Of a DNA stretch of 64,000 nucleotides, positions 1 through 64,000 are shown piece after piece. The DNA is taken from positions 62,001-126,000 of the forward strand of contig NZ_JAHBGE010000044.1 in the NCBI RefSeq assembly GCF_018390635.1. Reading direction: 5' to 3'. A model generated the notes under the pieces. The model had not been told where the DNA came from. It saw only the letters and a program-made list of their open reading frames with translations, and searched no databases. Made by a program: the position numbers and the translations under genes. Source of the DNA: Ancylobacter lacus (GTDB lineage: Bacteria > Pseudomonadota > Alphaproteobacteria > Rhizobiales > Xanthobacteraceae). Each line of letters begins with the position of its first letter. The stretch's first letter is position 1.

Positions 1-2
1 TG

Positions 3-161
3 GAGCATCTCGACTACATCGAGGCGCTGCGCAGCCGCGACCAGCGGGCCATCGACACGCGCTGCCGCAAGCATCTGCGCACCGCGCGGGCCACGCTGCT
101 GCGCTCCATCGCCGATGGTCCCTTCAGCCTCGACACCCTGCCGCCCGGAGCCGCCTCATGA
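3..161 (+). CDS. GntR-family (FCD) transcriptional regulator, C-terminal fragment
   Basis: Only the last 52 codons lie in the window; the start is upstream of base 1. The visible peptide begins EHLDYIEALRSRD and contains RCRKHLRTARATLL, resembling the last helices of an FCD ligand-binding domain (family pattern: H..I..A...D...A....H). It ends with TGA inside the ATGA that starts the next gene, so the regulator and the PfkB kinase are translationally coupled. The likely role is local control of the sugar-kinase unit; the effector cannot be inferred. The family call rests on a short segment. Confidence 0.6.
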   Translation, partial: EHLDYIEALRSRDQRAIDTRCRKHLRTARATLLRSIADGPFSLDTLPPGAAS

Positions 162-1090
162 GCAAGGTCTTCGCCAGCATCGGCGAATGCATGGTCGAAC
201 TCGCCGCCACCGCCGAGGGGCTGTACCGCCGCGGCTTCGCCGGCGACACGCTGAACACCGCCTGGGGGGTGCGCGGCCTCACCGACCCCGCCGAGGTCGC
301 GGTGCGCTACGTCACCCGGGTGGGCGACGACGCCCCGTCGGAGGAGATGCTCGGCTTCATCGCCGGCGCCGGCATCGACACCGGCCATGTCGGCCGTGTG
401 CCGGGCCGGACGGTCGGGCTCTACATGATCACGCTGAACGGCTACGAGCGCAGCTTCACCTATTGGCGCGACAGCTCGGCGGCGCGGCTGCTGGCGGCCG
501 ATGCCGGGGCGCTGGCGGCGGCGCTCGCGGATGCGGACTGCGTCTATCTCTCCGGCATCACCCTCGCCATCCTCGCCCCCGAGCACCGCCGCACGCTGCT
601 CGACGTGCTGGGGCAGGTGCGGGCTCGTGGCGCCATGGTCGCCTTCGACGCCAATGTGCGGCTGCGGCTGTGGCCGGACCTCGACGCGCTGCGCGCCGGG
701 CTGGAGGCCGGCTACCGCGCCGCCACCCTCGCCCTGCCGACCTATCCCGACGAGCGCGAGCTGTTCGGCGACGCCTCGCCCGAGGCGGCGGCGCGGCGTA
801 TAGCCGGCTATGGGGTGCCGGAGGTGGTGGTGAAGGACGGTGCCGATCCCTGCACCCTGCTGGCGCAGGGGAAGCTCTCGGTGCTGCCGGCGGAGCGGGT
901 GGAGAACCCGCTGGACACCACCGGCGCCGGCGACGCCTTCAACGCCGGCTACCTCGCCGCCCGCCTCGCCGGGCAGGCGCCGGAGGCGGCGGTGCGGCTG
1001 GCGCACCGGGTCGCGGCGCGGGTCATCTGCAGCCGCGGCGCGCTGGTGGAGATGGCGGCGCTGCGCCCGCTCGCCCCGCTGCCGGCCTGA
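158..1090 (+). CDS. kdgK: PfkB-family carbohydrate kinase, 2-keto-3-deoxygluconate kinase-like
   Basis: A 310-residue ribokinase/PfkB enzyme, a normal length for the family. These cytosolic kinases transfer phosphate from ATP to a sugar or sugar acid. The N-terminal segment (IGECMVEL, then a glycine-rich AGDTLNTAW) matches the substrate-binding start of KdgK-like proteins. The C-terminal PfkB signature DTTGAGDAFNAGY begins at about residue 253, with catalytic Asp 259. The ATG overlaps the stop of the upstream GntR gene by 4 bp. The KDG-kinase subtype is suggested by the N-terminal pattern and the GntR neighbour; another ketose or aldonate kinase is possible. No aldolase partner is in view. 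Confidence 0.75.
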   Translation: MSKVFASIGECMVELAATAEGLYRRGFAGDTLNTAWGVRGLTDPAEVAVRYVTRVGDDAPSEEMLGFIAGAGIDTGHVGRVPGRTVGLYMITLNGYERSFTYWRDSSAARLLAADAGALAAALADADCVYLSGITLAILAPEHRRTLLDVLGQVRARGAMVAFDANVRLRLWPDLDALRAGLEAGYRAATLALPTYPDERELFGDASPEAAARRIAGYGVPEVVVKDGADPCTLLAQGKLSVLPAERVENPLDTTGAGDAFNAGYLAARLAGQAPEAAVRLAHRVAARVICSRGALVEMAALRPLAPLPA

Positions 1091-1181
1091 GCCGGCGGCC
1101 GCCGGGCTAGCGGTCTCCGCCCTCGGGTGGATGGACAGGGTGGGCCGGCTCGGGAATGGTGCGGGCATAGGGAGACTCACC

Positions 1182-1730
1182 ATGTCCGCCACCGCACTGA
1201 TCGTCATCGACCTGCAGAACGACTATTTCCCGTCCGGCCATTTCCCGCTGGTGGGCATTGAGGCCGCCACCGCCAATGCGGCGCTGGTGCTGGCCACCGC
1301 GCGGGCGCGCGGCGACCTCGTGGTTCATGTCCGCCATGAGGCGCTGGAACCGGACGCCACCTTCTTCGTCCCCGGCACCGAGGGCGCCGCCATCAACGCC
1401 GCGGTGGCGCCGCGGCCGGGCGAGGCGGTGGTGGTGAAGAACAACATCAACGCCTTCCTCGGCACCGACCTCAAGGCGACGCTGGACGCGGCCGGGGTCG
1501 GCAAGGTGGTCATCGTCGGCGCCATGAGCCACATGTGCGTTGACGCGGCGGCCCGGGCGGCGGCGGATTTCGGCTATGAGATCACGGTCGTCCACGACGC
1601 CGTCGCCACCCGCGACCTCGAATTCGGCGGCACCACCGTGCCGGCGGCGCAGGTGCAGGCCGCCTTCATCGCCGCGCTCGCCTTCGGCTATGGCGCGGTG
1701 GTCTCCGCCGGGGACTACATCGCCGGCTAG
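1182..1730 (+). CDS. Isochorismatase-family cysteine hydrolase
   Basis: A 182-residue cytosolic hydrolase of the isochorismatase/nicotinamidase superfamily. The catalytic triad is visible: Asp 10 in VIDLQNDYF, Lys 86 in VVVKNNINAF and Cys 119 in MSHMCVDAAAR. The family hydrolyses amides, carbamates or vinyl ethers. The nicotinamidase metal site is not obvious, so the substrate is unknown. The start at 1182 was chosen because homology begins at MSATALIVIDLQ and GGAGA lies just upstream; an open frame further upstream overlaps the kinase gene and looks spurious. It sits 91 bp after kdgK on the same strand and may be a separate unit. Confidence 0.82.
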   Translation: MSATALIVIDLQNDYFPSGHFPLVGIEAATANAALVLATARARGDLVVHVRHEALEPDATFFVPGTEGAAINAAVAPRPGEAVVVKNNINAFLGTDLKATLDAAGVGKVVIVGAMSHMCVDAAARAAADFGYEITVVHDAVATRDLEFGGTTVPAAQVQAAFIAALAFGYGAVVSAGDYIAG

Positions 1731-1738
1731 GCATGGCG

Positions 1739-1766
1739 CCGCCGGCCCCCGATGGCGGGCCGGCGG
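1739..1766. terminator. GC-rich hairpin between convergent genes
   Basis: A perfect 10-bp inverted repeat (CCGCCGGCCC and its complement) with an 8-base loop lies between the stops of the isochorismatase gene and the minus-strand transporter gene. There is no T-run, so if it terminates, it does so weakly or with Rho; it may instead protect 3' ends in both directions. Confidence 0.4.
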
Positions 1767-1781
1767 GGTCGCGCAGGCCGC

Positions 1782-2921
1782 TCAGGCCATGCGCAGGCAC
1801 GGGAACACGAAGAGGTGCCCGTGCCAGGCGCCGCGCAGCGTGCGGCTCGCCACCACGATCCACAACCCGGCGAGGGTCGCCACCAGCACGGCGCCGGAGA
1901 CCTCGAACAGGGCGAGCCCGGTGGCGCGGGCCAGCGACAGGGTGGCGAGGCTGTAGACCCCCAGCGGGAAGGTGAAGCCCCACCAGCCGAGATTGAACGG
2001 CAGGCCGTGGCGCAGGTAATGCGCCGTCTTCAGCCCCGCCAGCGCCAGCCACCAGGCGCCATAGCCCCACAGCATCAGCCCGCCGACGAGGCCGAGCCCC
2101 TTCGCCACCGTGCCGGCCTCGGGAAGGCCGTGGGCCGCGAGCAGGGCGGGGGCATCGCCGCCGAGCACCATCAGCCCCAGCGCGCCGGTGCCGATCGGCC
2201 CGAGCGCCAGCCAGGCCGAGACGCCCATCTCCGCCGGCGGCAGCTTGTGCAGCGCCAGCCGCAGCACCAGCAGCACCAGCAGGCTCATCGCCAGCGGCAC
2301 CGAAGCCGCCCACAGCACATAGCCCAGCACCAGCACCACGAGGCCCTCCGCCGCCGGCAGGTGCGGCACAAGCTGGCCGGCGCTCACCGCCGCGACCTCG
2401 CACGCCACCACGGGCAGCAGCCAGACCGCGGTCAGCGTCTCCATGGCGTGGCTCTGCCGGGTGAACATGAGGAAGGGCACGCCGATGCCGCAGGCCACCG
2501 CCAGCGCCACGTCGATCCACCACAGCCCGTGGGCCACGGCGAAGGCGGTGTCGCCCATCAGCGCGGGGCCGAAGGCGATGAAGCCGTTCACCAGCGTGGC
2601 GAGGCCCATGGGGATGGTGCCGAGGAACATCGACATCACGGGATGGCCGAAGATGCGCCGCGCCTCGTGGAAAAAGAAGGTCCAGCGCGCGGCGTAGAGC
2701 AGGCTGAACAGCGCGAACAGGCCGATATCGGCCAGCCACAGCCCCATGGCGAGCCCATGCAGCCCGGGCACGGGATAGGGAAACTGGTTCAGTGCCAGTG
2801 CCAGCACGCCGGTGCCCATGGTCACCGCGAACCAGTTCGGGGTGAACTGGCGCACCGTTTCCACCATCCGGCCCGGCACATGGTCGGGCGCGGCGTTCAG
2901 GCTGTGCGACATCAGGGACAT
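1782..2921 (-). CDS. TDT-family (TehA/SLAC1-like) C4-dicarboxylate or anion/sulfite transporter
   Basis: A protein of about 379 residues with roughly ten hydrophobic segments across its length, typical of the tellurite-resistance/dicarboxylate (TDT) family that includes TehA, Mae1, Ssu1 and SLAC1. It opens with FTPNWFAVTMGTGVLALAL, the family's characteristic first helix. The start at 2921 is preferred over the upstream GTG because GGAGGCCGCC stands directly before it. Family members export sulfite, malate or other anions through the inner membrane. It is divergent from a LysR gene 122 bp away, which probably controls it. Sulfite efflux is a common role for LysR-linked members but is not proven here. 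Confidence 0.82.
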   Translation of the reverse strand: MSLMSHSLNAAPDHVPGRMVETVRQFTPNWFAVTMGTGVLALALNQFPYPVPGLHGLAMGLWLADIGLFALFSLLYAARWTFFFHEARRIFGHPVMSMFLGTIPMGLATLVNGFIAFGPALMGDTAFAVAHGLWWIDVALAVACGIGVPFLMFTRQSHAMETLTAVWLLPVVACEVAAVSAGQLVPHLPAAEGLVVLVLGYVLWAASVPLAMSLLVLLVLRLALHKLPPAEMGVSAWLALGPIGTGALGLMVLGGDAPALLAAHGLPEAGTVAKGLGLVGGLMLWGYGAWWLALAGLKTAHYLRHGLPFNLGWWGFTFPLGVYSLATLSLARATGLALFEVSGAVLVATLAGLWIVVASRTLRGAWHGHLFVFPCLRMA

Positions 2922-3043
2922 GGCGGCCTCCTTCGGCTGGGTGGCGCGACGACGCCGCGACCACGGGAGAAAGCTAGGTCCCGCCAACTGATATATCCAA
3001 TAGATGTTACGGCATGATATGATCTTGAAAACAGATTGATTCC

Positions 3044-3925
3044 ATGACCCTCGACCAGCTCCGCATCTTCGTCGCCGTGGCGGAACGCCAGCACGTCACC
3101 CGTGCGGCGCGGGCGCTGAACCTCGCCCAGTCCGCCGCGAGCCACGCCATCGCCGCGCTGGAGGCGCGCCACGACACAAGGCTGTTCGAGCGGGTGGGCC
3201 GGCGCATCGAGCTGACCGAGGCCGGCGAGGCCTTCCTCGTCGAGGCGCGGGCGGTGCTGGCGCGGGCGGCGCAGGCCGAGCAGGTTCTGGCGGAGTTCGG
3301 CGGGCTGGAGCGGGGCACGCTCGCCGTCCACGCCAGCCAGACCATTGCCGGCTACTGGCTGCCGCCCCGGCTGGCGGCGTTCCACCGCGCCCATCCCGGC
3401 ATCGCGGTGCGCCTCGCCATCGGCAACACCGCGCAGGCCGCGGCGGCGGTGGAGGCCGGCACGGCCGAGCTCGGCTTCGTCGAGGGCGCGGTGGAAAGCC
3501 GCGATCTCGAAAGCCGGCCCGTCGCCCGCGACCGGCTGGTGCTGCTGGTGGCGCCGGGGCACCCCTGGGCCGGCCGCCGCGACCTCGCCCCGGCGGAGCT
3601 GATGGCGGGCGAATGGGTGCTGCGCGAGGCGGGCTCGGGCACCCGTTCGGCGTTCGAGGCGGCGCTGGCGGCGCGGGGGCTCGATCCCGCCGCGCTGCGG
3701 GTGGCGATGGAACTGCCCTCCAACGAGGCGGTGCGGGCGGCGGTGGAGGCCGGGCTCGGCGCCAGCGTGCTGTCGGCCTCCGTCACCGCGCCCTCACTGG
3801 AAGCCGGCCTGCTGGAGGCGGTGCCCTTCGCCCTGCCGGACCGCACCTTCCACCTGCTGCGCCACCGCGAGCGCCACGGCAGCCGGGCGGCGGCGGCCTT
3901 CGTGGCGTGGGTCGGGTCGAGGTGA
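3044..3925 (+). CDS. LysR-family transcriptional regulator
   Basis: A 293-residue LysR regulator. The N-terminal winged helix-turn-helix is clear (MTLDQLRIFVAVAE, then LNLAQSAASHAIAALE at about residues 26-41), followed by an effector domain with the usual LAVHASQTIAGYWLPPRL start. It is divergent from the TDT transporter, the standard LysR arrangement, so it probably activates that gene in response to the transported anion. The intergenic DNA holds a TA-rich stretch around 2990-3030 (tatatccaatag, gcatgatatgatc), the best place for its operator, though I see no clean T-N11-A palindrome. Confidence 0.88.
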   Translation: MTLDQLRIFVAVAERQHVTRAARALNLAQSAASHAIAALEARHDTRLFERVGRRIELTEAGEAFLVEARAVLARAAQAEQVLAEFGGLERGTLAVHASQTIAGYWLPPRLAAFHRAHPGIAVRLAIGNTAQAAAAVEAGTAELGFVEGAVESRDLESRPVARDRLVLLVAPGHPWAGRRDLAPAELMAGEWVLREAGSGTRSAFEAALAARGLDPAALRVAMELPSNEAVRAAVEAGLGASVLSASVTAPSLEAGLLEAVPFALPDRTFHLLRHRERHGSRAAAAFVAWVGSR

Positions 3926-4096
3926 GCGGGCGGCCCTCGCCGGCCGGCCGGGCATCGTCGGCCCGCCGCCGGCGGCGTGGCGAGAGGGTCCCGCCGCGCC
4001 GTGGCATATCCATTGTGCCGGAGTGCTTCCTCACATACCGTTCTTTCGGCCGCCGGCATTCGCCGGCCGGCTGGGGACGCAAAACAGGTGGGCGAG

Positions 4097-4489
4097 ATGA
4101 CAGGCAGGACGAAACGGGCGGTTTCACTGCGGGCGGTGCTGGCTGTGGCCGTGCTGGCCGGTGGCCTCGCGGGAGCGGCGGTGGCCGCGCCGGTCTACGC
4201 GACCAAGGAGGCCTTCACCGCGGCCGTCAGTGGCAAGTCGCTTTCCAGCACCACCAAGAAGAACAAGCCGATTGTCGTTCACTACCTGCCGGGCGGGAGC
4301 GGCGACCTGACGATCGGGGGCGACAAGCCGCAGTCGCTGACCTGGACCTTCAAGGGCGATGTCCTGTGCACGACGGTAAAGGCGTGGTCGTTCACCGAAT
4401 GCAACAAGGTGGTGCTCACCAGCCCCACCGCCGCCGACTTCATCGACGCCAAGTCCGGCCAGCTCAACAATACCTACACGATCCACTGA
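4097..4489 (+). CDS. Small secreted/periplasmic protein of unknown function
   Basis: A 130-residue protein with a clear Sec signal peptide: Lys/Arg-rich start (MTGRTKRAVS), a hydrophobic core (residues 12-29) and an AVAAP cleavage region near residue 30. The mature part, about 100 residues, is polar and beta-prone, with two cysteines (in DVLCTTV and FTECNKV) that could form a disulfide in the periplasm. The start was set where the signal peptide begins; the open frame extends upstream without a plausible leader. I do not recognise the family. The gene stands alone between the LysR gene and the convergent SMP-30 gene. Confidence 0.65.
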   Translation: MTGRTKRAVSLRAVLAVAVLAGGLAGAAVAAPVYATKEAFTAAVSGKSLSSTTKKNKPIVVHYLPGGSGDLTIGGDKPQSLTWTFKGDVLCTTVKAWSFTECNKVVLTSPTAADFIDAKSGQLNNTYTIH

Positions 4490-4633
4490 TCCGAGGGCGG
4501 CCGGTCCGGCCGGACAAGGGCCGGGACGGTCACGCCGAGGCGGCGGCAGGGGGCACGCCGCCCGGCCGCCCGCTTCGGCGGCGGCCGCGCCACCATGCCC
4601 GGCCGCCGTGCCGTCTCTTGCCGGTTCCGCCCC

Positions 4634-5560
4634 TCAGGGCCGCTGCGCGCCGCGCGTGTTCAGGAACACGCTGTAGAGCGAGCTGTGGCCGCAGATGAAC
4701 AGGCGGTTGCGCATGGCGCCGCCGAACGCGACATTGCCGACCCGCTCCGGCACCCGGACCTTGCCCAGCAGATCGCCCGAGGGGGTGTAGCAGTGCACCC
4801 CGTCGCCGGCGCTGGTCCAGATATTGCCGTCCTCGTCGACCCGGAAGCCGTCCGGCGCATGGGGCGCGACCTCGGTCACCACCTCCCCGCCGGAGAGCCG
4901 GTTGTCGCCGTCCACCGCGAAGGCGCGGATGTGGCGCGGCCCCTCCTCGGTGCCGATCCAGCCGGAATCGGCGACATAGAGCACGCGCTCGTCCGGGGAG
5001 AAGGCGAGGCCGTTGGGGTGGTCGAAATCGTCGGCCGCCACGCTGAGCGCGCCGTCCCGCGGGTCGAAGCGGAAGAGGAAGCAGCCCTCCTGCTCGCGCG
5101 GCGCCTTGCCGCCCTCATAGTCGGCGGCGATGCCGTAATCGGGGTCGGTGAACCACACCGTGCCGTCGGACTTCACCACCACGTCGTTGGGCGAGTTCAG
5201 CCGGCGGCCACGGTAGCGGTCGGCCAGCACGGTGAGCCGGCCGTCCGGTTCGGTGCGCGTCACCCGGCGGGTGCGGTGCTCGCAGGTGACCAGCCGGCCC
5301 TCGCGGTCGCGGGTGTTGCCGTTGGCGAAGTTGGAATCGGGGCGGAACACGCCCACCCCGCCGGTCTCCTCGCACCAGCGCAGGAGGCGGTTGTTGGGGA
5401 TGTCGCTCCACAGCAGGCAGCGCAGATCGGCGAACCAGACCGGGCCTTCCGCCCAGCGCATGCCGCCGTGCAGCCGCTCCAGCCCGGCGATGGGCAGGAT
5501 ATAGGCGCGGAAGCGGCGGTCGAGGACCTCGAACGGGTCGGTTGTGCAACTCTCTGACAT
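4634..5560 (-). CDS. SMP-30/gluconolactonase/LRE-family sugar lactonase
   Basis: A 308-residue six-bladed beta-propeller lactonase, normal in length. Metal-site residues expected for the family are visible: Glu 38 in MRWAEGPVWF, Asn 125 in NSPNDVVVK, Asn 183 in HPNGLAFSPD and Asp 198 in YVADSG. Such enzymes hydrolyse aldonolactones made by sugar dehydrogenases. It is divergent from the sugar ABC operon, and the shared 186-bp promoter region carries the TGGTATAATGA element, so it plausibly acts on a lactone of the imported sugar, perhaps alongside ApnL. The start at 5560 was chosen because homology begins just after MSESC; the upstream extension reads through promoter DNA. Confidence 0.85.
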   Translation of the reverse strand: MSESCTTDPFEVLDRRFRAYILPIAGLERLHGGMRWAEGPVWFADLRCLLWSDIPNNRLLRWCEETGGVGVFRPDSNFANGNTRDREGRLVTCEHRTRRVTRTEPDGRLTVLADRYRGRRLNSPNDVVVKSDGTVWFTDPDYGIAADYEGGKAPREQEGCFLFRFDPRDGALSVAADDFDHPNGLAFSPDERVLYVADSGWIGTEEGPRHIRAFAVDGDNRLSGGEVVTEVAPHAPDGFRVDEDGNIWTSAGDGVHCYTPSGDLLGKVRVPERVGNVAFGGAMRNRLFICGHSSLYSVFLNTRGAQRP

Positions 5561-5648
5561 CGTATGGTTTTCCCGGTCGGCGCGGGGCATCGTCGGCCCC
5601 CGTGCGGCGCCATGCTGCACGATGCGGCGACGGGGTGGCTTGTGCAAC

Positions 5649-5659
5649 TGGTATAATGA
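5649..5659 (+). promoter_or_regulatory. TGGTATAATGA element 1: predicted GntR operator over the -10 of the ABC-apnL operon
   Basis: The 11-mer TGGTATAATGA contains TATAAT (5652-5657) pointing toward the binding-protein gene about 90 bp downstream. The same 11-mer recurs before the gntR gene and before the RuBisCO-like operon, always oriented toward the gene. It resembles the GGTATA/TGGT half-sites used by NanR- and UxuR-type FCD regulators. The proposed ligand is the GntR encoded at 12374-13084; that pairing is inference. Confidence 0.7.
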
Positions 5660-5746
5660 GATAATGTTTATCACCGAGCGGCGGCGAGAGGCCGGCCGCC
5701 GCAGTTACGAGAGCCCGCAGAAGCGGGCCATTTGGGAGGATATTTG

Positions 5747-6787
5747 ATGGACGTGAAGTCGCTTGCGCTCGCCTGCGCCACCGCCGCCCTGCTCACCGCC
5801 GCCGGCGCGCTGCCGGCCGCCGCGACCCCGGACAAGCCGGTGATCGCGCTGGCCAACGCCTATTTCGGCAATAGCTGGCGCCACCAGATGGTCGACGCCT
5901 TCAAGGAGGCGGCCGAGAAGGCCAAGGCCGAAGGCAAGATCGCCGACTACATCATCCTGAACGGCGACGGCACCGTCGCCCAGCAGAACAGCCAGCTCGC
6001 CGAGCTGATCCTCAAGAAGGTCGACGCCATCGCCGTCGACGCCGCCTCCGAGACCGCCGTGAACGGCGTGATCGAGAAGGCCTGCAAGGCCGGCATCAAG
6101 GTCATCTCCTTCGACAGCGTCGCCTCCGCGCCCTGCAACTGGCAGCTCAATTTCGACTTCAAGGGCTACAAGCGCGACCAGGCCGAGTGGGTGCTGAACA
6201 AGATCGGCGGCAAGGGCAACATCATCGTGGTGCGCGGCGTGAAGGGCTCGGCCCCCGACGCCGACATGTACGGCGCCCAGGAAGCGGTGCTGAAGAAGTA
6301 CCCGGACGTGAAGGTGGTCGCCACCGTCTACGGCCAGGCCACCGCCTCGGTCGCCCAGTCCGCCGTCGCCAACGCCCTGCCGAGCCTGCCCCATGTCGAC
6401 GCCGTGCTCGCCCAGGGCGGCTCCGACGACACCGGCATCGCCCAGGCCTTCGACCAGTATGGCGGCGACTATGCCAAGAAGATGCCGGTGATCGAGGGCG
6501 GCGGCTCCTCCAACTTCATCCAGTGGTGGTCGAAGCAGAAGGAAGCCAACGGCTATTCCACCATCTCGATGAACACCACCCCCGGCATCGGCGGCGCCGC
6601 GTTCTGGCTGGCCTATGAGATCGTCAAGGGCGCCAACCCGCCCAAGATGATGATCATGCCCGTCGCCACCGTGGCCGACGCGAACCTGAAGGACTTTGCC
6701 AGCCTGCCCGCCGGTGTCATCGTGAGCCCGTCCTATTCGCAGGAATGGGTCCAGAAGAACCTGGTCGCGGCCAAGGCCGGCAATTGA
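5747..6787 (+). CDS. Sugar ABC transporter periplasmic substrate-binding protein
   Basis: A 346-residue binding protein of the ribose/xylose type (periplasmic-binding-protein-like fold I). It has a Sec signal peptide (MDVKSLALACATAALLTAAG, cleavage near AAAT) and the typical start of the mature fold (KPVIALANAYFGNSWRHQMVDAFKEAAEKA), followed by ILKKVDAIAVDAASE. The ATG at 5747 follows GGGAGGA with ideal spacing; an in-frame ATG at 5732 lacks a site. It heads an operon with a fused ATPase-permease, a second permease and apnL, so the ligand is plausibly D-apiose, apionolactone or D-apionate. That assignment rests on context only. Confidence 0.88.
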   Translation: MDVKSLALACATAALLTAAGALPAAATPDKPVIALANAYFGNSWRHQMVDAFKEAAEKAKAEGKIADYIILNGDGTVAQQNSQLAELILKKVDAIAVDAASETAVNGVIEKACKAGIKVISFDSVASAPCNWQLNFDFKGYKRDQAEWVLNKIGGKGNIIVVRGVKGSAPDADMYGAQEAVLKKYPDVKVVATVYGQATASVAQSAVANALPSLPHVDAVLAQGGSDDTGIAQAFDQYGGDYAKKMPVIEGGGSSNFIQWWSKQKEANGYSTISMNTTPGIGGAAFWLAYEIVKGANPPKMMIMPVATVADANLKDFASLPAGVIVSPSYSQEWVQKNLVAAKAGN

Positions 6788-6806
6788 CGGCGCGCGGACG
6801 GAAGCG

Positions 6807-9356
6807 ATGATGGCGGCGTTGCGTGCCGCGCAGGAGGCAGCGGCGACGACCGCCGCTGCCTCGGCGCCCATGGTCCGGCGGGCGGAAGCCCCGGACGCGG
6901 TTTCACCCCCGGCGGGCGGCCCCGACCGGCCCCCGGTCGCGCGGCTCGACGGCATCTGCAAGGCGTTCGGCCCGACCCGGGCCAATGACGGCGTCGACCT
7001 CGTGGTCGAGGCCGGCGAGGTGCTGGGTCTCGTCGGCGGCAATGGCGCGGGCAAGTCGACCCTGATGCGCATCCTGTGCGGCGTCACCCGGGCCGATGCC
7101 GGCCGCATCACGCTGAGCGGCTTCGACATCGACCTCGCGCTGTACGACACCGCGCTGGCGCAGGCCGGCGGCATCCGCATCGTCCATCAGGAACTCTCGC
7201 TCTGCGACAACCTCTCGGTCGCGGAGAACTTCTTTCTGGAGGCGCCCGAGGCCGCCCGCGCCCGCCCCGGCTGGCGGCGGGCCTACCGGGTCCGCGCCCG
7301 GGCGGCGCTGGACGAGGTGTTTCCCGGCCACGGCATCGGGGTGGACACCGCGGTCGGCCATCTCCAGATCGGCCAGCGCCAGATGGTGGAGATCGCCCGC
7401 GCCGTCGCCGCGCCGCGGGTGCGGCTCATCATCCTCGACGAGCCCACCTCCTCGCTGGGGCAGGAGCGCAGCCAGCAGTTGCGCGCCTTCATCAAGGCCC
7501 GTGCCGCGCGGGGGCTTTCCTTCATCTTCATCAGCCACAAGCTGCAGGAGGTGGTCGACATCGCCCACCGGGTGCTGGTGCTGCGCAATGGCCGCCCGGC
7601 CTGGTCGGGCCCCGCCGCGGAGGCGAGCGTCGCCGCGCTGGTGAACGCCATGGGCGGCCCCACCGAGGGCGCCATGCGCCGCCGCCGCGCCGGCCGGCCC
7701 GCGCTGCCCGCCGATGCGCCGGAGCGGGTGCGGCTGTCCGGGCCGATCACCGCCCCGCTCGGCCGCGACGTGGTGCTGCGCGCCGGCGAGGTCGTCGGCC
7801 TCGCCGGGCTGGAAGGCTCCGGCCAGCGTGATCTTCTGCACCGGCTGTTCGGCCGGCCGGGGGCCGGCGTGTCCCGCGCCGGGGCGGCGAGCTTCGTGTC
7901 GGGCGACCGCCAGAACGAGGGCGTGTTCCCGCTCTGGAGCGTGCTCGGCAACATCGCGCTCGGCCGGCTGCAGAACCGCGCGCCCCTCGGCCTCGTCTCC
8001 GAGCGGGAGGAGCGGGTCGCCGCCCGCGGCGCCGCCGAGCGGCTGAAGCTCGACCCCGCCCGGTTCGATTCTCCCATTCTCGACCTCTCCGGCGGCAACC
8101 AGCAGAAGGCGCTGGTCGCCCGCGCGCTGGTCGGCGACGCCGGCACCGTTCTGTTCGACGATCCCACCCGCGGGGTGGATGTCGCGGCGAAGGAGGATTT
8201 CTACGCCCTTGTCGGCCAGATCGTGCGCGGCAAGGCCGGCCGGCCCGGCCGCGTCGTGGTCTGGCACTCCACCGAGGACATCGAGTTCCTGGAATGCGAC
8301 CGGGTGCTGGTCTTCTCCGGCGGGCGCATCGTGCGGGAGCTGGCGGGGCCCGAGATCACCGAGCAGGCCATCGTCGACGCCTCCTTCGCCGGTGCCGGGG
8401 CGGTGGAACGCGACGGCACCGCCGGCCAGCGCGGGCTCGGCGACCTGCTGGTGGACCTCGCGCCCTTCGCCAGCCTCGCCGCCGTCTTCGCGCTGATGGC
8501 GAGCGTCAACCCGATGACGGTGTCGCTGTTCGGGCTGGAGCTGCTGCTGGGCCCGGCCATCGCGCTGGTTCTGGTGGCGCTGGCGCAGATGTTCGTGGTC
8601 GGCGGCAGCGAGATCGACCTCGGCGTCGGCGCCTTCGCCGGCCTCGTCAATGTGGTGAGCGCCACGCTGCTGGTGGAGACGCCGTGGCTCGGCATCCTCG
8701 CCCTTCTCGCCGGCGTGGCGGCTTACGGGTTGATCGGGGCGACCATCCAGCTCCGCCGCATCCCGGCCATCGTGGTCACGCTCGGCGCCTCCTTCATCTG
8801 GGTCGGGCTCGGCTACACCCTGCAGCCCACCCCGGGCGGGGCGAGCCCGGAATGGCTCACCGCCGCCTTCGGCTGGAGCCTGTTCGGCGTGCCGGCGACG
8901 CTGCTGCTCATCGCGGTGGCCGGGCTCGTCGCGCTGGCGGTGGATCGCTCGCCGCTCGGCGTGGTGCTGCGCGGCTTCGGCAACAACGCGGCGGCGATGA
9001 CGCTGGGCGGTTGGTCGCCGCTGCGCTACGCCGTCATCCGCTATCTCGTCGCCAGCCTGTTCGCGGTGGCGGCCGGGCTGGCGCTCACCGCCATCAACAC
9101 CGCCAGCGACATCAATGCCGGCGGCCCCTTCACCCTCATCAGCGTCGCCGCGGTGGTGATGGGCGGCTGCGCGCTGATCGGGGGCATGGTGTCGCCGCTC
9201 GGCGTGGTGGCGGGCGCGCTCACCCTGGCGCTGGTCGGGGCGCTGCTGGGCGCGCTCGATGTCAGCACCGACTACAATGCCGCCGTGCAGGGTTGCCTGC
9301 TGCTTGCCATGCTGGTGCTGCGGGCACTGGCGGACCGCCGGGGAGCCCACCGATGA
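6807..9356 (+). CDS. Fused sugar ABC transporter: two nucleotide-binding domains plus membrane permease
   Basis: An 849-residue fusion of RbsA-like and RbsC-like proteins, usually separate. Residues 45-290 form the first nucleotide-binding domain: Walker A GGNGAGKST (77-85), degenerate signature QIGQRQ, Walker B LIILDEPTSSL (about 207). Residues 300-530 form the second: degenerate Walker A-like GLEGSGQRD, signature LSGGNQQKA (about 428), Walker B VLFDDPTRGVDV (about 448). From about residue 540 a multi-helix permease follows, with VGGSEIDLGVGAFAGL, the conserved segment of this permease family. Frame and base composition run straight through, so this is not a sequencing frameshift. The gene starts 19 bp after the binding-protein gene with GGAAG upstream. 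Confidence 0.87.
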   Translation: MMAALRAAQEAAATTAAASAPMVRRAEAPDAVSPPAGGPDRPPVARLDGICKAFGPTRANDGVDLVVEAGEVLGLVGGNGAGKSTLMRILCGVTRADAGRITLSGFDIDLALYDTALAQAGGIRIVHQELSLCDNLSVAENFFLEAPEAARARPGWRRAYRVRARAALDEVFPGHGIGVDTAVGHLQIGQRQMVEIARAVAAPRVRLIILDEPTSSLGQERSQQLRAFIKARAARGLSFIFISHKLQEVVDIAHRVLVLRNGRPAWSGPAAEASVAALVNAMGGPTEGAMRRRRAGRPALPADAPERVRLSGPITAPLGRDVVLRAGEVVGLAGLEGSGQRDLLHRLFGRPGAGVSRAGAASFVSGDRQNEGVFPLWSVLGNIALGRLQNRAPLGLVSEREERVAARGAAERLKLDPARFDSPILDLSGGNQQKALVARALVGDAGTVLFDDPTRGVDVAAKEDFYALVGQIVRGKAGRPGRVVVWHSTEDIEFLECDRVLVFSGGRIVRELAGPEITEQAIVDASFAGAGAVERDGTAGQRGLGDLLVDLAPFASLAAVFALMASVNPMTVSLFGLELLLGPAIALVLVALAQMFVVGGSEIDLGVGAFAGLVNVVSATLLVETPWLGILALLAGVAAYGLIGATIQLRRIPAIVVTLGASFIWVGLGYTLQPTPGGASPEWLTAAFGWSLFGVPATLLLIAVAGLVALAVDRSPLGVVLRGFGNNAAAMTLGGWSPLRYAVIRYLVASLFAVAAGLALTAINTASDINAGGPFTLISVAAVVMGGCALIGGMVSPLGVVAGALTLALVGALLGALDVSTDYNAAVQGCLLLAMLVLRALADRRGAHR

Positions 9357-10363
9357 GCGCACACAACCCCGTCACCCTGCGCGACTGGCTGGAGCGCAAC
9401 CGCTGGGTCTGGTCGGCCCTCGGCGTGCTGACGCTCTGGGCCGTGCTGTCCGTCACCACCGGGCGCTTCAGCCTGCATTCGCTCTCCGGCGTCGCCGTCT
9501 CGGCGAGCTTCCTCACCGTGGTCGCGCTCGGCCAGATGCTGGTGGTGACGACGGGGCGCGGCAATATCGACCTCTCCATCGCCAGCGTGCTGACGCTGAG
9601 CGCCTATGCCAGCATCATCGTCACCGCCGGGCAGGATGCGCGGCTGCCGCTGGCGCTGGCCGCCGTGCTGGGCATCGCGGCGGCGACCGGCGCGGTGAAC
9701 GCGCTGCTGGTGGTGGTGTTCCGCATCCCCGCCATCATCGCGACGCTGGCGACCGGCTATGTCCTCGCCACCGGCACGGTGATCGCCAACCGCTTCGCCG
9801 CCGGCTTCACCGTGAGCCCGCTGCTGAAGCTGGTGGCGGCGGGCCGGGTCGGCGGCTTCCCGGTCATCCTGCTCGTCGCGCTGGTGGCGGTGGCGGCGAT
9901 GGGGCTGCTGCTCCAGCGCAGCGTCTATGGCCGCCAGCTCTCCGCGGTGGGGCAGAACGAGCGGGCCGCCGCGCTGGCGGGCATCCGCACCGGGCGGATC
10001 GTCGCCTCCGCCTTCCTCGCCTCGTCCTGCTGCGCGGCGCTCACCGGCATGCTGCTCGGGGCCTATGTCGGCGGCGCCTTCCTCGAAATGGGCATTCCCT
10101 ACCTGCTGCAGTCGCTGGGCGCGGTGGTGCTGGGCGGCTCGCTCATCTTCGGCGGCGCCTCCACCGCGCTCGGCACGCTGTTCGGCGCGCTGCTGCTGGT
10201 GCTCATCGTCACCACCATGCAGATCGCCGGCCTTCCCGCGGGCACGCAGGACATCGTGCAGGGCTTCGTCGTCATCGCCGTGCTGGCGCTGGCGGGCGGG
10301 CGCGCGGTGCGCCGGCGCAAGGCATCGCCGCCGCCCGCCGCCCCGGCCGTGGCGGGGAGCTGA
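9353..10363 (+). CDS. Sugar ABC transporter permease (RbsC-like)
   Basis: A 336-residue inner-membrane protein of the ribose/xylose permease family with about eight to ten hydrophobic segments. The family motif is clear in LGQMLVVTTGRGNIDLSIASVLTLSAYAS, and GQNERAAALAGI is the usual cytoplasmic coupling loop. Its ATG overlaps the stop of the ATPase-permease fusion (ATGA), so the two are made together. The fusion already carries one permease domain, so this second permease probably completes a heterodimeric channel: one fused and one free membrane subunit per pair of nucleotide-binding domains. Confidence 0.87.
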   Translation: MSAHNPVTLRDWLERNRWVWSALGVLTLWAVLSVTTGRFSLHSLSGVAVSASFLTVVALGQMLVVTTGRGNIDLSIASVLTLSAYASIIVTAGQDARLPLALAAVLGIAAATGAVNALLVVVFRIPAIIATLATGYVLATGTVIANRFAAGFTVSPLLKLVAAGRVGGFPVILLVALVAVAAMGLLLQRSVYGRQLSAVGQNERAAALAGIRTGRIVASAFLASSCCAALTGMLLGAYVGGAFLEMGIPYLLQSLGAVVLGGSLIFGGASTALGTLFGALLLVLIVTTMQIAGLPAGTQDIVQGFVVIAVLALAGGRAVRRRKASPPPAAPAVAGS

Positions 10364-10367
10364 GGCG

Positions 10368-12368
10368 ATGCCGGAGCTCGGAAGCTCGGCCGCCGGTGCC
10401 GTTCGGGCGGTGCCGTCGCCGGCGGAGGAGGCCGCCCGCCGCCTTCGGCTCTACGGCACGGATGTGCCGGTGCCGCCGACCCGCCACCTCGCCGCCGGCG
10501 CGCTGACGGCGGAACTGGTGGAGGGCAACCTGCGCAACATCCGCCTGGCCGGGCGGGAGGTGCTGCGCGCCATCTCCTTCGTGGTGCGCGACAAGGACTG
10601 GGGCACCTACGCCCCCGTCATCGAGCACCTGACGATCGACGAGCGCCGCGACGGCTTCAGCGTGCGCTACCGCGCCCTTTGCGAGGGCTCTGGCCGGGAG
10701 CGGCTGACCTATGCCGCCCGGATCGAGGCCGAGGCCGACGGCCGCCTCTCCTTCGAGGCGGAGGCGGTGCCGGAGACCGATTTCCTCACCAATCGCTGCG
10801 GCTTCACCGTGCTGCACCCCATCGTCGACCTCGCCGGCCGCCCGGTGGAGGTGGAGCATGTCGATGGCGGGATCGAGCCTGCCTGCCTGCCGGACCTGAT
10901 CGACCCGCTGCAGCCCTTCCGCGACATCCGCGCCATCACCCATGAGGTGGCGCCCGGCCTTTCCGCCACCTGCCGGTTCGAGGGCGACACCTTCGAGATG
11001 GAGGACCAGCGCAACTGGTCCGACGCCTCCTACAAGACCTATGTGCGTCCGCTGGCGCTGCCCTGGCCCTATGTGCTGCCGGCGGGCTTGCCGGTGCGGC
11101 AGGCGGTGCGGCTGGGCTTCGCCGGGGCGATGCCCCCGGCTTCCGCCGCGAGCCTCTCCCCGGCGCCCGCGCCGCCCGCCGGTGCGGACCCGGTGCGGAT
11201 CGAGCCCGGCGCCGCCGCCGGCCGGCTTCCCGCCTTCGGCCTGGTGGTGACGCCGGAGGAGACGGCGGCGACGCTGGCGGCGGCCGGGGCGCTGCGCTGG
11301 ATCGGGCCGCAGGAGCTGCTGCTCCACTTCGACCCCACCGCCGGCCACGGCGTCGAGGCATTGCGCGGTTTCGCCCGGCTCGCCGCGGTGCATGAGGGCG
11401 CCTGCGTGCTGGAATGCGTGGTGCCCGGCGTCCGCGACCCCGCCGACGAACTGCGGGAGATCGCCGGCGCGGTGGCCGAGGCCGGGCTGCGGCTCGACGC
11501 CATCGCCGTCAGCCCCTCGGTCGACCGCCAGTCCACCCCGCCGGGCAGCGTCTGGCCGGCCTGCCCGCCGCTGGAAGAGGTCTACGCCGCCGCCCGCGCC
11601 GCCTTCCCCGGCCTGCGGCTGGGCGGGGGCATGTTCAGCTATTTCACCGAGCTGAACCGCAAGCGCCCGCCGGCGCATCTGCTCGACTACGTCACCCACT
11701 GCACCTGCCCCATCGTCCACGACGCCGACGACCGCAGCGTCATGCAGTCGCTGGAGGCGCTGCCCTTCATCCTGCGCTCGACCCGGGCGATGATCGGGGC
11801 CGGCAAGCCCTACCGGATCGGCCCCTCCACCATCGGCATGCGGCAGAACCCCTATGGCGGGCGCACCCTGCCCAATCCGGCGCGGGGCCGGGTGGCGATG
11901 ACCCGCGACGATCCCCGGCAGCAGGGCCTCTTCGCCGCCGCCTGGATGGTGGGCTACGCCATCCGGCTGGCGGAGGCGGGGGTGGAGTGCTTCACGGCGG
12001 GTGCTCTCACCGGCCCGTTCGGCCTCATCGTCCACCCCACCGCACCGACCAGCCACGGCTTTTCGCCCTTCCCGGCGGCCCATGCCGCGCGGTTTCTGGC
12101 GGATCTGGCGGGGGCGCCTGCGCGGCTCTGCCGCAGCTCCGCGCCCGACCGCGTCCTCGCCCTCGCCGCCGCGACGGCAGAGGGCGACGAGGTGCTGCTG
12201 CTGGTCAATCTCACCGCCGGGGAACAGGTGGTGGAGCTGCCCTTCGGCGCCCGGGCGCAGGTGCTGGACGCGGGTGCGGCTGCCGGCCCGGCCGGGCTGC
12301 CGACCCTCGGCGTCGGCGGAAAAAACCTTGTTTTGCAAGCCTTTGCTGTAGCCCGCGTCGAGGGCTGA
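10368..12368 (+). CDS. apnL: D-apionate lactonase (ApnL family)
   Basis: A 666-residue protein resembling the D-apionate lactonase family, which hydrolyses D-apionolactone to D-apionate in D-apiose breakdown. The recognised features are the N-terminal GREVLRAISFVVRDKDWGTYAP segment and the long C-terminal part with NPYGGRTLPNPARGR and an all-helical tail; no classical lactonase motif was located. It starts 4 bp after the permease stop and ends the ABC operon. The call is strengthened by apnO, oiaK and a RuBisCO-like protein in the facing operon. The stop lies within a 17-bp palindrome shared with the convergent gntR gene. Without those neighbours I would call it only a conserved hypothetical protein. 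Confidence 0.78.
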   Translation: MPELGSSAAGAVRAVPSPAEEAARRLRLYGTDVPVPPTRHLAAGALTAELVEGNLRNIRLAGREVLRAISFVVRDKDWGTYAPVIEHLTIDERRDGFSVRYRALCEGSGRERLTYAARIEAEADGRLSFEAEAVPETDFLTNRCGFTVLHPIVDLAGRPVEVEHVDGGIEPACLPDLIDPLQPFRDIRAITHEVAPGLSATCRFEGDTFEMEDQRNWSDASYKTYVRPLALPWPYVLPAGLPVRQAVRLGFAGAMPPASAASLSPAPAPPAGADPVRIEPGAAAGRLPAFGLVVTPEETAATLAAAGALRWIGPQELLLHFDPTAGHGVEALRGFARLAAVHEGACVLECVVPGVRDPADELREIAGAVAEAGLRLDAIAVSPSVDRQSTPPGSVWPACPPLEEVYAAARAAFPGLRLGGGMFSYFTELNRKRPPAHLLDYVTHCTCPIVHDADDRSVMQSLEALPFILRSTRAMIGAGKPYRIGPSTIGMRQNPYGGRTLPNPARGRVAMTRDDPRQQGLFAAAWMVGYAIRLAEAGVECFTAGALTGPFGLIVHPTAPTSHGFSPFPAAHAARFLADLAGAPARLCRSSAPDRVLALAAATAEGDEVLLLVNLTAGEQVVELPFGARAQVLDAGAAAGPAGLPTLGVGGKNLVLQAFAVARVEG

Positions 12369-12379
12369 GGACCTCAGCC
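12363..12379. terminator. 17-bp perfect palindrome spanning the stop codons of apnL and gntR
   Basis: GGCTGAGG-A-CCTCAGCC contains the TGA of apnL (12366-12368) and, on the other strand, the TGA of gntR (12374-12376). The genes are only 5 bp apart, so this one hairpin is the only candidate bidirectional 3'-end structure. There is no strong T-run on either side. Confidence 0.5.
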
Positions 12380-13084
12380 GGCGTGGGTGTAGAGCGCGCT
12401 GGAGCGGTCGAGGTGCTTCACCATCACCGCCTCGGCCTGTTCCGGCTCGTGCCGGGCGATGTGCTCCAGTATCTGTTCGTGCTCGACCAGAGTGAGGTTC
12501 TCGCGCCCGGTCCAGGTCAGCATCTCGGTGTGATACTGCCGCAGCCAGCCCAGCATCGCCTCGCTGACCGCCTCGAAGATCGGGTTGCCCGAGATCGCCG
12601 CGATCTGGGTATGAAAGCGCATATCGGCGGCGATGAAGAGATTAGGCTGCTCGACATGCTTACGTTGCTGGTCGAGCGTCGCCCGAAGCCGCGCGACATC
12701 TTCCGCGCTCGCCCGCAATGCTGCTTCGCGCGCCATGCCGCGCTCGAAAAAACGTCGGGCCTGCTTGAGGTGCTCAAGACTATCCGGTGAAGCCGACAGC
12801 AGAATATTCGCGGTGAGGTCCATCTGCTGGAAGATCGACTTCGCCGTGAGCTGCTGCACCCGGGCGCGCTCGCCATGGGTGATCGTGATCAGCCCGATAT
12901 TGGCAAGTGCCTGCATCGCCTCGCGAATTGCTGGGCGGCCGACGCCGAACCGGTCCATCAGGTCGCGCTCGGAAGGCATGGCGTCGCCCGGCCCGAGCTC
13001 GCCCGAGGTGATCATCGTCTTGAGGCGGTCGAACACCTCGTGGGACAGCTTCCGGCGAATGATGGTGTCCGACGCATTGGCCAT
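12374..13084 (-). CDS. GntR/FCD transcriptional regulator, NanR-like
   Basis: A 236-residue FadR-subfamily GntR regulator. The winged helix is at about residues 10-75 (LSHEVFDRLKTMITSGELGPGDAMPSERDLMDRFGVGRPAIREAMQAL), followed by an FCD effector domain with MRFHTQIAAISGN and the HEQILEHIARHEPEQAEAVMVKHL metal/ligand-helix pattern. It lies downstream of the TRAP genes in the apionate locus, with its own TGGTATAATGA element 38 bp upstream, suggesting autoregulation. It probably represses the three local units until an apionate-pathway metabolite binds. The regulator-operator pairing is inference; the family is secure. Confidence 0.88.
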   Translation of the reverse strand: MANASDTIIRRKLSHEVFDRLKTMITSGELGPGDAMPSERDLMDRFGVGRPAIREAMQALANIGLITITHGERARVQQLTAKSIFQQMDLTANILLSASPDSLEHLKQARRFFERGMAREAALRASAEDVARLRATLDQQRKHVEQPNLFIAADMRFHTQIAAISGNPIFEAVSEAMLGWLRQYHTEMLTWTGRENLTLVEHEQILEHIARHEPEQAEAVMVKHLDRSSALYTHAG

Positions 13085-13121
13085 GCCCGCGCTCCTGCCC
13101 TGCGGCGTCCCTGAGGTACAT

Positions 13122-13132
13122 TCATTATACCA
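13122..13132 (-). promoter_or_regulatory. TGGTATAATGA element 2, before gntR
   Basis: The minus strand reads TGGTATAATGAATGTACC, placing TATAAT (plus-strand 13124-13129) about 40 bp upstream of the gntR ATG. A GGTA-N9-TACC inverted repeat surrounds it. It lies in the 79-bp gap between dctM and gntR and probably gives gntR its own autoregulated promoter. Confidence 0.65.
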
Positions 13133-13163
13133 CGCAATGGCGGCAATGCATCCATGCCGTGCC

Positions 13164-14444
13164 CTAATGCCCCATCAGGCGCAGGGGCCACAGAACGAGC
13201 TGGGGAAACAGCACCATCAGCAGCAGCGCAGCAAATTGTACCATCATGAACGGCGTCACCGCCTTCATGAGGTCCTCCATGCTGATCCTCGCCACCCCCG
13301 AGACCACGTTCAGTACGGTGCCGACCGGCGGGGTGATGAGCCCTATCGAGTTGTTCACGATGAAAAGCACCCCGAAATAGACCGGATCGATGCCCGCCGC
13401 CTTGATGATCGGCATCAACACCGGCGTCAGAACCAGAATCGTCGGGGTCATGTCCATCGCGGTGCCGACGATGATCACCACCGCCATGATGGCGAGCATC
13501 AGCAGGGTCGGGCTGTCCATCAGCGGCTGCAGCATGGCGACGAGATCGCCGGCGATGTCGGAGACGGTGATGAGCCAGGACGACACCAGCGCCGCGGCCA
13601 CCAGGAACATGACCACCGCCGTGGTGCGCGCCGCCGTGACGAAGACGTCGAACAGCTCCGTCACCTTCAGCTCGCGATAGACGCAGGTGGCGACGAACAG
13701 CGAGTAGACCGCCGCGACGACGGCAGATTCGGTGGGTGTGAAGACGCCGAATTTCAGCCCGACGATGATGATGACCGGCAGCATCAGCGCCCAGGCACCG
13801 TCCACCAGCGCACGCAGGAACTCGCCGCGGCTGCGGCGCGGCGGTGGCACGACGTCTTCCTTGCGCACCTCCCACCACCACGCGACCGCGAGCGCGAGGC
13901 CGATGAGCAGCCCCGGCACCAGCCCGGCGAGGAACAGCTTGGTGATCGATACCCCGCCAATGACGCCGAAGATGACGAAGCCGATGCTGGGCGGGATGAT
14001 GGGCCCGATGACGCTCGAGGCGGCGATGAGCCCGGCCGAGCGGGCCTTGCCGTGGCCGGCCTTCACCATCATCGGCACCAGCAGCGCGGACAGCGCGGCG
14101 GCGTCGGCCACCGCCGAGCCCGACAACGCCGAAATGACGCAGGCGGCGAGAATGGCGACATAGCCGAGCCCGCCCTTCACATGGCCGACCGCGGCAAGAG
14201 CGACGGCGACGATGCGCTTCGACAGCCCGCCGGTGTTCATCAGCTCGCCCGCGAGCATGAAGAACGGGACGGCCATCAGCGGGAAGGAATCCGCGCCGTT
14301 GATGACGTTCTGCGCAATGATCTGGGGATCGAAGATGTCGAGCGAATGCATCAGCGCCACGCCCGACAGCAGGAGGGCGAAGGCGATAGGCATGCCGATC
14401 GCCATGGAGCCGAGCAGGGCGCCGGTGAAGACGAGAAGGGTCAC
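13164..14444 (-). CDS. dctM: TRAP transporter large permease subunit (DctM)
   Basis: A 426-residue inner-membrane protein with about twelve hydrophobic segments and the DctM hallmarks: an N-terminal GSMAIGMPIAFALLLSGVA, then DSFPLMAVPFFMLAGELMNTGG, and GPIIPPSIGFVIFG in the middle. It forms the channel of a sodium-coupled uptake system with the small subunit DctQ. The GTG start at 14444 overlaps the dctQ stop (GTGA) and follows GGAGG; a much longer open frame upstream is only read-through of dctQ in another frame. Context suggests D-apionate or a related sugar acid as substrate. Confidence 0.9.
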   Translation of the reverse strand: MTLLVFTGALLGSMAIGMPIAFALLLSGVALMHSLDIFDPQIIAQNVINGADSFPLMAVPFFMLAGELMNTGGLSKRIVAVALAAVGHVKGGLGYVAILAACVISALSGSAVADAAALSALLVPMMVKAGHGKARSAGLIAASSVIGPIIPPSIGFVIFGVIGGVSITKLFLAGLVPGLLIGLALAVAWWWEVRKEDVVPPPRRSRGEFLRALVDGAWALMLPVIIIVGLKFGVFTPTESAVVAAVYSLFVATCVYRELKVTELFDVFVTAARTTAVVMFLVAAALVSSWLITVSDIAGDLVAMLQPLMDSPTLLMLAIMAVVIIVGTAMDMTPTILVLTPVLMPIIKAAGIDPVYFGVLFIVNNSIGLITPPVGTVLNVVSGVARISMEDLMKAVTPFMMVQFAALLLMVLFPQLVLWPLRLMGH

Positions 14445-15028
14445 AGCACGCCTCCGGCCTGAGAGGCAGGGGAGGGGCGGACCTGCGCGGCGAGATGGCG
14501 CCGCTGAACCTCGTCGACATCCTCCTCCTCGGACTCGCGCACCGCGACGAGCTCCGCCTCCTCCGCCCGGCCGGTGAGGACCCGGAACAGGCCGGCGGCC
14601 AGGATCGGGATGGTGGAGGCGCCGAAGACGAGTCCGACACCATAGAAAATGGCCACCGACAGGCCGGAGGCCGGCGCCACCACGTCCCAGTTGATGAGGG
14701 ATTGCTGCCAGCTTCCGATCGTCAGCAGCACCGTGGCGTAGAGCATCAGCCCCTGGCTGACGACGAAGCAGAGCTTGCGGCCCTGCAGCGGCAGCCGGCG
14801 GACCAGAGAGTCGACGCCGAGATGACCGCGCTCGCGCAGCGCGACGATGGCGCCCAGGAAGGTGAGCCACACGAACATCCAGCGCGACACCTCCTCCGAG
14901 AGGGTGATGCCGGAATTGAAGCCGTAGCGCAGCACGACATTGCCGAACACCAGCACCACCATGCCGGCGAGCAGAAGGGCGATGAGGAGCTTGAGCAGGC
15001 CGAAATAGGCGTCCACCAGCCGGGTCAT
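14441..15028 (-). CDS. dctQ: TRAP transporter small permease subunit (DctQ)
   Basis: A 195-residue membrane protein with four predicted helices and the DctQ signatures VLRYGFNSGITLSEEVSRWMFVWLTFLGA and ERGHLGVDSLVRRLP. The C-terminal 40 residues are unusually acidic and polar (VRESEEEDVDEVQRRHL), a cytoplasmic tail longer than usual for the family. The start at 15028 has GGAGAC upstream; the 33 extra codons of the longer frame run into the dctP-dctQ gap. It pairs with the DctM encoded immediately downstream by a 4-bp overlap. Confidence 0.88.
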   Translation of the reverse strand: MTRLVDAYFGLLKLLIALLLAGMVVLVFGNVVLRYGFNSGITLSEEVSRWMFVWLTFLGAIVALRERGHLGVDSLVRRLPLQGRKLCFVVSQGLMLYATVLLTIGSWQQSLINWDVVAPASGLSVAIFYGVGLVFGASTIPILAAGLFRVLTGRAEEAELVAVRESEEEDVDEVQRRHLAAQVRPSPASQAGGVL

Positions 15029-15095
15029 GGGCGTCTCCACCGGGGGAAGGGTGACCCGGATGCGCGGGGCGCACCGGGCATTCAGGCGCGACGTA

Positions 15096-15121
15096 CCGGC
15101 CGCCCGCCGTCTGGCGGCCGG
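15096..15121 (-). terminator. Hairpin between dctP and dctQ
   Basis: A perfect 9-bp stem (CCGGCCGCC / GGCGGCCGG) with an 8-base loop sits 10 bp past the dctP stop, with no T-run. Such structures after binding-protein genes often stabilise the upstream mRNA, so the soluble component is made in excess over the membrane subunits. Confidence 0.45.
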
Positions 15122-15130
15122 CATCCGCCG

Positions 15131-16144
15131 TCACGGCGCCGCGGCGATCGAGGCCTGCGCCTGCTTCACCAGGTCGGGACCGACGGTCTCGGTGTATTTG
15201 GCGACCACCGGCTGCATCCGCGCCTTGAGGTCGGCCAGCTCGGCGGGAGACAGCTCGTTGATCTGCATGCCACGGGCCTTCAGCTCGGCGACGATACGGG
15301 CGTCTTCGGCCCGGCTGACCTGCCGCTGATAGGCCTTCGCCTCATTGCAGGAATCCACGAAGATCTTCTGCTCGTCAGCGGACAGCTTGTCCCACAGCTT
15401 CTTGCTCATCATGACCGCCCACGGCGAATAGGCGTGCTTGGTCACGCTGACATATTTCTGAACCTCGTTCAGCTTGTTCACATAGATGATGCCGAACGGA
15501 TTCTCCTGAGCGTCGATCGCGCCGGATTCGAGCGCGGTATAGACCTCCGGCCAGGGCATCGGCACGGCATTGGCGCCGAGCGTGCGGAAGGCGTCGATAT
15601 AGACCGGGTTCTGCATCACCCGGATCTTGAGCCCCGACAGGTCGCCCGCTCCGACGATAGGGTGCTTGCTGTTGGTAACGTGGCGAAAGCCGTTCTCGAA
15701 GAAGCACAGGCCGACGAGGTTCTTCTCCTGCAGCTTGGCGAGAAGTTCCTGACCGACCGGCCCATCGACCAGCGCATCCGCCTGCTTTTCGTTGCTGAGC
15801 AGGAAAGGCAGGTCGAAAATCGCATATTCCTTCACCAGCCCGACCAGAGGGGCGGTGGAGGTGCCGACAAGGTCCTGCACGCCGCCCTGCGTGGCGGAGA
15901 TGGTCTGGGTCTCCGAGCCGAGCTGGGTCGCCGGATAGACCTTCATCTTGATCTTGCCGTCGCTCTTCTCGCTGACGAGCGCGACGAATTTGTTGGCGCC
16001 TTGGCCGAGCGGGTGGGCCTCGAAGGTGCTGTAGCCGAACTTCAGCGTCCGCTCCTGCACGTCGGCCGCATGGCTGACGTTAGGGAAGGTGATGGACATG
16101 GCAAGAAGGGCGGCCGGCAGCCGCCCGCAGATGTGAAAGCGCAT
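15131..16144 (-). CDS. dctP: TRAP transporter periplasmic substrate-binding protein (DctP)
   Basis: A 337-residue DctP-family receptor. A Sec signal peptide covers about residues 1-27 (MRFHICGRLPAALLAMSITFP, cleavage at SHAA). The mature fold shows LKFGYSTFEAHPLGQGANKFV, then the family segment ILKIRVMQNP-like SGLKIRVMQNPVYIDAFRTLGANAVPMPWPEVYTAL, which includes the Arg that clamps a substrate carboxylate. The ATG at 16144 follows AGAGGAAA; the longer open frame crosses a terminator. Its position between apnO and the dctQM pair suggests that it binds D-apionate or a related aldonate. Confidence 0.9.
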   Translation of the reverse strand: MRFHICGRLPAALLAMSITFPNVSHAADVQERTLKFGYSTFEAHPLGQGANKFVALVSEKSDGKIKMKVYPATQLGSETQTISATQGGVQDLVGTSTAPLVGLVKEYAIFDLPFLLSNEKQADALVDGPVGQELLAKLQEKNLVGLCFFENGFRHVTNSKHPIVGAGDLSGLKIRVMQNPVYIDAFRTLGANAVPMPWPEVYTALESGAIDAQENPFGIIYVNKLNEVQKYVSVTKHAYSPWAVMMSKKLWDKLSADEQKIFVDSCNEAKAYQRQVSRAEDARIVAELKARGMQINELSPAELADLKARMQPVVAKYTETVGPDLVKQAQASIAAAP

Positions 16145-16198
16145 CGACGTTTCCTCTGTGTGGTGCGCGGGTCCCTTCGGGATCTTCGGCGCGGTTGG

Positions 16199-16230
16199 AA
16201 AAAGGATGGGGGAGCGCGCAAGGCTCCCCC
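16199..16230 (-). terminator. Intrinsic terminator/attenuator between apnO and dctP
   Basis: On the minus strand a perfect 8-bp stem (GGGGGAGC / GCTCCCCC, 7-base loop) is followed by ATCC and a run of five Ts, the standard form of a Rho-independent terminator. It begins 5 bp past the apnO stop and would separate the enzyme genes from the TRAP genes, or attenuate read-through into them. Confidence 0.75.
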
Positions 16231-16235
16231 GATCC

Positions 16236-17087
16236 TCAGGCGGCCTTCGGGGGGTTGCAGATCTCCTCGACCGAGCGCTGCACGGCCTTGGGATCGAAGA
16301 TGCGCTCCAGCCAGCCTTCCCTGAAGATTTGCGGGCGCGCCTGGTCGATGGCGTAGAGCGCGCCGTCGGAGAACTTCCCTTCCGGGAAGATCTCGAAGGC
16401 GATCGCCAGCTCGATCGTGAGGTGGCCGAGCAGGAAGTCGGTCGCGGCCTGGCGGGGCACGCCGCGGCGCACCGCCTCATCGGTCGCTTCGCGCAGGGCG
16501 AGGCACAGCGTGGCACCGATCGTCTCCGACAGCGCCGGCTCCATGATCGCGATATGCTCGACGGTGACGCGGTGGGCGCGCATCACCGGCTTGTAGATGG
16601 TGCGGGCGATCTGCTCGCAGGCCGCGTAGTGCTCGTCCGGCCCCTGCATCAGCGCGCAGACGATGTGCTGCTTGGCGTGGACGCCGCCGAAGAAGTCCTT
16701 CTTCGCCTCTTCCGTCACCTCGTCGTTGAAGATTGGGGGGTGGCAGGGATGCGTCACGAAATAGGTCACGTCGTCGCGCTTCGGCAGTTCGCCGGCGTGA
16801 GGGGCGGCGGCGTCGAGCATGATGATGGCGGTGCCGGGCTTCACCTTCTCGATGAAGGTGTGGGCGATCTTGCCGATGAGCCGGTCGGGCACGGCCATGA
16901 GCACGGCATCGGCATCGGCGAGGGCATTGTCGCCGTCGACGCAGTCGAGCCCGGTCTTGTCCTTGAGCCGGGCGCGGCCCTCGGGGGTGGGCTCGACATG
17001 CATGACCTCATAGGGCGAGCCCTGAAGGTTGGTGGCGAGCCGCACGCCCATCTTGCCGCCGGCCCCCAGCAAAGCGATCTTCTTCAT
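16236..17087 (-). CDS. apnO: D-apionate oxidoisomerase (ApnO)
   Basis: A 283-residue NAD-dependent enzyme of the phosphogluconate-dehydrogenase-like superfamily. The N-terminal Rossmann fold starts MKKIALLGAGGKMGVRLATNL; later segments AVPDRLIGKIAHTF, MLDAAAPHAGELP and FVTHPCHPPIFNDE match the ApnO type, and a helical C-terminal domain follows. ApnO converts D-apionate to 3-oxo-isoapionate. The start at 17087 was preferred because GGGAGA is correctly spaced; a GTG 9 bp upstream is too close to it. It lies 20 bp after oiaK and just before a terminator, so the enzyme genes RuBisCO-like, oiaK, apnO form one block. Confidence 0.85.
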   Translation of the reverse strand: MKKIALLGAGGKMGVRLATNLQGSPYEVMHVEPTPEGRARLKDKTGLDCVDGDNALADADAVLMAVPDRLIGKIAHTFIEKVKPGTAIIMLDAAAPHAGELPKRDDVTYFVTHPCHPPIFNDEVTEEAKKDFFGGVHAKQHIVCALMQGPDEHYAACEQIARTIYKPVMRAHRVTVEHIAIMEPALSETIGATLCLALREATDEAVRRGVPRQAATDFLLGHLTIELAIAFEIFPEGKFSDGALYAIDQARPQIFREGWLERIFDPKAVQRSVEEICNPPKAA

Positions 17088-17107
17088 GTGAGGCACTCTC
17101 CCTTTGG

Positions 17108-18511
17108 TCAGTGGTTGGTGGCACCGCCCCTGGCGGCGCAGAAGAAATCGGGCGCGCCCATCTGGCCGCCCTTGAATGCGATCTCGAGCCCGTCATGGAC
17201 GTCGTCGGCATAGGCACGGCAGAGCGGCGCGCCGGGCGCGATCGGCGCGATCGCGGTGACGGCGTAGATGCCGAGCGCCATGCCGGCATGGCCGGAGGTG
17301 TCGCCGCCTGAAATCACCGCGCGTGTGAGGCCGCCGCTGCGCACCACCTGGTCCAGCACGCGGCCGAGCCCGTCGCCGATGCGGGCATTCACGGTTCCGA
17401 CGGAGGCGCCCGCCGCCGAGACGGCCTCGCCCAGCGCGGGAACGGCCGGGTCGTCCGGTCCGCTCGCGGTGAAGATGAGCGGATCGAGCCCTTCGCCCAA
17501 TGCGTTGAGTGCCTGCGCCGCGCCGCGGCCGATCTCCGCCCGCCACGCCACCTCGTCGACGGCGCGGGTGGCGTCGAGCCGGATGCCGGCGAAGCCCCGC
17601 TCCAGCGCATGCCCGATCTGCCCGGCCGTGATCGGCGAGCAGGAGCCTGAGACGACGGCGATATGGCTGCGGGCGGGCGGCAGCATGGTTGCGGCGACCT
17701 CGCCGAGAAGCCCGGCCCGGCGCCAATGCGCGACCAGCGCATATTCGACGCCCTGGGAGCCGATGGCGAACAGCCGCTCGCCGCGGTGCTGCCAGACGAG
17801 CCGTCCGGCTTCCGCCAGCGTCTCCTCATCGAGAACGTCGAGGGCGATAATCCGCCCCCCGGCCGCCCGCTCGGCGGCGAGACGCGCCTCGGCAGAGCCG
17901 TCCTTCATCGCCACGAAATCGACGAGGCCGATCGGCAGGGCTGTCTGCCGGGCGAGATGCACCCGCACATCCGCCTCGTCCATCGGCGTTACCGGATGAC
18001 GGGACATGACGGGGTGGCGGTCCAGCCGATAACCCGTACCGGCGATGCCGGCGAAAAGCGTACCGAAGGCCTGGTAGCGCGCGAGCGCGGGTGCCCCCAC
18101 CACCAGCGGATGCCACGCCCCGCCGAGGATCGGCTCGGCAAGTTCGGCGGCGCGGCCGATCGAGCCGACCTGTGGGGCGGAATCGAAGGTGGAGCAGATC
18201 TTGTAGTGGGTCACCGGCGCGTTGAGGGACGCGAGCAGCGCGAAGACCGGCGGCAGATGCTCATCCATCCACGCCGGTGATTGGGAGCGGGCTACACCGG
18301 CAATGCCGACCGCCCGCATGTCGCCGAAGCGGGCGAGGCGTTCCGGCGTTGGCGTGCCGAGGAAGAGAACGGTTGGCACACCGGCGAAGCTGAGCACCTC
18401 CATCACCGCGGAGGAGCCGGTGTAGTCGTCACCATAAAAGGCGATCATCGGGCCCGGCGGCAAGCCCGGCAGGGTGGCGTCGCGGCTGGGGGGATCAAGC
18501 CGGGCGATCAT
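17108..18511 (-). CDS. oiaK: 3-oxo-isoapionate kinase (four-carbon acid sugar kinase family, DUF1537)
   Basis: A 467-residue kinase of the former DUF1537 family. The N-terminal sugar-binding domain has FYGDDYTGSSAVMEVL (DDxTG motif) and the C-terminal nucleotide-binding domain has AVISGGDTSGHAG. OiaK phosphorylates 3-oxo-isoapionate to its 4-phosphate, the substrate of the RuBisCO-like enzyme encoded just upstream. Its ATG overlaps that gene's stop (ATGA). A second in-frame Met (MIAFYGDD, 21 residues in) is an alternative start, but the overlap favours 18511. Related family members act on threonate, erythronate or denitrifying sugar acids, so the specific name depends on the neighbours. Confidence 0.84.
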   Translation of the reverse strand: MIARLDPPSRDATLPGLPPGPMIAFYGDDYTGSSAVMEVLSFAGVPTVLFLGTPTPERLARFGDMRAVGIAGVARSQSPAWMDEHLPPVFALLASLNAPVTHYKICSTFDSAPQVGSIGRAAELAEPILGGAWHPLVVGAPALARYQAFGTLFAGIAGTGYRLDRHPVMSRHPVTPMDEADVRVHLARQTALPIGLVDFVAMKDGSAEARLAAERAAGGRIIALDVLDEETLAEAGRLVWQHRGERLFAIGSQGVEYALVAHWRRAGLLGEVAATMLPPARSHIAVVSGSCSPITAGQIGHALERGFAGIRLDATRAVDEVAWRAEIGRGAAQALNALGEGLDPLIFTASGPDDPAVPALGEAVSAAGASVGTVNARIGDGLGRVLDQVVRSGGLTRAVISGGDTSGHAGMALGIYAVTAIAPIAPGAPLCRAYADDVHDGLEIAFKGGQMGAPDFFCAARGGATNH

Positions 18512-19770
18512 GCCGCGTAGGTCTCCAGCGCGCGGGCGAGCGCCGCGTGGTCCTTGGCGTAATCCGTCAACGGGACATGGGCCATCGCCGCGTCCCAGGC
18601 CTCGCGCAGGCTGGCGACGCCGGCCGCCGGGCCGTCGGGATGGGCCATGATGCCGCCACCCGCTGCAAAGATGAGGTCTGCCGTGCCGAGCGCGGCATAG
18701 GTGCCCGGTGCCTGGCGCGCCGACTGCCCGGAGGAGAACACCGGCATGGCGATGCAGGGCTTTTCGTCGAACATCGGCGTGAGACACGCCCGCGCCGAGG
18801 CGATGACGCTGTCATCCGCTTCCGAGAACTTGTTGGAGAGCCCGTTGACGTGCATGTGGTCGGCGCCGGCGAGGCGCCAGATTTTCTGCCAGGCGACATA
18901 GGACCAGCCGAGCATCGGCGCGCGGGACAGATAGCCCCAGCCATTGCGGTGAGCGTGAATGGGCAGCGCGCTGAAGCGGCCAAGCTCGATCATCCCGACC
19001 AGCCCGACCGAGTTCAGGCTGGCCATCACGCAGGTGCCGCCCTGCTCCAGCACAAGGTCGTGGCGGCGGCGCATCTGGTCGATCTCGCCGGTCAGGTTGA
19101 AGGCGAACATCACCTTCTTGCCGGTGCGGTCGGCGTGGTCGTTGATGACCCGCATCACCGCGCGCACCCGCGCTTCGAACGGGCAGTGCGGTCCGTCGGA
19201 CTGGAGTTCGTCGTCCTTGATGAAGTCGATGCCAGCCTCGCACAGCAGCCGCGTGAGGTCAGCGGTCTCTTCCGGTCCGAAGCCGACGCTCGGCTTGACG
19301 ATGGTGCCGATCAGCGGCTGGCGCTCCACGCCCGAGAGGCGACGCGTGCCGGCAATGCCGAATTTCGGCCCGCCATAGGTCTGGCCGAAGATCGCCGGCA
19401 GGCGGATGTCGAGCAGGCGGAGACCGGAGAACTGCTTCAGCTCGAACAGATTGCCGGCGACGGTCGCCATCAGGTTGGGCAGCGAGGGACCGAGATTGTC
19501 GAGCGGCCAGGAGAGGGTGACGCGGGCCCGCCGGATGGCGGCGTCGCCCTTTGGCCGCCCGGCACCCGGCAGGGAGGGGGTGTCGACGGCCTCCAGCAGG
19601 TCGAGCGCCTCGATGCGCGCGGCCGAGCGCTCCTTCAGTTCCGGGGTTTCCCCGGGAATGGCGACGAAGGTGCCGCTGGACTGTTCGCCGGCCATGGCCT
19701 CGGCCGCAAGACGCGGGTCGTAGGCGGTCTCGATCAGGTAGTCGGCCTCGATCCGGCTGGCGTCGCCCAT
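18508..19770 (-). CDS. oiaX: RuBisCO-like protein, 3-oxo-isoapionate-4-phosphate transcarboxylase/hydrolase or decarboxylase
   Basis: A 420-residue RuBisCO large-subunit-fold protein. The carbamylation-site motif is intact: Lys 185 in DFIKDDE, with Asp 187 and Glu 188 as metal ligands; Lys 159 in TIVKPSVGFGP matches the catalytic lysine. IHAHRNG (His 272, His 274) and the loop-6-like HVNGLSNKFSE (Lys 314) follow. Known apionate-pathway members are OiaC (decarboxylase) and OiaX (yields 3-phosphoglycerate and glycolate). No tetrose-phosphate isomerase genes are nearby, which leans toward OiaX; that choice is inference. The start at 19770 follows GGGGAG; a GTG 6 bp upstream is poorly placed. This gene heads the minus-strand operon. 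Confidence 0.82.
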   Translation of the reverse strand: MGDASRIEADYLIETAYDPRLAAEAMAGEQSSGTFVAIPGETPELKERSAARIEALDLLEAVDTPSLPGAGRPKGDAAIRRARVTLSWPLDNLGPSLPNLMATVAGNLFELKQFSGLRLLDIRLPAIFGQTYGGPKFGIAGTRRLSGVERQPLIGTIVKPSVGFGPEETADLTRLLCEAGIDFIKDDELQSDGPHCPFEARVRAVMRVINDHADRTGKKVMFAFNLTGEIDQMRRRHDLVLEQGGTCVMASLNSVGLVGMIELGRFSALPIHAHRNGWGYLSRAPMLGWSYVAWQKIWRLAGADHMHVNGLSNKFSEADDSVIASARACLTPMFDEKPCIAMPVFSSGQSARQAPGTYAALGTADLIFAAGGGIMAHPDGPAAGVASLREAWDAAMAHVPLTDYAKDHAALARALETYAA

Positions 19771-19897
19771 GCGCACTCCCCTGCATTCTCATGGAGTGTC
19801 CCGCGGCCGCAGCGGCAATGCGCCTGCGGCCCGAGTGCGGCCTCCATGGGTTTCCCGAAGCGGCGAACCTGATTGGTTCGCTCATCTATTGATATGG

Positions 19898-19908
19898 TCA
19901 TTATACCA
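19898..19908 (-). promoter_or_regulatory. TGGTATAATGA element 3, promoter/operator of the RuBisCO-like operon
   Basis: The minus strand reads AACTGGTATAATGACCA. It shares 14 bases (AACTGGTATAATGA) with element 1, and TGGT-N6-ACCA forms a small palindrome here. TATAAT (plus 19900-19905) has a -35-like TTGTCA (plus 19921-19926) at a 15-bp spacing. The gene start is about 130 bp downstream. Confidence 0.7.
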
Positions 19909-20036
19909 GTTAACGAGTGCTGACAAGCGACCGCATCCGGTAAGAGACGGGCGTGAAGGCTTCAGGAGGGGGAGAAGGGGGAGCGGCGGCGCCCGCTTGG
20001 GGCGATTCCCGCGTTCGTTCGATGCGGTTGATATGG

Positions 20037-20066
20037 GACGGCCCGCGGGGTGTGCCGCGGGCCGTC
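20037..20066 (-). terminator. Strong 12-bp hairpin downstream of dadA
   Basis: A perfect inverted repeat (GACGGCCCGCGG / CCGCGGGCCGTC) with a 6-base loop lies 60 bp past the dadA stop. There is no T-run on the minus strand, so it is better described as a probable 3'-end hairpin than a proven intrinsic terminator. Confidence 0.55.
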
Positions 20067-20125
20067 GTGTCGCGCCGTCGGGGGCAGGACGCCGGGCGCC
20101 GGAAAGGCCGCCGGGCGTTGGGGGG

Positions 20126-21379
20126 TCAGCCGTAGCGCGACAGCGCGAGGTCGGCACTCTCGATGTCCGGCCGGCGGCCGCTGACGAGGTCCGCGAGCAC
20201 GCGGCCCGAGCCGCACGCCATGGTCCAGCCCAGCGTGCCATGGCCGCCATTGATGAAGAGATTGCCGATCCGGGTCTTCCCGATCACCGGCGTGCTGTCC
20301 GGCGTCATCGGCCGCAGCCCGGTCCAGAACGTGGCCTGGCTCTGGTCGCCGGCGCCGCCGAAAAGGTCCTCCACAGAGTGCTCCAGAGTCGCCTGTCGCG
20401 CCGGCGGCAGATCGAGCTGGAAGCGCGCGATCTCGGCCATGCCGCCGACACGAATGCGGTCGCCAAGGCGGGTGATGGCGATCTTGTAGGTCTCGTCGAG
20501 CACGGTCGAGACCGGCGCCCGGCTCTCGTCCACGATCGGGACGGTGATGGAATAGCCCTTCACCGGATAGACCGGCAGGTCGAGCCCGAGCGGCCGCAGC
20601 AGCGCCGGGGCGTAGCTGCCCAGAGAGGTGACGAAGATGTCGGCGGTAAAATCGCCCGCCGTGGTTTCCACCGCCGCTACCCGGTCGCCCTGCTGGCGCA
20701 GCCGGCGAATGCCGGTGTTGAAGCGGAAGGTGACGCCGAGTTGCTCGCACATCCGGTGCAGGGCGTTGGTGAACTTGAAGCAGTCGCCGGTCTCGTCGCC
20801 CGGCAGGCGCAGCCCGCCCACGATCCGGTCGCGTGCCTGTGCGAGACCGGGCTCGGCGGCGACGCACCCGGCGGGATCGAGCACCTCGAACGGCACGCCG
20901 TCGGCGCGCAGCACCTCGACGTCCTTGCCGATTGCGTCGAGCTGGGACTGGCTGCGGAAGAGCTGGAGCGTGCCCTGAGTGCGGTGGTCATAGGCGATGC
21001 CAGTCTCCGCCCGGAGCGCGGCGAGACAGTCGCGGCTGTATTCGGCCAGCCGCACCATGCGCCCCTTGTTCACGGCGTAGCGGGCCGCCGTGCAGTTGCG
21101 CAGCATGCCCGCGAGCCAGCGCAGCGTCGCCGGGTCGAAGGTCGGGCGGATGACCAGCGGTGCATGCTTCATGAACATCCACTTCACCGCCTTCACCGGA
21201 ATGCCGGGTGCCGCCCAGGGCGAGGCATAGCCGGGCGATATTTCGCCGGCATTGGCGTAGCTGGTCTCCAGCGCCGGGCCGGGCTGGCGGTCCACCACCG
21301 TGACCTCATGACCGGCCTTGGCGAGGTAATAGGCGGAGGTGACGCCGACGACGCCGGCACCGAGGATCACGATCTTCAT
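20126..21379 (-). CDS. dadA: D-amino acid dehydrogenase small subunit (DadA)
   Basis: A 417-residue FAD enzyme of the DAO family. The dinucleotide-binding start [32 protein letters not shown] is textbook, and the substrate-domain segments [21 protein letters not shown] and the closing [17 protein letters not shown] are characteristic of DadA. It oxidises D-alanine to pyruvate, feeding electrons to the respiratory chain at the inner membrane. It is in tandem with an alanine racemase (30-bp gap), so L-alanine is racemised and then oxidised. A divergent Lrp regulator upstream probably activates the pair. Confidence 0.93.
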
Positions 21380-21409
21380 GGGCAGCGGGCTCCAGGCGGG
21401 GTGGGCGGT

Positions 21410-22528
21410 TCAGCGGTAGATTCGATGGTAGCGATGGCCAAGTCGTGTCAGGACCTCATAGGCGATGGTACCGGCGGCGGTCGCGACGTCCTCAAGGGTC
21501 TGATGCGGCCCGATTATCTCTACAGGACTGCCGAGCTTCAGCGTGTCCGGCGGCAGCGCCGAGATGTCTACCGTCATGCTGTCCATCGAGACGCGCCCGA
21601 CGATCGGCAGTCGCGTTTCGCCGAACCAGGCGGCGCCGCGGTCGCCGAGATGCCGGGGCAGTCCGTCGGCATAGCCGGCGGCGAGGGTGGCGAGGCGCGT
21701 CTCGCGGTGGGTGACATGGGCGCCGCCATAGCCGATACGCGCTCCCGCCGGCACGGTGCGCGTCTGGACCACGTGTACATCGAGCCGCACCACCGGCGCC
21801 ATGGGGTTGGCGGCGCCCCCTGTCGGCGCGCCGCCATAAAGCGCGATGCCCGGCCGAGCCAGCCCGGTGCGAAATTCAGAGCCCAGAAAGATCGCGCCGG
21901 AATTGGCGAAGCAGAGCCCGATATCGGGAAAGCTGGCCGCAAGCTGACGGAAGGTGGCGAGCTGTTCGGCGTTCTGCTCATTGGCGGGTTCGTCGGCGCA
22001 GGCGAGGTGGCTCATCACGAAGAGCAGTTCCAGCCCTTCCAGCATCTGCGGCGCGCCGCGCAACCGCGCCACCTCTTCCGGTGCCAGACCGAGCCGGCAC
22101 ATGCCGCTGTCGACCTGGAGCGCCGCCGGCAGGCTGCGGCCGAGGCGGCGCGCGACGGCGCGCCAGTTCGCCACCTGCTCCAGTGAATTGAGGACGGGAA
22201 TGATGCCGTGCGCGGCGCAGGCCGGCTCTGCTCCCGGGAGCAGGCCGTTCAGCACGTAGAGGCGGGCGTCGCTTGTCAGCAGCGGCCGCAGCGCCAGCGC
22301 CTCGGCGAACTGGGCGACGAAGAAATCGCGGCAACCCGCCGCATACAGCGCGGGAGCGACCCGATGGGCACCGAGGCCATAAGCGTCCGCCTTGACCACG
22401 GCCGCCGCCCGGGACGGCGCCATGCGTGCAGCCAGATCGAGATAGTTACGGGTCAGCGCGGCCAGATCAATGGTGAGAATGCCGGGCGCCGTCATGTCCT
22501 CGACCCGCTCGCAAACGTCCGCAAACAT
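21410..22528 (-). CDS. dadX: Catabolic alanine racemase (DadX type)
   Basis: A 372-residue PLP-dependent racemase of the fold-III family. The PLP lysine is Lys 46 in AAVVKADAYGLGA, and the catalytic tyrosine region is GARIGYGGAHVTHRE. The C-terminal MDSMTVDISALP segment is also typical. It interconverts L- and D-alanine; immediate linkage to dadA makes a catabolic role likelier than cell-wall supply. The start at 22528 has GAGGG seven bases upstream; an internal Met (MTAPG) is only two bases from its Shine-Dalgarno-like sequence and looks worse. Confidence 0.92.
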   Translation of the reverse strand: MFADVCERVEDMTAPGILTIDLAALTRNYLDLAARMAPSRAAAVVKADAYGLGAHRVAPALYAAGCRDFFVAQFAEALALRPLLTSDARLYVLNGLLPGAEPACAAHGIIPVLNSLEQVANWRAVARRLGRSLPAALQVDSGMCRLGLAPEEVARLRGAPQMLEGLELLFVMSHLACADEPANEQNAEQLATFRQLAASFPDIGLCFANSGAIFLGSEFRTGLARPGIALYGGAPTGGAANPMAPVVRLDVHVVQTRTVPAGARIGYGGAHVTHRETRLATLAAGYADGLPRHLGDRGAAWFGETRLPIVGRVSMDSMTVDISALPPDTLKLGSPVEIIGPHQTLEDVATAAGTIAYEVLTRLGHRYHRIYR

Positions 22529-22690
22529 GAGTGCGCCCTCGATCCATCATGAAACGACGCCTGCCGCGCGTATTGGCATCTGGGCACCAGCGTAGCGCAA
22601 TGATCGCGCAATAGCCGATGCAAAAATCCATGATTATGTGAAAGGTAGGCACCTTATGAAATATACGGCGATTTTTCCGAAGGATCTGCC

Positions 22691-23158
22691 ATGGCAGGCA
22701 TCGACGCCATCGACCGCAACATCCTCCGCCTTCTGCGGCTGAATGCGCGGATGAGCAATGCCAGCCTTGCCAGCGAGGTCGGCCTTTCCCCGTCCGCCTG
22801 CCTGCGCCGGATCCGTCTGCTGGAACATGCCGGGGTGATCCGGGGCTACACCGCGCTGGTCGACCACTCTGCCCGCGAGACGGCGATGGCGGTGATCATC
22901 AACATCACGCTGGAGCGCCAGACCGAGGATTACCTCAACCGTTTCGAGGCGGCGGTGCGACGACACCCCGAGATACAGGAGTGCTACCTCATGACCGGAG
23001 GCTCGGACTATCTGCTGCGGGTGGAGGTGGAGAACGCCGCCGAGTTCGAGCGCATCCACACCGAGATCCTTTCGACCCTGCCGGGGGTGCTGCGCATCCA
23101 CTCCAGCTTTTCGATCCGCAACGTGCTGGCGACCCGCCGCCGGGCCGCGGCGAAATAG
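22691..23158 (+). CDS. Lrp/AsnC-family transcriptional regulator
   Basis: A 155-residue Lrp-type regulator: an N-terminal helix-turn-helix ([39 protein letters not shown]) followed by a RAM effector domain ([26 protein letters not shown]). It is divergent from dadX-dadA across a 162-bp AT-rich gap that contains Lrp-like A/T tracts (near 22635-22680), so it is likely the alanine-responsive activator of that operon, as in other proteobacteria. The GGATCT before ATG is a modest ribosome-binding site. Confidence 0.9.
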
Positions 23159-23160
23159 AG

Positions 23161-23535
23161 TCACGCCGGCGCGTCGCAGACGTCCCCGGGGCGGAAGGCT
23201 GCGGCCATCGCGTCGCGCAACGTCCCGGCGTTCGGCGTGGCGAGCCATGGCAGCGGCCGAGCCGCCGCACCCGGCCGACCGCCACGATCGCCTCCTCCGT
23301 CTCCGGCTTGGCCGCGCCGATGAAGGCGACACCGAGTATCGGCACCCCGCGTTGGCGCATGGCGGCCAGCGAGAGCAGGCTGTGGTTGATCGTGCCCAGC
23401 GGGTTCGGGCGGACAGCACTAACCGGCGGGTTTCATCGGGCGAATACGGTCTTGCCAATATCGGTCAGTGCCGGTGACGACGAGGCCATGGCCCTATGGC
23501 ACCGGCGCCGAGGCCGCCGGTTCATGCCGGTTCAC
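23161..23535 (-). pseudogene. bioD: Dethiobiotin synthetase remnant (bioD pseudogene)
   Basis: The minus strand after bioB holds both ends of a bioD gene in broken frames. The original GTG start (23533-23535) still overlaps the bioB stop. It reads [13 protein letters not shown], then TAG, then GHGLVVTGTD. A 2-base loss separates this from DIGKTVFA (the P-loop end). The central part, roughly half the gene, is deleted. The C-terminal end survives as LVLSARTR, then (after a 1-base loss) [29 protein letters not shown], then after another 1-base loss [24 protein letters not shown] and a stop. It cannot make a working enzyme. The reading combines three frames of the same strand and was translated by hand. 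Confidence 0.85.
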
Positions 23536-24539
23536 GGTGCCGCCTCCGCCCGTATCGGGGCGGCTGGTCGGGCGGCGATCTTCAGGCCCAGCCGGGCGAG
23601 CAGCGCGGCGTCCGCCTCCCGCGCCGGATTGCCGGTCGTGAGCAGGCGGTCGCCGGTGAAGATCGAGTTGGCGCCGGCGAGAAACGCCAGCGCCTGGGCT
23701 TCGTCGCTCAGCCGGTCGCGCCCGGCGGACAGCCGCACCACGCTCGCCGGCATCAGCAGCCGTGCCAGCGCTACCAGCCGCACAAAGGCGATGGCGTCCA
23801 CCGGAACCGCATCCTCCATCACCGGCGTGCCCGGAATCGGGTTCCACAGGTTCAGGGGCACGCTTTCCGGGTGCGGCCGCAGGCGCGCCAGCGTGACCAG
23901 CATCTCGATGCGGTCGGCGGGGGTCTCCCCCATGCCGACAATGCCGCCGCAGCAGACCTTGATGTCGGCGGCACGGACATGGTCGAGCGTCTCGAGCCGA
24001 TCCTGCAGCGTCCGCGTGGTGACGATACGGGGGTAGAAGGCGGGGGAGGTGTCGATGTTGTGGTTGTAGTAGTCCAGCCCGGCTGCGCCGAGCCGTCGGG
24101 CCTGAGACGGCGTGAGCATGCCGAGCGTCGCGCAGCTTTCCAGCCCGAGGGCGCGCACGCCCTCGATCATGGCGCAGACCTGGTCGAGGTCGCGCTCCTT
24201 CGGCCCGCGCCAGGCGGCGCCCATGCAGAAGCGGGTCGCCCCGCCCGCCTTGGCCTGCCTTGCCTCGGCGAGCACCGCTTCCGTGTCCATCAGCTTGCCG
24301 GCGGCGACCCCGGTGCGGTGATGGGCGCTCTGCGAACAGTAGCCGCAATCCTCCGGGCAGCCGCCAGTCTTGATGCTGAGCAGCGTGGCGGCCTCGATCT
24401 CGCCGGGGTCGAAATGACGGCGGTGAACGCTCTGCGCGCGAAAGACCAGCTCCGGCAGGGGCAGGTCATGCAGGACGTGGGCTTCTTCCGCGGTCCAGTC
24501 GTGACGGACGTCGTCCGTGCCAGCAGCGGTGCGGGTCAC
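23532..24539 (-). CDS. bioB: Biotin synthase (BioB)
   Basis: A 335-residue radical-SAM enzyme that inserts sulfur into dethiobiotin to form biotin. The radical-SAM cluster motif is Cys 61-Cys 65-Cys 68 in [13 protein letters not shown]. The second-cluster and substrate residues are present ([50 protein letters not shown]). The GTG start at 24539 overlaps the bioY stop (GTGA). It is the intact centre of a bioY-bioB-(bioD) operon, so it now depends on dethiobiotin from outside or from a bioD elsewhere in the genome. The C-terminus (APIRAEAAP) is a normal, variable tail. Confidence 0.95.
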
Positions 24540-25102
24540 GAGCCGACCCGCCCGATGAGTCGGTCCGGGACGAAGGCCGCGCCGGCCGCGACCAGGAGGA
24601 TGGTCAGCAGGTCTCCCAGGATGAAGGGGGTGAAGCCGAGCGGGAGGATCTGGTCGGCGGGGATATAGAGGCCGAGCCACGGCAGGCCGAGTCCATAGGT
24701 GACGGCAAGCCCCGCCACCATCGCCCCGATCCTTCCTGCCATGCCGCGGCCGAGGGCCAGCCGGGCCGCCAGCCAGATGCCCAGTAGATAGCCGGCAAGA
24801 TAGCCGCCGGTCGGTCCCACCATGTAAGCAAGGCCGATGCCGCGCTCGGGTGTGCCGGAGAACACCGGGAGGCCGATCGCGCCGGCGCCGAGATAGGCGA
24901 GGAAGGTCAGCGTGGCGAGACGCGGGCCGCAGGCGAGGGCGATGGTCATCACCGCGAGCGTGTGCAGCGTCATCGGGACGGGCCAGAACGGTATGTGGAT
25001 CTTGGCGCACAGGGTTATGAGGGCGACGCCGGCGAGGATGGTGGCGCCCTGGCGGGTAAGGGCGGCGGAGCGGGGGCGGGCGAGGTGGGAGGCGGGGATC
25101 AC
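24536..25102 (-). CDS. bioY: Biotin transporter substrate-binding subunit (BioY)
   Basis: A 188-residue membrane protein with about six helices, the S-component of the ECF biotin transporter family. The family signatures [19 protein letters not shown] and [16 protein letters not shown] are intact. BioY alone or with EcfAT imports biotin. The GTG start at 25102 is preceded by GGAG seven bases away; a longer ATG frame at 25115 is out of this frame and is not used. The promoter (TTGTAG-18-TATAAT) overlaps a BioR-type palindrome just upstream. Confidence 0.92.
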
Positions 25103-25116
25103 GGGTGGACTCCATA

Positions 25117-25146
25117 ATTATAGATAAAATGAGAATCTATCTACAA
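25117..25146 (-). promoter_or_regulatory. bioY promoter overlapping a BioR box
   Basis: The minus strand has TTGTAG, an 18-bp spacer and TATAAT about 15 bp from the bioY start. The palindrome TTATAGATAA (25118-25127), matching the alphaproteobacterial BioR operator (TTATnnATAA type), covers the -10. Biotin-liganded BioR would thus block transcription of bioYB. Confidence 0.8.
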
Positions 25147-26735
25147 TGAATCCACAGAGTGTCGTCCGACGCAAGGTGTCGATCGATAATCGGCCGATGA
25201 TCGCCAAAGCCTCCCGCCGCCTCCCGCCGCCCGGCCTCCCGCGGCCTGCCGCTGTCTCCCGCGGCCTCCCGCCCGGCGCCGCCACCGGGCGCCGGCCTGT
25301 CCACCACACATGCCCTTCGGCGTCGAGGCGGCGCGGTCGATCTGCCCGCGCCGCAGCGCGGCGAGAATGGCGCGGCGGTCGGTGCGCACCTCCCGGTCCG
25401 CCCGTCTGGCGGCGAACAGGAGGCGGGCGCCGGCGGCGTGGAGATCGTCGATCGTCGCCCGCCGCCGCGGCAGGCGTGCCGTGTTTTATAGATAATTTCC
25501 CGTGGCCGGCGCGTCGTTGGCCCCACCTTCAGCGGGGCGGCGGCGGTCTCCGCGCGCGTCGCCCGCCCCGGTGGGTCCGAATCCCGCTGCCGCGCCAGCC
25601 GCCGGCACGGTGCGGTCCGTGCGGTGAGGTGGACGATGAGGCCGATGTCGTTCCCGCGTGGCGGGTGAGACCGACACATCGCTCGCCGGGCTCCGCCCGC
25701 CGCCCGCCGCTCCCGGGCGCCCCCCCGCTCCTCCGGGCGCCGCCCGCCGTGCCTCAGGCCCCCGCACCTGTCGGCCGCCGTCAGTCGGCCGGCCCCCTGT
25801 GCCGCCGGCCCGGCGGAGGGGCTGCCACCCGGCGCCCCGGCCGCGCCGCGGGCCTCGTCGAGAATCCAGGCGATCAGGTCGCGGGCGGGCGGGGAGAGGT
25901 TGCGGCCGGGTTTCAGCCAGTAGCCGCTCTCCCGCCGCGTCAGCGCCGGGCCGACCGCGACCAGCGTGCCGTCCTCGACGGCGCTGTCGATCAGCCCGGC
26001 CCAGCCGAGCGCGATGCCCTGGTCCGCCATCGCCGCCTGCACCACGAGGCCGTAGGTGTTGAGGCTGAGGTCGCTCGGGCTCGGCCCGCGCTCAAGGCCC
26101 ATCACCCCGAACCAGTCGCTCCATCCGAACCAGCGCGGCTCCGGCGTGCTGTCGAGATGCAGCAGCGGCAGCCGGCCGAGCCGTTCGGGATGCGCGCCGA
26201 GCCCGTGCCGGGCGGCGAAGCCGGGGCTGCACACCGGAAAGACCCGCTCCTCGACGAGCTGCACCGCCTCGGGCGGGAAATCGCGCCGGGTGCCGAACAG
26301 CACCGCCACGTCCTCCGCCTCGTCCATGCCCGGGTCCGCCGCCGCCGAGGCGATGATGTGCACATCCGTTTCCGGGCGCACCAGCCGGAACCGGGCGACG
26401 CGCGGCATCATCCAGAACGAGGCGAAGCCGTAATCGGTGAACAGCCGGACGACCGGCCGCCGGCTCATGCGGCGCAGGCTGCGGGTGGCGGCGTCGATCT
26501 CGGCCACCGCGGCCACGGCGGCGCGGTGCAGCACCTCGCCGGCCGGCGACAGCGTGCTGCCGCGAGGGCCGCGTGCCAGCAGCGCCGTGCCGAGCTGCTG
26601 CTCGAGCTGCCGCATGGTGTAGCTCACCGCCGGCTGCGACAGCCCCAGCTCATGGGCCGCGGCGGTGAGGCTGCCGAGCCGGCCGACCGCCTCGAACACG
26701 CGCACCGGACCGAGGTCGAGCGGGCGGTCAGCCAT
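25137..26735 (-). CDS. LysR regulator of choline-sulfate use, with an abnormal C-terminal read-through
   Basis: The first 300 or so residues are a normal LysR regulator: helix-turn-helix GSLTAAAHELGLSQPAVSYTMRQLE (21-45) and effector domain ending near RDLIAWILDEARG (residue 297). It resembles the regulators found beside betC. It is divergent from choX-betC across 152 bp. The reading frame then continues for about 230 more residues of low-complexity, Arg/Ala/Gly/Pro-rich sequence without a family match, so the original stop was probably lost. The likely functional end is near 25835. Whether the tail is translated cannot be judged from sequence alone. Confidence 0.72.
   Translation of the reverse strand: MADRPLDLGPVRVFEAVGRLGSLTAAAHELGLSQPAVSYTMRQLEQQLGTALLARGPRGSTLSPAGEVLHRAAVAAVAEIDAATRSLRRMSRRPVVRLFTDYGFASFWMMPRVARFRLVRPETDVHIIASAAADPGMDEAEDVAVLFGTRRDFPPEAVQLVEERVFPVCSPGFAARHGLGAHPERLGRLPLLHLDSTPEPRWFGWSDWFGVMGLERGPSPSDLSLNTYGLVVQAAMADQGIALGWAGLIDSAVEDGTLVAVGPALTRRESGYWLKPGRNLSPPARDLIAWILDEARGAAGAPGGSPSAGPAAQGAGRLTAADRCGGLRHGGRRPEERGGARERRAAGGARRAMCRSHPPRGNDIGLIVHLTARTAPCRRLARQRDSDPPGRATRAETAAAPLKVGPTTRRPREIIYKTRHACRGGGRRSTISTPPAPASCSPPDGRTGRCAPTAAPFSPRCGAGRSTAPPRRRRACVVDRPAPGGGAGREAAGDSGRPREAGRREAAGGFGDHRPIIDRHLASDDTLWIHCR
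25207..25275. repeat. Degenerate CCTCCCGC/GGC short tandem repeats
   Basis: The segment repeats CTCCCGCCG-, CTCCCGCGG- and similar 8-12 base units at least six times. It is a low-complexity expansion, a plausible slippage site that could have caused the frame loss in the adjacent LysR tail. Confidence 0.55.
25486..25495. promoter_or_regulatory. Second BioR box (TTATAGATAA)
   Basis: Identical in 10 of 10 bases to the box in front of bioY, about 360 bp away, but no intact biotin gene follows it on either strand. It is either the relic of a lost BioR-regulated gene or an auxiliary site. Confidence 0.6.
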
Positions 26736-26887
26736 CGAATTTCCTTAGGGCTAACATCGAAAACGAACGGCTTCACAGCTATCGGCATTTAACGGTCTGA
26801 TGACACCCAGATCAAGGCGGGTTCAGACCCCGAACAGGGGCGCCCCGCCTGGCGATCACGGCCTCGCCATCTTTCCAGGGGTAGACC

Positions 26888-27829
26888 ATGAACCGCATCC
26901 TCAGGGCCGCCTCGGCCCTCGCCCTCCTCCTCGCCGCCGGCGCCGCCGCCGCGGCCGACGCGCCCGCCTGCAAGACCATCCGCATGTCGGATCCCGGCTG
27001 GACCGACATCACCTCCACCAATGCCATTGCCGGAGTCCTGCTCGAGGGCCTCGGCTACCAGCAGGACGTGAAGACCCTGTCGGTGCCGATCGGCTACGAA
27101 TCGATGAAGAACGGCAATATCGACGTCTTCCTCGGCAACTGGATGCCGGCGCAGCAGAAGTTCATCGACGCGCTGAACGCGGCGAAGGCGGTGGAGGTGC
27201 TGGGCACCAATCTCTCCGGCGCCAAGTTCACCCTGGCGGTACCGAACTATGTCGCCGAGGCCGGGGTGAAGGACTTCAAGGACCTTGCCGCCAACGCCGA
27301 CAAGTTCGACCGGCAGATCTACGGCATCGAGCCCGGCGCGCCGGCCAATGCCAACATCCAGAAGATGATCGACGCCGACGACTTCCACCTCACGGGCTGG
27401 AAGGTCGTCGAATCCGGCGAGCAGGCCATGCTGGCGCAGGTGAAGCGCGCCCAGAACGGCAAGGGCTGGATCGTCTTCCTCGCCTGGGCGCCGCACCCGA
27501 TGAACGAGACCTTCGCCATCACCTATCTCTCCGGTGGCGACACCTATTTCGGCCCGAACTATGGTGGCGCCGACGTGCGCACCCTCGCGCGCGCCGGCTG
27601 GTCCGCCGACTGCCCCAACGCCGCGACCCTGTTCCGCAACCTCGTTTTCAGCCTGCCGATGGAAAACGCGATGATGGGCAAGATCCTCGATGAGGGGCAG
27701 GAGCCCAAGGCCGCCGCGCGGGCCTGGCTGAAGGCCAACCCCGACGCGCTCGACGGCTGGCTCGCCGGCGTCTCGACGCTCGACGGCAAGCCCGGCCTTC
27801 CCGCCGTCAAGGCCGCGCTCGGCCTGTGA
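26888..27829 (+). CDS. choX: Choline ABC transporter substrate-binding protein (ChoX)
   Basis: A 313-residue periplasmic binding protein of the OpuAC/ChoX family. It has a signal peptide (RILRAASALALLLAAGAAAA), and the mature domain starts CKTIRMSDPGWTDITSTNAIAG. The quaternary-amine-binding residues of the family (Trp/Tyr clusters such as FLGNWMPAQ, FLAWAPHPMN, YFGPNYGG) are present. It delivers choline to an ABC permease. Here it is followed by betC, so it may take up choline or choline sulfate, but no permease or ATPase gene (choW, choV) is adjacent. It is divergent from the LysR regulator. Confidence 0.9.
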   Translation: MNRILRAASALALLLAAGAAAAADAPACKTIRMSDPGWTDITSTNAIAGVLLEGLGYQQDVKTLSVPIGYESMKNGNIDVFLGNWMPAQQKFIDALNAAKAVEVLGTNLSGAKFTLAVPNYVAEAGVKDFKDLAANADKFDRQIYGIEPGAPANANIQKMIDADDFHLTGWKVVESGEQAMLAQVKRAQNGKGWIVFLAWAPHPMNETFAITYLSGGDTYFGPNYGGADVRTLARAGWSADCPNAATLFRNLVFSLPMENAMMGKILDEGQEPKAAARAWLKANPDALDGWLAGVSTLDGKPGLPAVKAALGL

Positions 27830-27891
27830 TCCCGTCGGACGGCGCCGGGCGCGGGTCGCGCGGCGCCGTCGACACATCTGCGGACTCCATC

Positions 27892-29406
27892 ATGACGCGC
27901 CCCAACATCCTCATCCTCATGGCCGATCAGCTCAACGGGACGCTGTTTCCCGACGGGCCGGCGGATTTTCTCAGGGCGCCGCATCTGGCGGCGCTGGCCG
28001 GGCGTTCGGCGCGCTTTGCCCATGCCTATACGGCGAGCCCGCTCTGCGCGCCGGGGCGCGCCTCCTTCATGTCGGGGCAACTGCCGAGCCGCACCCGCGT
28101 CTACGACAACGCCGCCGAGTTCACCTCCGACATCCCGACCTTCGCCCATCACCTGCGCCGCGCGGGCTACCACACCACGCTGTCCGGCAAGATGCATTTC
28201 GTCGGCCCGGACCAGCTCCACGGCTTCGAGGAGCGGCTGACGACCGACATCTATCCCGCCGATTTCGGCTGGACGCCGGATTACACCCGGCCGGGCGAGC
28301 GGATCGACTGGTGGTACCACAACCTCGGCTCGGTGACCGGGGCGGGCGTGGCGGAGATCACCAACCAGCTCGAATATGACGACGAGGTCGCCTATCACGC
28401 CGGGCGCAAGCTCTATGATCTCGCGCGCGGGCAGGATGCCCGGCCCTGGTGCCTGACGGTGAGCTTCACCCACCCGCACGATCCCTATGTCGCCCGCCGG
28501 CGCTTCTGGGACCTGTACGAGGACTGTCCCGCCCTCGATCCCGCGGTCGCTCCCATCCCGTTCGACCGGCAGGACCCGCATTCGCAGCGCCTCATGCTGG
28601 CGAGCGACCACGCCGCCAGCGCGGTCACGCCGGAGGATGTGCGGCGCTCGCGCCGGGCCTATTTCGCCAACATCTCCTATGTCGACGAGAAGATCGGCGA
28701 ACTGCTCGACATTCTCGACCGCTGCGCAATGGCGGAGAACACCATCGTCGTCTTCGTCTCCGACCATGGCGACATGCTCGGCGAGCGCGGGCTGTGGTTC
28801 AAGATGAACTTCTTCGAGGGCTCGGCACGGGTGCCGCTGATGATCGCCGCGCCCGGCCTGCCGGCGGGGCGGGTGGACCGCCCCGTCTCGACCCTCGACG
28901 TGCTGCCGACGCTGGCCGAGCTGGTCGGGCTCGACCTCGGCGGGGTGCTGCCCTGGACCGATGGCGAGAGCCTCGTGGGCCTCGCCCGCGCCGAGGGAAC
29001 CCGTGGCCCGGTGCCGATGGAATACGCCGCCGAGGGCTCGCAGGCGCCTCTCGTCGCCCTGCGTGACGGGCCGTGGAAGCTGGTGCTGTGCGATCTCGAC
29101 CCACCCATCCTCACCCATCTCGACGACGACCCGCAGGAGCGGGTGAACCGCGCCGGCGACCCCGCCTGCGCCGAGGCGCTGGCGCGCCTCACGGCGCAGA
29201 TGCGGGCGCGCTGGGACCTCGCCCGCTTCGCCGCCGAGGTGCGGGCGAGCCAGGCCCGGCGCCACGTCGTCTACGCCGCGCTGCGCAACGGGGCCTATTA
29301 TCCCTGGGACTTCCAGCCGCTGCAGAAGGCCTCCGAGCGCTATATGCGCAACCACATGGACCTCAACGTGCTGGAGGAGGCCCAGCGTTTTCCGCGCGGG
29401 GAGTGA
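27892..29406 (+). CDS. betC: Choline-sulfatase (BetC)
   Basis: A 504-residue type I sulfatase that hydrolyses choline-O-sulfate to choline and sulfate. The formylglycine site is Cys 52 in LCAPGRASFMSG (CxPxR, so modified from cysteine). Metal-site residues include Asp 12 (ILMADQLNG) and FVSDHGDMLGERGLWFK. The C-terminal tail NHMDLNVLEEAQRFPRGE is typical of BetC. The ATG at 27892 is where homology starts; the earlier in-frame start overlaps choX. Choline produced would go to glycine betaine (BetA, BetB), which are not in the window. Confidence 0.94.
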   Translation: MTRPNILILMADQLNGTLFPDGPADFLRAPHLAALAGRSARFAHAYTASPLCAPGRASFMSGQLPSRTRVYDNAAEFTSDIPTFAHHLRRAGYHTTLSGKMHFVGPDQLHGFEERLTTDIYPADFGWTPDYTRPGERIDWWYHNLGSVTGAGVAEITNQLEYDDEVAYHAGRKLYDLARGQDARPWCLTVSFTHPHDPYVARRRFWDLYEDCPALDPAVAPIPFDRQDPHSQRLMLASDHAASAVTPEDVRRSRRAYFANISYVDEKIGELLDILDRCAMAENTIVVFVSDHGDMLGERGLWFKMNFFEGSARVPLMIAAPGLPAGRVDRPVSTLDVLPTLAELVGLDLGGVLPWTDGESLVGLARAEGTRGPVPMEYAAEGSQAPLVALRDGPWKLVLCDLDPPILTHLDDDPQERVNRAGDPACAEALARLTAQMRARWDLARFAAEVRASQARRHVVYAALRNGAYYPWDFQPLQKASERYMRNHMDLNVLEEAQRFPRGE

Positions 29407-29407
29407 A

Positions 29408-29433
29408 GCGGGCGAAAGCCGGGCGGCGCCCGC
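29408..29433. terminator. Hairpin between convergent betC and the FGGY kinase gene
   Basis: GCGGGCG and CGCCCGC form a 7-bp stem with a 12-base loop in the 33-bp gap between the two convergent stops. No T-run is seen, so the terminating power is uncertain. Confidence 0.35.
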
Positions 29434-29439
29434 CGCCGC

Positions 29440-30828
29440 TCACTCGCGCCAGGACAGGCTCTTGCCGAGGGCGGCCTCGAACCGCCGCCGGTCCGCCGCC
29501 GTGACCGAGCCATCGGGCCCGAAAACGCGGGCGGGGGTGCGGGCGAAGCCGACATCCACGCCGCACAGCGCCGCGAGGCCGAGCGCCGTCATCTCGTGCG
29601 AGCCGGGCACATGGATCGCCCGCCCGCTCGCCGCCGCCAGGAACCGGCCGAAATACCGGCTCTGCGACAGCCCGCCATCAATGGAGAGCCGGTCGATCGG
29701 GCCGATGCCGGCGGCGGCCTCGATCAGCCCGACGGTGAGCAGGGCGATGCCTTCCAGCACCGCGCGCGCCATGTCCAGCCGCCCGGTCGCGGCGTCCATG
29801 CCGATGAAGAGCGGCGCCGCCCGCCGGTCCCAGTGCGGGGCGGCGAGCCCCGAGAGCGCCGGCACGAAGACGAGGCCGCGGGACAGCGCGCTCGGGCCGT
29901 CGAAGTGGTCGAGCTCGGCGGGGTCGGCGAACAGGCCGATCCGGCGCGCCCATTCGAGCGCGGCACCGGCGTCGTAGACCCCGCCCTCGACGGCGAAGAC
30001 GGGTGCCTCTCCCCGCCGGTGCCAGGCGATGGTCGGCAGCAGGCCGGCACCGGACGGGCGCCGCGTTCCGGTGACCGCGAGCAGAAAGGCGCCGGTGCCG
30101 AAGGTGATCTTGGCCTCGCCCCGGCGCTGGCAGCCATGGCCGTAAAGCGCCGCCTGCTGGTCGACGATGGAGACGCGGATGGGCACGCCGTCGAGCGCGC
30201 CGAAGCCCGCATCCACAGGGGCGATCTCCGGCAGGGCGGCGGCCGGCACCCGGTGCAGCGCGCACAGCTCCGCGCTCCACTCTCCGCTGTCGAGGTCCAG
30301 CAGGCCGGTGCGCGAGGCGGTGGCGCGGTCGGTGCGGAACACCCCGGCGAGCCGGTCGAGAAAGAAGGCGTCGGTGGTGCCGAGCCGGAGTCGGCCCCGG
30401 GCGCGCGCGGCGGCGACCGCCGGCACGTTGTCGAGCAGCCAGCCGAGCTTGCTGGCGGAGAAATAGGCGTCGAGCGGCAGCCCGCTGATCGCGCGGGAGC
30501 GGGCCTCAGCCGCCTCGCCGAGCCCGGCCAGCGCGGCGGCGGTGCGGGAGTCCTGCCACACGATGACCGGCGACAGCGCCTCGCCGGTGAGGGCGTCCCA
30601 GGCGAGGCAGCTTTCGCCCTGATTGGCGAGGGCGATGGCGTCCACCGGGCCCGCCGCGTCCAGCACGGCGCGGATGTTGCCCAGCAGCTCCTCCGGGTCG
30701 TGCTCGACCCGGCCCGGCGCCGGGTGGTGCTGGGCGTGGAGCCGGCTGCCCGCGCGCCGCGCGCCGTCTTCGTCGACGACGAGGCAGCGGGTGGAGGTGG
30801 TGCCCTGGTCGATCGCGGCGACGCGCAT
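29440..30828 (-). CDS. FGGY-family carbohydrate kinase, glycerol kinase-like
   Basis: A 462-residue kinase, slightly shorter than typical GlpK (about 500). The phosphate-binding start MRVAAIDQGTTSTRCLVVDEDG and the FGGY domains (ITFGTGAFLLAVTG, then SIDGGLSQSRYFGRFLAAASG) are clear. Glycerol kinase makes glycerol 3-phosphate from glycerol and ATP. It shares a tight operon with two FAD oxidoreductases, one of glycerol-3-phosphate-dehydrogenase type, which supports glycerol or a related polyol as substrate. Its ATG overlaps the preceding stop by one base. No glycerol facilitator gene is present; a TRAP transporter lies upstream instead. Confidence 0.82.
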   Translation of the reverse strand: MRVAAIDQGTTSTRCLVVDEDGARRAGSRLHAQHHPAPGRVEHDPEELLGNIRAVLDAAGPVDAIALANQGESCLAWDALTGEALSPVIVWQDSRTAAALAGLGEAAEARSRAISGLPLDAYFSASKLGWLLDNVPAVAAARARGRLRLGTTDAFFLDRLAGVFRTDRATASRTGLLDLDSGEWSAELCALHRVPAAALPEIAPVDAGFGALDGVPIRVSIVDQQAALYGHGCQRRGEAKITFGTGAFLLAVTGTRRPSGAGLLPTIAWHRRGEAPVFAVEGGVYDAGAALEWARRIGLFADPAELDHFDGPSALSRGLVFVPALSGLAAPHWDRRAAPLFIGMDAATGRLDMARAVLEGIALLTVGLIEAAAGIGPIDRLSIDGGLSQSRYFGRFLAAASGRAIHVPGSHEMTALGLAALCGVDVGFARTPARVFGPDGSVTAADRRRFEAALGKSLSWRE

Positions 30829-32054
30829 CACGGGTGCTCGCGAAAACGGAAATGCACGGTGGCCGCGTTCGCCGCCGCGGGCGGGATCGGCACCAGCACC
30901 CGGCGCTCCGGCAGCCAGCTCCGTTCGGCCGCCCAGACCTCGCGGCCGTCGATCTCCAGCGACAGCCACCCCCGCGCGCGGCGGGCGAAGCGGAGCTGGA
31001 AATGGCGGAAGGCCGGCGGCTCGTCGCTGCCCGGCGTCAGCAGGCCCGGCACCACCAGCTTGATCGGCGGCTCGCAGGTGACGGCCCGCGGTGCGCCGGA
31101 CTCGACCACGCGGGCGAGGTCCGCGGCGACGGCGCGACCCACCGCCCGGCCCTCCCGAAACGCCCAGCCCCCGGTCTCGATCGCCCTCAGCACATTGCCG
31201 CCGGCGAAGACGCGCGGGTTTCGGGTGCGGCCGTGCTGGTCGATCGCCGGCCCTTCGCTGCCGGCATCCAGCGCCACCCCGGATTGCCGGGCGAGGCTCG
31301 CCTCGGGAACGAAACGCCCGGTCAGCAGCACGCCGTCGCAGTCGAGCGTCTCGATGGCACCGTCGGCCCGGCGGAAGGTGACCGCTTCCACCCGCCCCGC
31401 GCCGCGCAGGTCGAGTAGGTCGACCCCGGCGTGAAACGGCACGCCGGCAAGGGCGGGAAACCAGCGGAACGGCGCGGGTGCCAGCGCGTGGCGCTCGGTC
31501 TCCAGCATCGCGACCGGGCGCGCGCCATGGGTGAGGCAGGTGAGCACGGCGGACTGGCTGACCAGCTCCGACCCCACGACCACCGGGCGCCGGAACGGCA
31601 TGAGCCGGTGAAAGGCGAGGCCGGCCTGCAGCGTGCCGGTGGTGACCACGCCGACCGGCCGGTCGCCGGGCAATAGCCGCGCCGAGCGCGGCATCTCCCG
31701 CGCCCCGGTGGCGAGCAGCAGGCGGCGGGCCGCCAGGGTCTCGACGCCGGTGGGCGTCGTCACGGTGAGCCGGCAGGCCGCATCGAACGTCACCACCGAG
31801 CAGCCGGTGCGCACGTCGACCCCGGCGCGCCGCGCCTCGGCGTCGAGCCGCTGGCCATAGGCGGCCCCGACATAGACGCGGCCGAACTCCCGCATGCCGA
31901 AGGGCGAGTGGCCGCAATGCCGGGTGGCGCCGCCGAGGCTCGCCTCCCGCTCGAGAAGAACGACGCGCCCTATGCCGAGCCGGCGCAGCTCGACCGCCGC
32001 CGCCACCCCTGCCGGCCCGCCGCCGACCACGACGACATCGACGATGCCGCTCAC
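30828..32054 (-). CDS. FAD/NAD(P)-binding pyridine-nucleotide-disulfide-type oxidoreductase
   Basis: A 408-residue flavoprotein. Start: VDVVVVGGGPAGVAAAVELRRLGIGRVVLLERE (FAD site). Second dinucleotide region: RRLLLATGARE, then VVVGSELVSQSAVLTCL. C-terminal FAD site: PRVFAGGNVLRAIETGGWAFREGRAVGRAV. The GTG start overlaps the stop of the upstream gene (GTGA). Proteins of this type sit between a GlpA-like dehydrogenase and a kinase in several alphaproteobacteria and may act as a partner subunit, like the alpha subunit of hydrogen-cyanide synthase or opine/proline dehydrogenases. The reaction is not established. Confidence 0.78.
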   Translation of the reverse strand: MSGIVDVVVVGGGPAGVAAAVELRRLGIGRVVLLEREASLGGATRHCGHSPFGMREFGRVYVGAAYGQRLDAEARRAGVDVRTGCSVVTFDAACRLTVTTPTGVETLAARRLLLATGAREMPRSARLLPGDRPVGVVTTGTLQAGLAFHRLMPFRRPVVVGSELVSQSAVLTCLTHGARPVAMLETERHALAPAPFRWFPALAGVPFHAGVDLLDLRGAGRVEAVTFRRADGAIETLDCDGVLLTGRFVPEASLARQSGVALDAGSEGPAIDQHGRTRNPRVFAGGNVLRAIETGGWAFREGRAVGRAVAADLARVVESGAPRAVTCEPPIKLVVPGLLTPGSDEPPAFRHFQLRFARRARGWLSLEIDGREVWAAERSWLPERRVLVPIPPAAANAATVHFRFREHP

Positions 32055-33457
32055 GATCCAGCCTCCTCGACGGCCAGCGGCGTCGAAAGCCGCCCCCGCG
32101 TCATCTCGGCGAGGCGGGCCTGGCAGTAGAAGCCCTGGCAGCGCCCCATGGCGGCGCGGGTGCGGCGGCGCAGGCCGCCGAAATCCCCCGGCGGCACCAG
32201 GCTGTCGAGCGCGGCCTCGATCTCCCGGCGCGTCACCAGCTCGCAATGGCACACCATCTCGCCATGGTCCGGCTGCTGCCAGTCGCGCGGGCGGGTTTCG
32301 GCGAGATTGGGCAACCTCACCTCCGGTGCCGGCGGCCGCGATGTCGCCGGCAGGCCGAAGCCGGCGTGCAGCCGCACCGCCTCCTGCGCCAGCCCCAGCG
32401 CCGCGCTGAGCCCGGTGGAGCGGATGCCGCCAAGGGTGATCGCCCGCCGCTCCGGCCGGGCGAAGACGCGATAGGCCTTGCTGTCGCTGGCCGGCCGCAG
32501 CCCGGCATAGACCGCCGTCACCGGCATGCCGGCGAGCGCGGGAACGATCTCGGCCGCGCGCTGGAGCAGGGCGCGCAGCGTCCCGGCTTCCACCGTGGCG
32601 CGGACCCGGTCCTCCTGTTCCTCGGCGGTCGGGCCGACCAGCACATTGCCGAAGGCGGTCGGGCACACCACCACGCCCTTGGTGATCTCGGTCGGTACCG
32701 GCAGCACGATGCGGGGCACATGGGCGAAGGCGGCCTTGTCGAGCACGACGAACTGCCCCTTGCGCGGCCGGATCGCGAATTCAGCCGGCAATCCGAGCCG
32801 CCGGTCGACGGTGTCGCCATAGAGCCCGGCGGCGTTGACGACGCTGGCGGCGCGAATGTCGCCGGCCGAGGTGCGCAGCGTCCAGTCGCCGGCGAAGGCG
32901 CCCTCGATCAGCTCGGTGTTCCGCAGGAACACCCCGCCCAGCATCACCGCCTGGGTGAGATAGGCGAGGGGGGCCGACCACGGGTCGATGATGTGTTCGC
33001 CCGCCACTTCGAGCGCCGCCGCGAGGCCGGGGGCGAGGCCGGGCAGGGTGGCCCGCGCCGCGGCCGCCGTGAGCAGCCGCAGCCCGTCCACCCCATTCTC
33101 CCGTCCCTGCGCGGCGATGGCTTCGAGCTTTGCCGTCTCGGCGGGGTTCCACGCGCAGACGAGGGCGCCGGTTTCGACCAGAGGCAGGCCGAGGCTGTGG
33201 CGAATGGCGAGATATTCGGCCCGGCCCGCCCGCACCATCTCCAGCTCGAGGCTGCCGGGCGGCGCGTCGAAGCCGGTGTGGAGGATGGCGCTGTTCGCCT
33301 TGGAGGCGCCGGAGAGGATGTCGCCGCCCTTCTCGATCACCACCACCCGGGCGCCTTCCAGCGCGAAGCGCCGGGCCACGGCGCAGCCCACCACCCCGGC
33401 GCCGATGATGGCGACGTCGAACGTCTTCTGCGCGGTGCAAGATGGGGTGTGGGGCAT
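32051..33457 (-). CDS. GlpA-like FAD-dependent dehydrogenase with a C-terminal BFD-like [2Fe-2S] domain
   Basis: A 468-residue protein. Residues 14-400 form a DAO-fold FAD domain (FDVAIIGAGVVGCAVARRFALEG; SGASKANSAILHTGFD is characteristic of glycerol-3-phosphate dehydrogenases). The C-terminus has a bacterioferritin-associated-ferredoxin-like cysteine set: MVCHCELVTRREIEAAL and RCQGFYC, four cysteines for a [2Fe-2S] cluster. It would pass electrons from an alcohol or amine substrate to the membrane or to the partner flavoprotein. It starts the enzyme part of the operon, 212 bp after the TRAP binding-protein gene. Glycerol 3-phosphate is the first guess for substrate. Confidence 0.82.
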   Translation of the reverse strand: MPHTPSCTAQKTFDVAIIGAGVVGCAVARRFALEGARVVVIEKGGDILSGASKANSAILHTGFDAPPGSLELEMVRAGRAEYLAIRHSLGLPLVETGALVCAWNPAETAKLEAIAAQGRENGVDGLRLLTAAAARATLPGLAPGLAAALEVAGEHIIDPWSAPLAYLTQAVMLGGVFLRNTELIEGAFAGDWTLRTSAGDIRAASVVNAAGLYGDTVDRRLGLPAEFAIRPRKGQFVVLDKAAFAHVPRIVLPVPTEITKGVVVCPTAFGNVLVGPTAEEQEDRVRATVEAGTLRALLQRAAEIVPALAGMPVTAVYAGLRPASDSKAYRVFARPERRAITLGGIRSTGLSAALGLAQEAVRLHAGFGLPATSRPPAPEVRLPNLAETRPRDWQQPDHGEMVCHCELVTRREIEAALDSLVPPGDFGGLRRRTRAAMGRCQGFYCQARLAEMTRGRLSTPLAVEEAGS

Positions 33458-33510
33458 CGCGCTCCCTTTCTGTCGTCCCGCGGCCTTGTCGGCGGCCGCG
33501 TCATGCCCGT

Positions 33511-33527
33511 GGCCCGGCCGCCGGGCC
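33511..33527 (-). terminator. Hairpin in the 212-bp gap between the TRAP and enzyme genes
   Basis: GGCCCGG-CCG-CCGGGCC (7-bp stem, 3-base loop) is the cleanest of several CCGG-rich inverted repeats between 33505 and 33640. It lies after the TRAP binding-protein stop on the minus strand and may trim or attenuate read-through. Confidence 0.35.
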
Positions 33528-33669
33528 GGTGCCGCAGAAGGGGCCGGCCTTCCCGGCCGGCCTCATCTGCCGTGTCGCTGCGAGCCTGCCGGCGCTCCAC
33601 GCGGTGTTCGCCCCGGGAGGGCCGGCCGGGGGCGAGCCCGCCCCCGGTGGCGTGTCGCTCGGTGCCGGC

Positions 33670-34782
33670 TCAGCGGTAGGGGTAGCCGGCCTTCTGCATC
33701 GTCTCGGCGTATTTCTTGAAGGCGGCGACCACCCGCCCGGCGCGCGGGCTGGAGGCGGCGGTCTCGTCCCAGAAGCCTTCGGAATCCTTCACCACCTGCG
33801 CCCACTCCGCCGGCGGCAGCGCGGTCAGCTCCATCTTGTTGCCTTCCACGCGCAGCTTGGCCTCGCCGCCCCAGTACCAGACGTCGCGGTAGTAATGCGA
33901 CTGGTCGATGGTGATGAGGAACAGCTCCTTGAGGTGCGGCGGCACCTTGGCCCAGCTCGCGGAATTGGCGAAATAGCTGCCGAACCACGCGCCGGTGACC
34001 GAATTGGTGAGGGCGTAGTTGCAGACGTCGGCCCAGCCGACCTCATAGGCTTCGGTGAAGCCGCACCAGGCGACGCCGTCGAGCTCGCCGGTCTGCAGCG
34101 CGACCTCCACATTGTCCCACGGGATGGTCACCGGCACGAGGCCGTAGCGCGAGAGGAACTTGCCGGCGGTCGGCACGCCGAACACCCGCAGGCCGTTCAT
34201 GTCGGCGAGGCTCTTGATCGGCTTGTTGACGGTGAAGATGTGCAGCGGGTCCCAGGCGCCGGTCGACAGCCAGGTGACGTTCGGCACCTCGGCATAGGCT
34301 TCTTCCCAGATCTCCTTGAGGCCGTAATAGCGGAACAGCGCCGGCACATCGAGGCTGTAGCGGGTGGCGAACGGGAAGTAGCCGCCGAACACCGCGATAT
34401 CGACCGGGGAGGCCATCGTCGCCTCGTCCGACTGCACCGCGTCGAGCGTGCCGCTCTGCAGCGCGCGGAAGAGGTCGGAGGTCGGCACGAGCTGGTCGGC
34501 GTAATAGAGCTCGATCTCCATCGCGCCGTTGGCCGCCTTGTTGAAGGCGTCGATCTGCGGCTTGATCACATGGGCGCCGAGCGGCGCGCCGGAATAGGTC
34601 TGCAGGCGCCACTTGATGGGGCCGGTCTGGGCGATCACGGCGGGGGCCGCCAGCGTCGAGCCCGCCAGCGCCGCGCCGGTGCCGAGCGCGGCCTTGCCGA
34701 GGAAGCCGCGGCGGGTCGACAGGATGCTATCGGCAGCGGAGTCCATTTTCCGGGGGACGGGCTTGCTGGTGTCGTCGGTCAT
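33670..34782 (-). CDS. TRAP transporter periplasmic receptor, mannitol/chloroaromatic type, Tat-exported
   Basis: A 370-residue receptor with a twin-arginine signal (STRRGFLGKAALGTGAALAG, ending at APAVIAQ). The mature domain begins KWRLQTYSGAPLGAHVIKPQIDAF and resembles the FcbT1-like receptors (COG4663). The start at 34782 follows AGAGGAGA. In this transporter type genes usually run DctQ, DctM, then receptor or the reverse; here the order of transcription is dctQ, dctM, receptor, with 41 bp after dctM. The linked kinase and dehydrogenases suggest a polyol, glycerol-phosphate-like or organic acid ligand, but nothing in the sequence fixes it. Confidence 0.86.
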   Translation of the reverse strand: MTDDTSKPVPRKMDSAADSILSTRRGFLGKAALGTGAALAGSTLAAPAVIAQTGPIKWRLQTYSGAPLGAHVIKPQIDAFNKAANGAMEIELYYADQLVPTSDLFRALQSGTLDAVQSDEATMASPVDIAVFGGYFPFATRYSLDVPALFRYYGLKEIWEEAYAEVPNVTWLSTGAWDPLHIFTVNKPIKSLADMNGLRVFGVPTAGKFLSRYGLVPVTIPWDNVEVALQTGELDGVAWCGFTEAYEVGWADVCNYALTNSVTGAWFGSYFANSASWAKVPPHLKELFLITIDQSHYYRDVWYWGGEAKLRVEGNKMELTALPPAEWAQVVKDSEGFWDETAASSPRAGRVVAAFKKYAETMQKAGYPYR

Positions 34783-34823
34783 GTTGTTCTCCTCTGGATG
34801 GGAAGGTCTGCGGCGGCTGTTGA

Positions 34824-36161
34824 TCAGCCTTTGACTTTCATGTGTTCGGGGAGCCACAGCGCGATCTGCGGAAAGATCATCAGGATGACGATGGTCAGGA
34901 ACATGATCGCGGCGAACGGCCAGATCGACTTGTAGATGTCGACCAGCGAGATTTCCTTCGGCGCCAGCGAGCGCATCAGGAACAGGTTGTAGCCGAAGGG
35001 CGGGGTGATGTAGGCGATCTGGCAGGTGATGGTGTAGAGGATGCCGTACCAGATCAGCTGGTTGTCGAAGCCGAGATCGAGCGCCTTCACCAGCGGGATG
35101 TAGAGCGGGGCGACGATGACGAGCATCGCCGTGTCGTCGAGGAACATCCCCATCAGGATGAAGCTGAGCTGCATCATGATGATGATCGTCCAGGGATTGA
35201 GGTCCCACTGCTTGACGAACAGGAACTCGATCGCCTTCACCGCGCCCAGCCCGTCGAACACCGTGCCGAAGGCGAGGGCGGCCAGGATCAGCCACATGAA
35301 CATGCAGGAGACGTTCAGCGTCTTCAGCGCGCTGTCGCGGATCACCGGCCAGCGGAAGTGGCCCTTGTAGACCGCGGCCAGCGTCGCCGCCGTCGCGCCG
35401 ACCGCCGAGCTTTCCACCAGGCTGACATAGCCCATGATGAACAGGCCGGTCATGAAGAAGAAGATGGCGAAGGGAATGATGCCCGCCCGCGCCAGCGCCA
35501 GCTTCTCGCGCAGCGGCATGTTCAGCTCTTCGTCGGTGAGCTGGGGGGCGAGCTTCGGGTTCAGCTTCACCCGGACGTAGATGTAGATGACGAACAGCGC
35601 CGCCATCAGCAGGCCGGGACCGACGCCGGCGAACCACAGCTTGGAGACCGGCTGGCGGGCGATCATGCCGTACAGCACCAGCACGACCGAGGGCGGGATG
35701 AGGATGCCGAGCGAGGAGCCGCCCTGCACCACGCCCGAGATCAGCACCTTGTCGTAGCCGCGGCGGATCATCTCCGGCAGGGCGATGGTGGCGCCGATCG
35801 CCATGCCCGCCACGGAGAGGCCGTTCATCGCGGAGATGATGACCATCAGGAAGATGGTGCCGATGGCGAGGCCGCCGGTGAAGCGGCCGAACCAGACATG
35901 CAGGGCGCGATAGAGGTCCTCCGCGATGCCGGCTTCCGCGAGGATGTAGCCCATGTAGATGAACATGGGCAGGGTCAGCATCGCGTACCAGTTGAACAGC
36001 TTGAAGACCTGGTTGAACGGCAGGTCCATGGCGCCCGGGCCATACAGCAGCAGCGCGGCGGCGGAGGCGACGAAGCCGATGCCGGCGAACACCAGCTGCC
36101 CGCTGATGAGCGCCAGCACCATCGAGGCGAACATCAGCAGCGCGATCATCTCGTAGGTCAT
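34824..36161 (-). CDS. TRAP transporter large permease subunit (FcbT3/DctM type)
   Basis: A 445-residue inner-membrane protein with about twelve helices. The N-terminal LISGQLVFAGIGFVASAAALLLYGPGA and the internal LTLPMFIYMGYILAEAGIAEDLYRALHVWFGRFTGGLA are typical of the mannitol/chloroaromatic TRAP group, as is GGSSLGILIPPSVVLVLYGM. It forms the sodium-coupled channel. Its ATG overlaps the dctQ stop by one base (36161), so the two permease subunits are coupled. Transcription presumably starts in the 525-bp region beyond dctQ. Confidence 0.9.
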   Translation of the reverse strand: MTYEMIALLMFASMVLALISGQLVFAGIGFVASAAALLLYGPGAMDLPFNQVFKLFNWYAMLTLPMFIYMGYILAEAGIAEDLYRALHVWFGRFTGGLAIGTIFLMVIISAMNGLSVAGMAIGATIALPEMIRRGYDKVLISGVVQGGSSLGILIPPSVVLVLYGMIARQPVSKLWFAGVGPGLLMAALFVIYIYVRVKLNPKLAPQLTDEELNMPLREKLALARAGIIPFAIFFFMTGLFIMGYVSLVESSAVGATAATLAAVYKGHFRWPVIRDSALKTLNVSCMFMWLILAALAFGTVFDGLGAVKAIEFLFVKQWDLNPWTIIIMMQLSFILMGMFLDDTAMLVIVAPLYIPLVKALDLGFDNQLIWYGILYTITCQIAYITPPFGYNLFLMRSLAPKEISLVDIYKSIWPFAAIMFLTIVILMIFPQIALWLPEHMKVKG

Positions 36162-36709
36162 CAGAGCGTCTCCCCCCGCAGGGTGGCGATGTGCTTGAAG
36201 ACCAGCGCGAAGGCCTGCATCAGCATCAGGACCAGGCAGACGGTGAGCAGCGCCTTGATCGGGATGACCGAGGGGTTCCAGATCGAGAACCGCTTCTCAT
36301 TGGTGGCGATGGCGTATTGCAGGCTGGAAATGGAGCCGATGAGCAGGACGCCGAGGTAGAAGATCAGGCACCAGACGGTGACGAGGTCGACCTTCGCCTT
36401 GCCGCGCTCGGACAGGGTGGAATACCAGAGGTCCATGCGGACATGCTCGTTGTTCTTGAGCGTGAACGGCCCGCCCATGAAGTAATAGGCCGCCAGCACG
36501 AACTGGGTGAGCTCGACCGCCCAGTGCACCGGCATCTTGATGAGGTTGCGGGTGATGGCGTCGAAGATCAGCACGGCGCCCATGAGGAAGATGAGCGAGG
36601 CCGCGAGATAGCCGACATAGTCGGACACCGCGTCGACCGCGCGCACATAGCGCGCGATCAGGCGCCAGGCGCCGCTTCCACCGGACTTCATCGCATCGTC
36701 CGCATTCAC
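36161..36709 (-). CDS. TRAP transporter small permease subunit (FcbT2/DctQ type)
   Basis: A 182-residue membrane protein with four helices. It shows LIFLMGAVLIFDAITRNLIKMPVHWAVELTQFVLAAYYFMGGPFTLKNNEHVRMDL, the conserved DctQ region in this TRAP group, and ends in the helix LVLMLMQAFALVFKHIATLRGE. It is the first gene of the operon dctQ-dctM-receptor-GlpA-like-flavoprotein-FGGY kinase. A divergent DeoR regulator gene lies about 525 bp away across a region with tandem inverted repeats. Confidence 0.88.
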   Translation of the reverse strand: MNADDAMKSGGSGAWRLIARYVRAVDAVSDYVGYLAASLIFLMGAVLIFDAITRNLIKMPVHWAVELTQFVLAAYYFMGGPFTLKNNEHVRMDLWYSTLSERGKAKVDLVTVWCLIFYLGVLLIGSISSLQYAIATNEKRFSIWNPSVIPIKALLTVCLVLMLMQAFALVFKHIATLRGETL

Positions 36710-37234
36710 GCTGTCACTCCATGGCTGGACGGCGCCGCCGGCACCTCACGTCCGCGGCACGGTGGAAGGCGCACGACATTCCGGCCGCCGGCGCGGGTGG
36801 CGCCGTGGGTATGCCGATGTCGTGGGTGCTGGGAGCAGGCGCCCGCGCGCCTGCCGTGCCGGCTCAGGCCGGGTGAGAAAGGCGCGTCCTGCCGCCGCGG
36901 ATCTGCGTCATCTGGTCCCCCGTACCGGTCGCTGCATCGTCGTTATGCATGCCTGCTTTCACGGCAGGCCATGGCACTGTACCAATTTCGTTAGGGAAGG
37001 AAAGCCCGAATTTTGGCGTATTTGACCATTCGGTCATTCAATCGGTCAATACGTGACCGATTCCGCGCTTGCGAAGCGGGCCGATGCCTGCTTGGCTGAT
37101 CGCCGGTTGAAACCTCCGGCCATGCCCGTGCCGTTCCGTCAGATCGCCCGCGCCTGTCCGGGCGCGGCGCGCGGCCGGCCGGCACGCCATTGACCGCCGC
37201 CGCGGGCGTACCTATCCATCCGCAGCGAGCGGGC
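36710..37234. other. 525-bp divergent regulatory region between the TRAP operon and the DeoR gene
   Basis: No gene is visible. The right half (36965-37065) is AT-richer than its surroundings and carries two inverted repeats and plausible promoter hexamers (TTGACC on both strands). The left half (36715-36960) is GC-rich with short dispersed repeats and no clear signal. Confidence 0.65.
37023..37059. promoter_or_regulatory. Tandem inverted-repeat operator for the DeoR regulator
   Basis: Inverted repeat one is TGACC-ATTC-GGTCA (37023-37036). Inverted repeat two is CGGTCA-ATACG-TGACCG (37043-37059). Their centres are about 21 bp apart, two helical turns, so bound dimers would face the same side. 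They cover TTGACC hexamers that could serve as -35 boxes in either direction, which fits repression of both the TRAP operon and the regulator gene. Confidence 0.65.
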
Positions 37235-38074
37235 ATGGCCGTGGCATCCCTCGCCGCCCCGGGTGGGGCCGCCCACAGTCAGGACCAGAGCGTGCCCTCC
37301 GCTTCGCGCCACCGAACGATCGTTTCCCTGCTGGCCCGCTCCGGCGAGATGTCGGTGGAGGCGCTGGCCGATCATCTCGACGTCTCCCGCGAGACCGTCC
37401 GGCGCGATCTCGCCCGGCTCGAGGCGGAAGGGCGGCTGCGCCGGTTCCATGGCGGTGCCAGGGCCCTCGGCGCTGCCGCGCCGCTGCCGGAAACCGAAGG
37501 CCCGTTCGCCCAGCGGATGACCCAGAACGCGGGCGCCAAGCAGGCCATCGCCCGCGCCGCGGCGGCGCTGTTCGAGCCGGACAGCTCGCTGTTCATCGAC
37601 ACCGGCAGCACCACCATCGCCTTCGCCGAGGCGCTGGCGCTGCGCCCGCCGCTGGTCGCCATCACCAACGCCCCGCGCATTGCCGCCACCCTCGCCCAAC
37701 ATCACGGCCACAAGGTTTTCCTCATCGGCGGCGCCTATGGCGCGGATGCCGGCGAGAGCCTGGGACCGCTCGCGCTGGAGCAGATCGGCAAATTCCGCGC
37801 GGACTATGCCGTCCTCACCATTGGCGGACTCGATTCCGGCTGCGTCATGGATTTCGACCTCCAGGAGGCCGAGGTGGCGAAGGCGATGATCGAGCGCGCC
37901 GACCGGCTCGTCGTGCTGGCGGACCACAGCAAGTTCGACCGTCGCGCGGTGTTCGAGGTCGCCCCGCTCGCGCAGGTCGATGTCATCGTGACGGACCTGC
38001 CGCCGCCCGGGCCGCTGGCGCGGGCGATCGCCGACGCTGACGTCAGGCTGGTGGTCGCCGGTGGCGGCGCCTGA
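37235..38074 (+). CDS. DeoR-family transcriptional repressor (GlpR-like)
   Basis: A 279-residue DeoR-type regulator. The helix-turn-helix is [42 protein letters not shown], and the DeoRC sensor domain shows [34 protein letters not shown] and [17 protein letters not shown]. These bind phosphorylated sugars or polyols. The start at 37235 is the first ATG; a TTG at 37190 would add 15 residues. It is divergent from the TRAP-kinase-dehydrogenase operon and probably represses it, with a phosphorylated product of the FGGY kinase as inducer (inference). Confidence 0.88.
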
Positions 38075-38115
38075 GCCGGAAGGCGGCTGGCCGCCGCGAC
38101 GGTGCTCTGTTCCTC

Positions 38116-38121
38116 TATAAT
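38116..38121 (+). promoter_or_regulatory. Putative -10 (TATAAT) of the chemosensory operon
   Basis: A consensus TATAAT sits in the short AT-rich patch after the DeoR gene. Transcription would start near 38128, where an in-frame ATG lacks a ribosome-binding site; this favours the start at 38215. No convincing -35 hexamer is seen, so an alternative or activator-dependent promoter is possible. Confidence 0.45.
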
Positions 38122-38214
38122 TTCAGTATGTTGGAAGTTCCCCGGTCGCCTGTTGCGCCCGCCGTGGGGCCGTCGCACAGTGCGTCCCTTCGCGTAAGCT
38201 CTTCCGGGGACGAT

Positions 38215-40146
38215 ATGACGCTCGTGAAATCTTCCAGTCTCGGCGCGACCCCGGAGGCTGCCGCCGCGCCGTCGTCCGCGCCGAGGAAAAAACGGGCGAC
38301 CCCCGCCGTCGGCGCGGCGGGCCTTGCCGCCGACGCGGCGCTGTACGACAAGGCGTCCGAGCGGCTGGCGGCGGCCACCGAACAGCTCGCGGGCGGGCTG
38401 GTGGAGGCCTCGGCGGCGGCCGAGCAGCTTCGCGCTTCCATGGAGCGCATCGCGGCCGGGGCGGAGCAGGCGGCCGGCGGCTCGCAGGAACAGCTCGCCG
38501 CCATCCGGTCCGTTGCCGCCAGCCTTGCCGGGGCGCGGGTCCGGGCCGATGCCGGACGCCGTCGCGCCGAGGCGATCCAGCTCGTGGTGGCCGAGACGGC
38601 CGTGCAGATCACCGCGTCGGTGCGCGCCATCGAGCGCAACGCCCTGCGCCAGCAGGCCTCGGTGAGCCTGATCGCCGAGCTGGAGCGGCGCGCGCGCGAC
38701 ATTGGCGAGATCACCGAGACGGTGGGCGGGCTGTCCGACCAGACCAGCCTTCTCGCCCTCAACGCCGCCATCGAGGCGGCGCGGGCGGGTGAGCACGGGC
38801 GCGGCTTCGCCGTGGTGGCGGAGGAGGTGAGGGCGCTGGCGGAAACCTCGGAGCGCAGCGCCGGCGACGTGCAGGGCCTCGCCCAGACCATCCAGGCCGA
38901 GGTCGGCACCGTCGCCGCCGCGGTGAAGGAGGGGTTCGACATGGCCCAGGCGCAGGCCCGCACCGGCGCCGAGGTGGTGGCCGCGCTGGAGACGGTGCGC
39001 GCCGACATGGCCGGCCTCACCCGGGGCAGCGACCAGATCCTGTCCTCGTCACTGGAAGCCGAACGGGCGGCGATGGAGGCCCAGCGCGGGGCGGAGCTGG
39101 TCGCGAGCGCCGCCGAGGAACAGGCCGCCGCGGCGAGCGAAGTGCAACTGGCGGTGCAGCAGCAGACGCAGTCGCTGGAGCAGAGCCAGGTTGCGGGACA
39201 GGAGCTGGCGCGGGCCAGCGAGGGCGTGCGCCGCGGCGGGGTTGCCGCCGCGCAGGCCGAGCGGATCGCGGCCGCGGCCGAGGAACTTTCCGCCAGCATC
39301 CAGCAGCTTTCCGGCGCCGCCACGCAGATCATGACGGCGGTCGGGCAGATCGACCGCGGTGCCCAGCAGCAGGCCGCCGCCACCCGCCAGACCTCTGCCG
39401 CGCTGACCGAGATCGAGGCCGGCGCCACCCTCGCCGAGGAAAACGCCGTGCGGGCGGCGGAGCGGGTGGTGGCCATGGAGCGGACGCTCGCGGAGAGCCG
39501 GGCGGCCATCGAGCGGCTGATGGCCGGTGTCGGCACCGCGCTGGCCCGCACGCAGGGCAGCCTCGCCACGGTGCTGCAGCTCGAGGGCATCGGCCGGCGC
39601 ATCGAGAAGATCGTCGACAGCATCGCGCTGGTCGCTATCCAGACCACGATGCTGGCGGTCAGCGGCTCCGTCGAGGCGGCGCGTGCCGGCGAGGCCGGGC
39701 GGGGTTTCTCGCTGGTGTCGGCGGATATCCGCAGCCTTGCCCGCGATGCCTCCGACAGCGTGTCCGGCATCAAGGACACGGTCCGCGCGGTTCTCGAGCA
39801 GATCGGCTCGCTGCGCCGCGACTGCGAACTCGCCATCCTGACCGCGGAAACCGAGATCCAGAACCACCGGGCCGTCTCCGCCGCGCTGGAGCGGCTCGAC
39901 GCCGACGTCGCCGAGCTCAGCGCCGGCAACCGCGGCATTGCCGAGAGCGCCCAGGCGATCATGGCGGCGGTCCGGCAGTGCGCGCAGGCGGCCCGGCAGA
40001 TCGCGGCCTCCGCCGAGGAGGCGGGCTTCGCCGCGCGCCAGGCCGCCACGGCGTCGGCGCAGCAGGCCCAGGGCGCGGACGACCTTGCCGCCGCCATCGA
40101 GGAAATCGCCTCGCTGGCCGACGCCTTCAGGCAGCAGAATGGATAA
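38215..40146 (+). CDS. Soluble methyl-accepting chemotaxis protein with two signalling-tip regions
   Basis: A 643-residue, coiled-coil-rich receptor with no membrane segment or periplasmic domain. A canonical kinase-control tip lies at about residues 172-212 ([39 protein letters not shown]). A second, degenerate copy lies at about 465-515 ([40 protein letters not shown]), having lost the [10 protein letters not shown] core but kept [12 protein letters not shown]. Between and around them are long Ala/Gln/Glu helices. The first 60 residues are Ala/Ser/Pro-rich. It heads the che operon; GGGGA precedes the ATG at 38215, and 38128 is an alternative start. Confidence 0.83.
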
Positions 40147-41689
40147 CCCGCCCCAGCCCATGGCTGCCGGCGGGACGACGCACCGCTTCCTCACCTTCCG
40201 CGTCGGCGCGGATATCTATGCGCTGCCGGCGCAGGACGTGGCGGAGGTGATCCGCCTGCCCCCGCTCGCGCGGCTGCCGCAGGCTCCCGCGGCGCTGATG
40301 GGCATCGCCAGCCTGCGCGGCGCCACCCTGCCCGTGGCCAGCCTGCGGGCGCTGCTGGGGCGGGCCGCGCCCGCCGCGCGGCCCACGCCGGCCCGGTCCG
40401 CCGCCGCCCGGGCCATCGCGCTGCGCGGGGCGGCGGCGGTGGGGCTCGCGGTGGATGCGGTCGACGATCTCGTCACCATAGGCGCGGCGCAGATCGAGCC
40501 GGCGGAAGCGAGCGCCGCCGTCCGGCCGGGCGAGCGGCTCACGAGCGTCTTCCGGTTCCACGACGACCGCGACCTCGCCCGGGTGCTCGACATGCCGCCC
40601 TTGCTGGCGGCGGCCTTCGTGCCGCGCCCGCGCCCGCCGCGTCCGGCGGTGGCACCGGGCCCGGCTCAGCCGCGCCTCCACCCGTCGCAGGCGGCCTCTC
40701 CCGGCGGGGTGGGCGAGCGGCTCGTCACCTTCGAGGCCGCCGGGCAGGAATATGGCCTGCCCATCGGCGCGGTGCAGGAAATACGGCCCCTGCCGCCGAG
40801 CGTGACGGCCCTCCCGCCGGATGAGGCGGTGGCGCGCGGGGTGGCGGTTCACCGCGGCCGGCTGCTGCCGCTCTTCGCGCTGCGCGGGCTGCTCGGCCTG
40901 CCGGCGCAGACCGAGGGCGGCAAAGGCGCGGGCAAGGTGGTGGTGGTCAGGGTGTCCGGCCATGCGGTGGGCCTTGTCGTCGACCGGATGCGCGACGTGC
41001 TCCCGGCCGATCCCGCGAGCGTCGAGCCCGTGCCGCCGGTGCTCGCGGCGCGGATCGGGGGCGAGCTGCGCATCCCGCGCCTGCTGCGGGCGGAAAATGG
41101 CCGGCGGCTGGTGCCGATCCTCGATCCACAAACGCTTTTCCGGGAGGAGGTCATGCAGCGGCTCGATCGCCGGGAGGCCGGCGACGCCGTGCCGGACGCG
41201 GCTGCCGCGGCCGGAGAGATGGCGCTGCTGGTCTTCCGGCTGGGCGAGGACGAGTACGCCCTGCCGATCGGCGCCGTCGACGAGGTGGTGAAGGCGGCCG
41301 GCGCGGTGACGCGGATTCCGGGGACGCCGAAATTCCTGGAGGGCGTCGTCAATCTGCGCGGCAGCGTGCTGCCCATCATCGACCAGCGCCGCCGCTTCGA
41401 CATGCCGGCCCTGCCGCCGGGCGCGCCGCGCCGGATCATCGTGGTGCGCACCGACCGCCACCGCGCCGGCATCGTCGTGGACCGGGTGACGGAAATCCTG
41501 CGCTGCCGTGAAGACGCCGTCGATCCCGCGCCCGATCTCGCCGGCGAGCCGGCGCGGCTGGTGTCCGGCATCCTCAATCTGGAGCCGGCCGGGCGGCTCA
41601 TCCTCCTGCTCGATCCCGCCGAACTGATGACCCGCGCCGAACGCGGGCTGCTCGACGGTTTCGCCAAGAAGCGGCGCGAGGCAAGGTGA
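40139..41689 (+). CDS. Triple-CheW-domain adaptor protein
   Basis: A 516-residue protein with three CheW modules at about residues 14-160, 190-345 and 360-510. Each starts with the [26 protein letters not shown]-type strand (second: [21 protein letters not shown]; third: [22 protein letters not shown]) and has the internal [10 protein letters not shown] / [12 protein letters not shown]-type loop. A Pro/Arg-rich linker separates the first two. CheW couples receptors to CheA, so three in one chain would bridge several receptor or kinase units, perhaps suited to the double-tip receptor. It overlaps the receptor gene by 8 bp and cheB by 4 bp. Confidence 0.88.
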
Positions 41690-42756
41690 TCAGGCTGCTG
41701 ATCGTCGACGACTCCGCCCTCATCCGCAAGCTGCTCGGCGAGATCTTCGCCCGCGCCGGCGGCTTCGAGGTGCGCGTCGCGCGCGACGGCCTCGCGGCGC
41801 TGGAACAGAACCGCAGCTTCGCCCCGGACGTGGTGACGCTCGACCTCGACATGCCGCGCATGGACGGGCTGACCTGCCTCGACCGGCTGATGGTCGAGCG
41901 GCCGTGCCCGGTGGTCATCGTCTCGTCCCACAGCCTGCCCGGTGCCGAGGCGACGCTGAAGGCGTTCGAGCTTGGCGCCGTCGACGTCATGCCCAAGCCG
42001 GGCGGCCCGGTCTCGCTGCATATGGACGAATGGGCGCCCCGGCTGGTGGCGAAGGTCCGCGGTGCGGCGCGGGCGAAGGTCCGGTCGAGCCTGCGGCTGC
42101 GCGAGCGTGTGCGTCAGCGGATCGGCGCCGCGCTGGCGGCCGCTCCGTCCGCGCCGGCGCGGGCGCTCCGCCCCATGGCGGAAGGCGACGGGCTGGTGCT
42201 GGTCGGCGCCTCCACCGGCGGGCCGCCCGCGCTCGAGGCACTGCTCACGGCACTGCCCGCCTCCTTCCCGTGGCCGATCCTGGTGGCGCAGCACATGCCG
42301 GCGAGCTTCACCGGCGCGCTGGCCCGCCGGCTCGACAAGCTCTGCGCGCTCGCCGTCATCGAGGTGAGGGAGCCGGTGCCGCTGCAGCCCGGCATGGTCT
42401 ATATCGGGGCGGGCGATGCCGACCTTCTCGTATCCCGCCGCGACGCGGCGCTGGTCGCCATGGCGGCGCCGCCGCTGCCCGCCCATCTCTGGCACCCCAG
42501 CGCCGACCGCCTCGTCGCCTCCGCCATGGAGGAGCTTGCGCCGGCCCGGATCATCGGCATCCTGATGACCGGCATGGGCAATGACGGCGCCGCCGCGATG
42601 GCGGAGCTGCACGCGCGCGGCGGCCACACCATCGCCGAGGCCGAGGAGACCGCGGCGGTCTGGGGCATGCCCGGCGAACTGGTGAAGGCGGGCGGGGCCG
42701 AATGGGTGGAGCCGTTGCCCGACATTGCCGCCCGCCTGCTGGCGATGGTGCCGTGA
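41686..42756 (+). CDS. cheB: Chemotaxis methylesterase CheB
   Basis: A 356-residue CheB: receiver domain (residues 1-120, phospho-acceptor Asp 53 in TLDLDMPRMDG) and methylesterase domain (about 165-350) with the catalytic triad Ser 176 (GASTGGPPAL), His 203 (AQHMPASFTG) and Asp 300 (MGNDGAAAM). It removes methyl groups from receptor glutamates or deamidates glutamines. The GTG start overlaps the triple-CheW stop. Present with CheR, it shows the system has methylation-based adaptation. Confidence 0.95.
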   Translation: MIRLLIVDDSALIRKLLGEIFARAGGFEVRVARDGLAALEQNRSFAPDVVTLDLDMPRMDGLTCLDRLMVERPCPVVIVSSHSLPGAEATLKAFELGAVDVMPKPGGPVSLHMDEWAPRLVAKVRGAARAKVRSSLRLRERVRQRIGAALAAAPSAPARALRPMAEGDGLVLVGASTGGPPALEALLTALPASFPWPILVAQHMPASFTGALARRLDKLCALAVIEVREPVPLQPGMVYIGAGDADLLVSRRDAALVAMAAPPLPAHLWHPSADRLVASAMEELAPARIIGILMTGMGNDGAAAMAELHARGGHTIAEAEETAAVWGMPGELVKAGGAEWVEPLPDIAARLLAMVP

Positions 42757-42757
42757 G

Positions 42758-43411
42758 ATGCCGCTGATCCGCCCGAAGGCCGCCGGCGCGCCGGCATCGT
42801 CCCCCGATCCCCGGACCGCGCCGGATGTCGCCGCCCTGAAGGCCGCGCTGCAACACGGCACGCCGGACGCGCGCCGCGCCGCCGCACGCGCCCTTGCCGG
42901 CGTGCCGGAAGCGGCGGGGCTGCTGGCGGCGGCGCTGGCGGGAGAAGAAGACATCCGCGTGCGGGAGGCGATCTTCACCGGGCTCGCCGGGCTCGGCACC
43001 GGGGAATGCGCCGACCTCCTGCTTGCCCTGCTGCGGTCGCCGGATGCCGGGCTTCGCGGCGGCGCGCTGGACGCGCTGGCGGCGATGCCCGCCCGGCTGC
43101 CGGCCCGGCTTCCCGCCCTGCTGCGCGACGACGACCCGGATGTGCGGCTGCTCGCCTGCGGGCTCGCGCGCGTCCTCGCCTCGGACGAGGCGACCGCGCT
43201 GATGTGCGCGGTGCTGGAACGCGAGGCCGAGCCCAATGTCTGCGCCGCGGCGGTGGACGTTCTCGCCGAGCTGGGCGAACCGCAGGCCCTGCCGGTGCTG
43301 GCGCGCTGCGCCGCGCGGCCGGGCGCCCCGGCGTTCCTCGTCTTCGCGACCGGGATTGCCATGCGGCGCATCCGTGCGGCGTCCGACCGGGCGGGCGAGG
43401 CCGGCGCGTGA
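42758..43411 (+). CDS. HEAT-repeat protein of the chemosensory operon
   Basis: A 217-residue protein of about five to six short helical repeats: LKAALQHGTPDARRAAARALAG, LLAAALAGEEDIRVREAIFTGLAGL, LLLALLRSPDAGLRGGALDALAAM and DDDPDVRLLACGLARVLAS, matching the HEAT/PBS-lyase pattern. Such folds are scaffolds for protein binding and have no catalysis. It lies 1 bp after cheB and overlaps cheR by 4 bp (GTGA), so it is made with the adaptation enzymes and probably docks one of them. The partner is unknown. Confidence 0.78.
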   Translation: MPLIRPKAAGAPASSPDPRTAPDVAALKAALQHGTPDARRAAARALAGVPEAAGLLAAALAGEEDIRVREAIFTGLAGLGTGECADLLLALLRSPDAGLRGGALDALAAMPARLPARLPALLRDDDPDVRLLACGLARVLASDEATALMCAVLEREAEPNVCAAAVDVLAELGEPQALPVLARCAARPGAPAFLVFATGIAMRRIRAASDRAGEAGA

Positions 43412-44241
43412 ACGAGGACGAATTCCGGCGGCTGTGCGACTTCATCTACCGGCGCACCGGCATGGTGTTCACCGAGGCCAGGCGCTATTACGTCGAGCGG
43501 CGGGTCACCGAGCGCCGGTCCGCCACGAACACGGCCTCGTTCGCCGCCTATTTCGCCCGCCTGCGCCGCGACCTCGACGGCGAGGTGGAGCAGTTCATCA
43601 ACGCCTTCACCGTCAACGAGACCTATTTCTTCCGCGAGGAGCACCAGCTTCGCTGCCTCTCCGGCGACCTGCTGGCCCGGCGCATCGAGGCCCGCCCGGC
43701 GGGGCGGCCGCTGCGCATCTGGTCGGTGCCGTGCTCGACCGGGGAGGAGCCTTACTCCATCGCCATCTGGCTGCTGGAAAACTGGCCGATGGTGGATGCG
43801 TTCGAGATCGAGATCGTGGGCTCCGACATCGACACCCGGGTGATCGAGGCCGCGCGGGCCGGCCATTTCGGCCGGCGCGCCCTGATGCGGCTGTCCGAGC
43901 CGCTGATCGCGAAGTATTTCGAGCCGGAGGGCCCGGAGAGCTGGCGGATCATTGCGGAACTGCGCAATTCGATAGATTTTACCACGGTCAATCTCGTCGA
44001 TGCCGCCGGCATGCGGGCCCACGGCGTGTTCGACGTGATCTTCTGCCGCAACGTCCTGATCTATTTCGATGATGCCTCGCGCCGCATCGCCGCGGAAAAC
44101 CTGTACGACAACCTGATGCCGGGCGGCTTCCTGTGCCTCGGCCACAGTGAATCCATGAGCCGGATATCGCCCCTGTTCGACGTGTGTCGCTATGCCGACG
44201 CGATCGTCTATCAACGGCCGCGGGAGCCGCGCCATGGCTGA
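43408..44241 (+). CDS. cheR: Chemotaxis methyltransferase CheR
   Basis: A 277-residue SAM-dependent methyltransferase. The N-terminal helical domain is residues 1-75 (FRRLCDFIYRRTGMVFTEARRYYVERR). The SAM domain has FTVNETYFFREEHQL, IWSVPCSTGEEPYSIAIWLLE, IVGSDIDTRVIEAAR and FDVIFCRNVLIYFD. It methylates receptor glutamates using SAM. The GTG start overlaps the HEAT gene's stop. The last residues, YQRPREPRHG, lack the NWETF-type receptor-tether-binding feature, which concerns receptors and not CheR itself. Confidence 0.95.
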   Translation: MNEDEFRRLCDFIYRRTGMVFTEARRYYVERRVTERRSATNTASFAAYFARLRRDLDGEVEQFINAFTVNETYFFREEHQLRCLSGDLLARRIEARPAGRPLRIWSVPCSTGEEPYSIAIWLLENWPMVDAFEIEIVGSDIDTRVIEAARAGHFGRRALMRLSEPLIAKYFEPEGPESWRIIAELRNSIDFTTVNLVDAAGMRAHGVFDVIFCRNVLIYFDDASRRIAAENLYDNLMPGGFLCLGHSESMSRISPLFDVCRYADAIVYQRPREPRHG

Positions 44242-44635
44242 GGCGGAGCCCATCCGGTCCGGCCGGCGCGTGCTGGTGATCGACGACGCCAGCCTGGTGC
44301 GGCTGTACTACCGCCAGTTGCTGGAGGACGACGGCTTCGTCGTGGAAGAGGCGCTGAACGGGCTGGAGGCGCTGGAGGCGCTGCTGGTCGGTCCGTTCGA
44401 CCTGCTCATCGTCGACGTCAACATGCCGCGCATGGACGGGCTGACCTTCCTCAGGACCCTGCGGCGCCTGACCTCCGCCGCCGCCGCCATTCCCGCCCTC
44501 GTCACCAGCACCGAGGCGGCGGCGCAGGACAGGGAGGCGGCCCGGGCGGCTGGCGCCAATTTCTATCTCGTCAAGCCGCTGGAGCCGGAGGTCCTCACCC
44601 TCCACGCCCGTCTCATGTGCGGGGTGCCGGCGTGA
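44234..44635 (+). CDS. Single-domain response regulator (CheY-like)
   Basis: A 133-residue receiver: acidic pair Asp 17-Asp 18 in LVIDDASLVR, phospho-acceptor Asp 61 in LIVDVNMPRMDGL, switch Thr/Ser in LVTSTEA, and conserved Lys in YLVKPLEPE. The start at 44234 overlaps the cheR stop by 8 bp. It is one of two CheY-type receivers in the operon, so one may drive output and the other act as a phosphate sink or target of the CheC phosphatase. The longer upstream frame runs into cheR. Confidence 0.9.
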   Translation: MAEAEPIRSGRRVLVIDDASLVRLYYRQLLEDDGFVVEEALNGLEALEALLVGPFDLLIVDVNMPRMDGLTFLRTLRRLTSAAAAIPALVTSTEAAAQDREAARAAGANFYLVKPLEPEVLTLHARLMCGVPA

Positions 44636-46548
44636 ACGAGTTCATCGAGCAGTTTCTCATCGAGGCGCGCGAACTCGTCGAGCAGGGCACGGCGGACCTG
44701 CTGGCGGCCGAGCAGCACCCGGACGACGCCGAGGCCGTGGCGGGCGCCTTCCGGGCATTCCATACGCTGAAGGGCGCCGCCGGCATCATCGATTTCGCGG
44801 CGATGGCCCGCGCCCTGCACGCCGCCGAGGACGCGCTGTCGGCGGTTCGCAGCGGCGCGCGCCCGCTCGACCGCGATCTTACCGGGCGCTGCCTGTCCTG
44901 CCTCGATCAGGTGGTGGCGTGGCTCGATCTGATCGCGCAGAGCGGCGAGCCGCCCGCCGACGCGGAAGCGGCGGCCGACTCCCTCGTCGCGCTGTTCGCG
45001 CCGGATCCGCCCCCGGCCAACGGCCCGGACCGGCCGACCGGGCAGCCCGATCCCGTCCCCGCCGCGTCGGCCGTCTCCGAGGCGGTGGACGCCCTCCTCG
45101 CCGCGCAGGCCGCCCTGCTGCGGGGACCGCGCGACGAGGGCTTCGAGGGGCGCGCGGCCGCCGCGCTGGCCACGGCGGTCAACGTGCTCCGGGCGGCGGG
45201 CGAGGGTGATGCCGCGGCCGAGCTGGAGCGGCTGGCGCAGGCGGGCGCCGGTGTCGCCGACCTCGTCCGCGCCATGCGGCGGGCCTCTCCCGAGGCCGAC
45301 GGCCTGCCGGCCCCGGCGCCGGCGGCGGCGCGGTCCCCGCAGCAGGGCGGCCTGCGCGGCGAGGAGGCCGCGGCGGATTCCGGCGCCCGCTCGCTGCGGG
45401 TCGATATCGGCCGGGTCGATGCGCTGGTGCGGCTCGCCGGCGAGTTCACCGTGCTGATGAACGCCGCCGGCCATGCCGCCGCGCTGGCCGAGCGGGGGGA
45501 GGGGCGGGCGCTCGCACCCCTGCTGAAGCGGCAGCATGGCGCGCTGGAGCGGCTGGTGGACGCATTCCAGCATGCCGTGCTGGCCCTGCGGGTGCTGCCG
45601 CTCCGCCACGTCTTCCAGCGTTTTCCCCGGCTGGTGCGGGACATGGCGCAGGCGCTGGACAAGCCTCTGCGCCTCGTCATCGAAGGCGAGGCGACCGAGG
45701 CGGACAAGGCGATCGTCGAGGCGCTGTTCGAGCCGCTGCTGCACATCCTGCGCAACGCCGCTGACCACGCCATCGAGCCCGCCGCCGCCCGCCGCGCCGC
45801 CGGCAAGCCGGAGACCGGCCTCGTCGTCCTGCGGGCCCGTCGCGAGGAGGACCGCCTCGTGGTCGAGGTGGAGGACGATGGCGGCGGTCTCGACACCGCC
45901 CGCATCCGCGCGGTGGCCGCCGCGCGGGGCGTCGCGAGCCCGGAGGCCCTCGCGGCGCTGACGGAGGAGGAGGCCGGCGACCTCGTTTTCGCGCCCGGCT
46001 TCTCCACGCGGCCCGACGTCACCGATTATTCCGGCCGCGGCGTCGGCATGGACGCGGTGCGGGTGGCGGTGGAGCGGCTCGGCGGCCGGGTGGCGCTGCG
46101 CAGCCGGCCGGGGCTCGGCACGCGGGTGCGGCTCGACCTGCCGGTCAGCATCCTCAAGACCGAGGTCATGACCGTGGAGGTGGGCGGGCAGGTGCTCGGC
46201 CTGCCGCTCGACGTGGTGGTGGAGACCACCCGCATCCCGCGCGCCGCGCTTGCCCGCATCGGTGCCGCCCGGGCCTTCGTCTGGCGCGGGCGCACCGTGC
46301 CGCTTCTCGACCTCTCGGGCGTTCTCGAGGCGGAAGGCTCAACGGAACGCTCGTCCGAGGCGCTCGTCGTCGTTACCCTGGTGGCCGGCGCCTATGGCGG
46401 GCTGGAGGTCGGCCGGTTCGGCGAGCGCATGAGCGTCATGCTGCGGCCGATGGAGGGCCTGCTCGCCGGCCTGCCGTGCCTTGGCACCACGCTTCTCGGC
46501 GACGGCCGTGTTCTCATCGTGCTCGACCTTCATGAGCTTCAGCTATGA
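44632..46548 (+). CDS. cheA: Chemotaxis histidine kinase CheA
   Basis: A 638-residue CheA. P1 (HPt) carries His 44 in AFHTLKGAAGIIDF. A low-complexity linker region with no obvious P2 domain follows (about 120-250). P3 dimerisation starts near SLRVDIGRVDALVRLAGEF. P4 ATPase has LLHILRNAADHAIEP (N box), DDGGGLD (G1) and GRGVGMDAVR (G2). P5, CheW-like, has LKTEVMTVEVGGQVLGLPLD and ends LDLHELQL. It phosphorylates the receivers and CheB. The GTG start overlaps the previous stop. The weak or missing P2 is common in alternative chemosensory systems. Confidence 0.93.
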   Translation: MNEFIEQFLIEARELVEQGTADLLAAEQHPDDAEAVAGAFRAFHTLKGAAGIIDFAAMARALHAAEDALSAVRSGARPLDRDLTGRCLSCLDQVVAWLDLIAQSGEPPADAEAAADSLVALFAPDPPPANGPDRPTGQPDPVPAASAVSEAVDALLAAQAALLRGPRDEGFEGRAAAALATAVNVLRAAGEGDAAAELERLAQAGAGVADLVRAMRRASPEADGLPAPAPAAARSPQQGGLRGEEAAADSGARSLRVDIGRVDALVRLAGEFTVLMNAAGHAAALAERGEGRALAPLLKRQHGALERLVDAFQHAVLALRVLPLRHVFQRFPRLVRDMAQALDKPLRLVIEGEATEADKAIVEALFEPLLHILRNAADHAIEPAAARRAAGKPETGLVVLRARREEDRLVVEVEDDGGGLDTARIRAVAAARGVASPEALAALTEEEAGDLVFAPGFSTRPDVTDYSGRGVGMDAVRVAVERLGGRVALRSRPGLGTRVRLDLPVSILKTEVMTVEVGGQVLGLPLDVVVETTRIPRAALARIGAARAFVWRGRTVPLLDLSGVLEAEGSTERSSEALVVVTLVAGAYGGLEVGRFGERMSVMLRPMEGLLAGLPCLGTTLLGDGRVLIVLDLHELQL

Positions 46549-46736
46549 CCGTGCATGGCAAGGCCGACGGCACCACCCTCCTCTCCGGCGCTGGAGAGGG
46601 GCGGGCGGCAGACGCCGTTGCCGCCCGCCACGCTGCCCCCCCAGCCGGGACCGCCGCCTGGGGCGGCGCGGGCCCGACCGGCGCATCCGATGATCCCAAC
46701 CGCGGCGAGCCCGCCTTTCGGAGCCTTCCTTCATGA
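46545..46736 (+). CDS. 63-codon ORF linking cheA and cheY by 4-bp overlaps
   Basis: ATGA overlaps at both ends (with the cheA stop at 46545 and the next ATG at 46733) reproduce the coupling pattern used by every adjacent gene in this operon. The predicted peptide (MTVHGKADGTTLLSG, ending EPAFRSLPS) is Ala/Gly/Pro-rich and probably disordered. It has no family resemblance and no clear ribosome-binding site of its own. It may be a real small protein, or simply the remnant through which ribosomes travel from cheA to cheY. I rate it as possible only. Confidence 0.35.
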   Translation: MTVHGKADGTTLLSGAGEGRAADAVAARHAAPPAGTAAWGGAGPTGASDDPNRGEPAFRSLPS

Positions 46737-47110
46737 CGTTTCAGGTCCTCATCGTCGACGACAGCAAGCTCGCCCGCATGGCGATCGCCAAAGCGATGAA
46801 CAATCTGCAGCCCGGCTGGACCCGTGTGGAGGCGGCGAACGCCGACGACGCGCTCGCCCTCGCCCGCAGCCAGACCTTCGACATCGCCCTGCTGGACTAC
46901 AACATGCCCGGCCGCGACGGGCTGCAGCTCGCGGGCGAACTGCGCGATCTCTCCCCCGGCATCGCGCTGGCGCTCATCTCCGCCAACCATCAGCGCGAGG
47001 TGGTCAGCCAGGCGCATGAGGTGGGGGCGATATTTCTCTCCAAGCCCTTGACCCAGGAGGCGCTTGGCCAATTTCTAAGCGAGGTCCAGCAGTCCAAGAG
47101 GTCGATGTGA
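46733..47110 (+). CDS. cheY: CheY-type response regulator
   Basis: A 125-residue receiver: LIVDDSKLARMAI (acidic pair Asp 9-Asp 10), phospho-acceptor Asp 55 in ALLDYNMPGRDGLQL, ALISANH (switch Ser) and FLSKPLTQEAL (conserved Lys). No output domain is attached. Immediately downstream is a CheC-type phosphatase gene overlapping by 4 bp, which makes this receiver the likely substrate for dephosphorylation. The kinase is presumably the CheA encoded two ORFs upstream. Confidence 0.92.
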   Translation: MTFQVLIVDDSKLARMAIAKAMNNLQPGWTRVEAANADDALALARSQTFDIALLDYNMPGRDGLQLAGELRDLSPGIALALISANHQREVVSQAHEVGAIFLSKPLTQEALGQFLSEVQQSKRSM

Positions 47111-47769
47111 GCGACCAGAGCCGCCTTGTCCTCAGCGAGCTGCAGATCGACGCGTTGACGGAGCTCGTCAACATCGGCGTCAGCCGGGCCGCGGCCAGCC
47201 TGCGGGACCTCGTCAGCCGGCAGGTGCTGCTCTCCGTGCCCCGCGTGACGCTGGTGAGCCGGGCCGACGCCATCGCGATTCTGGGCGCCACCGAGGAGCG
47301 CGGCCTCGTCGCGGTCCATCAGCTGTTCGAGGGCGACATCACCGGGCGGGCCCTGCTGATATTCCCCGAGATCAACAGCCTCGAACTGGTGCGGGCCGTC
47401 ACCGGCGGCATGCTGCCGCTGGAGGATATCATCGAGCTGGAGCAGGAGGCGCTGGCGGAGACCGGCAACATCATCCTGAACGGCTGCCTCGCGACCATCG
47501 CCAACATGCTGCACCGCAGCCTCAAGATGTCGCTGCCGGAAATCCTGCGCGGTCACGGCCGCGATCTCTTCGAGCTGGCGCCGCCGCCGGTGGGGGGCGA
47601 CGTCGTTCTGTTCCTCTACATCAATTTCGCGGTGCACGAACGCGACATTCGTGGCTACATCGCGATGCTGATGGATTTGCCCTCGCTGGAAGCGCTGCGG
47701 GGACTGCTGGACGAATTCATCGAGCGGGTTGCAGGCGGAGCGGTGCCCGAGGCGAATGCCCCTGTTTGA
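47107..47769 (+). CDS. cheC: CheC-family CheY-P phosphatase
   Basis: A 220-residue CheC-like protein with both phosphatase motifs (family pattern E-x2-N-x22-P). The first is ALTELVNIGVSRAAASLRDLVSRQVLLSVPRV. The second is LAETGNIILNGCLATIANMLHRSLKMSLPEI. CheC removes phosphate from CheY-P and in some bacteria partners CheD; I find no CheD here. The GTG start overlaps the cheY stop. CheC is common in Firmicutes, Archaea and some deltaproteobacteria and less usual in alphaproteobacteria, where other phosphatases or phosphate sinks are typical. The protein is at the expected length. Confidence 0.83.
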   Translation: MSDQSRLVLSELQIDALTELVNIGVSRAAASLRDLVSRQVLLSVPRVTLVSRADAIAILGATEERGLVAVHQLFEGDITGRALLIFPEINSLELVRAVTGGMLPLEDIIELEQEALAETGNIILNGCLATIANMLHRSLKMSLPEILRGHGRDLFELAPPPVGGDVVLFLYINFAVHERDIRGYIAMLMDLPSLEALRGLLDEFIERVAGGAVPEANAPV

Positions 47770-50095
47770 CGATGATCTCGCGCGCATGCTCATCGACGAG
47801 CTGGACGGTGGCGTCATCGTCGTCGACCGGGAGCGGCGTGTCCTCATCTGGAACCGGTGGATGGCCGCGGCGACCGGAAAGCCGGCTTCGGCGTGTCTCG
47901 GCCGGCCGCTGGACGACCTGTTCGCCGACACGCCGGCGCGACTCTGGGCGGCGCTCAGGGAGGCCTTTTCCGCCGGCACGGCGAGCCTTCTCACCCATTC
48001 GCTGCATGCGGCCGTGTTTCCCTTGCGCACCCGCGCCGGTCTCGAACTGGTCCACAACGCCTCGGTCCGCCCGCTGGGGCCGAAGCCGCACGACACCTGC
48101 CTGATCCAGCTCGTCGACGTCACCGCCAGCGCCAACCGCGAGCGGGTGCTGCGGCAGCGCCAGAACGCGCGCTACCACGCCGTGGTGGACAGCGCGCTCG
48201 ACGCGATCCTGACGCTCGATGCCGATGGCGTGATCCAGCTCGCCAACCCCTCCGCCGCCGGCCTGTTCGATCGGCCCGCCGAGGACCTCGTCGGCGTGAC
48301 GCTGTCGTCGCTGCTGCAGGAGCATGGCGCCTGGCGCACGGCCTGGGAGCGGGTGCTCGGCGGCGACCCGCTGACCCGGCCGGTCGAGGTGGAGGCGCGG
48401 CGCCGGGACGGGTCGGCGAGCTTCCTGGAGCTCACCGCCTCCCGCTGGACCAGCGATGCGCGCTACTTCGTCACCGCGATCCTGCGCGACGTCAACGAGC
48501 GCAAGGCGGCCGAGGCCGAGCTGCGCGGCCTCAACATGACGCTGGAGCGGCGGGTGGCCGAGCGCACCGCCGAGCGCGACCGGATGTGGCGGCTCTCGAC
48601 CGACATCATGGTGGTCGCCCGGCTCGACGGCGTCATCAAGGCCACCAACCCGGCCTGGACCCACCTTCTGGGCTGGGAGGCCGGCCAGTCCGGCGGCGCC
48701 CCTCTGGTCGATTTCGTCGCGCCGGAGGACCGCGAGCGCTTCCGCGGCATTCTCGACGCGCTCGGCCGGGAGACCCTGCCGCAGCGTTTCGCGCTCCCGC
48801 TGCGGACGCGCGAGGGCGGGCTGCGGTGGATCGAATGGAGCGCGGTGGCCGCCGACGATCTGCTGCAGGCGGTGGGCCGCGACATCACCGCCCAGCGCGA
48901 GGCCGAGAGCACGCTGCGCCGCACCGAGGCCGCCCTGCGGCAGGCGCAGAAGATGGAGGCGGTCGGCCAGCTCACCGGCGGCATCGCCCACGACTTCAAC
49001 AACATGATGACCGGGGTGATCGGCGCCATCGACATCATGAAGCGCCGCATTGCCGCCGGCCGGCTCGACGACCTCGACCACTTCATGACCGCCGCCTCGT
49101 CCTCGGCGCAGCGCGCGACGGCGCTGACGCAGCGCCTGCTCGCCTTTTCGCGCCGGCAGTCGCTGGATTCACGCCCGGTCGACATCAACGCGCTGGTCGG
49201 GTCGCTGGAGGACCTGCTCCGCCGCACCATTGGCGAGTCGGTGCGGCTGGACACCCGGCTCGATCCCGCGCTGTGCTGGGCGACCGCCGACGCCAACCAG
49301 CTCGAAAGCGCGATCCTCAACCTCGCCATCAATGCCCGCGACGCGATGCCCGGGGGCGGCCAGCTCACGGTGACGACGCGGCAGCAGAGCTTCACCGCGC
49401 TCGATGTGCTGGCGACGCACGAGCTGAAGCCGGGCCGCTACATCGTCATCGCCGTCGCCGATACCGGCAGCGGCATGGCGCCGGAGGTGCTGAACAAGGT
49501 GTTCGAGCCGTTCTTCACCACCAAGCCGGTGGGGCAGGGCACCGGCCTCGGCCTGTCGATGGTCTATGGCTTCGCCCGCCAGAGCAACGGGCATGTCGAG
49601 ATCCGCAGCGTCCCCGGACAGGGCACCACGGTCGAGCTGTATCTGCCCGTCGCCGAGGCGCCCGCCCCGCCCCGGCCGGAGCCGCCGGCGGTGGCCTTCG
49701 AGGGCGAGGGGCAGACCGTGCTGCTGGTGGAGGACGATGAATCCGTGCGCCTGCTGGTGGCCGACATCCTGCAGGAACTCGGCTATGCATCGGTCGTCAC
49801 CGCCGAGGCACAGTCCGCCCTAAGGGAGCTGTCCGCCAATCGCGACATCCAGCTCATGATTTCGGATGTCGGCCTGCCGGGGATGAACGGGCGGCAGCTT
49901 GCGGAGCTGGCGCGGCGGGAGCGGCCCGACCTCGCGATCCTGTTCCTCACCGGCTATGCCGAGGATGCGGTGATGCGCTCGGAATTCCTCGGCCCCGGCA
50001 TGGCGATGATGACCAAGCCCTTCGCCATAGAGGCGCTGGCGACCAAGATCCGGGAGATGATCGCCGCGCCCGCCCGCCGCGCCGTCTGCCCGTGA
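47756..50095 (+). CDS. PAS-domain hybrid sensor histidine kinase
   Basis: A 779-residue cytosolic hybrid kinase with no membrane segment. PAS domains lie at about 8-125 (IVVDRERRVLIWNRWMAAATG), 140-255 (ILTLDADGVIQLANPSAAGLF) and 280-395 (VARLDGVIKATNPAWTHLLG). HisKA with His 412 in GGIAHDFNNMMTG follows, then HATPase (NLAINARDAMPGGG, ADTGSGM, GTGLGLSMVYGFARQ) and a C-terminal receiver (about 655-775, Asp 704 in ISDVGLPGMNG). It closes the operon with a 14-bp overlap onto cheC. It could add a second sensory input or serve an unlinked output. Confidence 0.9.
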   Translation: MPLFDDDLARMLIDELDGGVIVVDRERRVLIWNRWMAAATGKPASACLGRPLDDLFADTPARLWAALREAFSAGTASLLTHSLHAAVFPLRTRAGLELVHNASVRPLGPKPHDTCLIQLVDVTASANRERVLRQRQNARYHAVVDSALDAILTLDADGVIQLANPSAAGLFDRPAEDLVGVTLSSLLQEHGAWRTAWERVLGGDPLTRPVEVEARRRDGSASFLELTASRWTSDARYFVTAILRDVNERKAAEAELRGLNMTLERRVAERTAERDRMWRLSTDIMVVARLDGVIKATNPAWTHLLGWEAGQSGGAPLVDFVAPEDRERFRGILDALGRETLPQRFALPLRTREGGLRWIEWSAVAADDLLQAVGRDITAQREAESTLRRTEAALRQAQKMEAVGQLTGGIAHDFNNMMTGVIGAIDIMKRRIAAGRLDDLDHFMTAASSSAQRATALTQRLLAFSRRQSLDSRPVDINALVGSLEDLLRRTIGESVRLDTRLDPALCWATADANQLESAILNLAINARDAMPGGGQLTVTTRQQSFTALDVLATHELKPGRYIVIAVADTGSGMAPEVLNKVFEPFFTTKPVGQGTGLGLSMVYGFARQSNGHVEIRSVPGQGTTVELYLPVAEAPAPPRPEPPAVAFEGEGQTVLLVEDDESVRLLVADILQELGYASVVTAEAQSALRELSANRDIQLMISDVGLPGMNGRQLAELARRERPDLAILFLTGYAEDAVMRSEFLGPGMAMMTKPFAIEALATKIREMIAAPARRAVCP

Positions 50096-50128
50096 GGGGC
50101 CGGCGTGCGGCGACGTGTGCCGGGACGC

Positions 50129-51367
50129 TCAGGCCGTGAGATAGTCGAAGGCGGTGAGGGTGAAGATCTCGCCCAGCGCGACCAGCTCGTCGATCATCAC
50201 ATGCTCGTCGGCCGCGCCCATGTTGTACGCCGTGGGGCCGCAGACCACCGTGGGAATCCCGGCGCCGCGATAGTGGCGGGCGTCGGAGGCGCCGACCCGC
50301 ATGTTGAGCGCGGGGGTGATGCCGAGCACCGCGCGGCAATTGGCCGAGAGCCGGCCGATCACCTCGTGGTCGGGGTCGGTCCAGCTCGGCTCGTAGCGCC
50401 GGGTGATCGCGACCTCGACGCCGTGCCGGGCGGCGAGCCGGGTGATCTCCTCCTCCACCCGCGCAACGCTGATGCCGACCGGGAGCCGCACATCGGCGGT
50501 CGCCTCGGCGTGGTCGGCGATGAGGTTGGAGAGCCGGCCGCCGGCGATGGTGCCGAAGGTGATGGTGACCCGCCGCAGCACGTCGCTTTCGCCGGCCCCC
50601 GACAGTGCCTCGGAGGCGGGCGAGGCGGCGGCGATGGCGTCCAGCACCCGCGCCGGGGCCTCGACGGGCAGGTCGCGGATCGTCCGCAGCGCCGCGATGG
50701 CGTCGATCAGCTTCTCGATCGCGCTCTCGCCCCGGTGCACATGGGCGGCGTGGGCGGCGCGGCCGCGGGCGGAAAGGGTGAGCCAGATCAGCCCCTTCTC
50801 GCCGAAGCGCAGCACCCGCGGCGAGCCGGCGTCGGCGCTGATCATGGCGTCGCCGCGGGCGTGGGGAACGGTGTCGAGCAGCCGCTTCGAGCCGAGCACG
50901 CCCATGGTTTCCTCGTCGCCGGCGAAGGTGGCGACGACCTCGCCCGGCAACGCCGCGCGGTGGGCGGCGAGGTGGCGCAGCGCGAACAGGATGGCGGCGA
51001 GGCCGCCCTTCATGTCGGAGACGCCGAGCCCGTACAGCCGGCCGTAGCGCGCCTCGCCGTCCGGGTCCGCCGACCACGCCGCGCGGTCCCCCAGCGGAAA
51101 GGTGTCCATATGGCCGTTGAAGACCAGCCGCCGGCCCGGCCGGCCGCCCCGCAGGCGCAGCACGAGGTTCATCACATGGCCGGCGCCGGGGTGGCGCTCG
51201 ATCTCGATGGCGGGGGTGTCGGCGAGGATGGTGGCCACTTCCGCGGCCATGGCGTTGGTGTCGCCGGGCGGGGTTTCGCTGCGCGTCGCCAGCAGCCGCC
51301 GGGTGGTAGCGACGAGGCGCTCGCCATCGGCCCGCGTCGCCTGCGCCAGAAGCTCCCTTACCGTCAT
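50129..51367 (-). CDS. M20-family metallopeptidase/amidohydrolase (ArgE/DapE-like)
   Basis: A 412-residue zinc-dependent hydrolase. Metal ligands are visible: His 86 in FNGHMDTFP (HxD), Asp 118 in GVSDMKGG and Glu 152-Glu 153 in AGDEETMG, with a late His in AADEHVMIDE. The family cleaves N-acyl or N-carbamoyl amino acids and peptides. It is the last gene of the hyuA-hyuB-M20 set, its ATG overlapping the hyuB stop (ATGA), so it probably hydrolyses the N-carbamoyl product of ring opening, or a related amide. It is convergent with the chemosensory operon. Confidence 0.87.
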   Translation of the reverse strand: MTVRELLAQATRADGERLVATTRRLLATRSETPPGDTNAMAAEVATILADTPAIEIERHPGAGHVMNLVLRLRGGRPGRRLVFNGHMDTFPLGDRAAWSADPDGEARYGRLYGLGVSDMKGGLAAILFALRHLAAHRAALPGEVVATFAGDEETMGVLGSKRLLDTVPHARGDAMISADAGSPRVLRFGEKGLIWLTLSARGRAAHAAHVHRGESAIEKLIDAIAALRTIRDLPVEAPARVLDAIAAASPASEALSGAGESDVLRRVTITFGTIAGGRLSNLIADHAEATADVRLPVGISVARVEEEITRLAARHGVEVAITRRYEPSWTDPDHEVIGRLSANCRAVLGITPALNMRVGASDARHYRGAGIPTVVCGPTAYNMGAADEHVMIDELVALGEIFTLTAFDYLTA

Positions 51368-53157
51368 GGCGCCTCGCAGCCTGCCCGGAGCGCGGCGGTC
51401 GCCGCGCCGTCGACCGCGAGGTCGGCGGTGAGCGCGACGCGGTAGACCTCGCGGGCACGCGCCGGGCTCACCCAGCCCTCGGCGACGTCCAGCGCCACCC
51501 GGGCGGGATCGCGGGTTTCCGGCGCGCCATAGCCGCCGCCGCCATTCGACAGCGAGACGACCCGCTGGTCCACCCGCACATGGACGTGCTCGGAGGTGGA
51601 GAGCGGCACCACCTCGCCGGCGTCGGATTCCAGATACTGCGCGGCCGGCCGGGCGTTGCCGCCGCCCCGGGTGCCGAGCGAGGGATTGACCGTGCCGTCG
51701 CTGCAGAAGCCGAGCTCGAAGTCGCAGTCGATGGGCCGGAACGCGGTCATGATGCCGGGCGCGCCACGGAAGGCGCCGGCACCCTCGCTGTCGGTCAGGA
51801 TCTTGCGGGTCTCGATCATCATCGGGTGCAGCATCTCGTCGATCTCGATGCTGTCATAGAAGGGCATGCCGGCATTGCCCATGCAGAACAGCGAGAGCCA
51901 GCCATCCTGCACCGGCGTGCCCGGTCCGCCGCCCGCGGCGAGGATCACCTCGTTGACGAAGGCGTGGCCGTTGCGCGGGTCCCGGCCGGAGATGACGCCG
52001 GCCGATGGCGGCAGCGCGGCGCCGCCCTCCGCCATGCCGACGCTGGGGTCGATGGTGGCCATGGCGAGCTGCACCGCGTTGGAGACGCGATCGCCGAGAT
52101 TGGTGGTGGCGACCGAGGTGGAATGGGGGTGGCGCGGAATGCCGACCACGCAGTTCTCGCGCAGCCGCACCTCGATCCGCCGCAGGCTGCCGGCATTGGG
52201 CGTGACCGGGCGCGGCAGGCTGTTGAGCACCCCCACCAGCGCGGCGGTGCGGGCGCAGGCGTGGCTGAGGTTCACGCCGACCGGCAGGCAGTCGATATTG
52301 TCGGTGAGGTCGACCACGATGCGGCCGGCCGCGGCGTCGATGGTGACGTCGGCATTGGCGCGGATGCCCTCCGCCGGCGTGCCGGGCAGCGGGTCGTGGG
52401 TGCAGGTGCCGCGGGCCTTGCCGGAACGGATGGTGGAGATGACCTCGACCATCTGCCGCTCGGTGACGTCGAACCACTGGCGGGCGTGCTCGGTCAGCGC
52501 GTCCCAGCCGAGTTCGCGGCCCATCCGCATGATCTCGCGCTCGCCGATCCGGGCGGCGCCGACCATGGCGAGGTAATCGCCGCGCCACTGCTCCGGCACC
52601 CTTATGCGCATCAGGCACATGTTGATGATGTCGCGGTTGTCGACATAGTCGGACTGCACCTTCACCGCCGGGAAGATGAGCGCGCCTTCCTCATACACGT
52701 CGCGGGCATTGCCCATGTAGGTGGTCGGCAGCGAGTTGCCGCAATCCGCCTGGTGCGCCTTGGCCACCACGGTGAAGCGGTGGACGTCGTCGTCGTCGAA
52801 CACCGGCACCAGGATGGTGTGGTCGGCGGCGTGCGAATTGCCGTGATAGGGCGAGTTGTGGAGGAAGGCGTCGCCGCGCTTCACCTCCGGGTGGATGTCC
52901 AGCATCGCCCGCGCCATCAGGTCGGCGCCGCCGATGACGTGGATGGGGTAGCTGTCGGCGGCGGTCAGCAGCTCGCACCCGGCCGTCACCAGCGCGCAGG
53001 AGAAATCGCGCGCGGTGTTGATGACGCCGGAGCGGGCGGTGCGCAGCAGGGTGTTCGCCATCTTGCGGGTCACGCCGTCGAAGCGCTTCTGCATGATGGC
53101 GAGCTTCACCCCGTCGAACGGGGTGGAGGGGGTGGAAACCGGGGCCTCGAGGGTCAT
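51364..53157 (-). CDS. hyuB: Hydantoinase B/oxoprolinase family protein (HyuB)
   Basis: A 597-residue protein of the HyuB/oxoprolinase-B family. Family features: DGVTRKMANTLLRTARSGVINTARDFSCALVTA near the N-terminus, GDAFLHNSPYHGNSHAADHTILVPVFD, VDLTDNIDCLPVGVN, and the C-terminal NGGGGYGAPETRDPARVALDVAEGWVS. With HyuA it forms an ATP-dependent ring-opening amidase (hydantoinase, 5-oxoprolinase) or acetone/acetophenone-carboxylase-like enzyme. Nine bases separate it from hyuA. The substrate is unknown; the M20 neighbour favours a cyclic amide or N-carbamoyl route. Confidence 0.9.
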   Translation of the reverse strand: MTLEAPVSTPSTPFDGVKLAIMQKRFDGVTRKMANTLLRTARSGVINTARDFSCALVTAGCELLTAADSYPIHVIGGADLMARAMLDIHPEVKRGDAFLHNSPYHGNSHAADHTILVPVFDDDDVHRFTVVAKAHQADCGNSLPTTYMGNARDVYEEGALIFPAVKVQSDYVDNRDIINMCLMRIRVPEQWRGDYLAMVGAARIGEREIMRMGRELGWDALTEHARQWFDVTERQMVEVISTIRSGKARGTCTHDPLPGTPAEGIRANADVTIDAAAGRIVVDLTDNIDCLPVGVNLSHACARTAALVGVLNSLPRPVTPNAGSLRRIEVRLRENCVVGIPRHPHSTSVATTNLGDRVSNAVQLAMATIDPSVGMAEGGAALPPSAGVISGRDPRNGHAFVNEVILAAGGGPGTPVQDGWLSLFCMGNAGMPFYDSIEIDEMLHPMMIETRKILTDSEGAGAFRGAPGIMTAFRPIDCDFELGFCSDGTVNPSLGTRGGGNARPAAQYLESDAGEVVPLSTSEHVHVRVDQRVVSLSNGGGGYGAPETRDPARVALDVAEGWVSPARAREVYRVALTADLAVDGAATAALRAGCEAP

Positions 53158-53166
53158 GTCCTGCTC

Positions 53167-55233
53167 CTACGCCGCGCTGTGGACGACGAGATGGCCGCCC
53201 GGCCGCCGCACCGCGCGGGCGCCGGGGTTGATGACGATGGTGGTGAAGTTGCTGTCTACGATGGCCGGCCCGTGCAGCTCGGTGTTCTCCGGCAGGTGCT
53301 CCAGCCGGTAGGCCGGGGCCTCGACGAGGCCGGTCTCGCGGAAGAACATCGGGCGGTGCGACACCGCCCCGGCCGCCTGCGCCTCGTCGCCGAGGCGGAT
53401 GGAGGTGGGATCGGACAGCCGGCAGCGGGCAAGGGCGCGCCAGCTCATGATCTCCACCGCGTCGCCGTCGTCGCGGAAGGAGAACAGGTCGGTGTGGCGG
53501 GCATGGAAATCGGCGATCAGGGCGGCGACGTCGTCCTCGGTGTCGAATCGCGCGCCGCGCAGCGGCACCTCGATCTCCCAGACCTGCGAGGGGTAGCGGG
53601 CCTCGATCGACAGGTCGATCCGCCGGTCGCGCGCGGCGGGGCCGGCCTTGTCGAAGAAGGCCTGCGCCCGGCCCACCAGCTCCGCGAGAAGTGCGTTGGC
53701 GCGGTCGCGGTCGAAGGCGGTGGTCTTCATGAAGCCGATGCTCGAATATTCCGTCGTCAGCTCCGACATCATCGCGCCCGCCGCGCTCAGCGCCGCGCCG
53801 ACATCGGGGAACACGATGGTGTCGCAGCGCAGCCGGCGGGCGATCAGCACGGCGTTGATGCCGGCGGCGCCGCCGCCCCCGATCATCACCGTGTCCTGCG
53901 GGTCGATGCCCTGCTTCACGGTGATGTCCTCGATGGCGTTCACCATGCCCTCGGTGGTGAGGTCGAGGATGGCGAGCGCCGCGTTCTCCACGGAAAGGCC
54001 GAGCGGGGCGGCGACGTCGCGGCGGATCGCCTCGCGCGCGGCCTCCAGCGCCAGGCTCATCTGGCCGCCGAGGAAGAAGGCGGGGTCGATATAGCCGAGC
54101 ACCACCGCCGCGTCGGTGACGGTGGGGCGGGTGCCGCCGCGGCCATAGCACACCGGCCCGGGGGTCGAGCCGGCGCTTTCCGGGCCGACCTGGAGCAGGC
54201 CGGCGCTGTCGACCCGGGCGATGCTGCCGCCGCCGGCGCCGACGCTCTTCACGTCGACCGAGGGAAAGCCGGTGAGGTTGCCCTGGTAGATCGGTCCCAG
54301 CCAGGTTTCGCGGGTCCACGGCAGGGCGCCGTCCTTGACCAGCGAGACGTCATAGGTGGTGCCGCCGGCATCGGTGACGATCGCGGTGGAGGCGCCCTCG
54401 ATCCCGGCGAAATGCCGCCCGGCGACCGGCGCCATGGCGGGGCCGGAGTTGAGGGCGAGGATCGGGCGCTCGGCGAGGTCGGCGACGTCGACCAGCCCGC
54501 CCTGCGAGGTGACGGCGAAGATCTGGCCCCTGAGGCCGCGCTCTTCCAGCCGCTGCTTCAGGGTGCGGAGATAGTCGCTCATGATCGGCTTGAGCGAGGC
54601 GTCGATGGCGCAGGAGGAGGTGCGGCGATATTCCCGCACCGTCGGGTTGAGCTTGTGCGACAGGGTGTAGGGAACGCCCGGCAGATGCTGTTCCAGCAGC
54701 TCTGCCAGACGCAGCTCGTGCGCGGGATTGACGATCGACCAGATCAGCGAGACCGCCACCGCCTCCACCTGCCGGGCCTTGAGGTTCTCGAGGATGGCGA
54801 GGGTGGCCTCCTCGTCGAGGGGGCGGTGGACGCGGCCGTCGGCCCAGACGCGCTCGGGAACCTCGAAGGTCAGCGAACGCGGCACATAGGGCGCGGGGTA
54901 GGGGGTGCGGTAGTTGAAGGGATCGGTGCGGCCGCCCTCGCGGATCAGCAGGATGTCGGGGTGACCCTCGGTGACGAGCAGCGCGGTGCGGGCCGCCTTG
55001 CCGGTGACGACGGCATTGATGGCGCGGGTGGTGGAGTGAAACAGGATCTCCGTCTCGGCCAGCAGGTCGGGCACGGCGACCCCCCGCGCCGCCGCCGCCA
55101 GCTCGATGGCGCCCAATATCCCGCCGATCGGGTCGGGATAGGTGGTGGGCGACTTGAACATGGTCGCGGCATGGCCGGGAACATCGACCATCAGGTCGGT
55201 GAACGTGCCCCCCACATCGATCGACATCCGCAT
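53167..55233 (-). CDS. hyuA: Hydantoinase/oxoprolinase subunit A (HyuA)
   Basis: A 688-residue ATPase subunit. The actin-like phosphate motif is MSIDVGGTFTDLMVD at residues 3-17. Others: TTRAINAVVTGKAARTALLVTEG, TDAGGTTYDVSLV and VMIGGGGAAGINAVLIARRL. It phosphorylates or activates the amide during ring opening, working with HyuB. The start at 55233 follows GAGAGGA at good spacing; a longer frame runs into the promoter. Upstream lies the TTGCA-N5-TGCAA palindrome and, divergently, the XRE-cupin regulator gene. Confidence 0.9.
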   Translation of the reverse strand: MRMSIDVGGTFTDLMVDVPGHAATMFKSPTTYPDPIGGILGAIELAAAARGVAVPDLLAETEILFHSTTRAINAVVTGKAARTALLVTEGHPDILLIREGGRTDPFNYRTPYPAPYVPRSLTFEVPERVWADGRVHRPLDEEATLAILENLKARQVEAVAVSLIWSIVNPAHELRLAELLEQHLPGVPYTLSHKLNPTVREYRRTSSCAIDASLKPIMSDYLRTLKQRLEERGLRGQIFAVTSQGGLVDVADLAERPILALNSGPAMAPVAGRHFAGIEGASTAIVTDAGGTTYDVSLVKDGALPWTRETWLGPIYQGNLTGFPSVDVKSVGAGGGSIARVDSAGLLQVGPESAGSTPGPVCYGRGGTRPTVTDAAVVLGYIDPAFFLGGQMSLALEAAREAIRRDVAAPLGLSVENAALAILDLTTEGMVNAIEDITVKQGIDPQDTVMIGGGGAAGINAVLIARRLRCDTIVFPDVGAALSAAGAMMSELTTEYSSIGFMKTTAFDRDRANALLAELVGRAQAFFDKAGPAARDRRIDLSIEARYPSQVWEIEVPLRGARFDTEDDVAALIADFHARHTDLFSFRDDGDAVEIMSWRALARCRLSDPTSIRLGDEAQAAGAVSHRPMFFRETGLVEAPAYRLEHLPENTELHGPAIVDSNFTTIVINPGARAVRRPGGHLVVHSAA

Positions 55234-55267
55234 GATTGATCCTCTCCCTCGGCCGTCCCGCCTGTTA

Positions 55268-55292
55268 TGCAAGTGACTTGCATATAATGCAA
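55268..55292. promoter_or_regulatory. Operator site A between hyuA and the XRE-cupin gene
   Basis: The palindrome TTGCA-TATAA-TGCAA (55278-55292) is overlapped on its left by an inverted TGCAAG-TGA-CTTGCA (55268-55282). The core occurs again before the ABC binding-protein gene (site B). TATAAT inside it (55283-55288) could be a -10 for the regulator gene. The XRE-cupin protein encoded next door is the natural candidate to bind. Confidence 0.7.
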
Positions 55293-55449
55293 TAAATTTT
55301 ACATCCTTGCAGGATGCGATTTGGACTTGCGTTTTGCACAACCATCGAGGGTTCTGGTAAGGAGGTCGATGCGTGCCTCAGGGCCGGCCCTGACCGCACG
55401 TATCCGAAGCCGCCGCGCCGGGCGCGGGCGGAAACCGGGCAGGGGGACG

Positions 55450-56040
55450 ATGGCGAATCTCGAGATCGGCAGTGATGACGGCCTGCCCGCGGTCGGGCCG
55501 CGCGTGCGCTATCTGCGCCGGATGCACCGGCTGCGGCTGAAGGACCTCGCGGCGGCGGCCGGCTGTTCCGAAAGCCTGCTCTCGCGCATCGAGAACTCGC
55601 TGGTGGTCCCCTCGCTCAGCACCCTGCACCGGCTGTGCAAGGCGCTGAACGTCAATGTCGCCGCCCTGCTCGATCCCAAGGAAGACGAGATCTGCACGAT
55701 CTACGGGCCGAACGACCGGCCCCGCTACACCCGCGACGCCGCCGAGGAGGGCGACGGCAGCACCGCGGAGATCCTCACCCCCTTCGCCCCGCACCGTCAG
55801 CTCGAGGGGCTGCTGCTGGAGATGCCGGCGCGGGGGCCGATGTGCGGCCCGTTCCAGCACGCCGGCGAGGAGGTCGGCTATGTCCTCACCGGCGAGCTGG
55901 AGCTGATCGTCGAGGGCGAGCAGTACCGGGTGCCGACCGGCCACAGCTTCTTCTTCCTGTCCGACCGGACCCACAGCTACCGCGCCGCCGGCGAGGAGAA
56001 CTGCCGCGTCATCTGGATCAACACCCCGCCCACCTTCTGA
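55450..56040 (+). CDS. XRE-family regulator with C-terminal cupin sensor domain
   Basis: A 196-residue protein: helix-turn-helix at about residues 14-68 (VRYLRRMHRLRLKDLAAAAGCSESLLSRIENSLVVPSLSTLHRLCKAL) and a cupin domain at about 110-190 (EEVGYVLTGELELIVEGEQYRVPTGHSFFFLSDRTHSYRA). This PuuR-like architecture binds small amine or amino acid derivatives. The ATG at 55450 follows AGGGGG; the earlier in-frame ATG reads through the promoter. It sits inside the catabolic block, divergent from hyuA and convergent with the ABC genes, and probably controls both via sites A and B. Confidence 0.87.
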   Translation: MANLEIGSDDGLPAVGPRVRYLRRMHRLRLKDLAAAAGCSESLLSRIENSLVVPSLSTLHRLCKALNVNVAALLDPKEDEICTIYGPNDRPRYTRDAAEEGDGSTAEILTPFAPHRQLEGLLLEMPARGPMCGPFQHAGEEVGYVLTGELELIVEGEQYRVPTGHSFFFLSDRTHSYRAAGEENCRVIWINTPPTF

Positions 56041-56075
56041 GCCGCGGCCCGGCCGGCCGGCGCGCCGCGGCCCGC

Positions 56076-57923
56076 TCATGCGTGGTTGACCGCCCGCAGG
56101 AAGCGCTGCGTGCGCTCATGGGTCGGGTTGTCGATCACCTGCTCGGGCGGACCCTGTTCCACCACCACGCCGCCATCCATGAAGACGACGCGGTCGGCGA
56201 CATCGCGGGCGAAGCGGATTTCATGGGTGACGACGATCATCGTCATGCCGGCATCGGCCAGCTTGCGCATGACGCCGAGCACCTCGCCGACCAGCTCGGG
56301 GTCGAGCGCCGAGGTCGGCTCGTCGAACAGCATCAGCCGCGGCGAGATGGCCAGCGCCCGGGCGATGGCGACGCGCTGCTGCTGCCCGCCGGAGAGGCGG
56401 TGCGGCAGGTGGTTGACGTGGTTCTGCAAGCCGACCTCGCCGAGCAGCCGGGTGGCGAGCGCGCGGGCGACCTCCGGCTTGACGCCGAACACCCGCACCG
56501 GGGCCTCCATCACGTTTTCCAGCGCGGTGAGATGGTTGAACAGGTTGAAGTGCTGGAACACCATGGAGATGCGCGCATCGGCGCGGGCCTTGGCCAGCCG
56601 TCCGGTGGGGCGGGGCTGGCCGCCGGGCGCCATCTGGTAGCCGACGAACGCGCCGCCCACGGTGATGCTGCCCCAGTCCACCGATTCGAGGTGGTTGATG
56701 GTGCGCAGGAAGGTGCTCTTGCCCGAGCCGCTGGGCCCGAGCAGCACCACCACCTCGCCGCGGTTCACCGTGAGGTCGATGCCGTTCAGCACCTTGTTGG
56801 ACCCGTATTCCTTCTGCACGTTGCGGCAGACCACCAGCGGCTCGCCGCGCGGCACGGGGTCGGCATCGGCGTTCACCAGCGTGCTGAACAGGTCGTCGGC
56901 GCGGGCCGCCGGGATGGGCTCGGCCGCCGGCCCGTCGACCGCGACCGGCGCGGGCGCCGGTTCCGCCGCCGGCTTGAGCCGGAAGCCGAGCAGGCGGGAA
57001 AGGCCGGTGTCGGTGCGCGTGTCCTTCTCGAGGTCGAAGCGCCGCTCCGCCCAGCCCTGCGCCACCGAGATGAGGCTCACCAGAATGAGGTAGATGAGCG
57101 AGGTGGCGGCGAAGACGGTGAAGAACTTGTTATTCTGCCCGACGATCTGCTGGGAGCGGAAGGTCAGCTCGTTGACGAACACGATCGAGGCGATCGAGGT
57201 CAGCTTGAGCATGCTGATGGTGTCGTTGCCGACGCCGGGCAGGATGGCGCGCATCGCCTGCGGCAGGATGATGCGGCGCAGCGCCAGGAACGGGCCCATG
57301 CCGAGCGAGGTCGCGGCCACCGCCTGGTTGCGGTTCACCGACAGGATGCCGCCGCGGATGATCTCCGCGCTGAAGGCGGCCTGATTGAGGGAGAAGCCGA
57401 TGACGGCGGTGGTGAAGCTGTCGAACTTCAGCCCGACGAAGGGCAGCGCGTTGAAGATGAAGACGAGCTGCAGCAGCTGCGGCGTGCCGCGCGTGATCCA
57501 GATGTAGAACCACGATACCCCCCGCAGCAGCGCCAGCCCGGACAGCCGCATCAGCGCCAGCACCAGGCCCAGCATGAGGCCGAGCGTCATCGAGATGGCG
57601 GTGATCTGCACCGCGACCCAGGCGCCCTCCCACAGGAAGCTGGAGACGCAGTAGGACAGGAATTCCCAGAACCAGCCGAACGCCATGTGGGCATAGGGAT
57701 CGACGGCGCTGAGCCCGCTCGCCATGTCCTCGATGCTCGCGCCCGACGGCGCCTGCGCCAGCACCGGGCGGGTGCCGGTGAGCAGCGACAGGGCTGCCAG
57801 CGCCACCCCGGCAACCGGCGCAAGGCCCGACGGCCGCGCCGGGGCGGGACGGTCGCCCGTGCGGGTGGCGCGGGCACGAACAATGAGGGCGCGTGCAGGG
57901 AGGGCGCTTGCAGATCGTCTCAT
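56076..57923 (-). CDS. Fused polar amino acid ABC permease and ATPase
   Basis: A 615-residue fusion. Residues 15-40 are an N-terminal hydrophobic segment. The permease (about 85-310) is of the His/Glu/Gln type, with TGLMLGLVLALMRLSGL and the EAA-like loop QAVAATSLGMGPFLALRRIILPQAMRAILPGVGN. An Ala/Pro-rich linker (about 315-345) leads to the ATPase: Walker A LLGPSGSGKST (about 395), Q-loop FQHFNLF, signature LSGGQQQRVAIARAL (about 510), Walker B LMLFDEPTSALD. The usual GlnP and GlnQ are thus joined in one chain. It lies 114 bp after the binding-protein gene with a strong hairpin between them. Confidence 0.9.
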   Translation of the reverse strand: MRRSASALPARALIVRARATRTGDRPAPARPSGLAPVAGVALAALSLLTGTRPVLAQAPSGASIEDMASGLSAVDPYAHMAFGWFWEFLSYCVSSFLWEGAWVAVQITAISMTLGLMLGLVLALMRLSGLALLRGVSWFYIWITRGTPQLLQLVFIFNALPFVGLKFDSFTTAVIGFSLNQAAFSAEIIRGGILSVNRNQAVAATSLGMGPFLALRRIILPQAMRAILPGVGNDTISMLKLTSIASIVFVNELTFRSQQIVGQNNKFFTVFAATSLIYLILVSLISVAQGWAERRFDLEKDTRTDTGLSRLLGFRLKPAAEPAPAPVAVDGPAAEPIPAARADDLFSTLVNADADPVPRGEPLVVCRNVQKEYGSNKVLNGIDLTVNRGEVVVLLGPSGSGKSTFLRTINHLESVDWGSITVGGAFVGYQMAPGGQPRPTGRLAKARADARISMVFQHFNLFNHLTALENVMEAPVRVFGVKPEVARALATRLLGEVGLQNHVNHLPHRLSGGQQQRVAIARALAISPRLMLFDEPTSALDPELVGEVLGVMRKLADAGMTMIVVTHEIRFARDVADRVVFMDGGVVVEQGPPEQVIDNPTHERTQRFLRAVNHA

Positions 57924-57971
57924 GCCGTATGTTCCGCGGTTGGAAAAGGCGGCATCGCGCACCGCCGCGCT

Positions 57972-58008
57972 GCCGCAGGCCCGGGCGGGGGGCGCCCGGG
58001 CCTGCGGC
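57972..58008 (-). terminator. 15-bp perfect hairpin between the binding-protein and permease-ATPase genes
   Basis: GCCGCAGGCCCGGGC and its exact complement flank a 7-base loop, 30 bp past the binding-protein stop. There is no T-run, so full termination is unlikely; such hairpins shield the upstream message and lower downstream expression, matching the need for excess binding protein. Confidence 0.6.
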
Positions 58009-58037
58009 GATGAAGGCGGCCGGAACGGCGCCGGCGG

Positions 58038-58901
58038 TTACTTGGTCCGGATTTCGACCGGAATCTGCAGCGCCGGATCGGTGTTGTACTTGGCGAAGAT
58101 CTTCTTCTGCGTGCCGTTGGCCTGCATGATCTTGATGCCGTCATAGATGGCCTTGACGAGGTCGTCATTGCCCTTCTTGACGCCGACGCCGATCTGGAAG
58201 CCGCTCACGATGGAAAAGGCGCGGCTGTACTTGGTGGGGTTGGCGGCGGCCATGAAGTCGATATAGCCGAGGTCCCACAGCAGGATGTCGGTGCGGTCGC
58301 TCTCCAGCAGGCGCAGGCCGGCCGCCAGATCCTGGAACGGCATGGTGGTGATGGCCGGCTTGCCCTCCGCCTTGCAGGTTTCCTGCTGCTTCAGCGTGGC
58401 GGCCTCCTCGATGCTGCCGATGCCGTAGGCGACGGTCTTGCCGCAGAAATCGCCGAGCGAGCCAACCTTCTTCGGGTTGCCGGCCGGCACCAGCGCGCCG
58501 GTGCCCGCGCCCATATACATGACGAAGTCGATGTTCTTGGCGCGGTCGGGCTTGTAGTAGAGGTCGTCCCACATCGCGTCCATCTGGCCGGAAATGACCG
58601 CCGGCAGGATGCCCGACCAGGCGCCCAGCACGAATTCGTACTTCGCGCCGGCGCAGTCCATCACTTCCTTGGCCATGTCGACGGCGATGCCGGTGACCTT
58701 GTTGAAGTCGACGGCGTCGCGCGAGACATAGGGCGGGGTCTGCGGGTCGGCGCCGAACTTGACGGTCTTGCCGACCAGTCCGGGATATTTGGTCGCCAGC
58801 TTGGCCGGCTCGCAGGCCGGGTCCATGGCCGAGGCGGCATCGACGAGCAGCAGGCTCGCGGCGATTGCGGCTGCGAACGTGAAGGATAGGCGAACGCGCA
58901 T
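58038..58901 (-). CDS. Polar amino acid-type ABC transporter substrate-binding protein
   Basis: A 287-residue periplasmic binding protein (SBP_bac_3 family) with a signal peptide (MRVRLSFTFAAAIAASLLLVDAASA). The mature part begins ACEPAKLATKYPGLVGKTVKFGADPQTPPYVSRD and has GIAVDMAKEVMDCAGAKYEFV and GQMDAMWDDLYYKPDRAKNIDFV. The start at 58901 follows GGAG at seven bases; the 22 extra codons upstream lie in the operator region. It is the first gene of the transporter unit, whose upstream DNA carries site B. The ligand is probably an amino acid derivative handled by HyuAB/M20 (inference). Confidence 0.88.
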   Translation of the reverse strand: MRVRLSFTFAAAIAASLLLVDAASAMDPACEPAKLATKYPGLVGKTVKFGADPQTPPYVSRDAVDFNKVTGIAVDMAKEVMDCAGAKYEFVLGAWSGILPAVISGQMDAMWDDLYYKPDRAKNIDFVMYMGAGTGALVPAGNPKKVGSLGDFCGKTVAYGIGSIEEAATLKQQETCKAEGKPAITTMPFQDLAAGLRLLESDRTDILLWDLGYIDFMAAANPTKYSRAFSIVSGFQIGVGVKKGNDDLVKAIYDGIKIMQANGTQKKIFAKYNTDPALQIPVEIRTK

Positions 58902-58976
58902 TTCCCGACTCCGTTGTTGTCGCTGAGGCAAGCCGCTGTACCTACTGGGGCAGGGCAGCAATGGCATTTATCTCAA

Positions 58977-59003
58977 TGCAAGTTCTCTTGCATATGGTGC
59001 AAG
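58977..59003. promoter_or_regulatory. Operator site B before the ABC transporter unit
   Basis: The palindrome TTGCA-TATGG-TGCAA (58988-59002) matches site A in both arms and in the first three spacer bases, and again has a TGCAAG half-site to its left (58977-58982, spacing one base longer than in site A). It lies about 85 bp upstream of the binding-protein ATG. No other gene falls in this 239-bp gap. Confidence 0.7.
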
Positions 59004-59140
59004 GAAAGCAAATCCGGTGCCAAGTCCGGCGGCGGCATTTGCCGGGTCCGGCGGGGTCGCTCCCCGCCGCCTGCCGCTTTTCTGCCCACCGCATCGGTCA
59101 CGCCGCCCGCCTGCGCGCCACCGCGAGCCGATGGCGCGGT

Positions 59141-60136
59141 TCACAGCAGCCCGAGCGTCGCCACCCGCTCGCCCCGCGAGACGGTGCTGAGCGTGGTGGC
59201 GCGGACGAACAGGCCGTCCTCCGGTGCGCGCACCACTTCGACCTCCTCGCCATAGACGTCGAGGATCCGGCACAGCACCTGGCCGCGGGTGACGGCGGCG
59301 CCGAGCTCGACCTCGGTGAGGAGCAGCCCGCCATGGGTGGCGCGGATGCCGAGAAAGTCCCGCATCACATGGCTCTGCGCCGGCGCCTCCGGCGCGCCCG
59401 CCACCATGCCGAGCCCGCGCAGCAGGTTCAGCACGCAGCGCGCCCCGGTTTCCACCGAGGCGGCCTCCAGCCGGCCGCCCTCGCCGATCTCGAAGGTGAA
59501 GCACGGCACCCCGGCCCGCGTCGCCTCCACGCAGAGGATGCCGTCGGCGATGTACATGCCGTGCTCGCCGCGCATGATCCAGCCGGTGCCGAGCGCCTGC
59601 GCCATCTCCTCCGCCCTGGCCGCGGAAGGCCCGAGCGAGCGGTGGGGCAGAATGGCGATGGGGACATAGCGCCCGCCCCGGGTCGGGGTGTGCACGTCGA
59701 GCGCATAGTCGCAGCGGGTGATGAGGCGGAACAGCGTCGCCGCCATCACCTGCGCGATGTTGCCGTCCGCCGCGCCGGGAAAGCAGGTCCAGGCGTCGGC
59801 CGGCACCTGATCGAGCGGCGATTTCAGGAACTGCGCCAGCGGCAGGCGGTGGTCGGCCTGCAGCGCCAGCGGCTGCTGCACCGGCACGCACACGATGCTG
59901 CCGGAAAGCTCCTGCGGGTCGACCGTGGCCAGCGCCCGCGTCACCAGCGCGATGCTGTTGACCTCGTCGCCATGGATGCCGGCGCCGATATAGAGCCGGG
60001 GGCCGGGGCGCACCCCGTTGATGAGGAGCAGCGGCAGGTTCACCACCGTGCCGTCCGCCAGCTCCAGCGCCGGCAGCGACGCGCGCACGCGCTGGCCGGG
60101 AGCGACGGTGATACCTTCGATGACGAGATCCTGCAT
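59141..60136 (-). CDS. Succinylglutamate desuccinylase/aspartoacylase-family hydrolase
   Basis: A 331-residue zinc-dependent acylase of the AstE/AspA group. Zinc ligands: His 55 and Glu 58 in GAGIHGDEVNSIALV, and a later His in YALDVHTPTRGG; the catalytic Glu region is FTFEIGEGGRLE. A C-terminal beta domain follows (about 245-331). Members deacylate N-acyl amino acids or ectoine derivatives. The ATG at 60136 follows GAGGA. It starts 8 bp after the hpaB-like gene stop in the same direction, so the two are probably co-transcribed. The exact acyl substrate is unknown. Confidence 0.86.
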   Translation of the reverse strand: MQDLVIEGITVAPGQRVRASLPALELADGTVVNLPLLLINGVRPGPRLYIGAGIHGDEVNSIALVTRALATVDPQELSGSIVCVPVQQPLALQADHRLPLAQFLKSPLDQVPADAWTCFPGAADGNIAQVMAATLFRLITRCDYALDVHTPTRGGRYVPIAILPHRSLGPSAARAEEMAQALGTGWIMRGEHGMYIADGILCVEATRAGVPCFTFEIGEGGRLEAASVETGARCVLNLLRGLGMVAGAPEAPAQSHVMRDFLGIRATHGGLLLTEVELGAAVTRGQVLCRILDVYGEEVEVVRAPEDGLFVRATTLSTVSRGERVATLGLL

Positions 60137-60144
60137 GGGAATCC

Positions 60145-61668
60145 TCAGAGCGTCTGCGGGGAGAGCGTGGGTGCGTCCGGCGACGCGAGATCGGGCGGGG
60201 CCGGCTCCGGCGCCGCGATGTCCGGCGTGGGGTAGCTGGCGAGCATCCTGTCCACGGCGCCGGTCGCCGCCGCCCAGTCGAAGGTGCGGTAGGCCATGCC
60301 GGTGGTCACGGTGCGGGGCCCGGAATAGAACATCTCGTACTGGGCATGGCGGGAGGCGAATTCCGAGCCCACCGCGTCCCAGGCCAGCTTGAACAGCTTC
60401 ACCCGCTCCTGCGCCGACAGGCTCGGCGAATACTGGGTGCGCCGGATCAGCGGGGCGATCTCGGGATGGTCGAAATCGGCGACGCTGGACGGCAGCATCA
60501 GCATGCCGCCGCCGGAAAGCTCGCGCAGGAAGTGGATGATCTTGGGGTAGAGCAACTGCGACTGCACCTGAGCGGCGTAGATCAGGCCGGCATCGGGCAG
60601 GAAATAGGGGCCGCGATGGCGGCCCTTGGCTTCCATGCCGTAGACGAAGGCCTCGATCATGCCGACATGCCCGGCGAGTTCGCCCAGCGTCTCGCGGACC
60701 TGGGGAAAGTGGATCGTGCCGATGGTCTCGGCGATCTTGCGCGCCAGCCCGACCATGAAGCGCAGCTTCACCAGCAGGCGGATCTCGGCCTGATAGTTCT
60801 GGTAGGCATGGGCCGGCGTCTCGTGCCACTGCGCGAGCTGCGCCTTGGGATCGCGGTGCACGAAGAGGCGATCCCACGGGATCTTCACCTCGTCGAAATA
60901 GAGCAGCGCGTCGTTCTCGTCGAACCGGCTGGAGAGCGGGTAGTCGAAGCCGGAGGTCGCGGCGCCTTCATAGGAGCGGCGGGAGAGCAGCTTCATGCCG
61001 GCAAGGTTCATCGGCACGGCGGCGGTGAAGGCGTAGCGTCCCTCGTCCTCCCGGAGCGGGCGCAGCGTGGTGACCAGCACCTCGTTGGAGAGCACCGCGC
61101 CGGTGCCGAGCATCTTGGAGCCGCGCACGGTGATGCCGCCGGCATCCTCGTCGACGATGGCGACGGCGAGGTCGGCATTGCCTTCGGCGCTGGTGGCGCG
61201 GGAGCGGTCGCCCTGCGGGTCGATGATGACATAGGAGAGATAGAGGTCGCGGTCGCGGGCGTAGTGGAAATAGTCGCTCACCGCGCCGGGCCGCCCGCCC
61301 GGATGTCCCTCGTAGACGTCGAGGCCCATATACATGCCGGCCAGCGTCGAGCCGACATGGTCGGGCGAGCGGCCCATGAAGCCATGGTGCAGCTCCGCCC
61401 AGGCGACCAGCGCCTCGCGGCGCAGCACAAGCTCGTCATAAGAGGTCGGCAGGTGCCAGGTGCGGCTCACGCGGGCACCGTTGCCGGCCGCAATGGTCAT
61501 CTTCTCCCGGTTTTCCGGCCGGGCCTGAAAATCATACAGCGCCGCGACCGAGCGCGCCGCGTTGCGGAAAGCGGGGTGGTCCGCCACGTTCCCCACCCGC
61601 GCGCCGTCAATGAGCACGCAGCGCCCGTCATCGAGGCTGCGCAGATGGCTTTCGGCGGATTTCGACAT
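60145..61668 (-). CDS. HpaB-family FADH2-dependent monooxygenase (4-hydroxyphenylacetate 3-monooxygenase-like)
   Basis: A 507-residue flavin-dependent oxygenase. Family landmarks: WAELHHGFMGRSPDHVGSTLAGMYMG, YFHYARDRDLYLSYVIIDPQGDRS, ITVRGSKMLGTGAVLSNEVLV, FDENDALLYFDEVKIPWDRLFVH, and the late GGGMLMLPSSVADF. HpaB-type enzymes hydroxylate phenols or related rings with reduced flavin from a separate reductase (HpaC). No reductase gene is in the window. A long Pro/Ala-rich C-terminal tail is present (about 25 residues). It is divergent from a MarR gene, whose operator-like repeats fill the gap. Confidence 0.88.
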   Translation of the reverse strand: MSKSAESHLRSLDDGRCVLIDGARVGNVADHPAFRNAARSVAALYDFQARPENREKMTIAAGNGARVSRTWHLPTSYDELVLRREALVAWAELHHGFMGRSPDHVGSTLAGMYMGLDVYEGHPGGRPGAVSDYFHYARDRDLYLSYVIIDPQGDRSRATSAEGNADLAVAIVDEDAGGITVRGSKMLGTGAVLSNEVLVTTLRPLREDEGRYAFTAAVPMNLAGMKLLSRRSYEGAATSGFDYPLSSRFDENDALLYFDEVKIPWDRLFVHRDPKAQLAQWHETPAHAYQNYQAEIRLLVKLRFMVGLARKIAETIGTIHFPQVRETLGELAGHVGMIEAFVYGMEAKGRHRGPYFLPDAGLIYAAQVQSQLLYPKIIHFLRELSGGGMLMLPSSVADFDHPEIAPLIRRTQYSPSLSAQERVKLFKLAWDAVGSEFASRHAQYEMFYSGPRTVTTGMAYRTFDWAAATGAVDRMLASYPTPDIAAPEPAPPDLASPDAPTLSPQTL

Positions 61669-61700
61669 GATTGCGTGCCTTCACCGAGGTTGATGCCGGG

Positions 61701-61733
61701 ATAATTGATAAGTAACTTAGCTATGTCAATTAT
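61701..61733. promoter_or_regulatory. Nested inverted repeats between the hpaB-like and marR genes (putative MarR operator)
   Basis: ATAATTGA (61701-61708) and TCAATTAT (61726-61733) form an outer inverted repeat with a 17-bp spacer, and TAAGT-A-ACTTA (61709-61719) is a perfect inner palindrome. This AT-rich block is the only one in the 279-bp divergent gap and lies 33-65 bp upstream of the hpaB-like start. MarR proteins typically bind such repeats to repress neighbouring catabolic genes. Confidence 0.65.
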
Positions 61734-61947
61734 CGAAATATGGGCAGGCTGCCTTCCAAACGGGCAGGGTACGGGCTTGCGCGGAGGGCGGCGTGGGTCA
61801 TACCCATCCGGCTCGGGCGGCGGGCGTTCTCCGAAAGCGCTTCCGTTCACGGCACCGGGCCGCTTTCCTGCCGATCGGGTGATTCCGCCGGGCGGAACAA
61901 GGACATGGAAGCCGCCCGCGGCGGCCGAAGGTGGAGAGGGGCGAGGC

Positions 61948-62577
61948 ATGCGAAGCGACAAGGGGGCCGGGCGCCCGCCGGGAGCGTCGGCGGATCGGGA
62001 GGCCGAGGCGCCGGCCGTGCCGGCCTCGCCCGGGCAGCCCGGCGCGCGACCGGCCGCCGCTCCGCCCTTGACCACCTCCCGGCCGGAGCTTCTGCCGGAC
62101 GGCAGCGACCTGCGCTTCCGCGAGCTGGTGCGCGATCTCGTCGATTTCTCCGCCCGGCTTCAGGAAATCCGCGAGGGCATCGCCCGGGCCATGGGCGTCA
62201 CCCCGCCGCAGTACAACATCCTGATGACGCTCTCGCAGCTCGGGGCCGACGTCACCGTGGCCGACGTCACCGTGGGCGACCTCGCCGAGCGGCTGCGCGT
62301 GAGCGTGCCCTTCGTCGTCACCGAGACCCGGCGGCTGGTGGCGCTGGGCCTGCTGGAGAAGCGCCCCGACAAGGTCGACCGCCGCCGGGTGATGCTGCTG
62401 CTGACCGCGCGGGCACGGGCGCTGCTGCACGACATCGCGCCGCTGCAGGTGAGCGTCAACGACGTGCTGTTCAGCTCGCTGGGCCCGCACGACCTCGGCG
62501 AACTGACGCGGCTGACGCGCGGCCTGCTCGCCTCCTGCGCCGGGGCGCTGGCGAAAACCCGGCTGCCGCCGTCGTGA
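61948..62577 (+). CDS. MarR-family transcriptional regulator
   Basis: A 209-residue regulator. The winged helix-turn-helix spans about residues 85-150 (MGVTPPQYNILMTLSQL, VGDLAERLRVSVPFVVTETRRLVALGLLEKRPDKVDRRRVMLLLT). The first 45 residues are Ala/Pro/Gly-rich and probably disordered, longer than usual. Helical flanks form the dimer interface. The ATG at 61948 has GGAGAGGGG upstream. It lies between two hpaB paralogues and is divergent from the first and convergent with the second, so it likely controls aromatic-substrate hydroxylation, like HpaR. Confidence 0.86.
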   Translation: MRSDKGAGRPPGASADREAEAPAVPASPGQPGARPAAAPPLTTSRPELLPDGSDLRFRELVRDLVDFSARLQEIREGIARAMGVTPPQYNILMTLSQLGADVTVADVTVGDLAERLRVSVPFVVTETRRLVALGLLEKRPDKVDRRRVMLLLTARARALLHDIAPLQVSVNDVLFSSLGPHDLGELTRLTRGLLASCAGALAKTRLPPS

Positions 62578-62592
62578 GCGGATCGGTCAGCC

Positions 62593-64000
62593 TCACCCCG
62601 CCGCCGGCGCCAGCGCCGCGTCGAGCAGCCGCCGCGCCCCGGCCCAGTCGAAGGTGCGGAACATGTGGGCGTGGTTCACATAGGACGCGCCGCCGTAGAA
62701 CATCTCGTACTGCAGGTGCCGCGAGGCGTATTCCGAGCCGAGCGCGTCCCAGGCGAGCTTGAACAGCCGCACCCGCTCCACCGGCTCGGCGACCGAGGAG
62801 ATTTGTGTCGCCTCGACCAGCGCGCGGGTGTGCGGGCTGGTGAGGTCGCGCTCGGAGGAGGGCAGCATGATCACCCCGCCCCCGGCGAGATCGCGCACCG
62901 CCAGCACGAACTGGGGGTAGAGCTCCTGGGTCAGGGTCTGCGCGGCGTAGAGCAGGTGGGCCGACGGCACGAAATAGTCGCCGACGTGGCGGCCCTCCGC
63001 CTCCATGCCCGCCACCATGCCCTCGACCAGCGAAGCCTGCGCCGCCAGCCGGCCCAGCACGCCGCGGATCTGGGGAATGTCGAGGGAGCCGTTGATCTCG
63101 GCGATGCGGCGGGCGAGGCCGGCGAGAAAGCGCATCTTCACCATCAGCCGGATCTGCGACTGGTAGTTCTGCATCACATGGGCAGGGGTGCCGTGCCACT
63201 GCGCCGCCGCGGCCTCGATGCTGCCGCAGACGAAGACCCGGCTCCACGGCACGCGGACCTCGTCGAAGAAGACGACCGCGTCGTTTTCGTCGAAGCGGCT
63301 GGCGAGCGGCTGGTCGAACGCCGAGGCGGCGTGCTGTTCATAGGAGCGGCGCGACAGCAGCGAGACGCCGGGGTGGTTCACCGGCACGGCGAAGCTCAGC
63401 GCATAGCGCTCCTCGCCGGGCCGCAGCGGCTGGATGGTACCGACGAAAATCTCGTCCGCCATCACCGCGCTGGTGCCCAGCATCTTGGCGCCGCTCACCA
63501 CGATGCCGTCGGCGTCCTGCGACACCAGATGCGCCACCACGTCCCGCGCCTGTTCGGAGGCGCCCTTCGCCTTGTTGGCCTGCGGGTTCTGGATGACATA
63601 GGTGACGAACAGGTCGTTCGCGCGCACATGCTCGAAATAGGCGGCGAAGGCGTCGGCCCGGGCGGCATCGAAGCCGCGCAGCACCGGCAGCCCGATCATG
63701 ATGCCGCTCAGCGTGGTGGCGAGGTGATCCGGCGAGCGGCCGAGAAAGCCGAGATGGAGCGCCGACCATTCGGCAATGGCGTGGCGGCGCGCCACGAGTT
63801 CGGCATGCGAGCGCGGCAGCGACCAGGCGAGATGCACGCGGGCATCCCCGACCGGGAAGGTCACGCGCCCGGTATTGGCCGGGTCGGCCTGATGGTCGTA
63901 GAGCCGGGCGAAGGAGGCGACCGCGTTGCGGAACGCCGGGTGGGTCGTCACGTCCTCGACCGGTTCGCCGTCCAGCAGCACCCGCCGGCCGTCCCGCAGG
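62593..64000 (-). CDS. Second HpaB-family FADH2-dependent monooxygenase, 5' end beyond the window
   Basis: At least 468 residues are visible; the start lies past base 64000, and only the first few codons are missing judging from the paralogue. The order of motifs follows the first copy: LHLGFLGRSPDHLATTLSGIM, YFEHVRANDLFVTYVIQNPQ, IVVSGAKMLGTSAVMADEIFV, FDENDAVVFFDEVRVPWSRVFV, GGGVIMLPSSERDL. The two proteins are clearly paralogous but well diverged, suggesting different substrates or a two-step pathway. It is convergent with marR across 15 bp. No flavin reductase is visible. Confidence 0.87.
   Translation of the reverse strand, partial: LRDGRRVLLDGEPVEDVTTHPAFRNAVASFARLYDHQADPANTGRVTFPVGDARVHLAWSLPRSHAELVARRHAIAEWSALHLGFLGRSPDHLATTLSGIMIGLPVLRGFDAARADAFAAYFEHVRANDLFVTYVIQNPQANKAKGASEQARDVVAHLVSQDADGIVVSGAKMLGTSAVMADEIFVGTIQPLRPGEERYALSFAVPVNHPGVSLLSRRSYEQHAASAFDQPLASRFDENDAVVFFDEVRVPWSRVFVCGSIEAAAAQWHGTPAHVMQNYQSQIRLMVKMRFLAGLARRIAEINGSLDIPQIRGVLGRLAAQASLVEGMVAGMEAEGRHVGDYFVPSAHLLYAAQTLTQELYPQFVLAVRDLAGGGVIMLPSSERDLTSPHTRALVEATQISSVAEPVERVRLFKLAWDALGSEYASRHLQYEMFYGGASYVNHAHMFRTFDWAGARRLLDAALAPAAG

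Follow-up and report, generated by a model that had tools for sequence, protein, structure and literature searches.

A ten-gene operon of Ancylobacter lacus that very probably encodes a class F9 chemosensory system, with an output that may lie outside motor switching

We examined a stretch of 64,000 nucleotides of Ancylobacter lacus (hereafter the window), in which Pfam searches identified ten intact genes, all of them open, in the order mcp-cheW3-cheB-HEAT-cheR-rec1-cheA-(gap)-rec2-cheC-PAS hybrid kinase (Table 1). This is the gene set that an earlier, sequence-only reading had named (double-tip receptor, triple CheW, CheB, HEAT protein, CheR, two receivers, CheA, CheC and PAS hybrid kinase), and the borders given there were also correct, the mcp start at 38215 agreeing with the conserved N-terminus of its homologues. 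That reading had counted eleven ORFs; an eleventh frame does exist downstream of cheA, but the conserved genes are ten. It had likewise described junctions of 1 to 14 bp throughout. With the starts that we chose, this is true of eight of the nine junctions only, which are overlaps of 4-14 bp or spacers of 1-13 bp (mcp/cheW3 +13, cheW3/cheB -4, cheB/HEAT +1, HEAT/cheR -4, cheR/rec1 -8, rec1/cheA -4, rec2/cheC -4, cheC/kinase -14), because cheA and rec2 are separated by 184 bp (+184). No flagellar genes were found among the ten flanking ORFs searched, as the same reading had held; these encode an FAD oxidoreductase, TRAP DctM and DctQ, a DeoR regulator, an M20 peptidase, hydantoinase B and A, an ABC transporter and a solute-binding protein, one ORF being without match. 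Its proposal of a single tightly linked machine, set apart from flagellar genes, is supported. A search for sigma-70-type promoters returned none (0.3 expected), and terminator-like sites were near chance (4 against 2.2 expected).

Table 1. Features of the operon in the window, with the evidence for each
Feature	Coordinates	Strand	Evidence
mcp (DosM-like), soluble two-tip receptor without sensory domain	38215..40146	+	two MCPsignal stretches
cheW3, three concatenated CheW domains (alternative start 40139)	40160..41689	+	CheW x3, E 3.9e-89
cheB, receiver and methylesterase	41686..42756	+	Pfam Response_reg+CheB_methylest
HEAT-repeat protein, 217 aa	42758..43411	+	HEAT_2 E 1.4e-23; co-occurrence with rec1
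cheR methyltransferase	43408..44241	+	CheR_N+CheR; CheR E 3.1e-53
rec1, stand-alone receiver	44234..44635	+	Response_reg E 2.6e-25
cheA, Hpt-dimerisation-ATPase-CheW, without receiver	44632..46548	+	Pfam Hpt+H-kinase_dim+HATPase_c+CheW; tree
63-aa reading frame at the site of the relatives' STAS-like gene; possible remnant	46545..46736	+	open frame
rec2, stand-alone receiver	46733..47110	+	Response_reg E 1.1e-20
cheC, CheC/CheX-family phosphatase, two E-x2-N sites	47107..47769	+	Pfam CheX and CheC above cut-off
PAS-PAS-PAS hybrid histidine kinase, C-terminal receiver	47756..50095	+	Pfam PAS+HisKA+HATPase_c+Response_reg

The receptor shows no evident membrane segment, its highest 19-residue hydropathy mean being 1.61. 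Its first signalling tip is canonical and its second a conserved variant, and the two tips lie 300 residues apart in 67 of the 78 homologues analyzed (those longer than 550 residues among 79 extracted receptors; A5 drew on 25 receptors). The AlphaFold2 model is all-helical with no globular domain (pLDDT 88). It breaks the helix at tip 1 and once more half-way along, whereas helix 344-642 passes through tip 2 without interruption, so that the model does not show the second hairpin. Receptors of class F9 are of the 44-heptad type; here helices 36-190 and 192-339 correspond to about 22 and 21 heptads, figures that are estimates of length made independently of any heptad-class model.

All the catalytic residues of the operon that we checked are intact. 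The column of CheB Ser-176 (GASTGG) holds serine in 81/81 sequences, Asp-61 and Lys-114 of rec1 are kept in 34/34, Asp-55 and Lys-104 of rec2 in 83/83, and CheA His-44 in 81 of 83, the remaining two being gapped. The E-N pairs of CheC are catalytic, and E19, N22, E118 and N121 are kept in all 85 sequences. Among the 84 best kinase matches the H-box histidine of the hybrid kinase is present in every one and the receiver aspartate in 81, with gaps in the other three. We also considered receivers of the Cle type and rejected them, the Cle c-di-GMP motif, as the available text of PMC5677366 defines it, occurring in 0/35 rec1 and 0/84 rec2 sequences (reference row counted in).

Judged from its genes, the operon almost certainly belongs to the alphaproteobacterial class F9 (Che2-type), an assignment made by signature genes and orthology rather than by class models. 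According to the portions of PMC9321776 and PMC7534058 available to us, no class other than F9 has a double-domain DosM receptor and a triple CheW. Both are encoded here, the former with two MCPsignal stretches and two conserved tips, the latter as a single protein made of three CheW domains in series. In a tree of 39 of the extracted CheA rows (L050 and L084 gave no CheA) the CheA of the window falls in a clade with three Azospirillum loci (support 97/93), apart from that of E. coli and from both the flagellum-linked and the Wsp-like CheA of its own genome. We therefore reject a new chemosensory class; F9 is a known, rare type, and the parts list is ordinary for it. A flagellum-linked class (F5, a label inferred without a class model) was likewise ruled out, since the flagellum-linked CheA belongs to a separate cluster (C4) and to another clade, and F9 is not distributed in step with FliM among the genus genomes, as F5-like membership by co-occurrence would have it. 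The F in F9 is the name of the class and not a proven role in swimming.

Of the 80 named loci, which are the best 80 of 133, 75 share the order mcp-cheB-cheR-cheA-rec2-cheC, and a hybrid-kinase match lies 3' of cheC on the same strand in 74 of 75. Since every named locus was located by way of its CheC, the constancy of this gene is by construction, and F9 loci devoid of it would be missed. The view of the sequence-only reading that the operon fits no known layout does not hold, both F9 signature proteins being present and the gene order being common to many relatives; a known flagellar class with order conserved in many relatives is what it had named as telling against itself, and this is largely what we found. 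On either side of cheR stand the HEAT gene and rec1. The two are concordant in all 81 scorable loci, with 33 having both and 48 neither (85 loci less L050, L068 and L084, which gave no cheB or cheR match, and L083, cut on the cheB side), and two changes on the tree account for their distribution. This pattern of joint presence or absence is apparently new. A STAS-like gene lies 3' of cheA in 73 of 83 loci (85 less L050 and L084, which have no cheA). In the window that site is taken by the 63-aa frame, which has neither a Pfam match nor a significant match to the relatives' STAS-like family; nine other loci having cheA also lack the gene. The STAS-like protein itself scores below the cut-off for Pfam STAS_2, and a Foldseek search with its model placed STAS proteins among the top rows together with ClpP chains, the best E being 9.8e-3 and none reaching 0.001.

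Comparison with known systems places the operon beside several partial counterparts. It shares the double-signalling-domain receptor, triple CheW and CheA with cluster I of V. cholerae (F9; DosM VC1403, CheW VC1402, CheA VC1397) as partially described in PMC7534058 and PMC9321776, and differs from that description in its rec2-CheC-PAS hybrid kinase tail. On plasmid p2 of A. brasilense Sp7 (AMK58_RS23655-RS23610) we found the same order, mcp-cheW3-cheB-HEAT-cheR-rec-cheA, with a CheA of the same clade. Unlike the window, that locus has a REC-CheC upstream and, on the opposite strand, a second CheC accompanied by a PAS kinase of HisKA_2 type and by a REC; it also has a small STAS-like ORF 3' of cheA, of which the window has no recognisable copy. 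From its gene content we infer that it is the published che2, and the Che2 system of A. brasilense corresponds to F9 in MiST3 (PMC6943060, available portion). R. centenum Che2 resembles the operon in its tripartite CheW, although the available description (PMC2890560) reports a CheA hybridised to a receiver and names no sensor kinase, whereas the window has a CheA without receiver and a hybrid kinase. R. centenum Che3 (CheA3-CheS3-CheY3; ACF class) is alike in wiring a Che cascade to a PAS hybrid kinase and a single-domain receiver (PMC2890560 and PMC3868531, in part), but CheA3 is a hybrid kinase and the class is different. The small che-cluster STAS protein CheS of S. meliloti, which according to the available text of PMC12654446 binds CheA, is proposed as an analogue, at the level of the fold, of the STAS-like ORF of the F9 relatives. 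The text available of PMC8100600 and PMC13390405 contains nothing on an operon of this type.

The genome of A. lacus has the flagellar genes FliG, FliM and FlhA. Within the genus (our genome and 29 others) FliM and the flagellum-linked CheA occur in the same 12 of 30 genomes, in each case sharing a contig with 16.5-17.0 kb between them, while F9 occurs in six, four of the 12 FliM-positive genomes and two of the 18 others, with no association between F9 and FliM in these small numbers (p 0.18). In the two latter genomes, G022 and G028, neither FliG nor FliM was matched and a flagellar FlhA is absent; the FHIPEP gene of G022 belongs to a type III secretion cluster that is not flagellar (SseC, EscN-type ATPase, YscJ). 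Both keep all ten operon genes in order, and the F9 CheA is the only one found in them by PF02895. Between them dN/dS is 0.04-0.18 in six genes, with dS near saturation and a path that may include flagellated ancestors. Flagella may have been lost recently in these two relatives.

On a wider scale 56 F9 genomes were chosen, of which 51 have FliG; in a class sample the figure is 228 of 385, and the published share of F9 carriers with flagella is 97%, according to the part of PMC9321776 available. The 56 are our own genome, six G-numbered genomes and the genomes of 49 of the 80 loci; of the other 31 loci, L021-L024 and L086 are covered by G-numbered genomes and 26 lie outside the FliG count. Plasmid records were surveyed at even steps (40 of 376). 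In the class sample a CheC-like match occurs in 14 genomes; FliG is present in 11 of these, which is not different from the rest (p 0.17), and a twelfth, G236, has FliM. The absence of FliG alone failed as proof of the absence of a flagellum: among the five FliG-negative F9 genomes, G075 has FliM and FlhA, and G088 has FlhA beside other matches to the flagellar-region ORFs of our genome. Only G022, G028 and G089 of the 56 are thus without evidence of a flagellum. In the class sample G355 has no match for FliG, FliM or FHIPEP; neither has G447, which was not counted as F9 on account of a weak CheC match and the lack of a PF02895 CheA.

We hold with good confidence that an F9 operon with the array, phosphoflow and likely non-motor output set out here is the best overall explanation of the locus. 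The receptor rods would span two baseplates of CheA and CheW3, and it is likely that the result would be a membrane-free, two-layer cytoplasmic array. With 300 residues at a rise of about 0.15 nm, a straight rod would measure roughly 44 nm between its tips; the distance reported for V. cholerae is 35 nm. As this receptor carries no sensory domain of its own, input would have to come from further soluble receptors that join the array, from the PAS kinase, or from both. CheA would phosphorylate rec1, rec2 and CheB, and CheC would drain rec2~P. The hybrid kinase could share rec2 as its target or be set by CheA through its own receiver, as in the phosphoflow model of R. centenum CheA3-CheS3-CheY3 (PMC3868531, portion available); to such a loop of rec2, CheC and kinase we give an even chance. 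HEAT and rec1 would form one removable branch, and rec2-CheC-kinase the other, present in nearly every one of the loci, which were found via CheC. The target of the receivers would be encoded elsewhere than in the operon, and they would reach it by protein contact. Since some flagellum-less relatives keep the operon intact, the main output is more likely to be developmental or surface behaviour than motor switching, and we lean toward an output of this kind, as the sequence-only reading had allowed when it suggested something other than swimming. The fuller version, in which CheA-rec2-CheC-PAS kinase runs a developmental or surface programme and the HEAT adaptor and rec1 work only together around CheR, is put forward tentatively.

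The presence of FliG in most F9 genomes leaves some weight to a role linked to flagella. F9 may control flagellar number or assembly in the manner of R. centenum Che2, whose mutants, according to the available part of PMC2890560, show changed flagellation and are still chemotactic, the operon being then a mere passenger in recently de-flagellated relatives. The flagellar genes of A. lacus itself fit this explanation as well. We consider it unlikely, though of appreciable weight, given the complete and ordered operons of G022 and G028, their dN/dS values, with the reservations already given, and the lack of association between F9 and FliM in the small genus sample. A second pathway for swimming chemotaxis, with receivers binding the motor, would suit two CheY-like receivers with intact phosphorylation sites but is improbable: another CheA tracks FliM (12/12 and 0/18 in the genus), the receptor is devoid of membrane and sensory domains, the receivers do not carry the Cle motif, and deletion of the F9 cheA of V. 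cholerae is described in the available text of PMC7534058 as giving no detectable phenotype under standard conditions. A cluster that was acquired horizontally, is partly in decay and does little in this strain at present is about as improbable. The patchy occurrence in the genus, the unrecognisable STAS-like gene and the failure to find any of four flank genes within the 2-6 kb flanks of the other five genus operons are in favour of this reading; however, all ten genes are open with the checked residues intact, comparison with L013 and L017 gives dN/dS of 0.08-0.29 for six genes, and the STAS-like gene is missing elsewhere too. No empty insertion site was found, the DeoR and M20 flank genes lying apart in all three operon-free genus relatives that have both (E 1e-50: G011, G018, G029). 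An ACF or Wsp-type system, which would agree with flanks free of flagellar genes, has a negligible chance, because the operon CheA has no receiver and clusters with F9, the operon encodes no GGDEF protein, and a separate Wsp-like operon on C41 of the same genome has the CheA-REC fusion and REC-GGDEF output gene that define Wsp.

Imaging has shown F9 arrays in V. cholerae, where the available text of PMC7534058 calls their cellular role unclear. Genomes with F9 and without flagella offer a clean background for finding the output of F9; in the two flagellum-less relatives of the genus, where F9 provides the only PF02895 CheA, this output could be read without a motility background. The co-occurrence of HEAT and rec1 and the STAS-like gene beside cheA point, in turn, to specific candidate partner proteins.

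Judged by its signature genes and by a CheA tree, the operon at 38215-50095 belongs to a known chemosensory class, F9, with a conserved layout, and the earlier idea that its layout fits none of the common alphaproteobacterial ones must be given up. According to PMC9321776, only F9 pairs DosM, a receptor with two signalling domains, with a triple CheW, and the window carries both. In the CheA tree of 39 rows the window's protein groups with three Azospirillum loci and other alphaproteobacterial loci (support 97/93), and the E. coli protein, the flagellum-linked CheA of the window's own genome and the Wsp-like CheA of that genome (on a long branch) fall apart from this clade. Among 40 of 376 plasmid records, listed at even steps from a search with the window's protein, the three top-ranked rows are Azospirillum at about 47% identity. 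The A. brasilense Sp7 p2 locus matches the window in the order mcp-CheW-CheB-HEAT-CheR-REC-CheA, and from its ten genes, CheC included, we infer that it is the published che2 operon; A. brasilense Che2 is F9 according to MiST3 (PMC6943060).

Pfam domain search recovered ten genes, all on the forward strand, and every domain type named in the sequence-only reading. The eleventh ORF of that reading found no support: a 63-codon frame (46545-46736) within the 184-bp spacer between cheA and rec2, the stand-alone receiver before cheC, overlaps both genes and has neither a Pfam match nor a significant one to the STAS-like family discussed below. The junctions of 1 to 14 bp claimed throughout hold for eight of nine (overlaps of 4-14 bp or spacers of 1-13 bp) and fail at this spacer. 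Flagellar genes are, as had been said, absent among the ten flanking ORFs tested: domains of metabolism, transport or regulation were recognised in nine, and one has no match. At 34824-38074 TRAP transporter genes diverge from a DeoR-type regulator, which has matches at E 1e-50 in 22 of 35 searched genomes, mostly at about 70% identity.

Genes of the F9 operon (Pfam) and the Wsp-like operon of the same genome
Feature	Location	Strand	Domains
Receptor, soluble	first gene	+	two MCPsignal stretches
Triple CheW	second gene	+	
CheB	third gene	+	
HEAT protein	fourth gene	+	
CheR	fifth gene	+	
Receiver (rec1)	sixth gene	+	
CheA	seventh gene	+	Hpt, dimerisation, ATPase, CheW; without receiver
Receiver (rec2)	eighth gene	+	
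CheC/CheX-type phosphatase	ninth gene	+	
Hybrid kinase	tenth gene	+	PAS-PAS-PAS
Wsp-like operon	contig C41 (G000), L019:1875-10258		MCP with 4HB and HAMP, CheW, CheR-TPR, CheW, CheA-REC, CheB, REC-GGDEF

Loci of relatives, the best 80 of 133 from a CheC-alignment scan, occur in Ancylobacter, Bradyrhizobium, Microvirga, Methylobacterium, Caulobacter, Sphingomonas and others. Of these 80, 75 share the order mcp-cheB-cheR-cheA-rec2-cheC, with cheW3 present in 74 of the 75 (exception L074) and a co-directional kinase match after cheC in 74 (exception L070); four of the five loci without the full order are truncated by contig ends (L031, L050, L068, L083). In locus L084 (10001-13166) only cheC and, next to it, the hybrid kinase are present, the other operon genes being unmatched in the 10 kb before them, so this pair may exist apart from F9. 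Since the scan itself relied on CheC, the constancy of that gene is uninformative and F9 loci lacking it are missed. The window's layout is common among alphaproteobacterial F9, and the system is uncommon overall: CheC matches at E 1e-10 occur in 14 of 385 class genomes, some of them weak, and full F9 is given for 64 of 2781 species (PMC9321776). A second CheC match, close to the F9 operon or at another genomic site, was seen in L026, L046, L052, L078 and L088 and in G123, G355 and G457.

In the F9 array as described by a V. cholerae review (PMC7534058), DosM rods lie between two baseplates built of CheA and triple CheW. Among 78 receptors the tip-to-tip spacing is 300 residues in 67; tip 1 is canonical and tip 2 a distinct conserved variant, an Asn invariant in tip 1 being Ser in tip 2 in 96% of the 78 homologues (near residue 487 in the window), and from these sequences the two rod ends may bind different baseplates. 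The AlphaFold2 model of the window's receptor (pLDDT 88, pTM 0.65) is helical over 36-642; the helix is interrupted at 191 (tip 1) and at 340-343 but not at tip 2, so that the second hairpin is read from sequence only. Because the model has no globular domain and hydropathy no apparent membrane-spanning stretch, the receptor can scaffold, its own sensor not being evident; partner receptors have been inferred for F9 (PMC9321776).

The HEAT-repeat gene and rec1, a stand-alone receiver, flank cheR, one on each side. Among the 82 loci in which both cheB and cheR were matched, 33 have the two genes and 48 have neither, L083 being truncated on the HEAT side. On a four-protein tree of 81 loci two changes, one in L034 by itself and one in a clade of 47 loci, explain this pattern, versus 19 or more in 200 shuffles, and with an Azospirillum root both are losses, several inner branches being weak. 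Since this non-adjacent pair went both times while cheR stayed, we infer that the two probably act together, the events being only two. A STAS-like ORF of 80-90 aa is present in 73 of 83 loci with cheA, in most cases with a 4-bp overlap at the stop of cheA, and is missing in the window and nine others; 64 were placed by script between cheA and rec2, six have an open frame that begins inside cheA, and in three Azospirillum loci the ORF follows cheA with rec2 elsewhere. Its predicted structure (pLDDT 91.7) retrieved STAS domains of SLC26, RsbV and MlaB among the top rows of a fold search, none at E 0.001 or better, and the Pfam STAS_2 match is below cut-off. By analogy with the S. meliloti STAS protein CheS, reported to bind CheA and help it distinguish two CheYs (PMC12654446), a CheS-like role toward CheA is plausible. 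The STAS-CheA pairing recurs across chemosensory operons, annotated STAS-domain genes lying two genes upstream of cheA in others (L106, L108, L110). In the literature searched, no paper was found that names the STAS-like or HEAT gene as part of F9.

Of the active-site residues, E19, N22, E118 and N121 of CheC are kept in 85 of 85 sequences, Asp and Lys in 83/83 of rec2 and 34/34 of rec1, the kinase His in 84/84 and that of CheA in 81/83, with gaps in the remaining two. The Cle c-di-GMP motif, as given in PMC5677366, is absent from rec1 and rec2; one paper calls A. brasilense che2 proteins Cle2 and Cle3 (PMC8561660). As described for R. centenum Che3, CheA3 phosphorylates a receiver of the hybrid kinase CheS3, and CheY3 is phosphorylated only by CheS3~P (PMC3868531); the window's kinase would, by analogy, work in such a CheA3-CheS3-CheY3 flow.

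The function of F9 is called still elusive in a V. cholerae review (PMC7534058), and R. centenum mutants of Che2, which has a tripartite CheW, are described as hyper-flagellated or without flagella, yet still chemotactic (PMC2890560). Full flagellar sets are reported in 97% of F9 species (PMC9321776), and FliG occurs in 51 of 56 F9 genomes, which counts against a non-flagellar role, versus 217 of 371 in the rest of the class sample (p 5e-7, the 56 being related, chosen genomes). FliG occurs in 228 of the 385 genomes of the class sample, within which genomes with a CheC match have it in 11 of 14 versus 217 of 371 (p 0.17), a twelfth of the 14 having FliM. Among 30 genus genomes (own plus 29) FliM is found in 12, and exactly these have, on the FliM contig and 16.5-17.0 kb away, a CheA matching PF02895, presumably F5-type. 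The window's genome also has a che cluster near flagellar genes on contig C4. F9 is present in six of the 30, four flagellated and two not (G022, G028), and in these two the F9 CheA is the sole PF02895 match, "sole" being limited to that kind because PF02895 misses Wsp-like CheA. On these counts, with carriers mostly flagellated and two without flagella, flagella usually accompany F9 yet are not required for its retention. Six genes compared between G022 and G028 give dN/dS of 0.04-0.18 at dS of 0.9-2.0 and are therefore constrained, which does not date the flagellar loss. The FHIPEP match of G022, a genome without FliG or FliM, sits in a non-flagellar type III secretion cluster (L112/L113, G022:C1:3965000-4004800) with YscJ, an EscN-type ATPase, export proteins and an SseC-like protein. 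The remaining interest lies in the output of F9, in the genomes where that output can be tested, and in the HEAT/rec1 and STAS-like partners.
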